58,396 bases of DNA from Thermosipho atlanticus DSM 15807 (GTDB lineage Bacteria; Thermotogota; Thermotogae; Thermotogales; Fervidobacteriaceae): assembly GCF_900129985.1 (NCBI RefSeq), contig NZ_FQXN01000007.1:1-58396 (forward strand), in the 5' to 3' direction. The position numbers and the translations under genes are program-made. Below the pieces are notes generated by a model. It was not told where the DNA came from, searched no databases, and was given only the letters and a program-made list of their open reading frames with translations. Shown here piece after piece: positions 1 through 58,396 of this stretch; within the stretch, counting starts at the first letter, position 1, and each line of letters starts with the position of its first letter.

Positions 1-84
1 AAAGTGATGTTATTTGCATTAATGACACTTCCATTAATAATGTCTGCAGTAGGTAATTTTACATTTTGGCCACTTAAAAAATGA
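1..84 (+). CDS. C-terminal fragment of a membrane protein
   Basis: Frame 1 is open from the window edge to a TGA at 82-84 and encodes 27 residues. They are mostly hydrophobic (LFALMTLPLIMSAVGNF) and end in a short basic tail, LKK. This fits the last transmembrane helix of an integral membrane protein whose start lies outside the window. The family cannot be identified from this piece. Confidence 0.5.
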   Translation, partial: KVMLFALMTLPLIMSAVGNFTFWPLKK

Positions 85-114
85 TTGGATGATTTTTTAT
101 AAAACCTTTGAAGA

Positions 115-125
115 TATGATATAAT
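115..125 (+). promoter_or_regulatory. Extended -10 promoter element upstream of the first HD-GYP gene
   Basis: TG-A-TATAAT (TG at 117-118, TATAAT at 120-125) lies about 40 bases before the TTG start at 165. No good -35 hexamer sits 16-18 bases upstream, which is acceptable for an extended -10 promoter. Confidence 0.45.
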
Positions 126-164
126 TAAATCAGGAATGACTTTAACATTGAGTGGTGATTATAA

Positions 165-1469
165 TTGCAATCTAAGAAATTAAAATCTCATTTGAAGTTT
201 TCGATACTTAATTTAAATGTTTTAATATTTTGGACCATATACATGGTCCTTATTTTTATTGAATGGAAAAATAGAAATCTTGATTTTTCAAATTTGAACT
301 TTTTAATTTTAATCTTATTTTTTGTTTTATTTGAGGCAATAGGTATTAATTTTCAGTCTTTCGTTTCCAAAAAATTTGGTAATTCAGAAAGAACAGGATT
401 ATTTTTTAGCACAGGTGTAATAATAAGCGTATTATCAGCTGCAATTTTAAGTCCAGGTCTTGCCGCTCTTATTCCTTTAATAGGTTATATTTTTTTAAGG
501 ATAAATGTTATTTTTAGTAAAAACTATTTTTATTTTTTGTTTAATACTTCTTCTTTAGGAATAGCAACTTATGTTACGTCTAAATTTTTACATTTTTCAT
601 TTGATTTTTTTGGAAATAATTTGTATTTTGGAATACTGTTTATAACGTTTGGTTCAATCATTTATTTCACATTAAACGTGTCATTTTCAATAATATTTTT
701 ATTTTCTATTTATGAAACGACCTCTAAGGAATTAGTTGATATTGTAATAGGTGAGGGGAAATTCCTCAATGCTTTTTCAACATCTATTAATACGTTAATA
801 ATTTATGTTTTATATAATTATATGGGAATTTTTGCAATCCCTATTTCCTTGTTTACGTTAATAACTATTCAACTTAGTAACTATTATGCAAATAAATATA
901 GAAACGCTAAAATAGAACTTTTAATGGCTTTGATTAAGAGTATTGAAGAGAAAGATCCTTACACTGCAGGTCACGGTGAAAAAGTTGCAAAAATTGCTTC
1001 CGAGATAGCTTCAGAGCTTGGTTTTATAAAAAGAGAAGTAGAGTTGTTAAAAACTGCAGCAATTCTTCATGATATAGGAAAAATAGGTATTCCAGATTTA
1101 ATAATTTTAAAAAGGGGTAAATTATCACCTGAGGAATATCTAATAATGAAGGAACATCCAAAAAAGGGTTATGAAATTTTGAAGCAAATAAATGAGTTTG
1201 AAGATACCGTAGCAAAATGGGTTTTACATCATCATGAAAGATGGGATGGGAAAGGATATCCTGATGGTTTGAAGGGCGAAGAAATTCCTTTAGAGGCGAG
1301 AATTTTAACTATAGCAGACGTGTACCATGCTTTAATAAGTAACAGACCATATCGAGACGCTTTGTCCAGAGAAAAAGCTTTAAATATTATTGAGGAGGAA
1401 GCGGGGAAAATTTTTGATCCACAATTAGTAAAAATTTTTATAAAATTAGCGAAAGAGGGGAGAATATGA
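165..1469 (+). CDS. Membrane-anchored HD-GYP domain protein (putative cyclic-di-GMP phosphodiesterase)
   Basis: 434 aa. Residues 1 to about 245 hold several hydrophobic segments, an integral membrane sensor-like region. Residues about 250-430 form an HD-GYP domain with HDIGKIGIPD and the signature HHERWDGKGYPDGLKG, followed by ADVYHAL. HD-GYP proteins usually hydrolyse cyclic-di-GMP, and the HD, HHE and GYP residues are all present, so activity is plausible. The start is TTG at 165, preceded by GGTGAT. The stop overlaps the next gene by 4 bases (ATGA), indicating co-transcription. No recognisable GGDEF partner lies in the window. The ligand of the membrane region is unknown. Confidence 0.88.
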   Translation: MQSKKLKSHLKFSILNLNVLIFWTIYMVLIFIEWKNRNLDFSNLNFLILILFFVLFEAIGINFQSFVSKKFGNSERTGLFFSTGVIISVLSAAILSPGLAALIPLIGYIFLRINVIFSKNYFYFLFNTSSLGIATYVTSKFLHFSFDFFGNNLYFGILFITFGSIIYFTLNVSFSIIFLFSIYETTSKELVDIVIGEGKFLNAFSTSINTLIIYVLYNYMGIFAIPISLFTLITIQLSNYYANKYRNAKIELLMALIKSIEEKDPYTAGHGEKVAKIASEIASELGFIKREVELLKTAAILHDIGKIGIPDLIILKRGKLSPEEYLIMKEHPKKGYEILKQINEFEDTVAKWVLHHHERWDGKGYPDGLKGEEIPLEARILTIADVYHALISNRPYRDALSREKALNIIEEEAGKIFDPQLVKIFIKLAKEGRI

Positions 1470-1945
1470 TTGTATATGTTTTTGCTGTTGCATTAGTGTT
1501 GTCAATATTTACGAAGAGGATTAAACATGTTATTCAAAGGAATTATAAGTTTTTCTATCTGTTTCCAGTTCCATTTGTTTTACAGTGGATACCACAGTAT
1601 AGGGAAGTTTGGATGCCTTTGTCATTTGCCATTTTAGTAACTCTTCTTATCTTAAACAAGCATATTCCCGGCTTTAAGTTAATGACAGTAGGTACTATTT
1701 TAAATTCTTTTGTAATGTTAATAAATGGTTGGAAAATGCCGGTTTTGAGGGCTCTTGCTGATAAATATCAGCTACCAGTTGGGATGAGACATGTCCTTCT
1801 AGACAGTTTTTCTGCTAAACTTGTTTTAGGAGACTGGATCCCTATTATTCTTCCCTGGAAAGAAGTGTTTATAATAAGTGTAGGAGATATTTTCGTATAC
1901 ATTGGTGTTTTCCTTTTCTTTTTGAAAATACAAAAAGACAAATGA
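1466..1945 (+). CDS. Small integral membrane protein, DUF5317-like
   Basis: 159 aa with about five hydrophobic segments. The central stretch NGWKMPVLRALADKY and the late motif LGDWIPI resemble DUF5317 membrane proteins, whose function is unknown. Its start overlaps the stop of the HD-GYP gene by 4 bases, so the two are probably translationally coupled. It may act with that membrane sensor, but nothing in the sequence proves this. A strong terminator follows. Confidence 0.7.
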   Translation: MIVYVFAVALVLSIFTKRIKHVIQRNYKFFYLFPVPFVLQWIPQYREVWMPLSFAILVTLLILNKHIPGFKLMTVGTILNSFVMLINGWKMPVLRALADKYQLPVGMRHVLLDSFSAKLVLGDWIPIILPWKEVFIISVGDIFVYIGVFLFFLKIQKDK

Positions 1946-1971
1946 GAAATAAGTAATAGAATATTTTCCAA

Positions 1972-1998
1972 AAAAAGGGGCTTGGCCCCTTTTTATTT
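1972..1998 (+). terminator. Intrinsic terminator after the HD-GYP/DUF5317 pair
   Basis: Inverted repeat AAAAAGGGGC-TTG-GCCCCTTTTT followed by a T-rich run, 27 bases after the DUF5317-like stop codon. Confidence 0.85.
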
Positions 1999-2051
1999 TA
2001 TTGTTTTTTATTTGTGATAAAATTAGAATAGATTAAAGAGGGAGGAATAAA

Positions 2052-2699
2052 ATGAAAATATTTGCACTTGATTCGTCTACAGAAAAAATAGTTATGGTAT
2101 ATAAAGATAATGAGAAAATATTGACATTCTCATATAAAGGTAAAGACAAACATGGAAAAAATATAGGTTTGTTATCTCAAAAATTAAAGGATTTAGGAAT
2201 AGATTTTTATGGTTTAGATATAATTGGTGTTGGTATAGGTCCTGGAAGTATTACTGGTTTACGGGTTGGAATTTCTTTTGCGTTAGGATTGGGTTTAGGA
2301 AAAAAGATGGTTACAATTCCATCTACAAAAATTATTGCTGCAAATCTTTTAAATTGTGGTAAAAACATTGTAGTTGCTAGAAAAGCAAGGCAAGGTTATT
2401 TGTATGGAGCAGTCTATGACAGTAAGTTGAACGTTTTAATTGAACCATTTATAAATTCGATAGATGGGTTTAGGAAAGTCATTTCAAAGTGTTCTGATTA
2501 TATAGTTATTGGTGATGGTTCAGAATTTTTGGAAGATAATGGTTTAAAAGATGATTTTAATTATCCGTCTCCTGAAAGACTTTTATATGTTTTTGAAAGG
2601 GAAATAGAAAGTGAAAACTTTGCTGAAACAGTGCAACCTTTGTATCTTCAAAAATCAATTGCTGAAATTAACTTTGAGAAGAGAAGAAAGGGTGAATAA
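2052..2699 (+). CDS. tsaB: tRNA threonylcarbamoyladenosine biosynthesis protein TsaB
   Basis: 215 aa, ASKHA fold. The N-terminus MKIFALDSSTEK and the motif GIGPGSITGLRVGISFALGL are typical of TsaB (YeaZ). TsaB is the non-catalytic scaffold that dimerises with TsaD to form t6A37 on ANN-decoding tRNAs. A GAGGGAGG Shine-Dalgarno precedes the ATG. An extended -10 (TGATAAAAT) lies at 2015-2023. The gene ends two bases before the mutS start. Its partner tsaD is also in this window (28635-29627) but in a different operon. Confidence 0.92.
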   Translation: MKIFALDSSTEKIVMVYKDNEKILTFSYKGKDKHGKNIGLLSQKLKDLGIDFYGLDIIGVGIGPGSITGLRVGISFALGLGLGKKMVTIPSTKIIAANLLNCGKNIVVARKARQGYLYGAVYDSKLNVLIEPFINSIDGFRKVISKCSDYIVIGDGSEFLEDNGLKDDFNYPSPERLLYVFEREIESENFAETVQPLYLQKSIAEINFEKRRKGE

Positions 2700-2700
2700 G

Positions 2701-5151
2701 TTGGAAAAGTTAACCCCAATGATGAAACAATATATGGACATAAAGAAGAATTACAGTGATGCTATTTTACTTTTCAGATTAGGAGATTTTTATGAAGCTT
2801 TTTTTGAAGATGCAAAAGTTATTTCAAAAGTTTTAAATATAGTTTTGACTAAAAGGCAAAATGCTCCTATGGCGGGTATTCCGTATCATGCTCTCGATAA
2901 TTATTTAAAGAAGCTTGTTGAAAGTGGTTATAAAGTGGCAATTTGTGAACAAATGGAAGATCCTTCGCAAGCAAAAGGAATTGTGAGAAGAGAAGTAACT
3001 CGCGTTGTTACTCCAGGAACATTGATCGAAGATGAAATGCTATCAACTGAAAATAACTATCTAATGGCTGTTGATTATTTTGATGGAACTTTTCATTCTA
3101 TTCTTGTTGATGTATCTACTGGAGAGGTTTTAGTAAAAGAATTTGAAAGCTTGAGTTCGGTAATTGATTTTTTAAGAATAAACACAGTTTCACAAGTAAT
3201 ATGTCCGGAAAGTATTTTTGATGATTTAAAAAAAGAAATCCCAAATCTTTTTATAGAAAAACTCAATGATTGGTACTTTGAAGAAGCAGAAAAGAAGATA
3301 AAAGATACTTACAGAGTCGCCTCGATAGACCATTTTGAGTTAGGAAAAAGTTTGAGAATCTTTGGAGCGACAATAAAATATCTTGAATATACATTAATGG
3401 TAGACATCTCTTTGTCTGCACCCAAAAAAATTGAAGAAACTGATTGGATGATTCTTGATTCAAGGACAGTAGAAAATCTTTCTTTGATTCCCGGTGAACG
3501 TGGGAAAAATTTGTACGATATCTTAAACAAAACAAAGACCTCTATGGGGGCACGTTTGTTAAAAAAATGGATTCTCCAACCATTAAGAAACTTTGAAAAA
3601 ATAATGGAGCGACAGAAGATAGTGGAAGCATTTTTTAATGATCGATTATTATTAAACGAGGTTCGCGAGTATTTAAATTCTATATATGACATAGAGCGTA
3701 TTTTGACGAGACTTTCATACAAGAAGGCAACTCCAAAAGATTTGGTGTCTTTGAGATATTCTATAAGTGTAATTCCGAATATAATTTCTGCTCTTGAGAC
3801 TAATGAAAAATTAGTGGAATTTTCAAGGAAAATTAAAACTTTTACTAATGTGGAAAAGTTGATTGAAAAGGCCATATTTGAAGAGCCTTCAAACACTCCT
3901 GGTGACGGGAAAGTAATAAAGGATGGCTTTTCTATTGAACTAGATGAATACAGGCAACTTCTTACGCATTCAAGCGATAAATTGAAAGAGTTTGAAATAA
4001 AAGAAAAGGAAAAAACAGGTATTCAGAAGTTAAAGATAGGCTATAACCAAGTTTTTGGTTATTATATAGAAGTACCAAAAGGTCAAATAAAAAATGTTCC
4101 AGATTATTTTATTAGAAAACAAACTCTTGTAAATTCTGAAAGATATATTACCCCGGAATTGAAAGAATTTGAAGATAAAATAATGTCTGCAAAAGAGAAA
4201 ATAGAAATAATTGAAAAGAAAATTTTTGAAGATGTTTGTCAAGAAATTTCAAAATATATACCTGAAATAAAGCAGACTGCTGAATTAATTGCTCAATTAG
4301 ATGTTTTAACTAATTTAGCTTATGTTTCCAGCTTATACGGTTATACCAAACCAGAATTTTCGAAAAATAAGTTTTTGATAAAAAAGGGAAGACATGCAGT
4401 AGTTGAGAGATACGTTTCAAACTTTATTCCCAATGACACATATATGGATGAAAATATAAGAATGTACATTATTACAGGTCCAAATATGAGTGGTAAAAGC
4501 ACTTATATAAGACAGGTTGGTTTAATAACCTTGCTGGCACAGATTGGTTCTTTTGTACCAGCGGAATATGCAGTTCTTCCAATCTTTGATAGGATATTTA
4601 CTAGAATAGGTGCAAGAGATGATATTTCCACTGGTAGAAGTACATTTCTTGTTGAAATGAATGAAGTTGCTTTAATCCTTTCAAAAGCCACTAAAGATAG
4701 TTTGGTTTTACTTGATGAAGTGGGAAGAGGTACAAGTACTTTTGACGGAATAAGCATTGCTTGGGCAATGAGTGAATATTTGTACAACGAGATAAAATGC
4801 AAAACAATGTTTGCGACACATTTTACGGAACTTACAGAACTTTCAGATGTCTATAATGGTATAAGGAATTTGACGATAAAGGTAGAAGAAACAAATAATG
4901 GTGTAGTATTTCTTTATGAAGTAATTGAAGGTGTGGCAGATAAAAGTTACGGTATTGAAGTCGCAGCTATTGCAGGAGTTCCAGGTGGAGTTGTTGAAAG
5001 AGCAAAAGAAATACTTAAGGTGATTACTGAAAAATCTGAATTAGAAAAGAAAGTACGTGTATTAAAAGAAGGTCAATTAAAGAAATTAGCTAGAAAATCA
5101 AAAATCTCAAAAGATCAAATTAGTATTTTTGAGGTAGGTGAAAATAATTGA
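2701..5151 (+). CDS. mutS: DNA mismatch repair protein MutS
   Basis: 816 aa from a TTG start at 2701. That start has GGTGA five bases upstream and gives MEKLTPMMKQYMDIKK, matching the usual MutS N-terminus. A GTG at 2692 would add three residues. Visible features are the mismatch-recognition motif GDFYEAF, the connector and lever domains, Walker A GPNMSGKST, Walker B LLDEVGRGTSTFDG, and a C-terminal helical tail. MutS recognises mismatches and signals through ATP to MutL, which is not in this window. The gene sits between tsaB and an HD-GYP gene; its stop overlaps the next start (TTGA). Confidence 0.97.
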   Translation: MEKLTPMMKQYMDIKKNYSDAILLFRLGDFYEAFFEDAKVISKVLNIVLTKRQNAPMAGIPYHALDNYLKKLVESGYKVAICEQMEDPSQAKGIVRREVTRVVTPGTLIEDEMLSTENNYLMAVDYFDGTFHSILVDVSTGEVLVKEFESLSSVIDFLRINTVSQVICPESIFDDLKKEIPNLFIEKLNDWYFEEAEKKIKDTYRVASIDHFELGKSLRIFGATIKYLEYTLMVDISLSAPKKIEETDWMILDSRTVENLSLIPGERGKNLYDILNKTKTSMGARLLKKWILQPLRNFEKIMERQKIVEAFFNDRLLLNEVREYLNSIYDIERILTRLSYKKATPKDLVSLRYSISVIPNIISALETNEKLVEFSRKIKTFTNVEKLIEKAIFEEPSNTPGDGKVIKDGFSIELDEYRQLLTHSSDKLKEFEIKEKEKTGIQKLKIGYNQVFGYYIEVPKGQIKNVPDYFIRKQTLVNSERYITPELKEFEDKIMSAKEKIEIIEKKIFEDVCQEISKYIPEIKQTAELIAQLDVLTNLAYVSSLYGYTKPEFSKNKFLIKKGRHAVVERYVSNFIPNDTYMDENIRMYIITGPNMSGKSTYIRQVGLITLLAQIGSFVPAEYAVLPIFDRIFTRIGARDDISTGRSTFLVEMNEVALILSKATKDSLVLLDEVGRGTSTFDGISIAWAMSEYLYNEIKCKTMFATHFTELTELSDVYNGIRNLTIKVEETNNGVVFLYEVIEGVADKSYGIEVAAIAGVPGGVVERAKEILKVITEKSELEKKVRVLKEGQLKKLARKSKISKDQISIFEVGENN

Positions 5152-6797
5152 AATTAGAGAATTTGTTGAGAAAAGAGATCACTCGTGTGGTTATATTTGG
5201 AGTATTATCAATGTTAATGTTAGTTTTGATTCTAAATTTTTATTTTGTAGAAAGAATAATTGAGAATGTTAAATATACAAATATCAACTATGCTTATAAT
5301 TTATTTTTGCTTATTAAAGGAGTTTCTAAAAGTTTTGACAAAGACTTTCACGAATATTTAGAAGAAACTCTAGATAAAATAAGAAATGACGAAAAAAATG
5401 CTGATTTATATGTAAGTAAATTTGTATCTCTTTCATATGGGTACAAGATAGAAAAAATAGATAAAATTAAGTTTGATTCCTTGCAAGATTTTGAAAAAAA
5501 GAGATTAAATGAACCCATTGATTATTTCATTTATAAAAACGTGTTTTCAATGACTCTAGAGAAAATAGTTTATATAAGAGTCAATAACATCGTATATATC
5601 ATTGATTTTACATTACCTTTAGATGAATTAAAGGTTTTTGTAGATTCAATAAGGAGATTGCAAAATTTGGATTTTATAAAATCATTTGGAATTTATTCAA
5701 ATGATATGCAACCAATATTGGGGACTATTGATCAAATTTCAGATGAACAAAGAAAAATTTTTGAAAAAGTAGTTAAAACAGGTAAAATTGTGGAAGAAAA
5801 AAACAAAAGCAATGTAACAATTTATGCTATGTTTGATGAAGAAGATAAACATGAAAAATTTGGTCCAATTTTTGTGGTAATGAATTTAGATTTTTCAATA
5901 GTTTACAATCAAGCGTATAAGTATGGATATTTGTTTTTCATTGTGTTAATTATGTTTGGGATTTATATTAGATTTGTTTCCGTAAAATTTTCTAAACAAA
6001 TAACCTTTCCATTTAGTAAAATTATTGGAAACATGAAGAATTTTTTAGATTCTCGTATATACGAACAGGTGGATCTACAAAATTCGAAAATTGATGAACT
6101 AAATGATCTTTTTTATAGTTACAACAAAATGGTCGAACAAACATCATCAGATATTGAATCACAAAAGGTATTAATTAAAGAAGTAGAAGAAGCCTATGTA
6201 CATTTTGCAACCAAATTATCTGAAGTTGCCGAAATATACGATGAGCAAACAGGTAACCATATTGAAAGAGTCGGTATTTTATCAGCGTTTTTAGCTTTGA
6301 AACTTAATTTGTCAAAAGATTTTATTAAACGAATAAGGATATATGCCCCTTTACATGATATAGGTAAAATCAAAATTCCTCGTAAAATTTTGATGAAGAA
6401 ATCAAAATTGACTGATCAGGAGTGGGAATTAATTAAAACACACACAATATATGGAGCAGAGTTAATTGGAGATAAACCACATCTGAAAATTGCTAGAAAT
6501 ATAGCGTTGTATCACCATGAGAACTATGATGGCTCGGGTTATCCAAAAGGTTTAAAGGGTAACGATATTCCTATTGAGGCTGCTATAGTTAAGATTTGCG
6601 ATGTATATGACGCTTTAAGGTCAAAAAGACCTTACAAAGATGAGATGTCTCATAAGGAAGCTTTGAAAGTAATTGTTCAGGGGGACATGAAAACAAATCC
6701 TAAACATTTTAATCCAGAAGTTTTAAAAGTATTTATTGAAAATGAAAAAATTATAGGAGAGCTCTGGGATAAGGTGTATAGAGGGATAAATAAATAG
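5148..6797 (+). CDS. Two-transmembrane sensor HD-GYP protein
   Basis: 549 aa from a TTG start overlapping the mutS stop by 4 bases. One transmembrane helix lies near residues 13-35. A predicted extracytoplasmic sensor of about 215 residues follows, then a second helix near 258-280, a HAMP-like linker, and an HD-GYP domain at about 350-540. The domain has HDIGKIKIPRKI, YHHENYDGSGYPKGLKG and CDVYDALRSKRPYK, so the catalytic signature is complete. The family usually degrades cyclic-di-GMP. The architecture resembles a chemoreceptor-style sensor coupled to a phosphodiesterase. Its 3' end abuts the convergent AMMECR1 gene with no terminator between them. Confidence 0.88.
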   Translation: MKLENLLRKEITRVVIFGVLSMLMLVLILNFYFVERIIENVKYTNINYAYNLFLLIKGVSKSFDKDFHEYLEETLDKIRNDEKNADLYVSKFVSLSYGYKIEKIDKIKFDSLQDFEKKRLNEPIDYFIYKNVFSMTLEKIVYIRVNNIVYIIDFTLPLDELKVFVDSIRRLQNLDFIKSFGIYSNDMQPILGTIDQISDEQRKIFEKVVKTGKIVEEKNKSNVTIYAMFDEEDKHEKFGPIFVVMNLDFSIVYNQAYKYGYLFFIVLIMFGIYIRFVSVKFSKQITFPFSKIIGNMKNFLDSRIYEQVDLQNSKIDELNDLFYSYNKMVEQTSSDIESQKVLIKEVEEAYVHFATKLSEVAEIYDEQTGNHIERVGILSAFLALKLNLSKDFIKRIRIYAPLHDIGKIKIPRKILMKKSKLTDQEWELIKTHTIYGAELIGDKPHLKIARNIALYHHENYDGSGYPKGLKGNDIPIEAAIVKICDVYDALRSKRPYKDEMSHKEALKVIVQGDMKTNPKHFNPEVLKVFIENEKIIGELWDKVYRGINK

Positions 6798-7319
6798 TTA
6801 TTCGTATCTTTCTACAGTAAATTTATAAATATCGAAGTCATTATCAAATATTCCAGCTTTTAATTTGGCTATTCTAATTTGTTCCTCAACAGTATCAACA
6901 CCTTCTATGTCGGGGAGTAAGAGTCCTCTGTTCCAACCTTTAGATACAATTATTCCATATTTTTTTGGATCAAGTTCTTTTATTGAATTGACGGGTTCGA
7001 TTTTTCCAATAACATCAACTGTAACTATGATTTTATCAAGTTCATCAGAAGTTACTGGAGGAAATCTAGGATCTCTCGTGGCAGAAGCAATTGCATTACT
7101 TCTGATTTCAAGAGCTAAATTTGGTTTTGTAGGTTCATATGTGCCTATACATCCTCTTAAACTTCCATTTGTAAGGTGCAGTGTTACAAAGCATCCTGCT
7201 TTTTTTTCAAACATTTCTTTTGGTAACTTATCCTTATCAGGTTCAATTAGTTTGCCAAATTTGATATAGTTTTCAATGACATCAATTGCCCATTTTACGA
7301 ATGGATGTTTTCCAATCAT
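6798..7319 (-). CDS. AMMECR1 domain protein
   Basis: 173 aa. The motif GSLRGCIGTYEP and the later segment ATRDPRFPPVTSDEL identify the AMMECR1 family; the remainder (YGIIVSKGWNRGLLLP) also fits. The biochemical role is not settled. In many prokaryotes the domain is encoded with MEMO and radical-SAM partners, but here it stands alone. The start is ATG with AGGAGGGG upstream. The stop codon is directly next to the convergent HD-GYP stop. Confidence 0.88.
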   Translation of the reverse strand: MIGKHPFVKWAIDVIENYIKFGKLIEPDKDKLPKEMFEKKAGCFVTLHLTNGSLRGCIGTYEPTKPNLALEIRSNAIASATRDPRFPPVTSDELDKIIVTVDVIGKIEPVNSIKELDPKKYGIIVSKGWNRGLLLPDIEGVDTVEEQIRIAKLKAGIFDNDFDIYKFTVERYE

Positions 7320-7344
7320 TTTTCCCCTCCTTCTTAATGGAGAA

Positions 7345-7920
7345 CTAAAAACTTTTAGTGTAGATTACTGTAGGAAAATATTCAAGAGCACCTCCATTCC
7401 ATTTTAACGTGTTATTACTTATTGTTGTAGGAGTTGGATCAATTGAAATAACTTTGGTGTTTTGGGGTAAATAGATGATAAATTCAGAATCATTATTCGA
7501 ATTTATTGGTAACTTTCCCATGCTTAGTTCATAATATTTGTCTTTTTTAGTTACAAGGTTTTTAATAACAGCTTGTTCTTCTATTTCTAACACACCTGCT
7601 CTTTCTGTAGCTTTATTGTTGTAATTGACAACAACAAGTTGTTTCCCGATTTCATCGGAAATTTTTTTAAAATAATCTATAAATGTTGAAGATGCAGCGT
7701 TATTATAACTTTCCATGTAATTAAACATATCTTGTTGCTTATTAAATGATAAAACGGCTAAAGTTGTAATAGTAGAATTTTCAGAATAATCTATTTCGAC
7801 TTTTGTTTGATAAAAAGTTATCTCAAATTTTGGCTTTTTGGTAAAGAGAGTAAAAACATCGAAGATCAAAAAAATAGCAACAAATGCAATTAAAATGTAG
7901 AGTAATGTTCTGTTCTGCAA
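7345..7920 (-). CDS. Membrane-anchored hypothetical protein (DUF4897-like)
   Basis: 191 aa from a TTG start at 7920. AGGAGGG lies nine bases upstream, better placed than the ATG eight codons earlier, which would put the ribosome-binding site inside the gene. There is one N-terminal helix (LLYILIAFVAIFLIFDVF), then a soluble, mostly beta domain. The C-terminal part (IIYLPQNTKVISIDPTPTT) resembles Thermotogales proteins grouped as DUF4897. Function is unknown; it is probably extracytoplasmic and anchored by its N-terminus. It lies upstream of the AMMECR1 gene on the same strand. Confidence 0.6.
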   Translation of the reverse strand: MQNRTLLYILIAFVAIFLIFDVFTLFTKKPKFEITFYQTKVEIDYSENSTITTLAVLSFNKQQDMFNYMESYNNAASSTFIDYFKKISDEIGKQLVVVNYNNKATERAGVLEIEEQAVIKNLVTKKDKYYELSMGKLPINSNNDSEFIIYLPQNTKVISIDPTPTTISNNTLKWNGGALEYFPTVIYTKSF

Positions 7921-7972
7921 AAGAATTCCCTCCTTTGTTTTCAAAAAGATTATAGCATAAAAATTTTTTAAA

Positions 7973-8854
7973 TTATTTTTTTAACATTTTTTCAGAGATT
8001 ATTTTTTCTTTTGTTCTACAGAATTTACAAATATTCGATGTAGTTGGAAATCCACATTTTTCACAGAATTTAATTTCAACTGTTTCTTCTGGTAAATATT
8101 TTTTTATTTCGATAATTGAATATACTAAATTTAATTTTTGGTCACGTGTAAATTCAGTTGTAGTTTTGAACTTTCGTTGAGTACTATTAATTGAATTTGG
8201 ACACGCACAACCAATGTGAGGAAGTTTTTGTAGTTTAGCATATAAAATGATTTCTTCTTCTGTTAGGTAGTACAAAGGTTTAACTCTTCCTACAAGTTTT
8301 TTTTCTGGAATTGTTTTGGTTAGTGGGCCAGTTCGCTGGATTTGTGGTATGTTTTTTCCAAATAAATTGTTGAAAATAAAGAAAACTTCATCGTCAAGAT
8401 TATGGCCCATTACAATATAATCAAAGTTGTTTTCATAGGCATATTTGTTTAGGATATACCTTCTAACCATTCCACAATATGAACAGGGTTTATATTTAAA
8501 ATCTGGAATAATGAAGCCCTCTTCTTCTTTTAAGTCGTACACCGTTAACTGATAGCCAATTTTTTCTGTTACGAGCTTTGCGACTGCTTCAGAATTTTCT
8601 GTAAAACGAGGTATACCAAGTCTAATAAAGAAATATTCTAAAGAAAGATTGTATTTTTCTTTCAATTTTGATAGTACATAACTAACAGTTACGGAATCTT
8701 TTCCCCCAGAAATAGCGATTAATAATTTTTTATTTTTTAAGTGGTATTTTTCAATAAACTTTCCAATTTTTCTTTCAAAATACTCAACAAAATGATCCTC
8801 ACAAAGTCTTGGGGATTTAAGGATAGCTTTTTTCCTACAGTGTTGACATTTCAT
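7973..8854 (-). CDS. ttuA: tRNA 2-thiouridine synthase TtuA (ATP-pyrophosphatase, thermophile type)
   Basis: 293 aa from ATG at 8854, behind TTAGGAGGT; the in-frame ATG at 8872 overlaps that site and is less likely. An N-terminal zinc finger starts MKCQHCRKKA and continues to a Cys in the region RLCEDHF. The PP-loop is ISGGKDS. Iron-sulfur cluster cysteines lie in CSYCGMVRRY and in HIGCACPNS. A C-terminal zinc finger spans CEKCGFPTTSNICKFC. TtuA makes 2-thioribothymidine at tRNA position 54, which stabilises tRNA at high temperature. The upstream neighbour, a cysteine desulfidase-like gene, ends 11 bases before this start, so the two are probably co-transcribed. Confidence 0.88.
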   Translation of the reverse strand: MKCQHCRKKAILKSPRLCEDHFVEYFERKIGKFIEKYHLKNKKLLIAISGGKDSVTVSYVLSKLKEKYNLSLEYFFIRLGIPRFTENSEAVAKLVTEKIGYQLTVYDLKEEEGFIIPDFKYKPCSYCGMVRRYILNKYAYENNFDYIVMGHNLDDEVFFIFNNLFGKNIPQIQRTGPLTKTIPEKKLVGRVKPLYYLTEEEIILYAKLQKLPHIGCACPNSINSTQRKFKTTTEFTRDQKLNLVYSIIEIKKYLPEETVEIKFCEKCGFPTTSNICKFCRTKEKIISEKMLKK

Positions 8855-8865
8855 ATCTTTACCTC

Positions 8866-10062
8866 CTAACATTTCCCGATGTATTCTATAACATCTTCAT
8901 CGAATTTTTTAACAGAATTTGTTAGTTTTCCTACGCGTTTTATAGTTTCCTCCACATCGTTTGCAACTATACCATTTCCACATGGAACGTCTATGTTTTT
9001 TAGAGCAAGATTACTTGTTTGAAGAGCTACCATTGTACCCGTAGCGGCTTTAAGAGCACAGCCTCTTTTTGCACCATCGCATGTTAAGCCGAACAGGGTT
9101 CCAAGGGTATCATTTATTGCTTTTTTTATTTGTAATTTATTTCCTCCTTTTAAGTAAGTTAACCCTGCAGCACTACCAGATGCTGAAATAATTCCTGCAC
9201 CACAAATAGGCGTTAATAGACCAGTATATGCTTTAATGTAAATTGTTACGAAGATACTTAGAAGGGTAGCCTTTAAAATAAGATTTTTTGGATAATTATT
9301 CAAATATACTGCGATTGGTAAGGTACATGCCAACCCTTGATTTCCACTACCTGCGACTGTCATGACAGGTTTTAAAGTTCCACTCATTCTTTCATCAACT
9401 GCGGCGCTAACATATTTCACATGATCATTAATCGCGGCATTTGAAAAATTGCCAGGTGTGTTAATACCAATCTTAGCTATTTCTAGATTCATCTCTATTG
9501 CTTTTTCAACGTAATCGATGACTTCTTTATCGGGGTTTTCAACATAATCTAAGATTTCGTCAATTGAATATTCCTTTATTTTTTCTAATAAATTTTTAGA
9601 AGGTTGGAATGGTTTATCTAAAATCTTGGAGGAATCAACTTCTATGTGTACTATGTTGTCATGTTTCCCTTCGATAATTACATTTACAATATGGTCTGAA
9701 ACAATTTTTGTATTGATATATAAATTATTTTTGTTTATGATAGAAATGGTTATTTTTTTTATAAGTTGTTTGGCTTTATTAATACATTTTGTATCTATAT
9801 TTTTAAGTACTTCCAAACCATCTTTGGCATTTCCACATAGAAATCCCAATGCAGCAGCCAACTCTAAACCATGAGTATCTGTACCAGGTATAGTTACGAC
9901 TAATCCATTTTTATATGTATTTTTATCAAGTTCGATCAAAATTTCTTTAAAATAGTCCTTCTCTAAATATTGTTTTGCCACTGCTGTGGAAAGAGCTACA
10001 GCTATCGGTTCTGTACAACCATATGCAGGTTTTACTTGATCAAAAAAGATTTTTTTAAGCAT
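8866..10062 (-). CDS. L-cysteine desulfidase / serine dehydratase-alpha-like protein (UPF0597, CyuA/YhaM type)
   Basis: 398 aa from ATG at 10062, preceded by AGGGGG. Family motifs are AYGCTEPIAVAL near the N-terminus, GAGIISASGSAAGLTYL, and CDGAKRGCALKAATG near the end. The conserved cysteines probably bind a 4Fe-4S cluster. Members include archaeal L-cysteine desulfidase, which makes sulfide, pyruvate and ammonia, and the CyuA/YhaM cysteine-degrading proteins. It sits directly upstream of ttuA, suggesting sulfide supply or cysteine control. Serine is the main alternative substrate. Confidence 0.85.
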   Translation of the reverse strand: MLKKIFFDQVKPAYGCTEPIAVALSTAVAKQYLEKDYFKEILIELDKNTYKNGLVVTIPGTDTHGLELAAALGFLCGNAKDGLEVLKNIDTKCINKAKQLIKKITISIINKNNLYINTKIVSDHIVNVIIEGKHDNIVHIEVDSSKILDKPFQPSKNLLEKIKEYSIDEILDYVENPDKEVIDYVEKAIEMNLEIAKIGINTPGNFSNAAINDHVKYVSAAVDERMSGTLKPVMTVAGSGNQGLACTLPIAVYLNNYPKNLILKATLLSIFVTIYIKAYTGLLTPICGAGIISASGSAAGLTYLKGGNKLQIKKAINDTLGTLFGLTCDGAKRGCALKAATGTMVALQTSNLALKNIDVPCGNGIVANDVEETIKRVGKLTNSVKKFDEDVIEYIGKC

Positions 10063-10194
10063 ATAATTCCCCCTAAAAATGATCATATATATGATTATAA
10101 CATAACAATTTTTCGTTAGTTGTTTAAAATTTCTTAATTTTGGTTTTCTTGTGATATTATATAATAGTCAAAAAAATAGATTAGGAGGGATAAG

Positions 10195-11778
10195 ATGCGT
10201 AGAGTCATTATAATTTTGTTTTTACTTGTTTCTCTACTTTCTTTAGCTTTAACTATATCAGAAGCGAAACAGATGAGCGATGGCACAGACGTTGTTATTC
10301 GCGGGATTGTTACTGTTGAGCCTGGTCCTTTTGATGTAAATATCATTTTTGTTCAAGATTCTACTGGGGGAATAAATATATATTTGAAAGGTGGATATTT
10401 TGAAGGTATTAATAGAGGAGATCTTGTTGAAATAAGTGGGTATTTGTGGACACATAGGTTAAATCGAGAAATAGTAATAGATGCTAATAAAGATAAATAT
10501 TATGCAAGAGTGATTTCAAAAGGGAATCAATTACCAACTCCTAGAAAAATTTCAACAAAAAGCATAAATGATAAAGAATTACAAGGATTATTAGTTATGG
10601 TAGAAGGTGACGTTATTGAAATAGACAAAGGTGATAGTAGAAAGGTTTATATTGACGATGGCTCGGGAAAAGGTCTGGTTTTCATACGAGAAAACACAGG
10701 GATAAACACTTCTTACTTTAAAGTAGGGATGCATTTGAAGGTTGTAGGGGTACTAGGAAGGTATCAAGCATATTTTGAACTTTGGCCTAGAGGAATTGAA
10801 GATATAGAAGCTGGGGATATATTTCCTCCAGAGGTAAAATCAATCTTTCTAAAGGAAGATAAGTTGTATATAGTTTTCAATGAAACTATTGATGAGAGTA
10901 GTGTAATAGATAATAAGACTATAAAAATTTCTGGAATAAACATAAAAACTCACGAGTCCTACTTTAATAGACAGGTGTTTATTTTTAAATTGAATAAAAA
11001 AATAGATTCACCTGTAAAGATAATGGTGAGATTCATCAAAGACGAAAATAAAAATAAAATGGGCTCTGTCGTTTTGACATTAGATCCATATAAAGATATT
11101 TATGAAAAAAGAGTTTTATTTGATGCTGGGCATGCTCAACAGGCGGGGAACGCTGACTGGGTTATTTATGGAGCTTATTCTAATTTTGCAGACAGTATAA
11201 AAAAACAGTTAAATGGTTATGTTGAAGAGACAAAAGAAGAATTGAATTACGAACTTTTAAGTTTATACAAAGTTTTAATAATACCTGAACCGAATAGACC
11301 ATTCAAGGAGAATGAGGTGAAATCAATAATAAAATTTGTTGAAAATGGTGGGGGATTGTTCTTAATTGCAGATCATGGTGATTCGGACAGAAATGGTAAT
11401 GGTTGGGATTCTCCAAAAATATTTAATACTTTTGTTGAGCGATTTGTTTTTAGATTTGTTGGTGACAATATTCAAGAAGAACCTGTCAAGTATGTTTATG
11501 AACATCCTATAACACAAAATATAAATGAAGTAGGAGTGTGGGCTGGAACAACGATTGAAATTTTAGATAAAAGTGTGGAAGTGTTACTCGCAGATAAAAA
11601 TAAAAAAGCATATTTAATTTTGGCAAAGTATGGAAAAGGAGAAATAGTGGCAATTGGGGATAGTTCTCCTTTTGATGATGGAACAGGTGATATCAACGAT
11701 GCATTACACGATGGTTGGGACTGGGGTGATGATTCAAAACTTGCGATTAATATAATAAAATATTTAATGGGAAAATAA
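10195..11778 (+). CDS. Secreted protein with OB-fold domains and a GATase-like C-terminal domain
   Basis: 527 aa. A signal peptide (about residues 1-20) is followed by two predicted OB-fold units at about 25-100 and 120-205. Each has the pattern V.IRGIVTVEPGPF and VVGVLGRY...ELWPRGIEDIE. Residues about 210-295 look like a beta-rich linker domain. Residues about 300-527 resemble the DUF4350/ThuA-type GATase-like fold (LLSLYKVLIIPEPNRPF, FVENGGGLFLIADHGD, GEIVAIGDSSPF). The OB units resemble those of YhcR-type extracellular nucleases and recur in the genes at 37022, 37766 and 39413. No catalytic assignment is possible. GGAGGG precedes the ATG. Confidence 0.7.
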   Translation: MRRVIIILFLLVSLLSLALTISEAKQMSDGTDVVIRGIVTVEPGPFDVNIIFVQDSTGGINIYLKGGYFEGINRGDLVEISGYLWTHRLNREIVIDANKDKYYARVISKGNQLPTPRKISTKSINDKELQGLLVMVEGDVIEIDKGDSRKVYIDDGSGKGLVFIRENTGINTSYFKVGMHLKVVGVLGRYQAYFELWPRGIEDIEAGDIFPPEVKSIFLKEDKLYIVFNETIDESSVIDNKTIKISGINIKTHESYFNRQVFIFKLNKKIDSPVKIMVRFIKDENKNKMGSVVLTLDPYKDIYEKRVLFDAGHAQQAGNADWVIYGAYSNFADSIKKQLNGYVEETKEELNYELLSLYKVLIIPEPNRPFKENEVKSIIKFVENGGGLFLIADHGDSDRNGNGWDSPKIFNTFVERFVFRFVGDNIQEEPVKYVYEHPITQNINEVGVWAGTTIEILDKSVEVLLADKNKKAYLILAKYGKGEIVAIGDSSPFDDGTGDINDALHDGWDWGDDSKLAINIIKYLMGK

Positions 11779-11823
11779 TTGCCATGAATCGTATGGTTAA
11801 CCAAATTGATATATATGTTTCAA

Positions 11824-11866
11824 AAAAATTTGGCTCCAGTTTTCCTGGGGCCAAATTTTTATTATT
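11824..11866 (+). terminator. Intrinsic terminator after the OB-fold/GATase-like gene
   Basis: A 14-bp stem, with left arm AAAAATTTGGCTCC and right arm GGGGCCAAATTTTT, is followed by ATTATTATT. A T-rich tail also exists on the other strand, so it may be bidirectional, serving the convergent dihydrofolate reductase gene. Confidence 0.8.
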
Positions 11867-11945
11867 ATTATATAATTTTCTGTCATGTCTAAGATAATTC
11901 TTACTTTCGGCGAAGTTATTATTTAGTTTTCTGCTTCAGCTGATA

Positions 11946-12437
11946 TTATTGAATTTTTTTATATTCTAATACAATTGTTCCGTTTTCGTTCAGGACATTT
12001 GTAGTAACTAATTTAAAGTTGAGAAATAGCGAGGGGTTTAACTTGTGAGAATTTTTAAGGATGATTGGTTCTAAAGTTATAAATATTTTGTCTACGAAAG
12101 GTAGAAAATCTTCAAAAACTTTTTTCCCTCCTATAATAGCGGCTTCGGTTATTTTCATATCTAAAATTTGATTAATTATATTTTCAGGTGTCCCTCGAAG
12201 AAAAATAACATTGTCAGAATTTCGGTAATTTTTGTGTGTAAGTACAATATTCAACCTATTCGGAAGTGGCCTTCCTATGCTTTCAAATGTTTTTCTTCCC
12301 ATAATGACTGTTCCTATTTTTGTTGTTAAATCTTTAAAATGGTTTTTATCTTCTTTTGAGCCCCAATCTAAAGAATCAAATTCCTCGACAAACATTCCCC
12401 CAAACATATCGGTCACGATTACCATACTTAAATGCAC
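11946..12437 (-). CDS. folA: Dihydrofolate reductase
   Basis: 163 aa from a GTG start with GAAGGTGG upstream. The motifs GTVIMGRKTFESIGRPLPNR and AAIIGGKKVFEDFLP match dihydrofolate reductase, particularly the Thermotoga form. The enzyme reduces dihydrofolate to tetrahydrofolate with NADPH in the cytoplasm. It stands alone, and a thymidylate synthase is not seen nearby. Thermotoga DHFR is an unusually stable dimer; this protein's similar length makes the same organisation plausible. Confidence 0.9.
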   Translation of the reverse strand: MHLSMVIVTDMFGGMFVEEFDSLDWGSKEDKNHFKDLTTKIGTVIMGRKTFESIGRPLPNRLNIVLTHKNYRNSDNVIFLRGTPENIINQILDMKITEAAIIGGKKVFEDFLPFVDKIFITLEPIILKNSHKLNPSLFLNFKLVTTNVLNENGTIVLEYKKIQ

Positions 12438-12553
12438 ATAACCACCTTCTTCAATAAACTAATTATAACATAATTAAAAAATGAAATGTTGTTAATTTTT
12501 TAAAAAAGGTCTGATTAACTTTTAAATTGTTTTATAAAAAACTTTTTATACAA

Positions 12554-12886
12554 TTAAAATGTTAAAACTTTATAATTTCCTTTCAAGAAATCGGTAATTG
12601 GTTTGCCAACATAAACGACATCAGCAATGTCAGAAAGTTTTTCTGTGATACTATGATTATCGGCACACCATTTACAAGCTAAGATTTTTATACCTCTATC
12701 TTTTAGTATTTTAATTTTCTCCTTAATTTGTGGGGTCTTAGCTACTAACTCTTCGGAAGCTCCCCAAATTATTAGCGTTAAATCACTCCACCAGTTTTGT
12801 TCATTTGAATGGTATAAATATGGAAAAATTACTTCATTAAAAGTCTGTTTGTCATTAGTGGTCCAAATTATAACAAGTTTTTCCAT
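12554..12886 (-). CDS. DsrE/DsrF-like small protein
   Basis: 110 aa from ATG at 12886, with AAGGGG upstream; this is preferred over an earlier start that would overlap the neighbouring gene. MEKLVIIWTTND, LTLIIWGASEELVA and the cysteine-containing segment ILACKWCADN fit the DsrE/F-like fold. Members often carry persulfide sulfur between proteins. One or both Cys of KWC could be the reactive residue. It begins four bases after the stop of the AhpD-like gene, in a row with cysK and cysE, so a role in sulfur handling is reasonable but not proven. Confidence 0.75.
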   Translation of the reverse strand: MEKLVIIWTTNDKQTFNEVIFPYLYHSNEQNWWSDLTLIIWGASEELVAKTPQIKEKIKILKDRGIKILACKWCADNHSITEKLSDIADVVYVGKPITDFLKGNYKVLTF

Positions 12887-12890
12887 AAGA

Positions 12891-13220
12891 TTATTCCCCT
12901 TCACAACAAGAATTTTTGTCATCATTTACTAATTTTTTCCAATAATCCCAAGTTTTTTTAGCCCATTGTTCACCAACACATCCTAAAAACATAATGACAA
13001 CTTCTAGAGTTTCTTTCAATTCTTCATCAGTTATTTTACCCTGGGCTTTTTCAAGATAGGATATTATACATGGTTCACATTTTTGACTAATAGCTAGTGA
13101 AATGGCAATTAATAGTTTATATTTTGAATCTATTGTCCCATCATTTAAAGCTTTTTTCCTCATTCTAACAAGTCCTCCGGTTACTTCCGGAAGTAACTTT
13201 CTCCATTCTTTTAAATTCAT
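12891..13220 (-). CDS. AhpD-like / carboxymuconolactone decarboxylase family protein
   Basis: 109 aa, mostly helical. The motif ISQKCEPCIISYLEKA contains the CxxC pair typical of AhpD-like proteins of the CMD family, which act as thiol-disulfide or alkylhydroperoxidase partners. The C-terminus ends in CCEGE, adding two more cysteines that could bind metal or take part in redox. It lies between cysK and the DsrE-like gene with short spacing. The substrate is unknown. Confidence 0.8.
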   Translation of the reverse strand: MNLKEWRKLLPEVTGGLVRMRKKALNDGTIDSKYKLLIAISLAISQKCEPCIISYLEKAQGKITDEELKETLEVVIMFLGCVGEQWAKKTWDYWKKLVNDDKNSCCEGE

Positions 13221-13232
13221 TTTTTACCTCCC

Positions 13233-14090
13233 TTAAATCAAAGACAAATATTTTGAGTTATCATCAGGAAAGACAGTTAATACTCTACTTAAATTGTATT
13301 TTTCTTTGATTTTTATTGCTGCGTATGCGTTTGCCGCCGAAGAAATACCAACAGAAATTCCAAGTTGATTGTTTATATATTTGAACATATGGAAGGCTTC
13401 TTCATCACTAACGGTAAATACTTCATCGATAACTGCTAAATCCAGAATTTTTGGAATAAATCCCGCTCCAATTCCCTGAATTTTGTGTTTTCCAGGATTT
13501 CCACCCGAAAGAACGGGTGAATTTGATGGTTCGACAGCTACAATTTTTACATTATTATTGAAATATTTTCTTAGAACATGCCCTACACCAGTAATAGTTC
13601 CTCCGGTACCAACACCAGCAACAAATGCATCCAAGTTGAAATTCATTTGGCTGAGAATTTCAGGGCCGGTAGTTAGTTCATGTGATATTACATTGTTGAT
13701 ATTTTCAAATTGATTGGGCATATATGCTGATTTGCTTTCTACAATTTCTAAAGCTTTTTCTATTGCTCCTTTCATTCCTTTCTCACCGGGGGTTAATACA
13801 ATATCTGCACCAAAAGCTTTCATTATATCTATTCTTTCTTTAGTCATTGTTTCGGGCATTGTTAGTATTACATTAATTCCCAATTTTTTCCCAAGCCAAG
13901 CGAGAGCGATTCCTGTGTTTCCGCTGGTAGGTTCCACTAAAATTTTATTTGTTAATTTACCATCTCTAATGGCTGCGTTAATCATAAAAAAGGCAGGTCT
14001 GTCTTTTACACTTCCACCTGGGTTGTTTCTTTCTAATTTTGCATAAATTCCTAATTTTTCAATGAAAACTATAGGAGTATTTCCAACCAT
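13233..14090 (-). CDS. cysK: Cysteine synthase (O-acetylserine sulfhydrylase)
   Basis: 285 aa, slightly shorter than enterobacterial CysK but matching the compact Thermotoga form. The PLP lysine lies in NPGGSVKDRPAFF, the substrate loop is EPTSGNTGIALAW, and the phosphate-binding loop is GVGTGGTITGVG. The enzyme joins sulfide to O-acetylserine to give cysteine. It follows cysE by 15 bases in the same operon, so the two-step pathway is encoded together. ATG start with AAGGAGGGA upstream. Confidence 0.95.
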   Translation of the reverse strand: MVGNTPIVFIEKLGIYAKLERNNPGGSVKDRPAFFMINAAIRDGKLTNKILVEPTSGNTGIALAWLGKKLGINVILTMPETMTKERIDIMKAFGADIVLTPGEKGMKGAIEKALEIVESKSAYMPNQFENINNVISHELTTGPEILSQMNFNLDAFVAGVGTGGTITGVGHVLRKYFNNNVKIVAVEPSNSPVLSGGNPGKHKIQGIGAGFIPKILDLAVIDEVFTVSDEEAFHMFKYINNQLGISVGISSAANAYAAIKIKEKYNLSRVLTVFPDDNSKYLSLI

Positions 14091-14105
14091 GTTTATCCCT
14101 CCTTG

Positions 14106-14681
14106 TTAAATTATCCATTCTATGTGTTCATAAATTTCAGTTAATTGTTCCACTTTTTTTGCTGGTATTCCGACAACTTTAGTATACGGTGCTACATCAT
14201 GTAGAACCACAGAATTAGCACCTATTTGTGCTCCGTCCCCAATTTTTATAGCGCCAAGAATTTTTGCTCCTGATCCGATTAGAACATTTCTTCCTATGTC
14301 AGGATGTCTTTTTCCCTTTTGGATGTTCCGTGATCCGAGTGTTACGCCGTGATAAATTAAAGTTCCCGTACCAATTGTAACAGTAGAACCAATAACAGTG
14401 CCAATTCCGTGATCGATAACTACACCAGGTTCAATTTCCGCTGAAGGATTTATATCAACGGCAAAAAGGACTCTTGAAACAAAGTGGAGAAGGTATGCAA
14501 GAAATTTCATATTATGTTTATAAAGGAGATGAGACCATCGGTAAAGTTTTAAAGACAAAAATCCCACATGAAAAATAAGTTGCCATTTGAACTCAATAGA
14601 AGGATCTTTTTTTAAATATTCTTCTTTATCTTTTTTTATAGCACGGAAAACATCTTTTAAGTCATTTATAAAATTACGCAC
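14106..14681 (-). CDS. cysE: Serine O-acetyltransferase
   Basis: 191 aa from a GTG start; GGAGGTGG lies about 9 bases upstream. A short helical N-terminal domain is followed by a left-handed beta-helix with hexapeptide repeats (GVVIDHGIGTVIGSTVTIG, GAKILGAIKIGDGAQIGANS). The short form resembles bacterial EpsC-type serine acetyltransferases. It makes O-acetylserine for the adjacent CysK. It is the first gene of an operon with cysK, the AhpD-like gene and the DsrE-like gene, and has a clear promoter just upstream. Confidence 0.93.
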   Translation of the reverse strand: MRNFINDLKDVFRAIKKDKEEYLKKDPSIEFKWQLIFHVGFLSLKLYRWSHLLYKHNMKFLAYLLHFVSRVLFAVDINPSAEIEPGVVIDHGIGTVIGSTVTIGTGTLIYHGVTLGSRNIQKGKRHPDIGRNVLIGSGAKILGAIKIGDGAQIGANSVVLHDVAPYTKVVGIPAKKVEQLTEIYEHIEWII

Positions 14682-14717
14682 CCCATAGAACCACCTCCAA
14701 TTAGTTTGCTCTAATTA

Positions 14718-14746
14718 AATATATCATATCTAATCATAAAAGTCAA
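14718..14746 (-). promoter_or_regulatory. Promoter of the cysE-cysK operon
   Basis: On the minus strand, TTGACT (14746-14741), a 17-base spacer, then TATATT (14723-14718), close to the sigma-70 consensus. It lies about 37 bases before the cysE start, so the leader is too short for a riboswitch. Confidence 0.8.
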
Positions 14747-14878
14747 TTAATAAAACTTTAAAAAGTGATTTTTTTTTAAAACATTTTTATTAAATTCAAT
14801 ACATTACTAGCAAATTTTCTAATATCGATATAAAAAGAAAAATTAAACTATCGTTTACTTTCATGTTAGTTTAAACGC

Positions 14879-14907
14879 TTGACATCATACACACAATATG
14901 ATATTAT
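14879..14907 (+). promoter_or_regulatory. Promoter of the Lys-Leu-Gly tRNA cluster
   Basis: TTGACA at 14879-14884, a 17-base spacer, TATTAT at 14902-14907, then tRNA-Lys 26 bases downstream. Confidence 0.85.
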
Positions 14908-14932
14908 TTTAATCGGCTCATGAAGCCTGGAT

Positions 14933-15008
14933 GACCTGGTAGCTCAGCAGGTAGAGCACCTGACTTTTAATCAGGGGGCCGCGGGTTCGAATCCCGCCCG
15001 GGTCACCA
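14933..15008 (+). tRNA. tRNA-Lys(UUU)
   Basis: Acceptor GACCTGG pairs with CCGGGTC (one G-T pair). The anticodon loop is CTTTTAA with anticodon TTT, the T arm is GCGGGTTCGAATCCCGC, and CCA is encoded. 76 nt; first of three co-transcribed tRNAs. Confidence 0.97.
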
Positions 15009-15013
15009 GAGGG

Positions 15014-15100
<87 letters not shown>

Positions 15101-15110
15101 AAGCTGGAAT

Positions 15111-15185
15111 GCGGGTGTAGCTCAGCGGTAGAGCGCCTGCTTGCCAAGCAGGAGGTCGCGGGTTCAAATCCCGTCGCCCGCTCCA
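15111..15185 (+). tRNA. tRNA-Gly(GCC)
   Basis: Acceptor GCGGGTG/CGCCCGC, anticodon loop TTGCCAA (anticodon GCC), encoded CCA. 75 nt. Followed by a terminator. Confidence 0.97.
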
Positions 15186-15203
15186 AAATACGAGATATGT
15201 AAC

Positions 15204-15238
15204 AAAAAAGCTCCTTGTACGAGGAGCTTTTTATTTTT
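15204..15238 (+). terminator. Terminator of the tRNA cluster
   Basis: AAAAAGCTCCT and AGGAGCTTTTT form the stem, with a short TGTACG-type loop, followed by TATTTTTTC. Confidence 0.9.
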
Positions 15239-15248
15239 TCAATTATAA

Positions 15249-15282
15249 AGTGGAAAAAAGTGGCTCATTTGAGCCACTTTTT
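15249..15282 (-). terminator. Terminator after rplA
   Basis: The palindrome AAAAAGTGGCTCATTTGAGC continues to CACTTTTT. Read on the minus strand it directly follows the rplA stop and ends in CCACTTTTTTCC. It closes the secE-nusG-rplK-rplA transcript before rplJ, rplL or rpoBC, which are not next to it here. Confidence 0.85.
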
Positions 15283-15985
15283 ATTTTTCTTCAGCTATTG
15301 TAACTGGGTCAACCTTTATTCCTGGTCCCATTGTCGTTGACAGTACAACCTTTTTTATAAAGTTACCTTTAACACCTGCTGGTCTAAGATTGAGAATTTG
15401 TTCGTATGCAGATTTTATATTTTCTTTTAGTTTATCTGTTTCAAATGAAACTTTGCCAACAGGAAGATGTAGATTACCAGTTTTATCAGTTCTAACTTCT
15501 AGCCTTCCCTTTTTAAATTCTTTTACGGCTTCTGCTACGTTTTCAGTGACTGTTCCAGCTTTTGGATTAGGCATTAATCCTCGTGGACCGAGTATTTTAC
15601 CGAGTCTACCAATTATTCTCATCATGTCGGGTGTGGCAATTGCAACATCAAAATCTAAAAAGTTTTCTTTTTGAATTTTTTCTGCAAGATCTTCAGCACC
15701 GACGTAGTCTGCACCGGCTTCTTTTGCTTGCTCAGCTTTTTCACCTTTGGCAAAAACTAATACTTTTACTTCTTTTCCTGTACCGTGTGGCAGAGAAACT
15801 GTACTTCTAATTTGTTGGTCAGATTTTCTGTAGTCTATGTTTGTTTTTATGTGCAATTCAACTGTTTCATCAAATTTGGCAGTGGCAACTTTTTTGGCTA
15901 AATCAACAGCTTCATCTAAATTATATTGTTTTTCCCTGTCAATTAACTTTCTAACTTCATTATACCTCTTGGAGTGCTTCGGCAT
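15281..15985 (-). CDS. rplA: 50S ribosomal protein L1
   Basis: 234 aa, the normal L1 length. [30 protein letters not shown] and the signature [20 protein letters not shown] identify L1. It binds 23S rRNA at the L1 stalk and usually represses translation of the L11-L1 mRNA. It follows rplK by 27 bases and ends at a terminator. The start is ATG with GGAAGGAGG upstream. Confidence 0.98.
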
Positions 15986-16012
15986 TTTGCCTCCTCCTTC
16001 CTTTAATTAATA

Positions 16013-16438
16013 TTAGTCAACTACTTCTATACCCATACTTTTTGCGGTTCCTTCAATGATCTTGATTGCTGCTTCAATATCATTTGCGTTTAAATCTTCT
16101 TTTTTAATTTCAGCGATTTCTTTAAGTTGCTCTCTTGTAACTTTTCCTACAAATTTTCTCTTAGGTTCTGAAGAACCAGAATTAATTTTAGCTGCTCTTT
16201 TTAACAAGAATGAAGCTGGTGGAGTTTTGGTTACGAATGTGAAAGATCTGTCTTCGTAGACTGTAACAATAACTGGAATAAGCATACCAGCTTTGTCCGC
16301 AGTCGCCGCGTTAAACTTTTTACAAAATTCCATTAAATTAACACCACGTTGACCAAGTGCAGGTCCTACGGGTGGAGCAGGAGTAGCTTTACCAGCTTCT
16401 AGTTGCAACCTTACTTGTGCTACAACTTTCTTTGCCAT
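16013..16438 (-). CDS. rplK: 50S ribosomal protein L11
   Basis: 141 aa. The N-terminal proline-rich segment [19 protein letters not shown] and the C-terminal rRNA-binding domain ending SMGIEVVD are typical of L11. It binds the GTPase-associated centre of 23S rRNA. ATG start behind AAAGGAGG. Located between nusG and rplA, as in most bacteria. Confidence 0.98.
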
Positions 16439-16490
16439 AATTTAACCTCCTTTGTGTGGTTATAGGGTTAACCCTCCCACGAATTGCAAG

Positions 16491-17561
16491 TTAATCTATT
16501 TTTTCAACCTCAGTTGTGTGCACAGTTACTGGAGTTTCTCTACCAAAAATAGTAACTGTAACTTTCAGTTCGTTATGTTCCGGATTGATTTCTTTTACGT
16601 GTCCAACGAAACCTTCAAAAGGACCAGAAATAATCTTGACGACATCTCCAACTTCATAATCAAATTCAATTTTGACTTGTTGAACTTTTTCAACTTTAGG
16701 AGTTTCTTCAATACCAGAAAGTCTTAAAATTACCTTTACTTCATTGTCTTTTATAGGTATTGGTCTTCCACCAGAAGAAACAAAGTCAATAATTCCAGGT
16801 ACAGTTCTAACAAAATGCCAAAATTCGTCATTCATGATCATTTCAACGAATAAATAACCCGGGAATAATTTTCGGATTCTTACTTTCTGAACCCTAATTT
16901 CCTTTTTTGTTGGAAAATCAATTATTTCCACTCTTCCAGAACTTTTTGTAACGATTTTTTTGGGTTCTGCTAAGATTTGGCCAGCTTTTACGTTATCTCC
17001 TTTTTTTACTAAACTTGTATTAATAGTTTCATATGGTACAGCGTAAATATCCTTTTCATTAGAAGCGTTTAATATTACTATCCTTTTCATTCGCTCAGTT
17101 TGAATGATTTTTCCGTCAATTTCACAAATAATTTCCCCATCCTCAGTTAATGGCATACCTTGTTTAACGTATCCGCCGACTTTTAAGCCGGTGATTGGTT
17201 TATTTTTCTGAGGTATTACATATGTTTTAGTAAATTTTTTATCTGCCGTTTCAATTACAATTTTTTTTGCATTTCTCACATCTATAATTTTTCCGTCTTT
17301 CCTTACTCTTATAGCAGGTTCTTCGGCTAAAACATCACCTTTTTTAACATTTGTCCCGTTAGAAACGAAAAGTTTGGCGTTTAAAGAAACAATATGCCTT
17401 TCAACAGATTTTGCAGAGGCATCTATTACTACTTCTTCGGGTAATAAAACTTTTGATATCAAATGCTCATATCCTTGAGCCTTAACTTTAGCCTCAAGGT
17501 TTTCTTTAGCGGCAGCTTCATAGCCTGCCAATGTTTGTAATATATACCACCTTTTTTTCAT
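16491..17561 (-). CDS. nusG: Transcription factor NusG with a large internal insertion
   Basis: 356 aa, about twice the usual NusG length. The NGN domain begins KKRWYILQTLAGYE and is interrupted after about residue 45 by an extra beta-rich domain of roughly 170 residues. It resumes at LFPGYLFVEMIMND and VRTVPGIIDFVSSGG. The C-terminal KOW domain holds GDVVKIISGPFEGFVGHVKE. The same kind of insertion is known in Thermotoga NusG (domain II). NusG modulates RNA polymerase and couples transcription to Rho or ribosomes. The gene follows secE by about 20 bases. Confidence 0.96.
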   Translation of the reverse strand: MKKRWYILQTLAGYEAAAKENLEAKVKAQGYEHLISKVLLPEEVVIDASAKSVERHIVSLNAKLFVSNGTNVKKGDVLAEEPAIRVRKDGKIIDVRNAKKIVIETADKKFTKTYVIPQKNKPITGLKVGGYVKQGMPLTEDGEIICEIDGKIIQTERMKRIVILNASNEKDIYAVPYETINTSLVKKGDNVKAGQILAEPKKIVTKSSGRVEIIDFPTKKEIRVQKVRIRKLFPGYLFVEMIMNDEFWHFVRTVPGIIDFVSSGGRPIPIKDNEVKVILRLSGIEETPKVEKVQQVKIEFDYEVGDVVKIISGPFEGFVGHVKEINPEHNELKVTVTIFGRETPVTVHTTEVEKID

Positions 17562-17580
17562 TTTACCACCTCAAAAAAGA

Positions 17581-17769
17581 TTAAAAAAGCTTAAATAAAC
17601 TACTCATTGCTCCAGAGAAGATCAAATCAAGCACGAAAAAGTAAAGACCTGTGGAAATTAATATAATCAATACTACACCAGTAGCTCCCAACAATTCTTT
17701 TCTATTGGGCCAATGTGTTTTCTTAACTTCAGTTTTAATTTCTCTGAAAAATTTTCTAAGTTTTTCCAT
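17581..17769 (-). CDS. secE: Preprotein translocase subunit SecE
   Basis: 62 aa from ATG at 17769. An earlier in-frame start would run into tRNA-Trp. EVKKTHWPNRKELLGATGVVL is the conserved amphipathic segment of short SecE proteins, followed by one transmembrane helix. SecE clamps SecY in the Sec translocon. It lies between tRNA-Trp and nusG. Confidence 0.95.
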   Translation of the reverse strand: MEKLRKFFREIKTEVKKTHWPNRKELLGATGVVLIILISTGLYFFVLDLIFSGAMSSLFKLF

Positions 17770-17793
17770 AAAATCGCCCCCGTAAAAAAATTT

Positions 17794-17869
17794 TGGCAGG
17801 GGCGGCAGGACTCGAACCCGCAACACCCGATTTTGGAGACCGGTGCTCTACCAATTGAGCTACGCCCCT
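17794..17869 (-). tRNA. tRNA-Trp(CCA)
   Basis: Minus strand: acceptor AGGGGCG/CGCCCCT, anticodon loop CTCCAAA (anticodon CCA), encoded CCA. 76 nt. Placed between rpmG and secE in one transcript. Confidence 0.97.
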
Positions 17870-17883
17870 GCGAAAAAAACGAA

Positions 17884-18033
17884 TTAGGCTTTTGTTTCTA
17901 CATGATTTGTATGTTTATTACATTTTGGACAATATTTTCTTAATTGGAGTTTTTCCTTTTTGTTTTTTTCGCGTGTCGTATAATAGTTTTTATTACCACA
18001 TTCAGAGCATTTAAGAGCGACTTGGATTCTCAT
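17884..18033 (-). CDS. rpmG: 50S ribosomal protein L33
   Basis: 49 aa, beginning [20 protein letters not shown] and continuing to [16 protein letters not shown]. The two CxxC pairs make this the zinc-binding type of L33. GGGAGG lies upstream of the ATG. It sits between tRNA-Tyr and tRNA-Trp, a position typical of Thermotogales. Confidence 0.95.
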
Positions 18034-18059
18034 AATCTTCCCTCCTATTAAAAAAAATC

Positions 18060-18146
18060 TGGTGGTGAGGGAAGGATTCGAACCTTCGAAGGCATTCTGC
18101 CAGCGGATTTACAGTCCGCCCCCTTTGGCCGCTCGGGCACCTCACC
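18060..18146 (-). tRNA. tRNA-Tyr(GUA)
   Basis: Minus strand: acceptor GGTGAGG/CCTCACC, anticodon loop CTGTAAA (GTA), class II variable arm, encoded CCA. 87 nt. Confidence 0.96.
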
Positions 18147-18157
18147 ACCGCTAACCT

Positions 18158-18233
18158 TGGAGCCAGCGGAGGGACTCGAACCCTCAACCTATTGATTACA
18201 AATCAATCGCTCTCCCGGTTGAGCTACGCTGGC
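18158..18233 (-). tRNA. tRNA-Thr(UGU)
   Basis: Minus strand: acceptor GCCAGCG/CGCTGGC, anticodon loop TTTGTAA (TGT), T arm GAGGGTTCGAGTCCCTC, encoded CCA. 76 nt. First gene of the rpmG-secE-nusG transcript. Confidence 0.96.
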
Positions 18234-18247
18234 TCGCTGCGGTTTCT

Positions 18248-18276
18248 ATTATACACTATGTCAAAGAACGTGTCAA
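18248..18276 (-). promoter_or_regulatory. Consensus promoter of the tRNA-Thr/rpmG/secE/nusG/rplKA operon
   Basis: Minus strand TTGACA (18276-18271), a 17-base spacer, TATAAT (18253-18248): a perfect sigma-70 consensus. It overlaps the last codons of the upstream rpsR gene on the same strand. Confidence 0.93.
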
Positions 18277-18497
18277 TACTTTACATAAGGGAGCAAAGCC
18301 ATCTGTCTTGCTCTTTTAATTGCTATTTTAACCATTCTTTGGTGTTTGGCACAATTACCTGTAATTCTCCTTGGGATAATTTTCCCTTTTTCAGTTAAAA
18401 ATTCTCTTAAGAGTTTTACGTCTTTATAATCAACGTATTCAACTTTTGATTGACATAGTTTACATACTTTTGGTTTCCTTCTTCTTCTATATTTCAT
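18273..18497 (-). CDS. rpsR: 30S ribosomal protein S18
   Basis: 74 aa from ATG at 18497, with GGGAGGT upstream; a start seven codons earlier lies before the ribosome-binding site. It begins [20 protein letters not shown] and contains CAKHQR, giving a likely zinc-type cysteine set. S18 binds next to S6 on the 30S platform. It follows ssb in the conserved rpsF-ssb-rpsR order. Confidence 0.96.
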
Positions 18498-18521
18498 ATG
18501 AATTACCTCCCTTTTCAAAGA

Positions 18522-18926
18522 TCAAAATGGCGGTTCGTCATTGTCAGAATCATCAAAAAGTTCATCATATTCTAATGTTTCTGTTTCTTCAGAGAGATCA
18601 CTTTTTTTATCCATAAACATTACTTGATCCGCCCATATTTCTGGTGTACTTCTAAATTGTCCGTCATTTCCTTGCCAACGATTTATTCTGAGTTTTCCTT
18701 CTACTAAAATTAATCTTCCTTTTTTTAAATAATTTTGAACAAACTCAGCAAGTTTACTAAAAGTTACTATTCGTATAAAATCCGCATCTTGACTGTCTTC
18801 AGAACCTCTTCTTGTTGGTCTACTTACTGCCAAAGTGAAAGTTGCTACTAAGGTACCATTTAAAGTTTGCCTTACTTCAGGGTCCCTTGTCAAACGACCG
18901 ACAAGGACAACTTTGTTATAGTTCAC
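18522..18926 (-). CDS. ssb: Single-stranded DNA-binding protein
   Basis: 134 aa from GTG at 18926, overlapping the rpsF stop by 4 bases (GTGA). The N-terminus MNYNKVVLVGRLTRDPEVR begins the OB fold. An acidic tail ends in DSDNDEPPF, the usual site for SSB-partner proteins. It binds single-stranded DNA in replication and repair. Confidence 0.97.
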   Translation of the reverse strand: MNYNKVVLVGRLTRDPEVRQTLNGTLVATFTLAVSRPTRRGSEDSQDADFIRIVTFSKLAEFVQNYLKKGRLILVEGKLRINRWQGNDGQFRSTPEIWADQVMFMDKKSDLSEETETLEYDELFDDSDNDEPPF

Positions 18927-19282
18927 TCTTCCACCTTCTCGGTATTCTCCGACACCTCTTCTTTCTTAGCCTGTTTTTTTTCTTCCTTTTCTAGGTCTTC
19001 TCTTCTAAATGTTTGCCATCTTAAGAATTCAGGTCTAACTTTAAAATACTGCTCAAGTTCTGAAAGATTTTCTCCAGAACACTTAAAATAAATAACAGTA
19101 TAATCTGCTTCGTTGTACTTTTTAAGTGGATATGCAGTTTTTTTGATACCCATTCTATCAACTTTATCAACTTGTGCACCAAGTTTTTCAGTTAAAAATT
19201 CTACTAAGTTGTTTATAATATTTTCCCTTTCCTCTTCTGCGATATCTGGTTTGACGATAAGCATTGTTTCATATATCCTCAT
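18923..19282 (-). CDS. rpsF: 30S ribosomal protein S6
   Basis: 119 aa. MRIYETMLIVKPDIAEEE and GIKKTAYPLKKYNEADYTV are typical of S6. The C-terminal tail is rich in Lys and Glu. S6 forms a heterodimer with S18 on the 30S platform. GGGAGGAGG lies upstream of the ATG. The leader contains hairpins that could be an autoregulatory site. Confidence 0.96.
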   Translation of the reverse strand: MRIYETMLIVKPDIAEEERENIINNLVEFLTEKLGAQVDKVDRMGIKKTAYPLKKYNEADYTVIYFKCSGENLSELEQYFKVRPEFLRWQTFRREDLEKEEKKQAKKEEVSENTEKVEE

Positions 19283-19289
19283 CTTTGCA

Positions 19290-19335
19290 CCTCCTCCCTC
19301 GGACTTTTTGGTCCCACCTTTTGGTGGAACGGGAT
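19290..19335 (-). promoter_or_regulatory. Structured leader of rpsF (candidate S6:S18 autoregulatory element)
   Basis: On the minus strand an 8-bp stem, GTTCCACC-AAAA-GGTGGGAC, is followed by a competing short hairpin, GGAC-CAAAAA-GTCC, just before the ribosome-binding site. CCG occurs next to the stems. Many bacteria carry an S6:S18-binding leader with a conserved CCG before rpsF. The match here is by position and general features only. Confidence 0.4.
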
Positions 19336-19353
19336 AATTAAATAATTCAGAAT

Positions 19354-19377
19354 AAAAGGGAGCTTAAGCTCCCTTTT
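19354..19377 (-). terminator. Terminator of the tRNA-Cys/tRNA-Met transcript
   Basis: Perfect palindrome with arms AAAAGGGAGCTT and AAGCTCCCTTTT, followed on the minus strand by ATTCTGAATTATTT. It may let some polymerase continue into rpsF, since no separate rpsF promoter is obvious. Confidence 0.75.
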
Positions 19378-19452
19378 GGTGGGCTCGGGAGGAATCGAAC
19401 CCCCGACCATCCGGTTATGAGCCGGACGCTCTGCCAACTGAGCTACGAGCCC
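19377..19452 (-). tRNA. tRNA-Met(CAU)
   Basis: Minus strand: acceptor GGGCTCG/CGAGCCC, anticodon loop CTCATAA (CAT), discriminator A, encoded CCA. 76 nt. The first acceptor pair (G-C) excludes initiator tRNA. An Ile2 tRNA with lysidine cannot be ruled out by eye. Confidence 0.9.
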
Positions 19453-19459
19453 ACTTTTT

Positions 19460-19536
19460 TGGAGGCGACGGTGGGATTTGAACCCACGAATAGGGATTTT
19501 GCAGACCCCCGCCTTAGACCACTTGGCCACGTCGCC
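19460..19536 (-). tRNA. tRNA-Cys(GCA)
   Basis: Minus strand: acceptor GGCGACG/CGTCGCC, anticodon loop CTGCAAA (GCA), discriminator T (U in RNA) as expected for Cys, encoded CCA. 77 nt. Confidence 0.96.
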
Positions 19537-19547
19537 TCGCGATTGAA

Positions 19548-19576
19548 ATTTTAGCACAATCTATCTACTGTGTCAA
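19548..19576 (-). promoter_or_regulatory. Promoter of tRNA-Cys/tRNA-Met
   Basis: Minus strand TTGACA (19576-19571), a 17-base spacer, TAAAAT (19553-19548), ending about 12 bases before tRNA-Cys. Confidence 0.87.
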
Positions 19577-19680
19577 TAAAAATATAAAAATTTATATTTT
19601 CTTCACTCTATTTTAAAGTATTATAATGCTATAATATTTTTCAGAAATACTAAAATTCTTTTAAAAATTGAGGTGATAAA

Positions 19681-20586
19681 TTGAAATACGTAGTATCATA
19701 CCAAACAGATCCTAAGGTAATAGAGGAATCATCCCGCAAAATAATTTTAAAATCGAATTATCCTACAATCTATAAAGAATCTTCTGTGATCCATTTATAT
19801 TACTATTCAGGAAAGCCAAAAACTGATAAAACATTACTTTTTATACATGGATTGGGAACCGGGAATATAAAATATTTAAAATGGTTTCCTGAAAAGTTTT
19901 CTCAATATGGTTATGATTCTTATTTAATGATACTTCCATATCATTTTGAAAGAACCCCCAAAGGATATAAAAGTGGTGAATTGTTTTTAAAACCTGAATC
20001 ATTAAGAGAAAGGTTTGAACATGCGATAGTTGATGCACTAACTTCTTTAGAATATATTAGAAATAAACACAATAGCAAAAGTTATTTGATGGGATTTAGT
20101 TTTGGAGGCATGATCTCTACTATAGCATCAGCTTTTTACAAAGTTGATGGTTTATCATTATGTGTAACAGGTGGTAACTTTTATCACATTACTTGGAAAA
20201 GTTTTGCAACAAAAGTATTAAGAATGAAATATGAAGAAAACAAAGAATGTGATGTGGAAAAATGTCGTAATTTTCACGGGGAAAGTTTTTATAAGTTTAT
20301 AGATGATATCAGATCGCCTAATATTTCTAAAGATTCTGCTCCTATTTCGTGTTATGAGTATGATCCTGTAGTATTTGCAAAATTTGTTAAAAGCCCAACT
20401 ATAATGTTTAGGGCTATTTTTGATATTTTCATACCCAAAAGTTCTTCTTTAGAATTATTTGAAAGAATTGGAAGCAATAGAAAGAAGATGTATACAATCT
20501 TTTCAGGACATCTCACTTCTTATATATTTAAAAATTATATATTTAAAAAGACTGTTGAGTTTTTTGAGAAAAACACTGTGGTATAA
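19681..20586 (+). CDS. Alpha/beta hydrolase fold protein
   Basis: 301 aa from a TTG start with GAGGTGAT upstream. LLFIHGLGTGN gives the oxyanion-hole region and MGFSFGGMISTIAS the nucleophile elbow (Ser). A late Asp (FDIFIP) and His (SGHLTSY) complete a plausible catalytic triad. There is no signal peptide. The substrate is unknown; esterase or lipase-like activity is the general expectation. It precedes the rodA-like gene by 22 bases and may be co-transcribed with it. Confidence 0.8.
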   Translation: MKYVVSYQTDPKVIEESSRKIILKSNYPTIYKESSVIHLYYYSGKPKTDKTLLFIHGLGTGNIKYLKWFPEKFSQYGYDSYLMILPYHFERTPKGYKSGELFLKPESLRERFEHAIVDALTSLEYIRNKHNSKSYLMGFSFGGMISTIASAFYKVDGLSLCVTGGNFYHITWKSFATKVLRMKYEENKECDVEKCRNFHGESFYKFIDDIRSPNISKDSAPISCYEYDPVVFAKFVKSPTIMFRAIFDIFIPKSSSLELFERIGSNRKKMYTIFSGHLTSYIFKNYIFKKTVEFFEKNTVV

Positions 20587-20608
20587 TTTATTTTGGAGGA
20601 TGTGAGTC

Positions 20609-21694
20609 TTGAAATTTACTGAAAATAAAAGGTTTGATTTTTTACTGGTTTTTTCAGTAATTTTTTTGATGATTTTTGGACTTCTAAATTTATACAGTGT
20701 TTTAAGACCCACAAATAATTTAGCGCTTTTTTATAAACAAGTTTTGTGGGATATTTTTGGTGTTTTTGTGATATTTTTGGTCTACTTTATTAAGGAAAGT
20801 TTTATAAAAAAGATAATTTTACCGTTGTATTTAATTAGTATAATTCTGCTTGTAGGTGTTTTAGTCTTTGGTACACGTGTAGGAGGTTCTATAAGGTGGT
20901 ATCGTTTTGCAGGAGTATCGTTTCAACCCTCCGAATTATCAAAACTATCGTTAATAATGATATTAGCATACATACTTACACACAAGTCTTTAAAAAATTT
21001 TCTAATTTCGATCGTATTACTTGTTATTCCTGTAATGTTAATATTGAAAGAACCTGATTTAGGTGTTTCTGTTCTTCATGTATTTATTTGGAGTATTATG
21101 TTGCTTTTTTCTGGAGTGTCATTTAAAATTATAGCTACGGTTTTTGGAAGTATGATAGGAGCAGTTCCTATTTTGTATTTTTTCTTTTTGGAAGATTATC
21201 AAAAATCCCGAATTTTATCGTTTTTGAATCCTGAGAAATATTTTCAAAGTGCTTCGTACAATGTAATAATGGCAAAGAACACGGTAGGTTCTGGAGGAAT
21301 CTTTGGAAGAGGTTATCTTGTTTCCCCTTCTGTAAATGGAGCTTTTGTGCCAAAATTCGAAACCGATTTTATTTTCTCAGCTATTGCTGAGCAATTTGGT
21401 TTTATAGGAAGTTTAATTGTTCTAGTAGGATTTGGTGTGATTATCTTTAAGGTTTTGAAGGACATAAAAGACTATAAAAATAGTTTTTGGAAGCTTGTCT
21501 CTATAGGAATAATATCAACTTTCATGTTTCATGTATTTGAAAATATTGGGATGAATATTGGAATAATGCCTGTGACAGGAATACCTTTGCCATTTTTAAG
21601 TTACGGAGGTACTTCAACTTTTATATTTTGTTTTATGATTGGATTGTTATTAAAAGCTCATGCGCTTGGGACTAAAACGAGGAAGGTGATTTAA
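20609..21694 (+). CDS. rodA: SEDS-family peptidoglycan polymerase, RodA-like
   Basis: 361 aa from a TTG start behind GGAGGATGTGAG. It has about ten transmembrane helices. Motifs are GGSIRWYRFAGVSFQPSELS, FIFSAIAEQFGFIGS and GIPLPFLSYGGTSTF, typical of RodA/FtsW. RodA polymerises lipid II glycan strands during side-wall growth, with a class B PBP partner that is not in this window. RodA is preferred over FtsW by length and motif style, but the distinction is not certain. The next gene begins immediately after the stop. Confidence 0.9.
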   Translation: MKFTENKRFDFLLVFSVIFLMIFGLLNLYSVLRPTNNLALFYKQVLWDIFGVFVIFLVYFIKESFIKKIILPLYLISIILLVGVLVFGTRVGGSIRWYRFAGVSFQPSELSKLSLIMILAYILTHKSLKNFLISIVLLVIPVMLILKEPDLGVSVLHVFIWSIMLLFSGVSFKIIATVFGSMIGAVPILYFFFLEDYQKSRILSFLNPEKYFQSASYNVIMAKNTVGSGGIFGRGYLVSPSVNGAFVPKFETDFIFSAIAEQFGFIGSLIVLVGFGVIIFKVLKDIKDYKNSFWKLVSIGIISTFMFHVFENIGMNIGIMPVTGIPLPFLSYGGTSTFIFCFMIGLLLKAHALGTKTRKVI

Positions 21695-22342
21695 ATGACT
21701 AGACACCAACAAAAAAAAGTTCGTGAGGTTTCTATATTTTCTTACATGATAATTTTTTCGATTATTTTTGTTTTTATAATTACTTTGGTTTTATCAATTG
21801 GAAATTTTATTCGTTATAAAGATCTGTTGTATGAATATAGCTTATTAAAAAATTATGTAAATAAAGAACTAGCTAATTACAAATCAAAGTTAGATGATGT
21901 TCAAGCAAAACTTGGCCCTAATTCATTGGTTGATAAATATATTTTATCTACTAATTATATAAACAATTTTGGAATTGATCTTGAATATATTTTGAGTAAT
22001 TTAGAGGATGACCCGGGAACGGGATATTTCATGGTTTTTGTAATTGGTAGTAAATCTAGTTGGTTTACTGTGAAAAAGGGAGAAACTACGTATTTTTCAA
22101 GAGAATTGAAACCTGGACTTTCAAAATATAAATTTTATTATTTTAAAGAACCCCGAATAAAAACAGATTATGACATTGTAATTTCGGATGATTCAGATAT
22201 AGTTGTAGGGAAGCCCGGACAGGTATATCTTTTGTTTTTTGGTGTAGGAAGTAGTTTTCATCCGACAAAGATAGTCCAAGTGAGAGATATGAAAGTGACT
22301 AATATAAGAAAAAGTTTTAGTCTGTATGTCCCAGGAAAATAG
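21695..22342 (+). CDS. Single-pass membrane protein of unknown function next to rodA
   Basis: 215 aa. A short cytoplasmic tail (MTRHQQKKVREVS) is followed by one hydrophobic helix (about residues 14-38), a likely short coiled coil (YSLLKNYVNKELANYKSKLDD), and a soluble extracytoplasmic domain of about 130 residues. This topology recalls FtsL/DivIC-like bitopic proteins but with an added domain; I cannot assign it to a family. It starts directly at the rodA-like stop codon, so the two are likely coupled and may act together at the cell wall. glyQ follows 16 bases later. Confidence 0.7.
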   Translation: MTRHQQKKVREVSIFSYMIIFSIIFVFIITLVLSIGNFIRYKDLLYEYSLLKNYVNKELANYKSKLDDVQAKLGPNSLVDKYILSTNYINNFGIDLEYILSNLEDDPGTGYFMVFVIGSKSSWFTVKKGETTYFSRELKPGLSKYKFYYFKEPRIKTDYDIVISDDSDIVVGKPGQVYLLFFGVGSSFHPTKIVQVRDMKVTNIRKSFSLYVPGK

Positions 22343-22358
22343 TAGAGGAGGATGAGAA

Positions 22359-23216
22359 ATGTATCTTCAAGATATTATTAAAAAATTGGATGAATATTGG
22401 GCAAAACAAGGCTGTTTTATTGATTTACCGTATGATATGGAAATGGGTGCGGGAACTTTCCATACTTCTACATTTTTTGGAGTATTAAGAAAAAGGGATT
22501 GGAAAGTGGCGTTTGTACAACCAAGCAGAAGACCAACCGACGGAAGGTACGGCGAAAATCCTAATAGAATGCAAAGGTTCTTACAATATCAAGTAATTAT
22601 AAAACCAAATCCTATAAATTCTCAGGAGATATATCTTGAATCTTTAAAAGTACTTGGAATAAATCCAAAAGAACATGATATACGGTTTGTAGAAGACAAT
22701 TGGGAATCTCCAAGTTTGGGTGCATGGGGAATTGGATGGGAAGTTTGGCTTGATGGGATGGAAATAACTCAGTTTACTTATTTTCAACAAGTGGGTGGAA
22801 TTTCTTTAAAGCAAATACCTCTAGAAATCACATACGGTTTAGAAAGAATTGCAATGTATTTGCAAGGTGTAGGAAATGTTTTTGATGTAATGTGGAATGA
22901 AAATATCAAATACGGGGAATTGTTTTTAGAAAATGAAAAACAATTTTCAAAATACAATTTTGAAGAAGCAAACACAGAAATATTATTTCAATTATATGAT
23001 TTGTATAAAAAAGAATTTAAAAGTTTAATTGAAAAAAACTTGTTTTTGCCGGCATATGAACAATTAATAAAGTGTTCTCATACATTTAATTTATTAGATG
23101 CTAGAAATGCAATAAGTGTTACCCAAAGACAGGGTTACATTAGGGATATTAGGTCAATGGCAACCTTATGTGCTAGGAATTTTATAGAGTTTGAGGAAGG
23201 TGAGACTAATGGCTGA
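22359..23216 (+). CDS. glyQ: Glycyl-tRNA synthetase alpha subunit
   Basis: 285 aa, the usual GlyQ length. [36 protein letters not shown] and [20 protein letters not shown] are GlyQ signatures and contain class II aminoacyl-tRNA synthetase residues. With GlyS it forms the tetrameric enzyme that charges tRNA-Gly. Start ATG behind AGGAGG. Its last codons overlap the glyS start by 8 bases. Confidence 0.98.
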
Positions 23217-25224
23217 ATATTTATTTGAAATAGGAGTTGAAGAACTTCCTACTACAGAAGTTGATAAAATAGTAGTTCAGGTAAAAGAAAAAGTAGAGAA
23301 TTTGCTTAAAACTGAAAATCTATACTTTGGCGAACTGAAAACATTTTTTGCCCCACGAAGATTTGGTTTTTTTATTAAGGATCTTCAAGAAAAACAGGAA
23401 AATAAAGTTATTGAAAAAAGAGGTCCGTCATTGAAAATAGCATACGATGAGAATATGCATCCAACTAAAGCCCTTCAAGGATTTTTAGCTTCAAATGGTG
23501 CAACTTTAGAAAATGTTATTCAAAAGGATAATTATGTGTTTATAAAAAAGCAAATCGAAGGTAAATATTCGAAAGAAATATTTCGAGAGAAAATTCCCCA
23601 AATTATAGGATCGCTTAGTTTTAAAAAACCAATGAGATGGGGAAATGGTGTTTATTCGTTTGTGAGGATTCCACATTGGATTTTGTCAATTTATAATGGT
23701 GAACCATTGGAATTTGAGATCTTTGGTATAAAGTCTTCGAATAAAACGTATGCACATAGATTTGTTAAAGATGAACCAATAGAAATAAAGAGTATAGACG
23801 ATTATGTTTTGAAGTTAAAAGAGTTTAAAGTTATTCCTTTTGAAGAAGAAAGAGTAAAATTTGTCAAAACCCAAATAGAGGAATTTGAAAAAACTAAAGA
23901 ACTAGTGGTAGAAAAAGACGAAGAACTTATAGAGGAAGTAATTACCTTAACAGAATATCCCGGAATATTAGATGGCACATTTTATGAAAAATATCTTGCT
24001 CTTCCTGAAGAATTAATTACTGTTACTATAAAGCATCATCAAAGGTCTTTTACAACTTATGTTGGGGATAAAATCACCAACAAATTTGTATCATTTATTG
24101 ATTCCCCCACAGGAGATATTAATAAAATAAGAAAAGGATATGAAAGAGTTATTAATGCTAGGCTAGAAGATGCTAGATATTATTATGAAAAAGATTTAAA
24201 AGTTCCTCTTGAAAGTTTTAATAAAAAATTAAAAGAAATAATTTTTCAAAAGGAACTAGGAACACTTATGGATAAAGTTGAAAGAATTAAGAAAATTTCA
24301 GAATTTATTTGTGAAAAACTGAAAATAAATTACTCAGATAAAGTTAGAATATTACGGACAGCAGAATTATGTAAAGCAGACATTGCTTCAAATGTAGTTT
24401 ACGAGTTTCCAGAATTGCAGGGAATTATGGGAAGAATCTATGCAGTCAAAGATAACGAAGATCAAAGTGTAGCTTTGGGAATAGAAGATCACTATAAAGA
24501 TGTTCCACAACTTATTACAGGCGCAGTTGTTGCGTTAGCTGACAGAATTGATACAATTGTTGGAAGTTTTGCTGTAGGTAATGTTCCAACTGGTTCAAAA
24601 GATCCATTTGGTTTGAGAAAGAAAACAGATACAATTTTTAAAATTGTATCTGAATATAGATGGAATATTAATTTAGAAGAAACCATAGAATTCTCTGCAA
24701 AGTTGATAGATAAGAAAATACCGGAAGACTTAAAACAATTTTTTGAATCAAGATACGAACTCTTCTATTCAAACATTAGATATGATATTGCTAGAGCGGT
24801 AAAATCATATTGGCGAAAACCATATGAAGGAAAATTAATCGTTGAGGCCTTGATAAAAATTGTTGATCAAGAAGAATTTCAGCATCTTCTGATAGGATTT
24901 GAAAGAGTCCACAACATTTCAAAAAAGTTTGACAAATTTGAATTTGATCCTACTAAGTTTTTGGAAAAGGAAGAAAAATTGTTGTTTAATAAATATATAG
25001 AAATTAAACCAAAAGTTTTAAAAGCAGTGGAGGAATTAAATTTTGAAGAAGCTCTTCAACATCTTATTAGTTTAAGACCCTATATCGACAGTTATTTCGA
25101 TAAGGTTTTTGTTATGACAAAGCAAGATGATATAAGAATGAACAGGCTTGGATTCTTGAAAAATTTAGATAATTTATTTTTCCTTTTGGGAAATTTAAGT
25201 GTTATTGAGAAAAAATTAAATTAA
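23209..25224 (+). CDS. glyS: Glycyl-tRNA synthetase beta subunit
   Basis: 671 aa from ATG at 23209, with GAAGGTGAG upstream; this gives the family N-terminus [17 protein letters not shown]. Other family motifs are [25 protein letters not shown], and [20 protein letters not shown] with KDPFGLRKK, the HD-like region. The C-terminal part binds tRNA-Gly anticodon and body. Translationally coupled to glyQ. Confidence 0.98.
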
Positions 25225-25227
25225 ATA

Positions 25228-25236
25228 TGTTATAAT
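25228..25236 (+). promoter_or_regulatory. Extended -10 promoter of the rubrerythrin gene
   Basis: TGT-TATAAT just after the glyS stop and 28 bases before the rubrerythrin start; no convincing -35 at 16-18 bases. Confidence 0.5.
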
Positions 25237-25263
25237 AATAGTAATGATAACGGGGGTGAAAGT

Positions 25264-25770
25264 ATGAAAGAGATGACAAAGCAATTTTTAGAAGCGGCTT
25301 TTGCAGGGGAGTCTATGGCACATATGAAGTATAGTATTTTTGCTGAAGAAGCAGAAAAGAAAGGATTGAAAAAACTTGCAAAGCTTTTTAAAGCAATTGC
25401 ATATGCTGAATTTGTTCATGCAAGGAATCATTTCAAAGTTTTAAGAAAGCTTTCTGAAAACATGTCAGATAATGTTCAGACTTGTATTGATGGTGAAACG
25501 TTTGAAATTGAAGAAATGTATCCAGTGTATAAAAATGCCGCAGGTTTTCAAGATGAAAAAGAAGCAGTAAGAAGTACACATTTTGCTCTTGAAGCAGAGA
25601 AGATACATGCCGAGATGTATAAAAAAGCGAAAGAACTAGTAGAAAAGGGAGAAGATTATTCGGCTGATAAGATTTACATTTGTCCCGTTTGTGGATATAC
25701 TGTAGAAGATGACGTTCCAGAAAGTTGTCCTGTGTGTGGTGCATCTAAGGATATTTTTGTAGAATTTTAA
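25264..25770 (+). CDS. rbr: Rubrerythrin
   Basis: 168 aa. The N-terminal ferritin-like four-helix domain has diiron ligands in FAGESMAHMKY, AEFVHARNHF and ALEAEKIHAEMY. The C-terminal rubredoxin-like domain has CPVCGYTVEDDVPESCPVCG. Rubrerythrin reduces hydrogen peroxide in anaerobes, taking electrons through the rubredoxin iron. The gene is probably monocistronic, with its own extended -10 element and a terminator downstream. The start is ATG behind GGGGGTGA. Confidence 0.95.
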   Translation: MKEMTKQFLEAAFAGESMAHMKYSIFAEEAEKKGLKKLAKLFKAIAYAEFVHARNHFKVLRKLSENMSDNVQTCIDGETFEIEEMYPVYKNAAGFQDEKEAVRSTHFALEAEKIHAEMYKKAKELVEKGEDYSADKIYICPVCGYTVEDDVPESCPVCGASKDIFVEF

Positions 25771-25843
25771 GGTAAATTGATATTTGTACGGATTTCTAAT
25801 ATGCAGAAAAGGACAGGAACATCGAATTTGAACAAAAAATAAC

Positions 25844-25873
25844 AACAAGGTGCCTCTGGCGCCTTGTTTATTT
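25844..25873 (+). terminator. Terminator after rubrerythrin
   Basis: ACAAGGTGCC-TCT-GGCGCCTTGT with one G-T pair, then TTATTT. The ribosome-binding site of hflK follows at once. The 73 bases between the stop and the stem hold nothing recognisable. Confidence 0.75.
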
Positions 25874-25886
25874 GGAGGTGTAAGCT

Positions 25887-26816
25887 TTGGTTAAGAAACT
25901 AATTATCTGGATTATTTTTGCAGTGATTGTTTTGATATACTTTAGTACAGGAATTTATCAAGTAGGTCCATCTGAGGTAGCCCTTATTAAAACATTTGGA
26001 AAGTATTCTCATGCTACAGGTCCTGGCATTCATTATCGTTTACCTTATCCTTTTCAAACACATGTAATAGTAGATGTTGAAACTATCAGAAAAGAAGAGA
26101 TAGGTTTCCGTACAATAGAAAGTTATGGGAAGATTAGTTATAAATCGATACCAAGTGAATCTTTAATGTTAACAGGTGATGGTAATATAATTAGTGTTGA
26201 AGTAGCTGTGCAGTATAGAGTGAAAGATCCTGTAAAATTTGCTTTTAATATTATTAACGGCAGCAATCTTGTGAGGTTTACAACTGAATCTGTTTTAAGG
26301 GAAAGAATTGCCGAGAGAAATATTGATGACGTTTTGACTATTGAAAGGGATAAAGTAGCTATGGAAACAGCTGAATTAGTGCAAAAGATTTTAGATCAAT
26401 ATGATTCGGGAATATTAATAAGTAAAGTGTATATGCAAGAAGTGGCTCCTCCTGATGAAGTAGTTGAGGCATTTGATGATGTTAATAACGCAAAACAGGA
26501 TAGAGAAAGATTTATAAATGAGGCGAACAAATATGCTAATGATATAATTCCTAAAGCGCAAGGACAAGCAGAACAAATATTAAGAGAAGCAGAAGCGTAC
26601 GCAAAACAGAAAGTTTTAGAAGCCGAAGGTGAAACACAAAGATTTTTAAGTGTTCTTAAAGAATATGAAATTGCTCCTAATATAACAGTGAAACGTTTGA
26701 AAATTGAAAAGCTTCAGGAAGTATTTTCTGGAACGAAAAACATTTTTGTGCTTGATAATAGTGGTACATTAAAACTAATCAATATAAACGAATTAATTGG
26801 TGGTGGTTCAAAATGA
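25887..26816 (+). CDS. hflK: SPFH/prohibitin membrane protein HflK
   Basis: 309 aa from TTG at 25887 behind TTTGGAGGTG. One N-terminal transmembrane helix (LIIWIIFAVIVLIYFSTG) is followed by the SPFH domain (VGPSEVALIKTFGKY, TGPGIHYRLPYPFQT) and a long coiled coil rich in Ala/Glu (about 190-265). HflK forms a cage with HflC around FtsH and controls membrane protein degradation in other bacteria. FtsH is not in the window. The stop overlaps hflC by 4 bases. Confidence 0.93.
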   Translation: MVKKLIIWIIFAVIVLIYFSTGIYQVGPSEVALIKTFGKYSHATGPGIHYRLPYPFQTHVIVDVETIRKEEIGFRTIESYGKISYKSIPSESLMLTGDGNIISVEVAVQYRVKDPVKFAFNIINGSNLVRFTTESVLRERIAERNIDDVLTIERDKVAMETAELVQKILDQYDSGILISKVYMQEVAPPDEVVEAFDDVNNAKQDRERFINEANKYANDIIPKAQGQAEQILREAEAYAKQKVLEAEGETQRFLSVLKEYEIAPNITVKRLKIEKLQEVFSGTKNIFVLDNSGTLKLININELIGGGSK

Positions 26817-27661
26817 GTGCAAAATTAATAAGTTTCATAGTAATTTTAATTGTAGCATTTATTATACTTTCACTTTCTATGTTTGTTGTTGATCAAACAG
26901 AGCAAGCAGTTGTTTTAAGATTTGGTCAGATATTAAATGTTTATCAAACACCTGGTATCCATTTTAAGATGCCACTTATTGATAATGTAGTGAAATTTGA
27001 AAAAAGGATACTTTTGTATGACATAGAGCCAGAAAAGATTATCACGGAAGATAAAAAAACTCTTATAGTTGATACTTATGCTCTTTGGAAAATTGTGGAT
27101 GCGAAAAAGTTTTTAGAGACAATGAAGACAATTTCATTGGCAGAGTCCAGGATTGACGATATTGTTTATTCTCATGTAAGAAATGTTTTTGCTAAACATA
27201 CTTTTGATGAAATCATCTCTGACAAAAGAGAGAACTTCTTAAATGAGGTTACAAATTTAGCGAGAGGGGATTTGGCAAATTTCGGGATAGAAGTAGTTGA
27301 TGTTAGAGTAAAACAAGCTGATTTACCGAATGAAAATGTTAGAGCAGTGTATGAAAGAATGAAAGCAGAAAGATACAGTATTGCCGCACAAATTCGTGCA
27401 GATGGACAAAAAGAAGCTCAAAAAATTAGAGCAGAGGCGGAGAAAAAAGCAACAGTTATACTTGCTCAAGCTCAAAGTGAAGCGGAAAAAATAAAAGGTA
27501 CAGGTGAAGCAAGTGCAACAAGAATTTATGCTTTGGCTTATCAGAAAGATCCAGAATTTTTTGAGTTCTGGAGAACAATAAGTGCGTATAATTCTATTTT
27601 TAAAGATGGAACAGTTATTTTTGGAAACGACTTGGAAATTTTCAAGTATATAATTCATTAA
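26813..27661 (+). CDS. hflC: SPFH/prohibitin membrane protein HflC
   Basis: 282 aa. One N-terminal helix, SPFH domain (VVDQTEQAVVLRFGQI, TPGIHFKMPLIDNV), coiled coil (KAEAEKKATVILAQAQSEAE-type region), and a C-terminal helical segment ending near FGNDLEIFKYIIH. The hydrophobic N-terminus and shorter coiled coil fit HflC rather than HflK. It starts within the hflK stop and ends at a terminator, so hflKC is a two-gene operon. Confidence 0.93.
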   Translation: MSAKLISFIVILIVAFIILSLSMFVVDQTEQAVVLRFGQILNVYQTPGIHFKMPLIDNVVKFEKRILLYDIEPEKIITEDKKTLIVDTYALWKIVDAKKFLETMKTISLAESRIDDIVYSHVRNVFAKHTFDEIISDKRENFLNEVTNLARGDLANFGIEVVDVRVKQADLPNENVRAVYERMKAERYSIAAQIRADGQKEAQKIRAEAEKKATVILAQAQSEAEKIKGTGEASATRIYALAYQKDPEFFEFWRTISAYNSIFKDGTVIFGNDLEIFKYIIH

Positions 27662-27688
27662 AAATAGCCCCATGCGGGGCTATTTTAT
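27661..27688 (+). terminator. Terminator after hflC
   Basis: AAAATAGCCCC-ATGC-GGGGCTATTTT followed by ATAA, directly after the hflC stop. Confidence 0.85.
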
Positions 27689-27718
27689 AAATTAACAATT
27701 AAAGAAAGGAAGGAATAT

Positions 27719-30853
<3,135 letters not shown>

Positions 30854-30948
30854 ACTTTTTCCTCCTTATAATAACTCATGATAATTCTATCATATAAATT
30901 TTGTTAAAGTGTTTCTGAGTTGTGTATTATTTTTTTCAACATAATTAA

Positions 30949-31314
30949 TTATAGAATTCTAAACAAATGAGTATTACATTTTTTATCATCTGATGCTCCA
31001 AAATTTTTTACGAAGGGAAATCTTTTCATTAATTTGCAAGCGATGTTAGATTCAGTTTCCTTCGTTGCGTTCTGTATTAGAGCTACGCTTATAATTTCTA
31101 CAGATTCATTTTTTGTAAGGTAATCTATATGCCAGAAGGTTTTCTTTTCTTTTTTTAAATGTCTTTCAATCCTTTTTTGTAAGTTTTTTTGAGCAGATCC
31201 TACATACAAATACAATCCTTTATTCAGTTTAACTTCGCCTAAAGATCCAATTCTAATTTCTAAATCTTTTGTTATAATCAAAAAAAGAATGTAAATTCCT
31301 TTGTTTTGTTCCAT
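30949..31314 (-). CDS. GIY-YIG/DUF123 family small protein
   Basis: 121 aa. KGIYILFL and KLNKGLYLYVGSAQKN form the GIY-YIG-like pair. RHLKKEKKTFWHIDYL supplies the conserved Arg and His, and FGASDDKKCNTHLF closes the domain. DUF123 proteins are often fused to endonuclease III in archaea and are predicted nucleases; here the domain is free-standing. It lies upstream of clpX but separated by about 95 bases. The DNA substrate is unknown. Confidence 0.82.
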   Translation of the reverse strand: MEQNKGIYILFLIITKDLEIRIGSLGEVKLNKGLYLYVGSAQKNLQKRIERHLKKEKKTFWHIDYLTKNESVEIISVALIQNATKETESNIACKLMKRFPFVKNFGASDDKKCNTHLFRIL

Positions 31315-31458
31315 TTTTTCTCTCCAATCCGATTGAATAAATAACTTTACTATTTATTATATAACTTTTTTTGTGTTTGAAATGGAATATTTTGAAAGAA
31401 AAATAACAGTTACCAGAATTTAATAGTTAAAAAGCTTAATAGCTTACCTTATATTGTG

Positions 31459-31486
31459 TTGACAACGTTATTTTATATGTTAAAAT
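31459..31486 (+). promoter_or_regulatory. Promoter of tRNA-Leu(CAA)
   Basis: TTGACA at 31459-31464, 16-base spacer, TAAAAT at 31481-31486, with tRNA-Leu 19 bases downstream. Confidence 0.85.
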
Positions 31487-31504
31487 TACTAAATGTAGGG
31501 TGTT

Positions 31505-31593
31505 GCCGAGGTGGCGGAATTGGGAGACGCGGTTGACTCAAAATCAACTGGGGTTGACGCCCCATGCGGGTTCGAGTCCCGCCCTCGGCACCA
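31505..31593 (+). tRNA. tRNA-Leu(CAA)
   Basis: Acceptor GCCGAGG/CCTCGGC, anticodon loop CTCAAAA (CAA), class II variable arm, discriminator A, encoded CCA. 89 nt. Confidence 0.97.
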
Positions 31594-31602
31594 TAAAATA
31601 AC

Positions 31603-31634
31603 AAAGGAGCCTTGTCAAAGGCTCCTTTTTCTTT
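31603..31634 (+). terminator. Terminator of tRNA-Leu(CAA)
   Basis: AAAGGAGCCT-TGTCAA-AGGCTCCTTT followed by TTCTTTA. Confidence 0.85.
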
Positions 31635-31730
31635 ATCGAGTCGTATAATTGCTGGGGAGGTAGGGAGGGGTAAAATTTCTTTCGAATATTTTGACCATTA
31701 ATTTTATTTTAAGTTCAAATATTTTTATGG

Positions 31731-31820
31731 TATAATAAACAAGGTAAATTTAATAGCATTTAGGGCTTAGGAGATAATGGAGAAGCCATATGCCACAGAA
31801 GTTGGCATATGGCTTTTTAT
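31731..31820 (+). promoter_or_regulatory. Glycerol operon leader with transcription attenuator
   Basis: TATAAT at 31731-31736 is a likely -10 element; the -35 is weak. About 40 bases downstream a 13-bp stem, AAGCCATATGCCA (31783-31795) and TGGCATATGGCTT (31803-31815), runs into TTTTAT, an intrinsic terminator before the first coding gene. An upstream GGCTT (31764-31768) can pair with AAGCC (31783-31787), which would break the terminator. The operon's last gene encodes a GlpP-type antiterminator, the expected regulator. Confidence 0.75.
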
Positions 31821-31836
31821 TTGTGGAGGTGTTCAT

Positions 31837-33273
31837 ATGAAAGTATTTGTAATAGGTGCAGGTATTGTTGGGAGTCTCATTGCAAGAGAACTTTCGAAAT
31901 ACGACATAGAATTACATGTTATTGAAAAATCTCCAGATATAGGTTGGGGAGTTACAAAAGCAAATTCTGCAATCGTTCATGGAGGGTATGATGATCCTCC
32001 GGGAAGTGTTAGGGCTAAATTTGCGGCATTGGGCAATGCAATGTATGAACGTTTGTCAAAAGAACTCGACTTTGAATTTAAAAGAACGGGTTCGTATGTA
32101 GTTGCTTTTAACAATGAAGAGTTAAATTATTTGAAAACATTATTGAAGAAAGGTAAAACAAACGGTGTTGAAAATCTCGAGATTATATCAGGAGATGAAT
32201 TGAGAAAGAAAGAGCCTAACATAAATGAAAAAGCTATAGCAGCTCTTTGGTGTCCAACTGCAGGTATAACTGAACCATGGGAGGTTGCAATTGCTGCTAT
32301 AGAAAATGCACAAAGTAATGGAGCTATAATACATTTAAACGAAAAAGTTGTAGATATTATAATTCAAAGCGGAAGAATTAGAAAGATTTTAACTGATAAA
32401 TCAGAATATAATGCAGATATTGTAATTAATGCTGCAGGATTGTTTGCAGATGAAATAGCAAAAATGGCGGGAGTAGGTGAGTATGAAATATTTCCAAGAA
32501 AAGGAGAGTATATTTTGCTAGATAAGAAGCTTAAAAATCTGGTTAATTCAGTAATATTCCCGACGCCTACTGAAAAATCCAAAGGTATACTTGTAGTTCC
32601 AACTGTCGATGGAGGTATTTTGCTTGGACCGAATGCAGTAGATCTACAAAAAGATCGTAAAGATGATCTTGACACTACAAATGAAGGGTTACAAGAAGTA
32701 TATGTAAAAACGAAAAACCTTGTTCCAAAGATAGACCTTTCATATACTGTGAAAACTTTTGCTGGTTTAAGGCCTGAAACAAAGAAAAAGGACTTTATAG
32801 TTGGAGCTACTAAAGTTTGGGGTTTTATTAATGCAGCTGGGATGAGATCTCCAGGTCTTACTGCTGCGCCTGCTATTGCTAAATATATAGTAGAAAAAGT
32901 AATACAGGAGGATTTGAAAGTTAGTATCACCAAGAAAAAAGATTTTAACCCTTTCAGAGAAAAAATACCACATTTTGAGGAAGATAAACTTAAAGAGTGG
33001 GAAGAACTTGTAAAAAAAGATCCTAAATACGGTAAAATGATTTGTTTCTGTAATAAAGTTTCTGAAGCAGAGATTATAGAGGCAATAAGGCGTGGAGCTA
33101 GAACTTTGGATGGTGTAAAGTTTCGAACAAGAGCTTCATTTGGAAGATGTCAAGGAGGCTTTTGTAGCCTAAAAATTTTGGAAATAATTTCACGAGAACT
33201 TTCTATTCCTTTAGAAGAAATAAAGCAGAATTATAATAATTCATGGATTGTAAATGGAAAGGTGAGAGCATGA
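31837..33273 (+). CDS. FAD-dependent glycerol-3-phosphate dehydrogenase-like protein with C-terminal BFD-like iron-sulfur domain
   Basis: 478 aa from ATG at 31837 behind GTGGAGGTG; an upstream in-frame start lies within the attenuator hairpin and is rejected. MKVFVIGAGIVGSLIARELS is the FAD Rossmann motif, the region to about residue 370 is a DAO-type oxidoreductase, and the C-terminal domain (ICFCNKVSEAEIIEAIRRGA, GRCQGGFC) is a BFD-like 2Fe-2S domain. This matches the GlpA-type anaerobic enzyme. It overlaps the next flavoprotein by 4 bases; glpK follows two genes later. Confidence 0.85.
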   Translation: MKVFVIGAGIVGSLIARELSKYDIELHVIEKSPDIGWGVTKANSAIVHGGYDDPPGSVRAKFAALGNAMYERLSKELDFEFKRTGSYVVAFNNEELNYLKTLLKKGKTNGVENLEIISGDELRKKEPNINEKAIAALWCPTAGITEPWEVAIAAIENAQSNGAIIHLNEKVVDIIIQSGRIRKILTDKSEYNADIVINAAGLFADEIAKMAGVGEYEIFPRKGEYILLDKKLKNLVNSVIFPTPTEKSKGILVVPTVDGGILLGPNAVDLQKDRKDDLDTTNEGLQEVYVKTKNLVPKIDLSYTVKTFAGLRPETKKKDFIVGATKVWGFINAAGMRSPGLTAAPAIAKYIVEKVIQEDLKVSITKKKDFNPFREKIPHFEEDKLKEWEELVKKDPKYGKMICFCNKVSEAEIIEAIRRGARTLDGVKFRTRASFGRCQGGFCSLKILEIISRELSIPLEEIKQNYNNSWIVNGKVRA

Positions 33274-34494
33274 GAAAAGAGAATATTGATGTTTTAATAA
33301 TTGGTGGAGGAGCTGCAGGACTTGCAGCTGCTATTGAGGCTAAAAATATGGGTGTAAAAACTTTACTTTTAGAAAGAGATAGGAGCACAGGAGGTGTTTT
33401 GAATCAGTGTATTCACAATGGGTTTGGACTTCATGTTTTTAAGAAGGAATTAACAGGTCCTGAATTTATGGAAAAGCTTTGGGAAGAGCTGGGAGACTTG
33501 GATAAGATTGTGAGGACTAATTATACTGTATTGAGAATTGATCATTTAAATAGAGAAGTAATTACACTTTCTGAATCAGGTATCGTTGTATTTAAACCAA
33601 AAGCTTTAGTAATGGCAACAGGTGCAAGGGAAAGATCTCTCAATTCACTAAGAATTCCTGGTTCTCGAGTATCTGGTATATACACTGCAGGAGTTGCTCA
33701 GAAGATGGTTAATATATACAATAGATTGCCAGGCAAAAAGGTCCTTATTGTTGGTTCGGGAGATATAGGATTAATAATGGCTCGAAGGTTAAAAATAGAA
33801 GGAATGGATGTTGTTGGAGTAGTAGAAATTATGCCTGAACCAGGTGGATTAATAAGGAATGTTGTCCAATGTCTTGAAGATTTTGATATACCTCTGTGGT
33901 TAAGTCATACAGTTTTTAGAATTCATGGAAAGGAAAGATTGGAGGGTGTAACAATTGGCAAGGTTGATGAAAACTTTAAACCTATTCCCGGAACAGAACG
34001 ATTTATTGAAGTTGATACTTTGGTTGCATCGGTTGGTTTAATACCTCAAAATGGATTAATTGAGGATTTTGTTGAAATGGATCCAATTAACAGAGGTCCA
34101 ATAATAGATGATCTGATGAGGACAACTGTTGAATGGATTTTTGCTGCTGGAAATAACGTAGCGATACATGATCTTGTTGACTTTGTGTACGAAGAAGGGA
34201 AAATTGCCGGGGAAAACGCGGCAAAATATGCCTTAGGAGAAAAACTTCCAGAGGTAAGGTTTGAATTTAAACGTGGGAAAAATGTTGGAGTTTTGCTTCC
34301 TCAACGCTTTACAGGTACTCAACAATTTAAGATGTACTTAAGACCTAAAAAGACAATAGAAAGATCTGAACTAACTTTTGCGGGCAAAATAGTTCGAAAG
34401 TTTAACTGGAAGATAAGGCCGAGTGAGATGATAGATTTAAAAGTTACAAGCTTTGAAGACCTTCCTAAAGAAGTAGTAGTGGAGGTGAAGGAAA

Positions 34495-34502
<8 letters not shown>
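33270..34502 (+). CDS. FAD/NAD-dependent pyridine nucleotide-disulfide oxidoreductase-like protein
   Basis: 410 aa from ATG at 33270. There are two dinucleotide-binding motifs, VLIIGGGAAGLAAAIEA for FAD and KVLIVGSGDIGLIMARRLK for NAD, plus MATGARER. A near-C-terminal segment (WIFAAGNNVAIHDLVDFV) fits FAD binding. Sandwiched between the GlpA-like gene and DUF1667 with overlapping ends, it probably passes electrons from glycerol-3-phosphate oxidation to NAD or another carrier. The electron acceptor cannot be read from the sequence. Confidence 0.85.
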
Positions 34503-36345
<1,843 letters not shown>

Positions 36346-36346
<1 letters not shown>

Positions 36347-36897
36347 TGCATCCTTTTATATACCCTATAGTTCCGGCTATAAGAGATTTGAGAAAAGCAA
36401 ATAAAATTATAAACACCAAAGCTTCGAGTGTTTTTTTACTCGAGGGAGATATTTTTGAAATCAAAGAAGCAATAGATATCTTGAAAAGAAATGGAAAAAA
36501 TACCTTTGTTCATGTTGATTTAATAAATGGAATTGGAAGAGATGAGGCAGGGGTTAGATTAGTGAAAGAATTTTTAGGGGCTGACGGGATAATAACTACA
36601 CGTTCAAATCTGATTAGCATAGCCAAAAAATTGGGATTAATGACTATTCAAAGGATTTTTTTAATTGATTCAAAAGCTGTTGAAACAGGAATTCAACAAA
36701 TAAAAAAACACAAAGTAAATTTTGTAGAGGTATTACCTGGTTTAATTCCAGAATTGGTTAGATTTATAAAGGAAAAAATTGAGCAACCAATAATTTCTGG
36801 AGGACTTGTGACAACCGAAGAGCAAGTAAAAAATATTTTGGATGCAGGAGCAGTAGCTGTTTCTACAAGCAAAGAAGACTTATGGAATATGTTTTAA
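36346..36897 (+). CDS. glpP: Glycerol-3-phosphate-responsive antiterminator GlpP
   Basis: 183 aa, TIM-barrel-like. FIYPIVPAIRDLRKANK, FVHVDLINGIGRDEAGV, GADGIITTRSNLI and ISGGLVTTEEQVKNILDAG match the GlpP family. In Bacillus, GlpP binds glp leader RNA with glycerol-3-phosphate and prevents termination. Here the gene ends the operon whose leader carries an intrinsic terminator, so autoregulated antitermination is likely. No terminator is seen within 30 bases. Confidence 0.93.
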
Positions 36898-36929
36898 GTT
36901 TGGAATTTTTTATGAAAAATTTTGTTGTT

Positions 36930-36957
36930 TTGAAAAATTAAAAGAATGTTATATAAT
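36930..36957 (+). promoter_or_regulatory. Promoter of the OB-fold lipoprotein gene
   Basis: TTGAAA at 36930-36935, 16-base spacer, TATAAT at 36952-36957, about 65 bases before the start. Confidence 0.7.
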
Positions 36958-37021
36958 ACATATTGCTTGTTATATTACTTGTCAATATTTTTAATATCTT
37001 TTTAGAAAAGGAGGGAGATTT

Positions 37022-37705
37022 ATGAAAAAATTTGTAGGGGTTATTTTAGGTATTGCTATAATTTTCGTGTTGTTTAGTGGTTGTTTGCAACAAATTGTTC
37101 CAACTAACGGTGGAACAGGTGAAACTGATATTTTGGGGGCAAAGTTAGGTTATCTTTTGAACGATACACCATCTGCTACGGTTACGGGCATATTAGTGTA
37201 TAAGTATAATTATTATGGAATTCTTGCCGATGCTACTACAGGAATTTATATAAAAGATATATCTTCTGCAGGACTCAATGTTGGAGATAAAGTCACGGTT
37301 ACTGGAACACTATACAAAGACACTTACAATGGTAACTTAAGAATGAAGGACGTAATAGTTGTTGCTACTGAAACTGCTGCAATGGTAGAACCTGTAACCT
37401 TGAATGTTGCATTGAATAATTCTTGGTTGTTTGATAGTACTGGTACTACTTTAGATGCAACTTCTCTTGCTTTTTGGATATATAGATTTGTTACAGCTAA
37501 AGGCACGTTGACTTCTTTAGATACTACTGGTAATAAGTTCGAACTTGAATATCCAATAGATACTGGTACTGCAACTGTAACTGTTTACACTTACAGTGCT
37601 ATTTCTACTGTTACCAATGTACCAGCAACAGTAACAGGATATCTTGCAGGTTATAAATATGTATGGAATCTTTATCCAAGAACAGTGGATGACATAGAAT
37701 TTTAA
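37022..37705 (+). CDS. OB-fold lipoprotein
   Basis: 227 aa. A signal peptide ends in lipobox FSGC (Cys near residue 21). Two predicted OB-like beta units follow (about 45-120 and 130-227), each with a pattern of the form VTGILVYKYNY and VTGYLAGYKYVWNLYPRTVD. The closing motif resembles those in the genes at 10195, 37766 and 39413 (turn, aromatic residues, PR, DIE). These units resemble YhcR-type OB domains that bind nucleic acids in secreted nucleases, but no catalytic residues are seen. AGGAGGG precedes the ATG; a terminator separates it from the next gene. Confidence 0.72.
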   Translation: MKKFVGVILGIAIIFVLFSGCLQQIVPTNGGTGETDILGAKLGYLLNDTPSATVTGILVYKYNYYGILADATTGIYIKDISSAGLNVGDKVTVTGTLYKDTYNGNLRMKDVIVVATETAAMVEPVTLNVALNNSWLFDSTGTTLDATSLAFWIYRFVTAKGTLTSLDTTGNKFELEYPIDTGTATVTVYTYSAISTVTNVPATVTGYLAGYKYVWNLYPRTVDDIEF

Positions 37706-37727
37706 TGTAAAAAATAACATAATCACT

Positions 37728-37750
37728 CAGGGCCGTAAGGCCCTGTTTTT
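37728..37750 (+). terminator. Terminator after the OB-fold lipoprotein
   Basis: CAGGGCC-GTAA-GGCCCTG followed by TTTTT. Confidence 0.88.
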
Positions 37751-37765
37751 CACGGAGGTGAGGGG

Positions 37766-39355
37766 ATGAAAAAAGGGTTATTTGTTATGATTATACTTTT
37801 GGCTTCTCTTTTAGTATTTTCTGGTTCTTTTTCTTTATCGGTGTTAAATCTAACAACGATTGGTATTAATGACGGCTCGTTAGATTACTTTCCGATTATG
37901 TATGTTACTTACAAACCAGTAGATTTTTTGGCATTAAAAATTAGTGATTATTTACTTCTTTCTCACGATACATGGAATTTTGGAGGTATTTCGATTTTTC
38001 AACCAAGATATTATTATTTAGAAGGGAAGTTTAAATTATTTAATTTTGATGTTACTTTAGATGTTTTAAAAGCAAGATTGAAGAAAACCCAAACTGAAAA
38101 ATTAGATGGTTTAAGAGTTGGAGGACTTAAGTTTGATTATTACGGGGCAGGATTGTTTATAAGAAATGGAAAATTTAATTTAGGAGTTGCTTATGATATA
38201 AACAATAGCTATATTGCTGGTTATTTGCAAACAAATCTATTCGGTATCAAACTTGGAGGTTATTATGAAACAAAATATCAACAAGTGTCTTTAGATTTAA
38301 ACAAATCTTTTAATTTTGGAAAAATATCTGTTGATACATGGGCTGCACTGTCTGCGAAAAGTTCAGATATTGCAGCTTTTTCATATTTAATTGGCGGAAA
38401 ATTACAGTATAAAAACGTAATTTTTGCAGGACAGTATTTGCAATTAGGCTTAAATCCATATGATGCAGATTTCCAAACTGGAGATCCGAATGAAGTAGCT
38501 TTTTCAGCAAATGCATGGGCTTTGTACGCTGATTTAGATTACGTATTAAATAACTATACAATTGGAGCATTTTTAAGACATAATAGTGTATGGGCAAATA
38601 TGAATTATTTGCCATTATATGGGTTGAAATTATCTTATAAAGATTTTACATTAAAGTTTGGAAATGGAGATTTGGATAGTAACATTAGTGGTGAACAAAA
38701 GATAATTGTAGAGTTGAATTATTTCTATTCTTTAGATTTTGATAAATTATTTAATTTTGGCAAAAAAGCTAAACAAGTTGCCCCAATGGCTACTCCTAAA
38801 GCAGGAAAACATATGACTATGGGATACAATTCTATAATGGATGTTATTTTGGGCGAAGAAGGTCAAGTATATACTGTAAAGGGTATAGTAACTTCTCCAA
38901 AAGATTTGTTAGGTTCTGGAAGTTTTTATATTCAAGACGAAACATCGGGATTAATGATTTATGCACCATCATTAACAGAGGATTTAAATGTGGGGGATGT
39001 TGTAATAGTTACCGGTAAGAGTAAAGTTTGGTATGACATTATTGAAATTGTAGCCGATAAAGTTGAGGTAATGGGCAACGCAGAACCAAAACCTGATGTT
39101 CTTACAAGTTTATCAAAAACTTTCCTTTCAAGTTTTGTATGGGTAGAAGGAGTGGTAAAAGAGAAAAATACATATGACTTTTTAGTGGATACTGGAGATT
39201 TTGTTATAAAAATTTACTTGAAAAAAGGTACTAATATCGATATATCAAACATAAAGGTTGGTCAGAAGGTAAAAGTTCAGGGAATTTTAAGTATTTACAA
39301 TGGTGAGTATGAAATATTGCCAAGATGGCAGGAAGATATAGAAGTAATTGAATAA
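37766..39355 (+). CDS. Predicted outer-membrane beta-barrel with C-terminal OB-fold domain
   Basis: 529 aa. A signal peptide (residues 1-20) is followed by about 310 residues of alternating beta strands with aromatic girdles (LEGKFKLFNFDVTLDVLKA, LYADLDYVLNNYTIGAFLR). They end near VELNYFYSLDF, as in Thermotogales toga porins. After a flexible linker a 165-residue double OB-like domain follows ([38 protein letters not shown]). A domain after the barrel is unusual. The OB part resembles its neighbour at 37022. Function is unknown; surface or periplasmic nucleic-acid or ligand binding is possible. Confidence 0.68.
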   Translation: MKKGLFVMIILLASLLVFSGSFSLSVLNLTTIGINDGSLDYFPIMYVTYKPVDFLALKISDYLLLSHDTWNFGGISIFQPRYYYLEGKFKLFNFDVTLDVLKARLKKTQTEKLDGLRVGGLKFDYYGAGLFIRNGKFNLGVAYDINNSYIAGYLQTNLFGIKLGGYYETKYQQVSLDLNKSFNFGKISVDTWAALSAKSSDIAAFSYLIGGKLQYKNVIFAGQYLQLGLNPYDADFQTGDPNEVAFSANAWALYADLDYVLNNYTIGAFLRHNSVWANMNYLPLYGLKLSYKDFTLKFGNGDLDSNISGEQKIIVELNYFYSLDFDKLFNFGKKAKQVAPMATPKAGKHMTMGYNSIMDVILGEEGQVYTVKGIVTSPKDLLGSGSFYIQDETSGLMIYAPSLTEDLNVGDVVIVTGKSKVWYDIIEIVADKVEVMGNAEPKPDVLTSLSKTFLSSFVWVEGVVKEKNTYDFLVDTGDFVIKIYLKKGTNIDISNIKVGQKVKVQGILSIYNGEYEILPRWQEDIEVIE

Positions 39356-39361
39356 ATTTAG

Positions 39362-39384
39362 GCCGCTGTTAGCAGCGGCTTTTC
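39362..39384 (+). terminator. Terminator after the barrel-OB gene
   Basis: GCCGCTG-TTAG-CAGCGGC followed by TTTTCTTT, about 7 bases after the stop. Confidence 0.87.
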
Positions 39385-39412
39385 TTTATAATAATTTTCG
39401 GGAGGGAAACTA

Positions 39413-40228
39413 GTGAATATAAAAAATTATTTTGCTTTAACTTTATTTTCTTTGTTACTTTTGATTTCTTCTTGTGTTAATTTAACTTCTTTTGAAGTTG
39501 TTGATGTTATAAATGTAAATAACTTATCACAAACTTTAGAGCATGTAACTGTTGTTAGTGTGGTTGATGGGGATACATTTAAAATTTTAGAGAGTAGTAA
39601 TTCCGTTAGAATTATAGGAATCGATACACCGGAGATTCATGAGGGAAGTAAACCAATAGGTGAATTTGGCGAAGATGCCAAGAATTACTTAGAAAATTTT
39701 GTTTCAAAATACGATATATATATTTTAAAAATGGGATATGATAACTATGGAAGAATTTTGGCTTATGTGTTTGGAAAAGTTGATGAACAAAATTATGCTT
39801 TCTATGAATCTTCTATTTTAAAAGCAGGTTTGGCAAGACCGTTGATTTATTTTGATAACGATGATCCATATTTAACTCCTAAAATTGTTGGAGGCTATAA
39901 CTATGCATTTGAAAAAAAGGTGGGAATCTTTTCCAAATGGTCAACAGCTCCAATATTAAGAAGTGCAAACAATTATCTTTCTTACATTGGAAAAATAGTC
40001 TTTCTTGAAGGGACTGTACAAGATGTATGGAGTGATAGTAGTTTTTGGCATATATCTTCAAGTTGGTTTACAATAAGTATTAGAAAGGAAGAATATTACT
40101 ATTTTTTCAATGGATATGATTTAAATAATTTAAAAGGTAAAACTGTAAGATTTTATGGTGAATTATGGGAATATAATGGAGAACCCGAAATTTTATTGAG
40201 AAGTCCTAATGAAATTGTTATACTTTGA
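39413..40228 (+). CDS. Thermonuclease-like lipoprotein with C-terminal OB domain
   Basis: 271 aa from a GTG start with GGGAGGG upstream. A lipobox lies at ISSC (Cys about residue 21). Residues about 45-180 match staphylococcal-type nuclease (SNase): VVSVVDGDTFKILE, VRIIGIDTPEIHEG and DNYGRILAYVF, the last carrying the family Arg and Tyr. The later catalytic segment is less clear. Residues about 190-271 form an OB-like beta domain (VFLEGTVQDVWSD, FYGELWEYNGEPEILLR). It is probably anchored at the envelope and cuts DNA or RNA; if residues have diverged it may only bind. Confidence 0.82.
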   Translation: MNIKNYFALTLFSLLLLISSCVNLTSFEVVDVINVNNLSQTLEHVTVVSVVDGDTFKILESSNSVRIIGIDTPEIHEGSKPIGEFGEDAKNYLENFVSKYDIYILKMGYDNYGRILAYVFGKVDEQNYAFYESSILKAGLARPLIYFDNDDPYLTPKIVGGYNYAFEKKVGIFSKWSTAPILRSANNYLSYIGKIVFLEGTVQDVWSDSSFWHISSSWFTISIRKEEYYYFFNGYDLNNLKGKTVRFYGELWEYNGEPEILLRSPNEIVIL

Positions 40229-40235
40229 TTTTTCC

Positions 40236-40264
40236 TTGACATTAGAATAAAATTAAGTTAAAAT
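40236..40264 (+). promoter_or_regulatory. Promoter of tRNA-Ser/tRNA-Arg
   Basis: TTGACA at 40236-40241, 17-base spacer, TAAAAT at 40259-40264, ending 16 bases before tRNA-Ser. Confidence 0.87.
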
Positions 40265-40280
40265 CTATACGTGATAAAAC

Positions 40281-40370
<90 letters not shown>

Positions 40371-40373
40371 AAG

Positions 40374-40400
40374 AATGGGGGAGTGTATCCCCCATTTTAA
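40374..40400 (+). other. Hairpin between tRNA-Ser and tRNA-Arg
   Basis: AATGGGGG-AGTGTAT-CCCCCATT followed by TTAA. It could be a weak terminator or a processing structure. tRNA-Arg lacks its own clear promoter, so full termination here is unlikely. Confidence 0.5.
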
Positions 40401-40407
40401 ATAGTAA

Positions 40408-40484
40408 GTGCCCGTAGCTCAATTGGATAGAGCGTCAGACTGCGGATCTGAAGGTTGGGAGTTCAAATCTCCCCGGGCACGCCA
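40408..40484 (+). tRNA. tRNA-Arg(GCG)
   Basis: Acceptor GTGCCCG/CGGGCAC, anticodon stem TCAGA/TCTGA, loop CTGCGGA, so the anticodon reads GCG; discriminator G, encoded CCA. 77 nt. Most bacteria read CGN with an ACG anticodon edited to ICG; the GCG form is less usual. Confidence 0.93.
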
Positions 40485-40487
40485 AAG

Positions 40488-40518
40488 AAAGCGAGACTTT
40501 TGTCTCGCTTTTTTTGTA
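40488..40518 (+). terminator. Terminator after tRNA-Arg
   Basis: AAAGCGAGAC-TTTT-GTCTCGCTTT followed by TTTTGTAAT. Confidence 0.9.
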
Positions 40519-40611
40519 ATATTTTTGGAACGAGTTCCAAGAATTTTTAAAAGTGTGTATTTGAAAAATGATAAAATAAAAAAGTAATAAACTTGAAAGG
40601 AGGGGATATAT

Positions 40612-41295
40612 ATGAAAAGAGCTTTATTGTTAGTAACATCATTAATACTTATGCTTGGATTGTTTTTTGGTTGTTTAAATTTACCTGTAGAAACTGAGCA
40701 AGGTATAAAAGTTGACGGCATTTTAGACGAATGGGTAAATCTGAATGAAGATGCTATAGGTGACGGTTATTGGGGAGCAGGTAACGATATAATAAAAGTA
40801 GGGGTTTCATTTGATGCAAGTTTTGTTTATTTTGCTGGGGATTTTAAAAAGGAAGGATTTAATAATTTAATATTCTTAGTAGACTTTTCATCATTAACTG
40901 GTGCAACAAGTACAGTCGGGCATCCATGGACCAGAAATTACGTGTTTGATTCAGGCGATATTGATTTAGTTATTGAAACATGGGGAGACGGTTTTGCCAT
41001 GTGGAAAGTTACACAAGATGGAACTTTTACTGAAATTACCAGCGAAGCAACTCTTGCATATACAGGGAACACAGCTGATGGCGCAGAAAGATTTGTTGAA
41101 ATTGCTGTTCCTTTAAGTTCTCTTGGTATAACTTCAACTGATAATTTGCAAATTAATTATGTTACATCCATAACAGGTGGTTTTGATGGTACTTCGCAGT
41201 GGTTGGGTGATTTTGCGCCAGATCAAGATGCTACTTCAACGGATGGTTCATTTACTCCGGCTGCGACTATAACTCAGTTTTATCAAGTGCCATAA
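40612..41295 (+). CDS. Lipoprotein with CBM9/DOMON-like domain
   Basis: 227 aa. A signal peptide ends in lipobox LFFGC (Cys about residue 21). The mature part opens with GIKVDGILDEWVNLNEDAIG, the typical beginning of CBM9-like (DOMON-type) beta-sandwich domains, and has later strands such as FVEIAVPLSSLG. CBM9-like domains bind sugars or form parts of surface enzymes. No catalytic motif is seen. It is followed by a hairpin and two further envelope genes with sugar-binding-like domains. Confidence 0.75.
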   Translation: MKRALLLVTSLILMLGLFFGCLNLPVETEQGIKVDGILDEWVNLNEDAIGDGYWGAGNDIIKVGVSFDASFVYFAGDFKKEGFNNLIFLVDFSSLTGATSTVGHPWTRNYVFDSGDIDLVIETWGDGFAMWKVTQDGTFTEITSEATLAYTGNTADGAERFVEIAVPLSSLGITSTDNLQINYVTSITGGFDGTSQWLGDFAPDQDATSTDGSFTPAATITQFYQVP

Positions 41296-41320
41296 ATAAT
41301 ATTGTGAGTTATAATTTTTT

Positions 41321-41346
41321 GGGGGCAGTTGCCCCCATTGTTATTG
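41321..41346 (+). terminator. Probable terminator after the CBM9-like lipoprotein
   Basis: GGGGGCA-GT-TGCCCCC with only a modest T tail (ATTGTTATT), so readthrough into the next gene is possible. Confidence 0.5.
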
Positions 41347-41362
41347 CAATGGAGGTGAAATA

Positions 41363-42043
41363 GTGAAAAAATTTTTGTTCTTTACTTTACTTTTTTTCAT
41401 TTTACTTTCTTTCTTTGGGTGTATGAAACTATTCAACCTGTCTTTAGAACCGGGAATATATGTAGTAGGTGAATGGAATAATTGGATTCCAACAGAAAAT
41501 GACCGGATGTATTTAAACAACGGTATTTATGAAATAGAGCTTCCTGTAGCTTCAATTACTTTTTCCCCAGGAAGTAATGGAAATATAGGATGGTACAAAG
41601 TAGTATATGTAGGAACTAATGAAACGAAAATTCAATCTTCCATTCCTGTGTGGCAAGAAAATTTAGGCGTTGCTACTTCTATAACTATATATGCTTCTCC
41701 TGATTTAATGCGTGATGGATTTGCTTTTGGTGCAGGAGATAGTGAAAAAGAAACAGGGGATTGGTATTGTGCAGGTGAATTTAATAACTGGCAACTGGCA
41801 CCGATGAATAAAATTGATGGAAAATTTGTGTATACTTTGGAAATAAGTGTAAATCAGGGAGATAGTTTTTATTACAAAATTGCAAGAAATTTGGATTGGA
41901 AACCATATGAAGAGCAATTTGACGGAAAAAATTACAATGCTGGTTATGGTCAGGATGCTTATTTTGTAGCTGATAAATCTGGAACTTCAATTGTGATTGA
42001 GTATGATCCAAAATTGAGCATTCTTAAGGCTTATGTTAAGTGA
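41363..42043 (+). CDS. Lipoprotein with glycogen-binding-like (CBM48/E-set) units
   Basis: 226 aa, GTG start. The signal peptide ends in lipobox SFFGC (Cys about residue 20). Two beta-sandwich units follow. The second contains WYCAGEFNNWQLAPMNKIDG, the AMPK/isoamylase-type glucan-binding motif (FNNW...M). The first has the related YVVGEWNNWIPTEND. Trp residues in the NNW motifs would be the carbohydrate contact. It is probably lipid-anchored and binds alpha-glucan; the exact ligand is not shown. Only 9 bases separate it from the next gene, indicating an operon. Confidence 0.75.
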   Translation: MKKFLFFTLLFFILLSFFGCMKLFNLSLEPGIYVVGEWNNWIPTENDRMYLNNGIYEIELPVASITFSPGSNGNIGWYKVVYVGTNETKIQSSIPVWQENLGVATSITIYASPDLMRDGFAFGAGDSEKETGDWYCAGEFNNWQLAPMNKIDGKFVYTLEISVNQGDSFYYKIARNLDWKPYEEQFDGKNYNAGYGQDAYFVADKSGTSIVIEYDPKLSILKAYVK

Positions 42044-42052
42044 GGTGATAAT

Positions 42053-43231
42053 GTGAAAGTGAAAAGTACGTTACTTTTTTTGTTAATTATTGTTTCTATT
42101 TCTTTTGCATATATATCTCCTTCATTTTCACTTAAATTAACTTATACAGCTGACTTTACGAACAATTTTCCAGAACTAGTTCCAAGTTATTATATTTCAA
42201 CAAACTTTTGGATTAACACAAGTATTCTTGGAAGTAATTTTTCTGGAACCTTTTCGATAGGAGGAAGTAGTTTAGACTCTGCTGAATTAAATTTTTCAAA
42301 AAATAAATTTGGATTCAATGTTTACAAAAATAGGGTATTTGGAAATACAGATGATAATTTGGGTTTGTATAAATTTGATATAGGTTCAGATGGAATAATG
42401 GTCAAATATTCAAATTTTTATTTATTTTTATACAACAGTTTGAATTTAAATTATTTAAAATATGAAGGATATAACAAAAAAATCGTATTTGGATCGAGAG
42501 ACAATAGGACTGATTTTCTCTTTCAAATATCTTTTCCAACTTTTGTGAATATTTCTCTGGAAACTATTTATACAAATTATGAAAACTTGAGTTTTGAAAA
42601 GGGAGTTTATCAAATAGGTATAACTGATAGAAACTGGAATTGGGGACTTAAATATACTTATGTGGGTTCTGAAGTTTCGTTGCCAGAATATACTAATATA
42701 AATATTTTTAATAAGCATTTGATTAATCTTTGGTACAATTTTCAGAATGTAAGTGTCTGGACTAATATTAAAAGTGATGAGAATGGTTTAAACTTTCAAG
42801 ATTTGAGTGAAATAGGGTTTAACATGAATTTTTCAAATTTTTCCGCTTCTTTTTCGAAAATTGGCTTTAATGATTTTGGTTTAACTCCAGAACAATGGGG
42901 AAAGTTTAATTTTACTATAAATAGTTCATTTAAACTTTTTGGATTTAATGGAAAGGTTTCCTATTCTTTTGGAAATCCAGCGCATAATACTATAGGAACT
43001 TTGGGAGAAGTGTACTATTTAGAATTGTCGAAAACCTTTGGGAATCTTTCGATTTTCAGTAAATTTCAAAGGATAGTTGGAGTGTATGAAATAAGAAATA
43101 CCTTGTATGCGGAATTGAAACTTACAGGATTTTCAAATGGAGAAGTAAAATTATCGATAGGAAATGGAGATTTTTATAATGTCAATACTTTCAAGGAAAT
43201 TGTTTCTTTAGAGTTTAACACTTGGTGGTAA
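42053..43231 (+). CDS. Predicted secreted beta-barrel protein
   Basis: 392 aa from a GTG start preceded by GAGGTGAT. A signal peptide (about residues 1-19) is followed by alternating amphipathic strands rich in Asn, Phe, Tyr and Ser (SLKLTYTADF, GFNMNFSNFSASFSKIGF), ending VSLEFNTWW with terminal aromatics. This pattern fits a Thermotogales outer-membrane barrel. No enzyme motif is present. It lies between the glycogen-binding-like lipoprotein and the triple-CBM48 barrel and is probably part of the same surface assembly. Confidence 0.65.
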   Translation: MKVKSTLLFLLIIVSISFAYISPSFSLKLTYTADFTNNFPELVPSYYISTNFWINTSILGSNFSGTFSIGGSSLDSAELNFSKNKFGFNVYKNRVFGNTDDNLGLYKFDIGSDGIMVKYSNFYLFLYNSLNLNYLKYEGYNKKIVFGSRDNRTDFLFQISFPTFVNISLETIYTNYENLSFEKGVYQIGITDRNWNWGLKYTYVGSEVSLPEYTNINIFNKHLINLWYNFQNVSVWTNIKSDENGLNFQDLSEIGFNMNFSNFSASFSKIGFNDFGLTPEQWGKFNFTINSSFKLFGFNGKVSYSFGNPAHNTIGTLGEVYYLELSKTFGNLSIFSKFQRIVGVYEIRNTLYAELKLTGFSNGEVKLSIGNGDFYNVNTFKEIVSLEFNTWW

Positions 43232-43245
43232 TTGGAGGTGTGAGA

Positions 43246-45141
43246 ATGGTAAAGAAAATTTTTATTTTAGTTATATTGTCAATAGTTATACTTTCATTTT
43301 CAAATGTTTATGTTGAAAATGATAAAGTATTTTTTTCGTTTGAATATGATGCAGAACAAGTATATTTAGCTGGTAATTTTAACAATTGGTCTCCTACATC
43401 TTTACCAATGAAAAATGTGAATGGGATATGGATGATTTCACTAGAACTTCAACCAGGTGAATATCAATATAAATTTGTGGTAAATGGAGAACAATGGATA
43501 GAGGATCCAGATGCTCCTTCTTTTGTTGATGATGGATTTGGAGGGAAAAATGGAGCGTTTCTTCTTGCTAATGAGAATGGTAAGTTAGTAATAAAACCAG
43601 TTGGGGAAAGTGTAGAAGAAAAAATGGAATATGAATATAACGAAAACAGAGAAGACACAATATTTGTTGATGGAGAAGGATATGTGGTTATAAGATATTA
43701 CAATCCTGAAGCAGACTATGTAATGATAGCTGGTGATTTTAATGATTGGGATCCAGAAAGTTTAGAAATGTACGAAATTGATGATGGATGGTGGGAAGCA
43801 GTACTTGAACTTGATCCTGGGGTTTATCAATACAAATTTGTAGTGAATGGGGAACAATGGGTAGAAGATCCAAATGCTTTTGCATATGCTCCGGATGGTT
43901 TTGGAGGAAAGAATTCTGTTCTCGAGGTCTATGTAGAAAACGGAAGACTATCAGTAAAAGCTCCAGGATTATCTGGTTTAACAAATGAAGTTGTTGAAAA
44001 GGAAGTTGAGGAAGTTCCTTTGGGAGTTAGTGTTATTAATGGAAAAGTTTATTTCAAAGTGGAAAAAAAGGAAGCTTCAAAAGCTTATCTTGCAGGGAGT
44101 TTTAACAACTGGGATCCTCAATCAATAGAGATGAAAATGGTAGATGGTTATTGGCAAGTTTCATTAGAGTTAAGTCCTGGAAGTTATCAATACAAATATG
44201 TGTTTATTATTAATGGTAATCAAAACTGGAAGGAAGATCCATATTCACCTGCATATGTTCCAGATGGCTTTGGAGGGAAAAATTCGGCTTTTAATCTTGT
44301 GAAAAAAGATGGTGAATTAACCATTGAAGCCCCTGAAGAGGTATCTTCACAATCGCAAGTTGGTATCAGCGGAAATTATTCTTTCAATTTAACTTATAAA
44401 TATGATCCTACCAACATTTTACAAGGTGTTAGCTTTACAAATTCGTTAACTTTAGTTTTTACTCCTTCAGATGAGATCAATTTTGCTTTAAATTTTTCTG
44501 GGGCCAATATAGAATATGCACAACTAAATTTTGGATGGAAAAATTTTACAATTATGGCTCATTACAATACCCCAATTGATTATCCAATAGAAGGAGCAAG
44601 AAACGGAATTTATATTGCATATAAAGATATGTTATTTGGAGATATTGGGATTAATAACAATCAAGTATCTTTCCTCGTTGGTATTAATTTTAACAACTTT
44701 TCAGTTTCATACGGAAGTAACTATTTTAACAACGAAAATACCATATTAGCGGGGTATAATTTCGATTATTTAGGAATTGATTCCAATGTTTTAGGTGGAG
44801 TTTCAATTGAAACTTTTAATCCCATGGTATTTTTACAAATAAATGGTAGCAACTGGAGCGTAGATTTACTTTATAAAGAAAATTCGCTTTCGACTAATTT
44901 TGTAATGTTTAAATGGGAAATGCTTGGGAAGTATTCTTTCTTGGATGGTACTTACAATTTCTCCTTGTATGTTCCAGTTTTCGAAAAATTCCAATTGTTT
45001 GGTGGTTATGAACATAAAATATCTACTGATGAATTTTCCGGAGGGTTAGGACTATACGATGATGATTATAATGTGAATTTAGGAATTAGATTTGAAATGT
45101 CAAATATCTACATTGATATTTTTGGAAATGTGAGTTTTTGA
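43246..45141 (+). CDS. Triple CBM48-like domain protein with C-terminal beta-barrel
   Basis: 631 aa from ATG at 43246 behind GGAGGTGTGAG. A signal peptide (1-19) is followed by three tandem E-set/CBM48 (AMPK-type) domains, at about residues 20-115, 135-240 and 260-365. Each has an FNNW or FNDW motif followed by a conserved EYQYKFVVNGEQW or YQYKYVF block, an EDP turn and a DGFGGKN ending. Residues about 385-631 form amphipathic beta strands ending NVSF, a terminal Phe as in outer-membrane barrels. I read it as a toga-anchored glucan-binding protein. A secreted-enzyme alternative is unlikely because no catalytic domain is present. Confidence 0.78.
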   Translation: MVKKIFILVILSIVILSFSNVYVENDKVFFSFEYDAEQVYLAGNFNNWSPTSLPMKNVNGIWMISLELQPGEYQYKFVVNGEQWIEDPDAPSFVDDGFGGKNGAFLLANENGKLVIKPVGESVEEKMEYEYNENREDTIFVDGEGYVVIRYYNPEADYVMIAGDFNDWDPESLEMYEIDDGWWEAVLELDPGVYQYKFVVNGEQWVEDPNAFAYAPDGFGGKNSVLEVYVENGRLSVKAPGLSGLTNEVVEKEVEEVPLGVSVINGKVYFKVEKKEASKAYLAGSFNNWDPQSIEMKMVDGYWQVSLELSPGSYQYKYVFIINGNQNWKEDPYSPAYVPDGFGGKNSAFNLVKKDGELTIEAPEEVSSQSQVGISGNYSFNLTYKYDPTNILQGVSFTNSLTLVFTPSDEINFALNFSGANIEYAQLNFGWKNFTIMAHYNTPIDYPIEGARNGIYIAYKDMLFGDIGINNNQVSFLVGINFNNFSVSYGSNYFNNENTILAGYNFDYLGIDSNVLGGVSIETFNPMVFLQINGSNWSVDLLYKENSLSTNFVMFKWEMLGKYSFLDGTYNFSLYVPVFEKFQLFGGYEHKISTDEFSGGLGLYDDDYNVNLGIRFEMSNIYIDIFGNVSF

Positions 45142-45167
45142 TCTTAAAGTTAAAAATAACAGTTATT

Positions 45168-45201
45168 AAAAACCCCGGTATTTGTATAACCGGGGTTTTT
45201 T
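45168..45201 (+). terminator. Terminator after the triple-CBM48 gene
   Basis: AAAAACCCCGGT and ACCGGGGTTTTT form the arms around a 9-base loop, followed by TTG. Confidence 0.9.
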
Positions 45202-45292
45202 GTTTGTGTTGAAAAAATATTCGAAAGATAGGATTATAGCACTTTAAAGAAATTATTCGCTGTTTTTCAGTTAATTTTATTAGATTTCTAAT

Positions 45293-45352
45293 TTGACTTA
45301 GGTATAGAATTTTTGGTAAAAGTATTATGAAAACGTTTTCGAAAACGATTTC
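45293..45352 (+). promoter_or_regulatory. Ribose operon promoter and tandem LacI-type operators
   Basis: TTGACT at 45293-45298 is a -35 candidate, with TAAAAG at 45317-45322 as a weak -10 (18-base spacer). Directly downstream lie two abutting sites, GAAAACGTTTTC (45329-45340) and GAAAACGATTTC (45341-45352). They overlap to form the palindrome CGTTTTCGAAAACG. These are LacI/RbsR-type operators positioned to block initiation. RbsR is encoded in the same operon. Confidence 0.78.
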
Positions 45353-45368
45353 AGAGAGGTGAAAAAAA

Positions 45369-45755
45369 TTGAAAAAGACTGGAATTTTTAATTCTGAAAT
45401 TTCAAGAATAATAGCTAGATTAGGACATAAAGATAAGATTGCAATTGTTGATATGGGATTTCCTATTCCTAATTGTGTGGAAAGAATAGATATAGTTCTT
45501 GATTATGGCAAACCAACATTTGAAGAAGTTTTAAAGGTAATATTAAAAGAGTTAAAAGTTGAAGGAATAGTTATTGCAAAAGAATCTTCGAAAGCTTTTG
45601 AACAGATTTTTAGGAAAAATATTCCCGAAGTTGAAATTAAGAAAGTTACACATGAAGAACTTAAAGCTGCTATTAAAGAAGTGGTAGCTGTCATAAGAAC
45701 GGGTGATGTTACGCCATACAGTAATGCAATACTAATTTCTGGGGTGATTTTTTAA
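45369..45755 (+). CDS. rbsD: D-ribose pyranase
   Basis: 128 aa from TTG at 45369 with GAGGTGAAA upstream. HKDKIAIVDMGFPIPN has the conserved active-site region, and VIRTGDVTPYSNAILISG is the family C-terminal motif. RbsD interconverts pyran and furan forms of D-ribose. It is the first gene of rbsDACBRK. The stop is followed directly by rbsA. Confidence 0.95.
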   Translation: MKKTGIFNSEISRIIARLGHKDKIAIVDMGFPIPNCVERIDIVLDYGKPTFEEVLKVILKELKVEGIVIAKESSKAFEQIFRKNIPEVEIKKVTHEELKAAIKEVVAVIRTGDVTPYSNAILISGVIF

Positions 45756-47231
45756 ATGGGAAAGATATTAGAAATGAAGAAAATTACAAAGACTTTTCCA
45801 GGAGTTGTTGCGTTAAAAAATGTAGATTTTGATCTTTACGAGGGAGAAGTTCATGCGTTATTGGGAGAAAATGGTGCTGGAAAAAGCACTTTAATCAAAA
45901 TAATCAGCGGTGTTCATAAACCAGATTCTGGAGAAATGATTATTAATGGTAAAAAAACACTTTTTTCAAATCCAACAGAAGCTATAAAGGAAGGAATAGC
46001 TACCATTCACCAGGAATTAAATTTATTTGAGGAATTGACAGTATTTGAAAATATATTTGTTGGCAACATTGAAAAATTTACTTTTTCAAAATTTAAAATG
46101 TTGAAGTTTGCTGAGCGGTTGTTAAATGAATTGGGATTTCCAATAAGGGCAGAGGAGAAAATAAAAAATTTAAATACATCGGAAAAACAATTAGTTTCAA
46201 TAGCAAAAGCTTTGTCATTAAATGCAAAGATAATTATAATGGATGAACCAACAGCGGCAATTACTGAGCATGAAACTATAAGACTTTTTGAAATAATAAA
46301 AGATTTAAAAAAGAAGGGAATTTCGATCATTTTTATTTCGCATAGGCTTGAGGAGGTTTTTGAAATTGCCGATAGAGTGACAGTCTTGAGAGACGGGGTA
46401 CTTATTGGAACAGGGAAAATAGAAGAGTTTTCGAAAGAAAAGTTAATTAAAATGATGGTTGGAAGAAAAATCGAAGAAATGTATCCAAAGTTTAACGTTA
46501 TTACAAATAAAGAAATATTTAGAATAGAAAATCTAATGGTTGGTAACTATGTTCGCGATGTTTCTTTCAATGTAAACAGAGGAGAGATTTTTGGTATTGC
46601 TGGTTTAGTGGGTTCAGGAAAGTTGGAGATTGCTTTGGGTATATATGGTTACTTGCGTTCAAAATGGGAAAAATTAGTGTTGGATGGGAAAAATTATTTA
46701 CCAAGTAAAAACATGTTAAAGTATGGAATTGCTTTAGTTCCTGAGGACAGGAAACAAATGGGGCTAGTGTTAGATTTAGATGTGATGAAGAATATAATTT
46801 TACCAAATGTTGATGAGGTAACAAAGTTTGGGAAAATTTCGTGGAAAAAATCAAAAATGATAGTTCAGGAAGAAGTTGAAAAATATGCAGTAAAGGTTTC
46901 ATCAATTAAACAAAAAGTAAAAACTTTGTCGGGAGGAAATCAGCAAAAAGTTGTTTTATCAAAGGTTTTAAGAAAAAGACCGAAAATAATTTTTTTAGTG
47001 GAACCAACTAGGGGGATCGATGTGGGAGCAAAAGTTGAGGTTTATAATATCGTAAATAGGTTAGCTAATGAAGGTGTTGGGGTAGTATTTATTTCTTCAG
47101 AACTTCCCGAAATTGTCAGTCTTTGTGATAGAGTATTGGTAATGCATAGAGGACGATCCATGGGTATTCTTGAAAAAGATGAAATAAATCAGGAAAATAT
47201 ATTAAAATTAGCGACAGGAGTTGATATTTAA
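45756..47231 (+). CDS. rbsA: Ribose ABC transporter ATP-binding protein
   Basis: 491 aa with two ATPase domains. Domain 1 has Walker A LLGENGAGKSTLIK and Walker B IIIMDEPTAAI. Domain 2 has GIAGLVGSGKLEIALG, a partly degenerate loop, LSGGNQQKVVLSKVL, and IIFLVEPTRGID. The duplicated arrangement is typical of RbsA/MglA. It energises ribose uptake with RbsC and RbsB. rbsC begins at the last base of the stop. Confidence 0.96.
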   Translation: MGKILEMKKITKTFPGVVALKNVDFDLYEGEVHALLGENGAGKSTLIKIISGVHKPDSGEMIINGKKTLFSNPTEAIKEGIATIHQELNLFEELTVFENIFVGNIEKFTFSKFKMLKFAERLLNELGFPIRAEEKIKNLNTSEKQLVSIAKALSLNAKIIIMDEPTAAITEHETIRLFEIIKDLKKKGISIIFISHRLEEVFEIADRVTVLRDGVLIGTGKIEEFSKEKLIKMMVGRKIEEMYPKFNVITNKEIFRIENLMVGNYVRDVSFNVNRGEIFGIAGLVGSGKLEIALGIYGYLRSKWEKLVLDGKNYLPSKNMLKYGIALVPEDRKQMGLVLDLDVMKNIILPNVDEVTKFGKISWKKSKMIVQEEVEKYAVKVSSIKQKVKTLSGGNQQKVVLSKVLRKRPKIIFLVEPTRGIDVGAKVEVYNIVNRLANEGVGVVFISSELPEIVSLCDRVLVMHRGRSMGILEKDEINQENILKLATGVDI

Positions 47232-48157
47232 TGAGTTGGAGAAATGTTTTAAAAAAACTCAAAGAGTATCCAGCGATAGTAGGTTTTTTTGGAATAGTGA
47301 TTTTCTTTTCTTTGTTAAGTGACAGGTTTTTGTCTCTATCAAATTTTATTAATGTGTTTAGACAAGTTTCTATCCAAGCAATTATTGCTTTTGGTATGAC
47401 TTTAGTAATTATTTCTGGTGGTATTGATTTATCGGTTGGTTCAGTTTTGGCTTTTTCAGCAGTTGTAATGGCTTCGATTGTGAAAGGCGGCTCGGTATTT
47501 TTGGGTATATTAGCTGCATTACTTGTTGGGGCAATTTTAGGAGCTGTTAACGGGCTAATTATTACCAAGGGAAAAATTCAACCGTTTATTGTTACACTGG
47601 CCACTATGGCGATTGCAAGATCTTTAACTTTAGTTTATTCTCAGGGGATGCCGATAACAGGTTTTCCACGTTCTTTTAGAACAATAGGTCGAGGAGATGT
47701 CTTAGGAATTCCGATTCCGATTATTATAATGTTTATTGTATTCGGGATTATTTATTATATATCCATGTATACAAAACTGGGGCTTTATACATATGCAATA
47801 GGTGGTAATGAAATTGCCGCAAAACTTAGTGGAGTAAAAGTAGATAAATATAAAATAATTATTTATACAATAAGCGGACTTCTTTCAGCTGCAAGTGCTA
47901 TTATTCTTACTTCACGTTTAAACAGTGCTCAACCTACATTTGGTACGGGATATGAATTAGATGCTATTGCAGCGGTTGTTTTGGGAGGGGCTAGTTTAGC
48001 AGGTGGTAAAGGTTCTGTTGTTGGTACTTTATTTGGAGCTTTGATTATGGGCATCTTGAATAATGGGTTAAATTTACTTAATGTTTCTCCATTCTACCAA
48101 CAAGGTGTAAAAGGTATAGTCATATTAATTGCGGTGTTGCTTGAAAGAGAAAACTAG
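47231..48157 (+). CDS. rbsC: Ribose ABC transporter permease
   Basis: 308 aa, about eight to ten helices. IIAFGMTLVIISGGIDLSVGSV and VLGGASLAGGKGSVVGTLFGAL are conserved permease motifs of the RbsC family. It forms the membrane channel with RbsA and receives ribose from RbsB. It overlaps the rbsA stop by one base and precedes rbsB by 11 bases. Confidence 0.95.
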   Translation: MSWRNVLKKLKEYPAIVGFFGIVIFFSLLSDRFLSLSNFINVFRQVSIQAIIAFGMTLVIISGGIDLSVGSVLAFSAVVMASIVKGGSVFLGILAALLVGAILGAVNGLIITKGKIQPFIVTLATMAIARSLTLVYSQGMPITGFPRSFRTIGRGDVLGIPIPIIIMFIVFGIIYYISMYTKLGLYTYAIGGNEIAAKLSGVKVDKYKIIIYTISGLLSAASAIILTSRLNSAQPTFGTGYELDAIAAVVLGGASLAGGKGSVVGTLFGALIMGILNNGLNLLNVSPFYQQGVKGIVILIAVLLEREN

Positions 48158-48168
48158 GAGGTGGAAGT

Positions 48169-49038
48169 ATGAAAAAAGTGTTTTTCGTGATGCTTATTTT
48201 AGTGATGTTTGTGGTAAGTGCATTTAGCTACAAAATAGGGCTATCTTTGTCTACACTTAACAACCCATTTTTTGTGACTCTTAGGGATGGGGCAATTGAT
48301 AAAGCAAAGGAATTGGGAATAGATTTAATTGTAGTTGATGCTCAAGATAAACCATCTAAACAACTCAATGATATTGAAGATTTGATTCAGCAAAGAGTTG
48401 ATTTAATCATTATCAATCCAACAGATAGTGACGCAATCGTTGTTGCTGTTGAAGAAGCAAATGATGCAGGGATTCCAGTTATAACGGTAGACAGGGGTTC
48501 AAATGGTGGAAAAGTGGTAGCACATATTGCTTCGGATAATGTATTGGGTGGAGCAATGGCAGCAAAATTTATCGCTGAAATGTTAAATGGAAAAGGTAAA
48601 GTTGTGGAACTAGTTGGTATTCCAGGAACGTCAGCTGCAAGGGATAGAGGCTTGGGATTTGAAACTGAATTAAAAAAATATCCTGGACTTGTTCTTGTAG
48701 CAAAACAAACAGCTAATTTCAACAGAGCTGAAGGATTAACGGTAATGGAGAATTTACTTGAAGCATATCCTGATATTGATGCTGTTTTTGCACAAAATGA
48801 TGAAATGGCGTTAGGAGCAATTGAAGCAATAAAAGCTGCAGGAAAACTTGATAAAATAATTGTTGTGGGGTTTGATGCTATCCCCGATGCAATTGAAGCA
48901 GTTAAAAAGGGAGAGATGGCAGCTACAATCGCTCAACAACCATATTTAATGGGTCAGCTAGCTGTCCAAAAGGCATACGAATATCTAGAAACCCATACAA
49001 TTTACATACCAGTTGAGTTAAAATTAGTAACAGAATGA
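48169..49038 (+). CDS. rbsB: Ribose-binding protein
   Basis: 289 aa. The N-terminal signal peptide is MKKVFFVMLILVMFVVSAFS; there is no lipobox Cys. The mature part has KIGLSLSTLNNPFFVTLRDGA, GGAMAAKFIAEMLNGKGKVV and FAQNDEMALGAIEAIKAAG, typical of RbsB-class periplasmic binding proteins. Thermotoga RbsB binds ribose. AGGAGGTGG precedes the ATG. A strong hairpin follows the stop, so its mRNA part may be more abundant than that of rbsR and rbsK. Confidence 0.95.
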   Translation: MKKVFFVMLILVMFVVSAFSYKIGLSLSTLNNPFFVTLRDGAIDKAKELGIDLIVVDAQDKPSKQLNDIEDLIQQRVDLIIINPTDSDAIVVAVEEANDAGIPVITVDRGSNGGKVVAHIASDNVLGGAMAAKFIAEMLNGKGKVVELVGIPGTSAARDRGLGFETELKKYPGLVLVAKQTANFNRAEGLTVMENLLEAYPDIDAVFAQNDEMALGAIEAIKAAGKLDKIIVVGFDAIPDAIEAVKKGEMAATIAQQPYLMGQLAVQKAYEYLETHTIYIPVELKLVTE

Positions 49039-49044
49039 TGAAAT

Positions 49045-49075
49045 AAACACTTAGGGGGTTTCCCCCTAAGTGTTT
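49045..49075 (+). other. Strong intercistronic hairpin between rbsB and rbsR
   Basis: A 14-bp perfect stem, AAACACTTAGGGGG with a TTT loop and CCCCCTAAGTGTTT, is followed by GCTTT but no real T tract. It fits an mRNA-stabilising or partial-termination element reducing expression of the downstream regulator and kinase. Confidence 0.75.
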
Positions 49076-49090
49076 GCTTTGGAGGGAAAT

Positions 49091-50086
49091 ATGGGAAAAC
49101 ATAGTATTAAGGAAGTAGCAAAAAAAGCAGGTGTATCAATTTCAACAGTTTCAAGGGTATTAAATAATTCTGCACCAGTTTCAGAAAAATTAAGACGGAA
49201 AGTAGAAAAAGCTATAGAAGAGCTTGGATATTATCCCAGCCATTTAGCTAAAAGTTTAAGAAAAGGTGAAACTGGAACAATAGGATTTATTCTACCAGAT
49301 ATTACTAACCCATTTTTTGCAAATATTGTTAGAGGAGCAGAAGACTATTTAAGAAATGAAGGATATAACTTAATTTTATGCAATTCAGACCAAAACCAGA
49401 TGCAAGAAATAGAACTTCTCAAGGTTTTGATTTCTAAAAACATTGATGGATTACTTTTTACGGGTACTGGATCTTCCAATCCGTTGTTATTGGAAAAGAT
49501 TCAACATGGATTAAAGGTAGTTTTTCTGGATAGGATTATACAGGGAATTAACTCTTCTTATGTTATTATTGATAACAAAAAAGGAATGAATTTGCTTTTA
49601 GATTATTTGATAGGAAAAGGTCATAAAAATTTTGTTTTCATTAATGGAAACAAAGAAACTTTTAGTGCAAGGATAAGATATGAGACTTTTGTTAAAAGAA
49701 TTAGAACCGAAAATTTGAAGTTCAAACATTATTTTACCGAATTTTCATATGAAGCGGGTTATTCAAAAGCTAAAAAATTAAAAGAATTACCTGATGTAAT
49801 TTTATGTGGGAATGACTTGATTGCTTATGGAGTAATTGATGCATTGGAAGAAAAAGGATATAAGGTTCCTGAAGATGTGAGTGTTACGGGATTTGATGAC
49901 ATTCCTTTTTCAAAACATTTTAAGCCTCCATTAACTACTGTTTATCAACCAATGTATGAAATGGGAAAAAAAGCCGCAGAATTATTATTAAAAATTATAA
50001 AGGGTGAGAAGTTAATAAACAAAGGAGTAATTTTATCACCCCAACTTATTATCAGAGAATCTACTAAGGAGATGGTAAATAAATGA
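49091..50086 (+). CDS. rbsR: LacI-family repressor of the ribose operon
   Basis: 331 aa from ATG at 49091 with TTTGGAGGG upstream. The N-terminal helix-turn-helix (SIKEVAKKAGVSISTVSRVLN) and hinge (YYPSHLAKSLRKG) are typical of LacI/GalR proteins. The ligand domain begins TIGFILPDITNPFFA. Being encoded with rbsDACB and rbsK, it most likely binds the GAAAACGTTTTC operators at 45329-45352 and responds to ribose. The stop overlaps rbsK by 4 bases. Confidence 0.9.
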   Translation: MGKHSIKEVAKKAGVSISTVSRVLNNSAPVSEKLRRKVEKAIEELGYYPSHLAKSLRKGETGTIGFILPDITNPFFANIVRGAEDYLRNEGYNLILCNSDQNQMQEIELLKVLISKNIDGLLFTGTGSSNPLLLEKIQHGLKVVFLDRIIQGINSSYVIIDNKKGMNLLLDYLIGKGHKNFVFINGNKETFSARIRYETFVKRIRTENLKFKHYFTEFSYEAGYSKAKKLKELPDVILCGNDLIAYGVIDALEEKGYKVPEDVSVTGFDDIPFSKHFKPPLTTVYQPMYEMGKKAAELLLKIIKGEKLINKGVILSPQLIIRESTKEMVNK

Positions 50087-50988
50087 TATCGGTTGTAGGT
50101 AGTTCTAATATGGATATAGTATTATCAGTAGAACAATTTACAAAACCTGGTGAAACTCAAAAGGCAAAAAAATTAGAGTTCTTTCCTGGAGGAAAGGGTT
50201 CAAATCAGGCTGTTACAGTAGCAAAATTATCAAATCAAAAATTATATTTTTTGACTTGTATAGGTAATGATTCATATGGAAAGTTTTTAAAAAGACGATA
50301 TGATGAACTAAATATATCAGGTTATAATGTTGTTGACGAAAGTAACGGTTTAGCTTTTATTGAAGTTACTCAATGGGGAGAAAATAGGATAATTATTTTT
50401 CAAGGAGCAAACAATTATTTAACTAAAAAACTAGTTGAAGAAAGAATAGATATTCTTATCAAATCTAATATGGTTCTTCTTCAAAATGAAATACCATTTA
50501 GTACAACTATATATGTAGCGGAAATATTTAAAAAAAGCGGTAAAATAGTAATTTTTGATCCTGCACCTGTTGAAGGTATATCTAAAGAAATATTTGAATA
50601 TGTTGATTATTTAACTCCAAACGAAGAAGAAATTAGATTATTAACAATTAAATTTTTTGGTAAATTTATTTCTTTAGAAGATAGTTATCATAAATTTAGA
50701 AAATTAGGATTGAAAAAACTTTTAGTTAAATTAGGAGATAAAGGGATTAAATATTTTGATGAAACACAAATAATTGAGCAACCATCGTTTAAAGTCAAAG
50801 CAGTTGATACAACAGCAGCTGGAGATGTGTTCAATGGAGCATTCGCTGTTGCTTTAACTGAAGGAAAAAACATAAAAGAAGCTATTAAATTTGCTACAGC
50901 TGCTGCAGCAATATCTGTAACAAGAAAAGGAGCGCAAAGTTCTATACCAACAAAGCAAGAAGTGGAAAAGTTCTTAAAATATTATTAA
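50083..50988 (+). CDS. rbsK: Ribokinase
   Basis: 301 aa, PfkB family. SVVGSSNMDIVLSVEQFTKPGE, FPGGKGSNQAVTVAKLS and the catalytic/anion-hole motif VDTTAAGDVFNGAFAVAL are present. It phosphorylates ribose to ribose-5-phosphate for the pentose phosphate pathway. It is the last gene of the ribose operon. Confidence 0.93.
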   Translation: MISVVGSSNMDIVLSVEQFTKPGETQKAKKLEFFPGGKGSNQAVTVAKLSNQKLYFLTCIGNDSYGKFLKRRYDELNISGYNVVDESNGLAFIEVTQWGENRIIIFQGANNYLTKKLVEERIDILIKSNMVLLQNEIPFSTTIYVAEIFKKSGKIVIFDPAPVEGISKEIFEYVDYLTPNEEEIRLLTIKFFGKFISLEDSYHKFRKLGLKKLLVKLGDKGIKYFDETQIIEQPSFKVKAVDTTAAGDVFNGAFAVALTEGKNIKEAIKFATAAAAISVTRKGAQSSIPTKQEVEKFLKYY

Positions 50989-51639
50989 AATAGATAATAT
51001 ATTTAAATTGTATGATTTTCAAAAATTGGATAGTTGCTATTTATAAACAACAAACATGACTTCAAAGTTCTATTGAAGTCATGTTTTTAATTTTTTTGTT
51101 TTAGTAATGTAATCCAACTTGTTTTCAAAGTTATAGGTATAGTTTCAAAAATTTTGTCCTTCCATTGCAACAATTTTTATTTTTCATTTTTGGTTGTATT
51201 TTTAATTGTTTTTGAGATTACTGATAAGGACTTTAAAATGAAGAATTCAAAAATGTTTGATGAAATTGAGTTTTTCTAATTTAATTAAAAGGTTGAGTTT
51301 TTAATGAAAATATTAGAAAGGTATCTTAATATGTTGGAGGTTTTAATTGATTTGATTAGAGAATAAAATTGAGAGTTAGAGAAGGGAGTAAAAATGATTA
51401 TCTAAAAATGTCTTTAAGATTTAGAAAACTTTTTTAATCAACATTTCCTTACAAAAAACAAGGGTATAAGAAATCTGTCTTTATTTATATTGGATTATTA
51501 TAGATTATTGTTGTTTAGAAGCAATTAATAGATTATTTTGTTTATATTTCTGATAATAGCTGTGAATTTGGTAAATTTAATTTTTAGTAAAGTATGGTAA
51601 AATTAAAAGCATCTAACTTTATGAATGGGAGGGGTAAAT
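50989..51639 (+). other. Long AT-rich intergenic region with a terminator at its start
   Basis: After rbsK comes a terminator (AAACATGACTTCA and TGAAGTCATGTTT, 51052-51086). The following 550 bases contain no convincing gene. A possible 20-codon peptide at 51304-51366 (MKILERYLNMLEVLIDLIRE) lacks a good ribosome-binding site and may be a remnant. A TAAAAT at 51598-51603 could be the -10 of the alkaline phosphatase promoter; no clear -35 was found. Confidence 0.6.
51052..51088 (+). terminator. Terminator after rbsK
   Basis: 13-bp arms AAACATGACTTCA and TGAAGTCATGTTT with a 9-base loop, then TT and a nearby T tract. Confidence 0.85.
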
Positions 51640-52956
51640 ATGAAAAAGTACATTAGTCTACTTCTTAGCTTACTTTTAGTGGTTATAGTACTTGGGAACT
51701 TTGGTGTGAAAAACGTTATTTATTTTATTGGTGACGGTATGGGAATTAATCAGATACTTCTGGCAAGTTATATCGAAGGAAGAACTTTGAATATCATGAA
51801 AGCACCTTATGTTGGATTTGCTACAACATATTCTGCAAATTCTTTGGTTACAGATTCAGCAGCAGCTGGAACGGCTTTGGCTGCAGGGTTCAAAACAAAC
51901 AATGGAATGATTGGTATGCTTCCTGACGGAACAATTGTACCATCAATTTTTGAAGTAGTTTCTAAATATGGCGTCAAAACAGGAATAGTTGTTACTTGTA
52001 GAGTAACTCATGCTACTCCTGGAGCATTTTATGGCCATGTAACAAGCCGAAAGGATGAAAATACACTTGCAGAACAGTTAATTAATAGTAGTATAGATGT
52101 TGTTATGGGTGGCGGATGGAGGAATTTTGTTGCAACTGGTGGAAAAAGGAAAGATGGAAAAGATCTTATAGCACTTGCAAAGAAAAAAGGTTTTGATTAT
52201 ATTACAACAAAATCAGAACTTATGAATTACAATGGAGATAGATTACTTGCATTATTTTCTTCCAGTCACCTTTCTGCTGCAAGTGAACGATCTGGCGAAC
52301 AGCCAATGTTATATGAGATGGTTGAAAAGGCACTTGAAATACTTTCCAAAGATGGACAACCATTCTTCCTGATGGTAGAAGGTTCCCAAATAGACTGGGA
52401 GGGTCACGGGAATGATCCATACGGTGTTTGGAAAGAAATGATGGAGTTTGATAAAGCTATAGGTGTAGCATTGAAATTTTTGGAAACTCATCCAGATACG
52501 CTTATAGTTGTTACAGCTGATCATGAAACTGGTGGCCTTGGACTTTCTACCGGGGGATATACCCTTGATACTGACTTAGTAAAAAAATATCAAAAAACAG
52601 CAGACTGGATGGTTAGAAATTATGATGTTGAAAATGAACAAGAATTTAAAGCAGCAGTGAAAAAATTCTTTGGTATTGATTTGACGAAAGATGATATAGC
52701 AAGATTAAAAGAAGCAAAAAAATCATCTAATCCATATGCCCTTGGCAATGTATTTGGAGAAATAATAAGTGAAAAAGCAAAAATAGGATGGACAACACAC
52801 GATCATACAGCAGCACCAGTACCTGTATTTGCATTTGGCGCTGGAGCAGAGAATTTTGGAGGTTTCATGGACAATACTGATATTCCAAGAATAATAGCAA
52901 GATTGGCGGGATATTCCTTGTCAAGAGAAACATTTGTGATTGGAACTGGTAAATGA
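51640..52956 (+). CDS. Secreted alkaline phosphatase
   Basis: 438 aa from ATG at 51640 behind GGGAGGGG. A signal peptide (about residues 1-22) is followed by YFIGDGMGINQ (metal ligand), VTDSAAAGTALAAG (nucleophile Ser and second metal region), VVVTCRVTHATPGAFYGH-type motif, MVEGSQIDWEGHGND and VTADHETGGLG. These are PhoA-type alkaline phosphatase motifs. It removes phosphate from organic esters outside the cytoplasm. A homologue is known from Thermotoga. No Pho-box is evident. Confidence 0.93.
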   Translation: MKKYISLLLSLLLVVIVLGNFGVKNVIYFIGDGMGINQILLASYIEGRTLNIMKAPYVGFATTYSANSLVTDSAAAGTALAAGFKTNNGMIGMLPDGTIVPSIFEVVSKYGVKTGIVVTCRVTHATPGAFYGHVTSRKDENTLAEQLINSSIDVVMGGGWRNFVATGGKRKDGKDLIALAKKKGFDYITTKSELMNYNGDRLLALFSSSHLSAASERSGEQPMLYEMVEKALEILSKDGQPFFLMVEGSQIDWEGHGNDPYGVWKEMMEFDKAIGVALKFLETHPDTLIVVTADHETGGLGLSTGGYTLDTDLVKKYQKTADWMVRNYDVENEQEFKAAVKKFFGIDLTKDDIARLKEAKKSSNPYALGNVFGEIISEKAKIGWTTHDHTAAPVPVFAFGAGAENFGGFMDNTDIPRIIARLAGYSLSRETFVIGTGK

Positions 52957-52985
52957 CAAATTATATTGAATAATTAATTATAGAA

Positions 52986-53016
52986 ACAAAGGGGGGGGAG
53001 AATTCCCCCCTTGTAT
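52986..53016 (+). terminator. Probable terminator after alkaline phosphatase
   Basis: A run of 8 G and a run of 6 C flank AGAATT, with outer ACAA/TTGT pairing. The T tail is weak (TTGTATTAT). Confidence 0.6.
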
Positions 53017-53083
53017 TATATGCTTTTATTTTATGTATAGTTATGAAAAAACGTAATCACAGCTTTTTTACACAATTTTCATA

Positions 53084-55603
53084 TCAGCTACATTTACTCC
53101 AGCCACATTTTCTGCAACTCATGCATCCTTCCTGCTTTATGATACTATTTTTTGATAAACAGGATGGACAATAAGTGTTACCATCAGCATCTATATAATA
53201 ACCTTCACTCCATTCAAGTTCATTTACCATTACAAATTTTTCTACTTCTTCAGCTGATTTTATTGTTCCATCAATTACAAAAGCTTCATTGCTTTCAATT
53301 TCGCTGGAGCCCCAAAGTTCCACAAAATCTTCAATAGCTTTTGCAATTTCTTCAGCTAGTCCTTTAGTATATTCACCATTAACTTTTCTAAGTTGTTCAA
53401 GTATCTCATCGGCTGAAACTCCGGCTCTCAACGCAATTGAAGATAGTCTCCCAATTGATTCTGCAAGTTCAGTACCATTTGAAAGGAATATTTCGACAGC
53501 TTCTCCGTTATCATCGAAAGAAACTGTTATGTAAGTAGTACTACTTTTTGATTTGTATTTCCTAGTAACACTTCTGAGTGTATTTTTCCTTGGTTTTGGC
53601 CTGAGTTTGTGCTTTTCATCTAACACAAAAAACTGTACTTTTGGAGCGTCTTTTGTTTTAACTTGTTTTGCAGCAGTGAGAACTTGAGTTTGAAGAGAAC
53701 CATCTCTATAAATGGTTAAACCTCTAACATTTAATTTAAATGCTTCAAGATAAATGTTTAAAACATCTTCTTCAGTTGCAGTTGAAGGCATGTTAATAGT
53801 TTTTGAGATGTTGTTATCAGTGTATCTTTGGAATGCATCTTGCATAAGTAAATGATCCATTGGAGAAATATCCATAGCAGTAACAAAAACTTTTTTGATA
53901 TTTTCAGGGATATCATCGATGTTCTGAAGGGAACCTCTTTCCAATAACTCATTTTTAATCTTCTCAAGGCTTTCAGCACCTAATTTTTGTTCTAAGACTT
54001 TATTAGCATAGAATAATGCTTCTTTAGTGCCATCATGTTTGTTCATATACCTTATGTATGCTAATAGAAAATTCGGTTCTAAGCCACTACTTGTGTCAGC
54101 TATATTTGAAATTGATCCTGTAGGAGCGATTGTCAAAACTGCAACATTTCTTTTACCTACCTTTGCTTCTTTCATGATTTCTTTTATCTCGTCATCATAT
54201 TTACTCATTCCCATTGCAAAAGGAACAAAGTTTTCTTCACGATAGTATCTACTTTTTTTGAACAATGGAAAACTTCCCTTTGCTCTTCCAAGCTTGTTTG
54301 ATTCATCATGTGCGTGTACGGCAATAAAACTCATCAAGTTGGCTGCGGTTTGTCTTCCCTCTTGTGAGTTGTAAGGGATTTCGAGTTTGTATAAAAGGTC
54401 AGCAAATCCCATTATACCAAGTCCCAATCTTCTGCTATCTCTTACTGCTTTTGTGATTTTTTCCAATGGGAAAACGTTCACATCGATAACATTGTCTAAA
54501 AATCTCACTGCAAGTCTTGTCGCTGTTTCAAGGGCATCCCAATCGTAATTTCCTTTTTCATTTGCAAATTTTGCGACATCTATTGAGCCTAGGTTGCAAG
54601 CTTCATATGGTGCAAGGCCTATCTCTCCACAAGGATTGGTCGATACAATTTCTAATTCAGGATATAGAGCGTAATATTTATTCATTTCGTGTAAAAATGC
54701 TAAACCAGGGTCTCCTGATTTCCAAGCGTTTTTTGCAATTTTGTTCATTAGTTCTCTTATTTTGATTTTTTTCACATTTGTATATTTTGGATGTGTTAAA
54801 GTTAACTCACCATTTTCTTCATAAAGTTTTAAAAATAATTCTTTCTCAAATGGAATACCTACAGAAATGTTAAAGTATCTTAGGACTTTTTCACCATCGT
54901 TGTTCTCTTTCGCTGTAATAAATTCTTCGATGTCTGGATGGTTAATATTTAATATTCCCATTAAAGCTCCTCGTCTTTTGTAACCTTGTTCGACAACAGC
55001 AATAGCTGAATTAAATACATGCATAAAAGATACGGGGCCAGATGCTTGCCCATGAGTTCCTGCAACAAAGCTTCCACGTGGTCTAAGGCTTGAGAAGTTC
55101 GACCCCACCCCTCCTCCAGCTTTTGTAATAAGAGCATATTCCTTAACAGCATCAAAAATTTTTTCAATACTGTCTTCGACAGGAACTACAAAACATGCTG
55201 ATAGCATATGAAGATGGTTTCTTGTATTGAAAATTTCCCAATAATCTGAAAGAGTCATATTTTCTATTGGTTTCCAAAGAAGCTCGTATCGTACACCCAT
55301 ACCTGCATTAAAAAGAGTAGGGCTATTAGGAATGAAAAGCCTTGCTTTTAGAAACTTAAAGAACGTTTCTTCTGTTTCTTTAAGTTTCTCAAGTTTTTTT
55401 ACGTCATCTAATGTTTCAATTTCTGGATTATTAACAAGTTCTGAAGTAGCAATAACTCGTGCAACTCTTCTACAAACATCTTCCCATTTTGTTTCCAAGT
55501 ATTCACCATTAATATCCCTTACAAAATATCTTTCGGAAAGAATTTTATAAGCATTCTTAGATGGTTCCACATTTAACCATTTTTCTAAAACATCATTATA
55601 CAT
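53084..55603 (-). CDS. nrdJ: Adenosylcobalamin-dependent (class II) ribonucleotide reductase
   Basis: 839 aa. Motifs in order: NSPTLFNAG, SACFVVPVEDS (redox Cys), AGGGVGSNFSSLRPRG, NPCGEIGLAPYEACNLGS (radical Cys and catalytic Glu), TIAPTGSISNIAD (substrate phosphate region). A C-terminal tail follows with several Cys (YCPSCLSKNSIIKQEG, CMSCRKCGWSKC) for redox relay and zinc. It makes deoxyribonucleotides using coenzyme B12, as in Thermotoga. The gene is monocistronic, with NrdR boxes and an extended -10 promoter upstream. ATG start with GGGAGGG upstream. Confidence 0.96.
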   Translation of the reverse strand: MYNDVLEKWLNVEPSKNAYKILSERYFVRDINGEYLETKWEDVCRRVARVIATSELVNNPEIETLDDVKKLEKLKETEETFFKFLKARLFIPNSPTLFNAGMGVRYELLWKPIENMTLSDYWEIFNTRNHLHMLSACFVVPVEDSIEKIFDAVKEYALITKAGGGVGSNFSSLRPRGSFVAGTHGQASGPVSFMHVFNSAIAVVEQGYKRRGALMGILNINHPDIEEFITAKENNDGEKVLRYFNISVGIPFEKELFLKLYEENGELTLTHPKYTNVKKIKIRELMNKIAKNAWKSGDPGLAFLHEMNKYYALYPELEIVSTNPCGEIGLAPYEACNLGSIDVAKFANEKGNYDWDALETATRLAVRFLDNVIDVNVFPLEKITKAVRDSRRLGLGIMGFADLLYKLEIPYNSQEGRQTAANLMSFIAVHAHDESNKLGRAKGSFPLFKKSRYYREENFVPFAMGMSKYDDEIKEIMKEAKVGKRNVAVLTIAPTGSISNIADTSSGLEPNFLLAYIRYMNKHDGTKEALFYANKVLEQKLGAESLEKIKNELLERGSLQNIDDIPENIKKVFVTAMDISPMDHLLMQDAFQRYTDNNISKTINMPSTATEEDVLNIYLEAFKLNVRGLTIYRDGSLQTQVLTAAKQVKTKDAPKVQFFVLDEKHKLRPKPRKNTLRSVTRKYKSKSSTTYITVSFDDNGEAVEIFLSNGTELAESIGRLSSIALRAGVSADEILEQLRKVNGEYTKGLAEEIAKAIEDFVELWGSSEIESNEAFVIDGTIKSAEEVEKFVMVNELEWSEGYYIDADGNTYCPSCLSKNSIIKQEGCMSCRKCGWSKCS

Positions 55604-55699
55604 AAAGAAGCCCTCCCTTTTATTGATTAATACATTAATTAATACAGATTAAATGTTAAAAGATAATTATAATAACTTTCCGACAATTTTAGCATAAGA

Positions 55700-55749
55700 A
55701 TTATACCATATATAGTAGTTTATAAGTTTAACAATACTATATATAGTTT
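55700..55749 (-). promoter_or_regulatory. nrdJ promoter overlapped by two NrdR boxes
   Basis: Box 1 at 55703-55718 (ATACCATATATAGTAG) and box 2 at 55734-55749 (ATACTATATATAGTTT) both fit the NrdR consensus form acaCwAtATaTwGtgt. Their start-to-start spacing is 31 bases, three helical turns. On the minus strand an extended -10, TGG-TATAAT (TATAAT at 55705-55700), overlaps box 1. NrdR represses ribonucleotide reductase genes when dATP is high. Confidence 0.85.
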
Positions 55750-55932
55750 GTAAAAGTTCTAAAAATTTGGAAAAATTCGTTAAAAAGTTGGCTATAGAAG
55801 TAGGGAAAAGTAAAAAATGTGTGAAAAATATTTTGGACGTTGGAGGGTTAAAATAGTTTTTAGTTAAATGAATATTTATATAGGAAAGCATTTAAGTTGA
55901 ATCCATACAAAATTCGAAAAATACAATTAATT

Positions 55933-55974
55933 AAAAAAAGAGCATGAGCATATAAACTACTGCTCATGCTCTTT
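55933..55974 (-). terminator. Terminator of the osmC-like gene
   Basis: Arms AAAGAGCATGAGCA and TGCTCATGCTCTTT with a 10-base loop; read on the minus strand it ends in a run of seven T. Confidence 0.88.
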
Positions 55975-55989
55975 CCTTACATTATTTTC

Positions 55990-56430
55990 TCAAAATTTAC
56001 TTAAAGAAAATTTTATTGGTGTAGGATTTGATAAATTATCTGAAACAGGACATCTTTGTTTGACTTTTTTTAGCCATTCTTTTAATATTTCTTCAGAAGC
56101 ATTTGTTTCAAGAGAAAGAGAAACATTAATTTGAGTGAATCCTGTCCTATCTTCTGAAAGTTTTCCTAGAAATTTGTCAGGATTTAAATTTCCATCGATG
56201 TCGATTTTTAATTTTTTTAATTCAAAACCCATTTCTTTTGCAACTAAATGACCTACAACATTTAAACATCCTGCCAAAGCAGATAAGAGATATTCAACAG
56301 GATTAGCGCCTTCATCTTTTCCACCAAGACTTTCAGGTTCGTCAATTATCATTTTGAAATTCCTTGCGTTGATTAATGTTTTGGTAGGATTCTCACTTTC
56401 AGCTGAAATTTTAAACTTTAGAAACGCCAT
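55990..56430 (-). CDS. OsmC/Ohr family protein
   Basis: 146 aa from ATG at 56430, with GGAGGTGAAA upstream; an earlier start is not supported. GANPVEYLLSALAGCLNVVGHL carries the first conserved Cys, and LKKVKQRCPVSDNLSNPTPI the second. The OsmC family contains thiol peroxidases acting on organic hydroperoxides or persulfides, using two cysteines. It is a short stand-alone gene between nrdJ and the rRNA operon. Confidence 0.88.
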   Translation of the reverse strand: MAFLKFKISAESENPTKTLINARNFKMIIDEPESLGGKDEGANPVEYLLSALAGCLNVVGHLVAKEMGFELKKLKIDIDGNLNPDKFLGKLSEDRTGFTQINVSLSLETNASEEILKEWLKKVKQRCPVSDNLSNPTPIKFSLSKF

Positions 56431-56621
56431 ATTTTCACCTCCAAAATTAATTATAACGCCTTTCAAAATAAAAAAATAGAATATATGTTACAACCAATTG
56501 AAGAATTTATATAGCAAATGAAAGACTTCAAAGTATAGAATAAAGCAATAAGTATATGCAAAACACCTGGAAACGTGGTAACGTTAACAATATTGTATAG
56601 TACAATATCCCTTCTCGTAAC

Positions 56622-56650
56622 TTGACTAAGGTGCTTAAACGTGGTAAATT
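56622..56650 (+). promoter_or_regulatory. rRNA operon promoter
   Basis: TTGACT at 56622-56627, 17-base spacer, TAAATT at 56645-56650, about 125 bases before mature 16S rRNA. A second, farther promoter is not excluded. Confidence 0.75.
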
Positions 56651-56713
56651 AAATATCGCGTGATGAAGGAAGACCTGGATAAGGATAGAGGAGAAAGAGA
56701 GAAGGGTCATTGA

Positions 56714-56731
56714 AAAATGGATAGCAGTCCC
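56714..56731 (+). repeat. Left arm of the 16S processing stem
   Basis: AAAATGGATAGCAGTCCC is perfectly complementary to 58368-58385, giving an 18-bp stem that brackets 16S rRNA, the usual RNase III substrate. Confidence 0.92.
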
Positions 56732-56777
56732 AGAAGTAAGGAAAAAACAATCAGGATTAAAAATCCTTCGTGAGTTA

Positions 56778-58354
<1,577 letters not shown>

Positions 58355-58367
58355 TAAGGAGTTCTAT

Positions 58368-58385
58368 GGGACTGCTATCCATTTT
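58368..58385 (+). repeat. Right arm of the 16S processing stem
   Basis: GGGACTGCTATCCATTTT pairs perfectly with 56714-56731. Confidence 0.92.
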
Positions 58386-58396
58386 CCAGTGGCCTG

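Follow-up and report, generated by a model that had tools for sequence, protein, structure and literature searches.

P0001 of Thermosipho atlanticus DSM 15807 is, by sequence and predicted structure, a real and conserved porin that bears three tandem CBM48 domains in front of its outer-membrane β-barrel; it adds to the sugar porins a variant form whose partner system has no known description. It probably serves the Thermotogota as an outer-membrane channel for the uptake of α-glucan, that is, of starch or glycogen fragments. The gene lies in a window of 58,396 nucleotides (contig NZ_FQXN01000007.1, positions 1-58,396, forward strand), by which the whole analysed stretch of DNA is meant, and its parts and neighbours are collected in Table 1.

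Table 1. Features of the P0001 locus; positions are those of the window
Feature	Position	Strand	Length or residues	Remarks
P0004, lipoprotein	40612..41295	+	227 aa	no Pfam family
Terminator-like hairpin between P0004 and P0003	41320..41337	+		
P0003, lipoprotein	41363..42043	+	226 aa	lipobox Cys20; two CBM48-like E-set repeats (GEWNNW, GEFNNW)
P0002, barrel-like partner without CBM	42053..43231	+	392 aa	ends NTWW
P0001, CBM48x3-barrel protein	43246..45141	+	631 aa	signal peptide, three CBM48, outer-membrane barrel; ATG at 43246 with GGAGGTG just 5' of it, stop at 45141
CBM48 domain 1 of P0001	43306..43596	+	residues 21-117	W48, K76, W84, N102
CBM48 domain 2 of P0001	43660..43959	+	residues 139-238	W168, K197, W205, N223
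CBM48 domain 3 of P0001	44023..44328	+	residues 260-361	W289, K317, W328, N346
Porin-like β-barrel of P0001	44362..45138	+	residues 373-631	~20 strands, terminal Phe631
Intrinsic terminator closing the operon	45168..45200	+		-18.1 kcal/mol, z -3.8, U-run after

The CBM48 domains and the barrel of P0001

P0001 is matched in Pfam by AMPK1_CBM (E 8.8e-35, 119 bits, gathering cut-off 26.8) and by CBM_48 (E 7.2e-34, 116 bits, gathering cut-off 22.4), each family recognizing three stretches. The preliminary description had read three tandem CBM48/AMPK-type domains at these nucleotides, with FNNW or FNDW and DGFGGKN motifs, and had suggested an HMM search for CBM48. Its reading holds: both families score above their cut-offs, domains 1-3 carry FNNW, FNDW and FNNW in this order, and DGFGGKN is found three times. 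In the predicted model the domains are E-set β-sandwiches resembling the glycogen-binding domain of AMPK β1 (Z 12.7, rmsd 1.5 Å over 79 residues; each of the three domains is about 35% identical to it, at rmsd 1.5-2 Å), and branching enzymes are also matched in the comparison with solved structures. All three domains have the Trp, Lys, Trp and Asn of AMPK-type glucan binding, the Asn being that of GGKN, and this quartet is kept in 63/63 CBM48 copies from 26 sequences, including the conserved Trp that had been anticipated for the sugar face. In AMPK β1, W100, K126 and W133 touch β-cyclodextrin, and mutants bind glycogen markedly less (PMC2642990). Judged from these residues, the ligand of the P0001 domains is predicted to be α-1,4-glucan, and likely not wall polymers. 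Each domain thus shares family and ligand residues with the glycogen-binding domains of AMPK β, but those of P0001 sit on a membrane barrel, whereas AMPK and other CBM48 domains are found on a kinase subunit or an enzyme.

Averaged over 18 orthologues, identity amounts to 62.5% for CBM1, 69.7% for CBM2, 62.3% for CBM3 and 28.3% for the barrel, which indicates strong constraint on the binding domains. When the domains are placed singly in a tree, CBM3 falls with the lone CBM of the barrels of another family, f10, and CBM1 and CBM2 pair with their namesakes in GH57 amylopullulanases. Furthermore, the stretch of signal peptide, CBM1 and CBM2 is 56% identical, signal peptide included, to that of the GH57 amylopullulanase of the same genome. 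The tree and this identity point to CBM3 plus barrel as the core of the protein and to signal peptide-CBM1-CBM2 as a cassette common to it and the enzyme.

No Pfam family matches P0001 after residue 372, the remaining 259 residues belong to no Pfam or NCBIfam family, and no porin family, LamB included, was obtained for P0001 by sequence at E<=1 in Pfam and NCBIfam. The AlphaFold2 model, computed from an alignment with 26 relatives, has a mean pLDDT of 86.9 and a pTM of 0.43, the low whole-model value arising from four flexibly linked domains whose orientations are undefined. Residues 373-631 form about 20 short meandering strands with pLDDT of about 90 or more over most of this part, in agreement with the barrel that had been placed after residue 385. 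This part aligns with solved porins: it spans LamB (residues 0-421) from start to end (Z 14.1, rmsd 3.6 Å, 225 residues), followed by OpdQ (Z 13.6), ScrY (13.4) and Wzi (12.9), and Occ porins, AlgE and OmpM1 are also among the matches. Because porins of several families lie within 1-2 Z, no single nearest porin family can be named. The end-to-end porin match suggests that the modelled barrel is closed.

Hydrophobic alternation in the barrel strands exceeds that of all 2000 within-strand shuffles, while that in the CBM strands, taken as a control, does not exceed the shuffles (152/2000). The marks of outer-membrane porins, namely a signal peptide, amphipathic strands and a C-terminal aromatic residue, are all present in P0001; the terminal Phe remarked on earlier behind a barrel-like region is Phe631, which is invariant in 26 relatives. 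P0001 does not have the features of type Va autotransporters, a 12-strand Autotransporter domain with a pore helix: it has no such Pfam hit, its strands number about 20, and no helix precedes strand 1.

OmpM-type attachment porins likewise have a carbohydrate-binding domain in the periplasm at their N-terminus and a porin barrel behind it, and SLH porins hold the envelope together. By analogy, the barrel of P0001 could be an anchor and not a channel, fixing arms for glucan bound to amylopullulanase, for storage glucan or for a periplasmic polymer; the presence of OmpM1 among the structural matches and the poor conservation of the barrel sequence (28%) agree with such a role. However, about 20 strands exceed the need of an anchor, a second barrel-like gene adjoins in every genome with complete context, and the ligand residues fit α-1,4-glucan. 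The SLH domain of OmpM binds wall polymer, whereas P0001 has no SLH domain in Pfam and bears instead CBM48 with α-glucan residues. An anchoring role is, in our judgement, improbable.

The operon and the face of the membrane

The gene of P0001 comes third and last in an operon, P0003-P0002-P0001, with gaps of 9 bases between P0003 and P0002 and 14 bases between P0002 and P0001. The preliminary description gave the architecture of P0001 correctly, but it overlooked two further products of this operon, the barrel-like P0002 and the CBM48-like lipoprotein P0003. P0002 shows β-alternation (z 3.0), and its profile is related to that of the P0001 barrel with a probability of 93%. The lipobox C20 of P0003 is invariant in 11 relatives. 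Profile searches of the PDB with the P0002 and P0003 families gave nothing firm, the PHROGs search gave no match, and neither a TonB-dependent plug domain nor a SusD partner is found by Pfam in P0001-P0004. P0003 is weakly similar to a type IX secretion plug family (NF052315, E 4e-5, far below the cut-off), probably by way of the E-set fold. A region homologous to P0004 lies directly 5' of the operon in relatives, and P0004 is probably associated with the operon on a separate transcript.

In this genome no enzyme gene adjoins the operon; GH57, PulA (72% identity) and MalE (63% identity) are encoded on other contigs. Directly downstream (45369-50988) lies a complete ribose-type operon with RbsD-, RbsA-, RbsC-, RbsB-, LacI- and RbsK-like genes, whose order is the same in two further loci, L036 and L037. 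On the other side, the gene of a barrel-like outer-membrane protein whose C-terminal part has OB-folds (37766-39355, PF01336 E 5e-9) stands between those of an OB-like lipoprotein (37022-37705) and of a nuclease that is a lipoprotein with an SNase domain (39413-40228). The order of this trio is kept in L037 and L119, and it looks like a nucleic-acid parallel of the CBM48-barrel set.

The preliminary description had suggested that P0001 could be a surface porin capturing α-glucan. In such a porin the arms would bind starch granules or glycogen outside the cell and feed the pore, as SusD, SusE and SusF serve SusC. Three tandem CBMs suit avidity for a polymer, the clusters also contain genes of CBM48 lipoproteins, and the neighbouring AmyA lipoprotein in Thermotoga is a toga protein (PMC3387000). 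The barrel model, however, has about 20 strands, an even number, which puts both its termini on one side, and a terminal Phe is, by an established rule for BAM substrates, a mark of the periplasmic side. In addition, residues 373-631 align from start to end with LamB, so that the N-terminus of the barrel coincides with the N-termini of porins, whose termini are periplasmic, and the linker, counted from the final strand of the CBMs to barrel strand 1, has 16-20 residues without a pore helix. Loops in the P0001 model measure about 39 residues after odd strands versus about 23 after even ones, and those in the model of a Cloacimonadota protein described below about 190 versus about 45 (hand counts on DSSP of both models); the latter lengths place the N-terminus in the periplasm there too. 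By these rules of topology, the CBMs of P0001 most likely lie on the periplasmic face, and capture at the cell surface is unlikely. Of the earlier proposal, the intact sugar face, the porin-like barrel and α-glucan as the likely ligand stand, and the surface position is not supported. The toga of the Thermotogota is a loose outer membrane, and by analogy with AmyA and from membership of this phylum, P0001 would be located there.

Distribution and gene neighbourhoods

The P0002 family occurs in 33/103 genomes of the Thermotogota (a further match, in G014, is weak), and by comparison of coordinates a CBM48-barrel gene lies no more than about 100 bases away in each case. Three CBM48 domains and a barrel are found in Thermotoga and in family f1, which comprises Thermosipho, Fervidobacterium and neighbours (genus names taken from the matching genome-scan records), and the proteins of family f10, of about 410-430 amino acids, have one CBM48 and a barrel. 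In G084, a complete genome, the CBMs have disappeared along with P0002 and P0003, and a barrel remnant is left. This remnant (L123:5855-6607) lacks a signal peptide, the segment P0004-P0003-P0002-CBM having been lost en bloc, and the barrel-only frame was therefore rejected as a CBM-less form. A barrel-only relative in G001 (L008) was likewise rejected, as it merely reflects a contig end.

In Thermotoga (L114 and L115) the order is MalE2, GH13 lipoprotein, P0003-like, P0002-like, P0001 orthologue and pullulanase, and in L114 only, a P0004-like gene stands between the GH13 lipoprotein and the P0003-like gene. MalE2 matches PDB 6dts (E 1.5e-230), and the pullulanase matches the CBM41 of PDB 2j71 (E 4.5e-63), which we take to be that of T. 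maritima PulA. In the published listing of TM1839-TM1845, TM1840 and TM1845 are separated by exactly four ORFs (PMC2246101), so the four Thermotoga ORFs between amyA and pulA occupy the places of TM1841-TM1844. By gene order in T. maritima, we infer that P0001 corresponds to TM1844 and P0004 to TM1841, and that TM1842-TM1844 are the counterpart of the P0003-P0002-P0001 set. TM0153, a porin candidate of 70.7 kDa (PMC3387000), was rejected as the orthologue, since the P0001 orthologue of Thermotoga has its place between amyA and pulA. For the amylase AmyA (TM1840), presence in the toga has been demonstrated (PMC3387000). A predicted secreted WD40 β-propeller gene is located directly 3' of pulA in Thermotoga (L114:3679-5427, L115:2524-4266). 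In other genera a GH13 lipoprotein or GH57 gene adjoins the set (L118, L120, L121/L045 and L122).

A similar arrangement was met by the genome scan in other phyla, all loci being from MAGs: Cloacimonadota, Neomarinimicrobiota, Eisenbacteria, Krumholzibacteriota, Latescibacterota, Elusimicrobia and a Fibrobacter-labelled MAG. There a barrel-like protein of about 500 amino acids is followed by a CBM48-bearing protein of about 530-650 amino acids and a CBM48 lipoprotein of about 135 amino acids, usually then by a CBM48n-GH13 amylase, and MalG/MalK-like ABC genes are present in several loci. The recurrent cluster in L046, L060, L073, L076 and others also holds a PorV-like protein. The modelled Cloacimonadota protein consists of CBM48 and a barrel (pLDDT 87.3, pTM 0.79) with porin and TonB-receptor-like matches. 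No sequence homology was found between this barrel type and that of the Thermotogota (hhalign probability 2.9%), so the parallel is an architectural one.

The structural resemblance to Wzi and AlgE also allows P0001 to be imagined as a glucan exporter or an exopolysaccharide lectin, whose barrel displays or secretes α-glucan. The neighbours are, however, catabolic (amylase, pullulanase, MalE) and without polymer synthesis genes, and such a role is highly improbable. The clusters with AmyA, PulA, MalE2, GH57 and GH13 amylases support instead the α-glucan ligand that had been expected at the outset, and uptake of α-glucan is preferred because of the context of CBM48, that is, amyA/pulA in Thermotoga and maltose-type ABC and GH13 genes elsewhere.

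A route for α-glucan and its relation to known systems

In the uptake channel proposed here, maltodextrin chains would enter through the barrel of P0001, alone or with its partner P0002, and back-diffusion would be prevented by the CBM48 arms, which would catch them on the periplasmic side of the membrane. The chains might then be handed to the secreted pullulanase or amylopullulanase and further to MalE, the maltodextrin-binding protein, with its ABC transporter, and P0003 would act as a putative accessory glucan-binding subunit on the same membrane.

As the preliminary description supposed, no named system of this form is described in the open-licence literature on CBM48 with a porin, the outer membrane or Thermotoga, and the nearest known systems differ as follows. 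ScrY and LamB are likewise large outer-membrane barrels encoded with sugar uptake and match structurally (Z 13-14), and ScrY also bears an N-terminal periplasmic extension. P0001, however, belongs to no Pfam porin family, packs about 20 short strands into about 260 residues, and carries as its extension three modules predicted by family to be true glucan-binding ones. The Sus system of Bacteroidota (SusC/D/E/F/G) likewise encodes an outer-membrane channel, a starch-binding lipoprotein and an amylase together, but P0001 has neither a TonB-dependent plug nor a SusD family match, and its binding modules are fused to the barrel. OmpB (TM0476) of Thermotoga, the only protein assigned as a porin in the toga study of the Thermotogota, is likewise an outer-membrane porin ending in Phe (PMC3387000), but it is a general major porin without CBM, encoded at a different locus.

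With slightly less than an even chance, paired barrels, one of them with CBM48 arms, and a CBM48 lipoprotein constitute a third route of starch uptake across the outer membrane beside LamB and SusCD. This route would have at least two origins, on barrels that are not related, in the Thermotogota and in the Cloacimonadota, Neomarinimicrobiota, Eisenbacteria, Krumholzibacteriota, Latescibacterota and others. TM1842-TM1844, as assigned by gene order in the mal2/amyA-pulA region, become a named candidate for the passage of polysaccharide across the toga. In addition, the CBM-on-barrel architecture is met repeatedly in uncultured phyla, and it may help to recognize starch scavengers in metagenomes.
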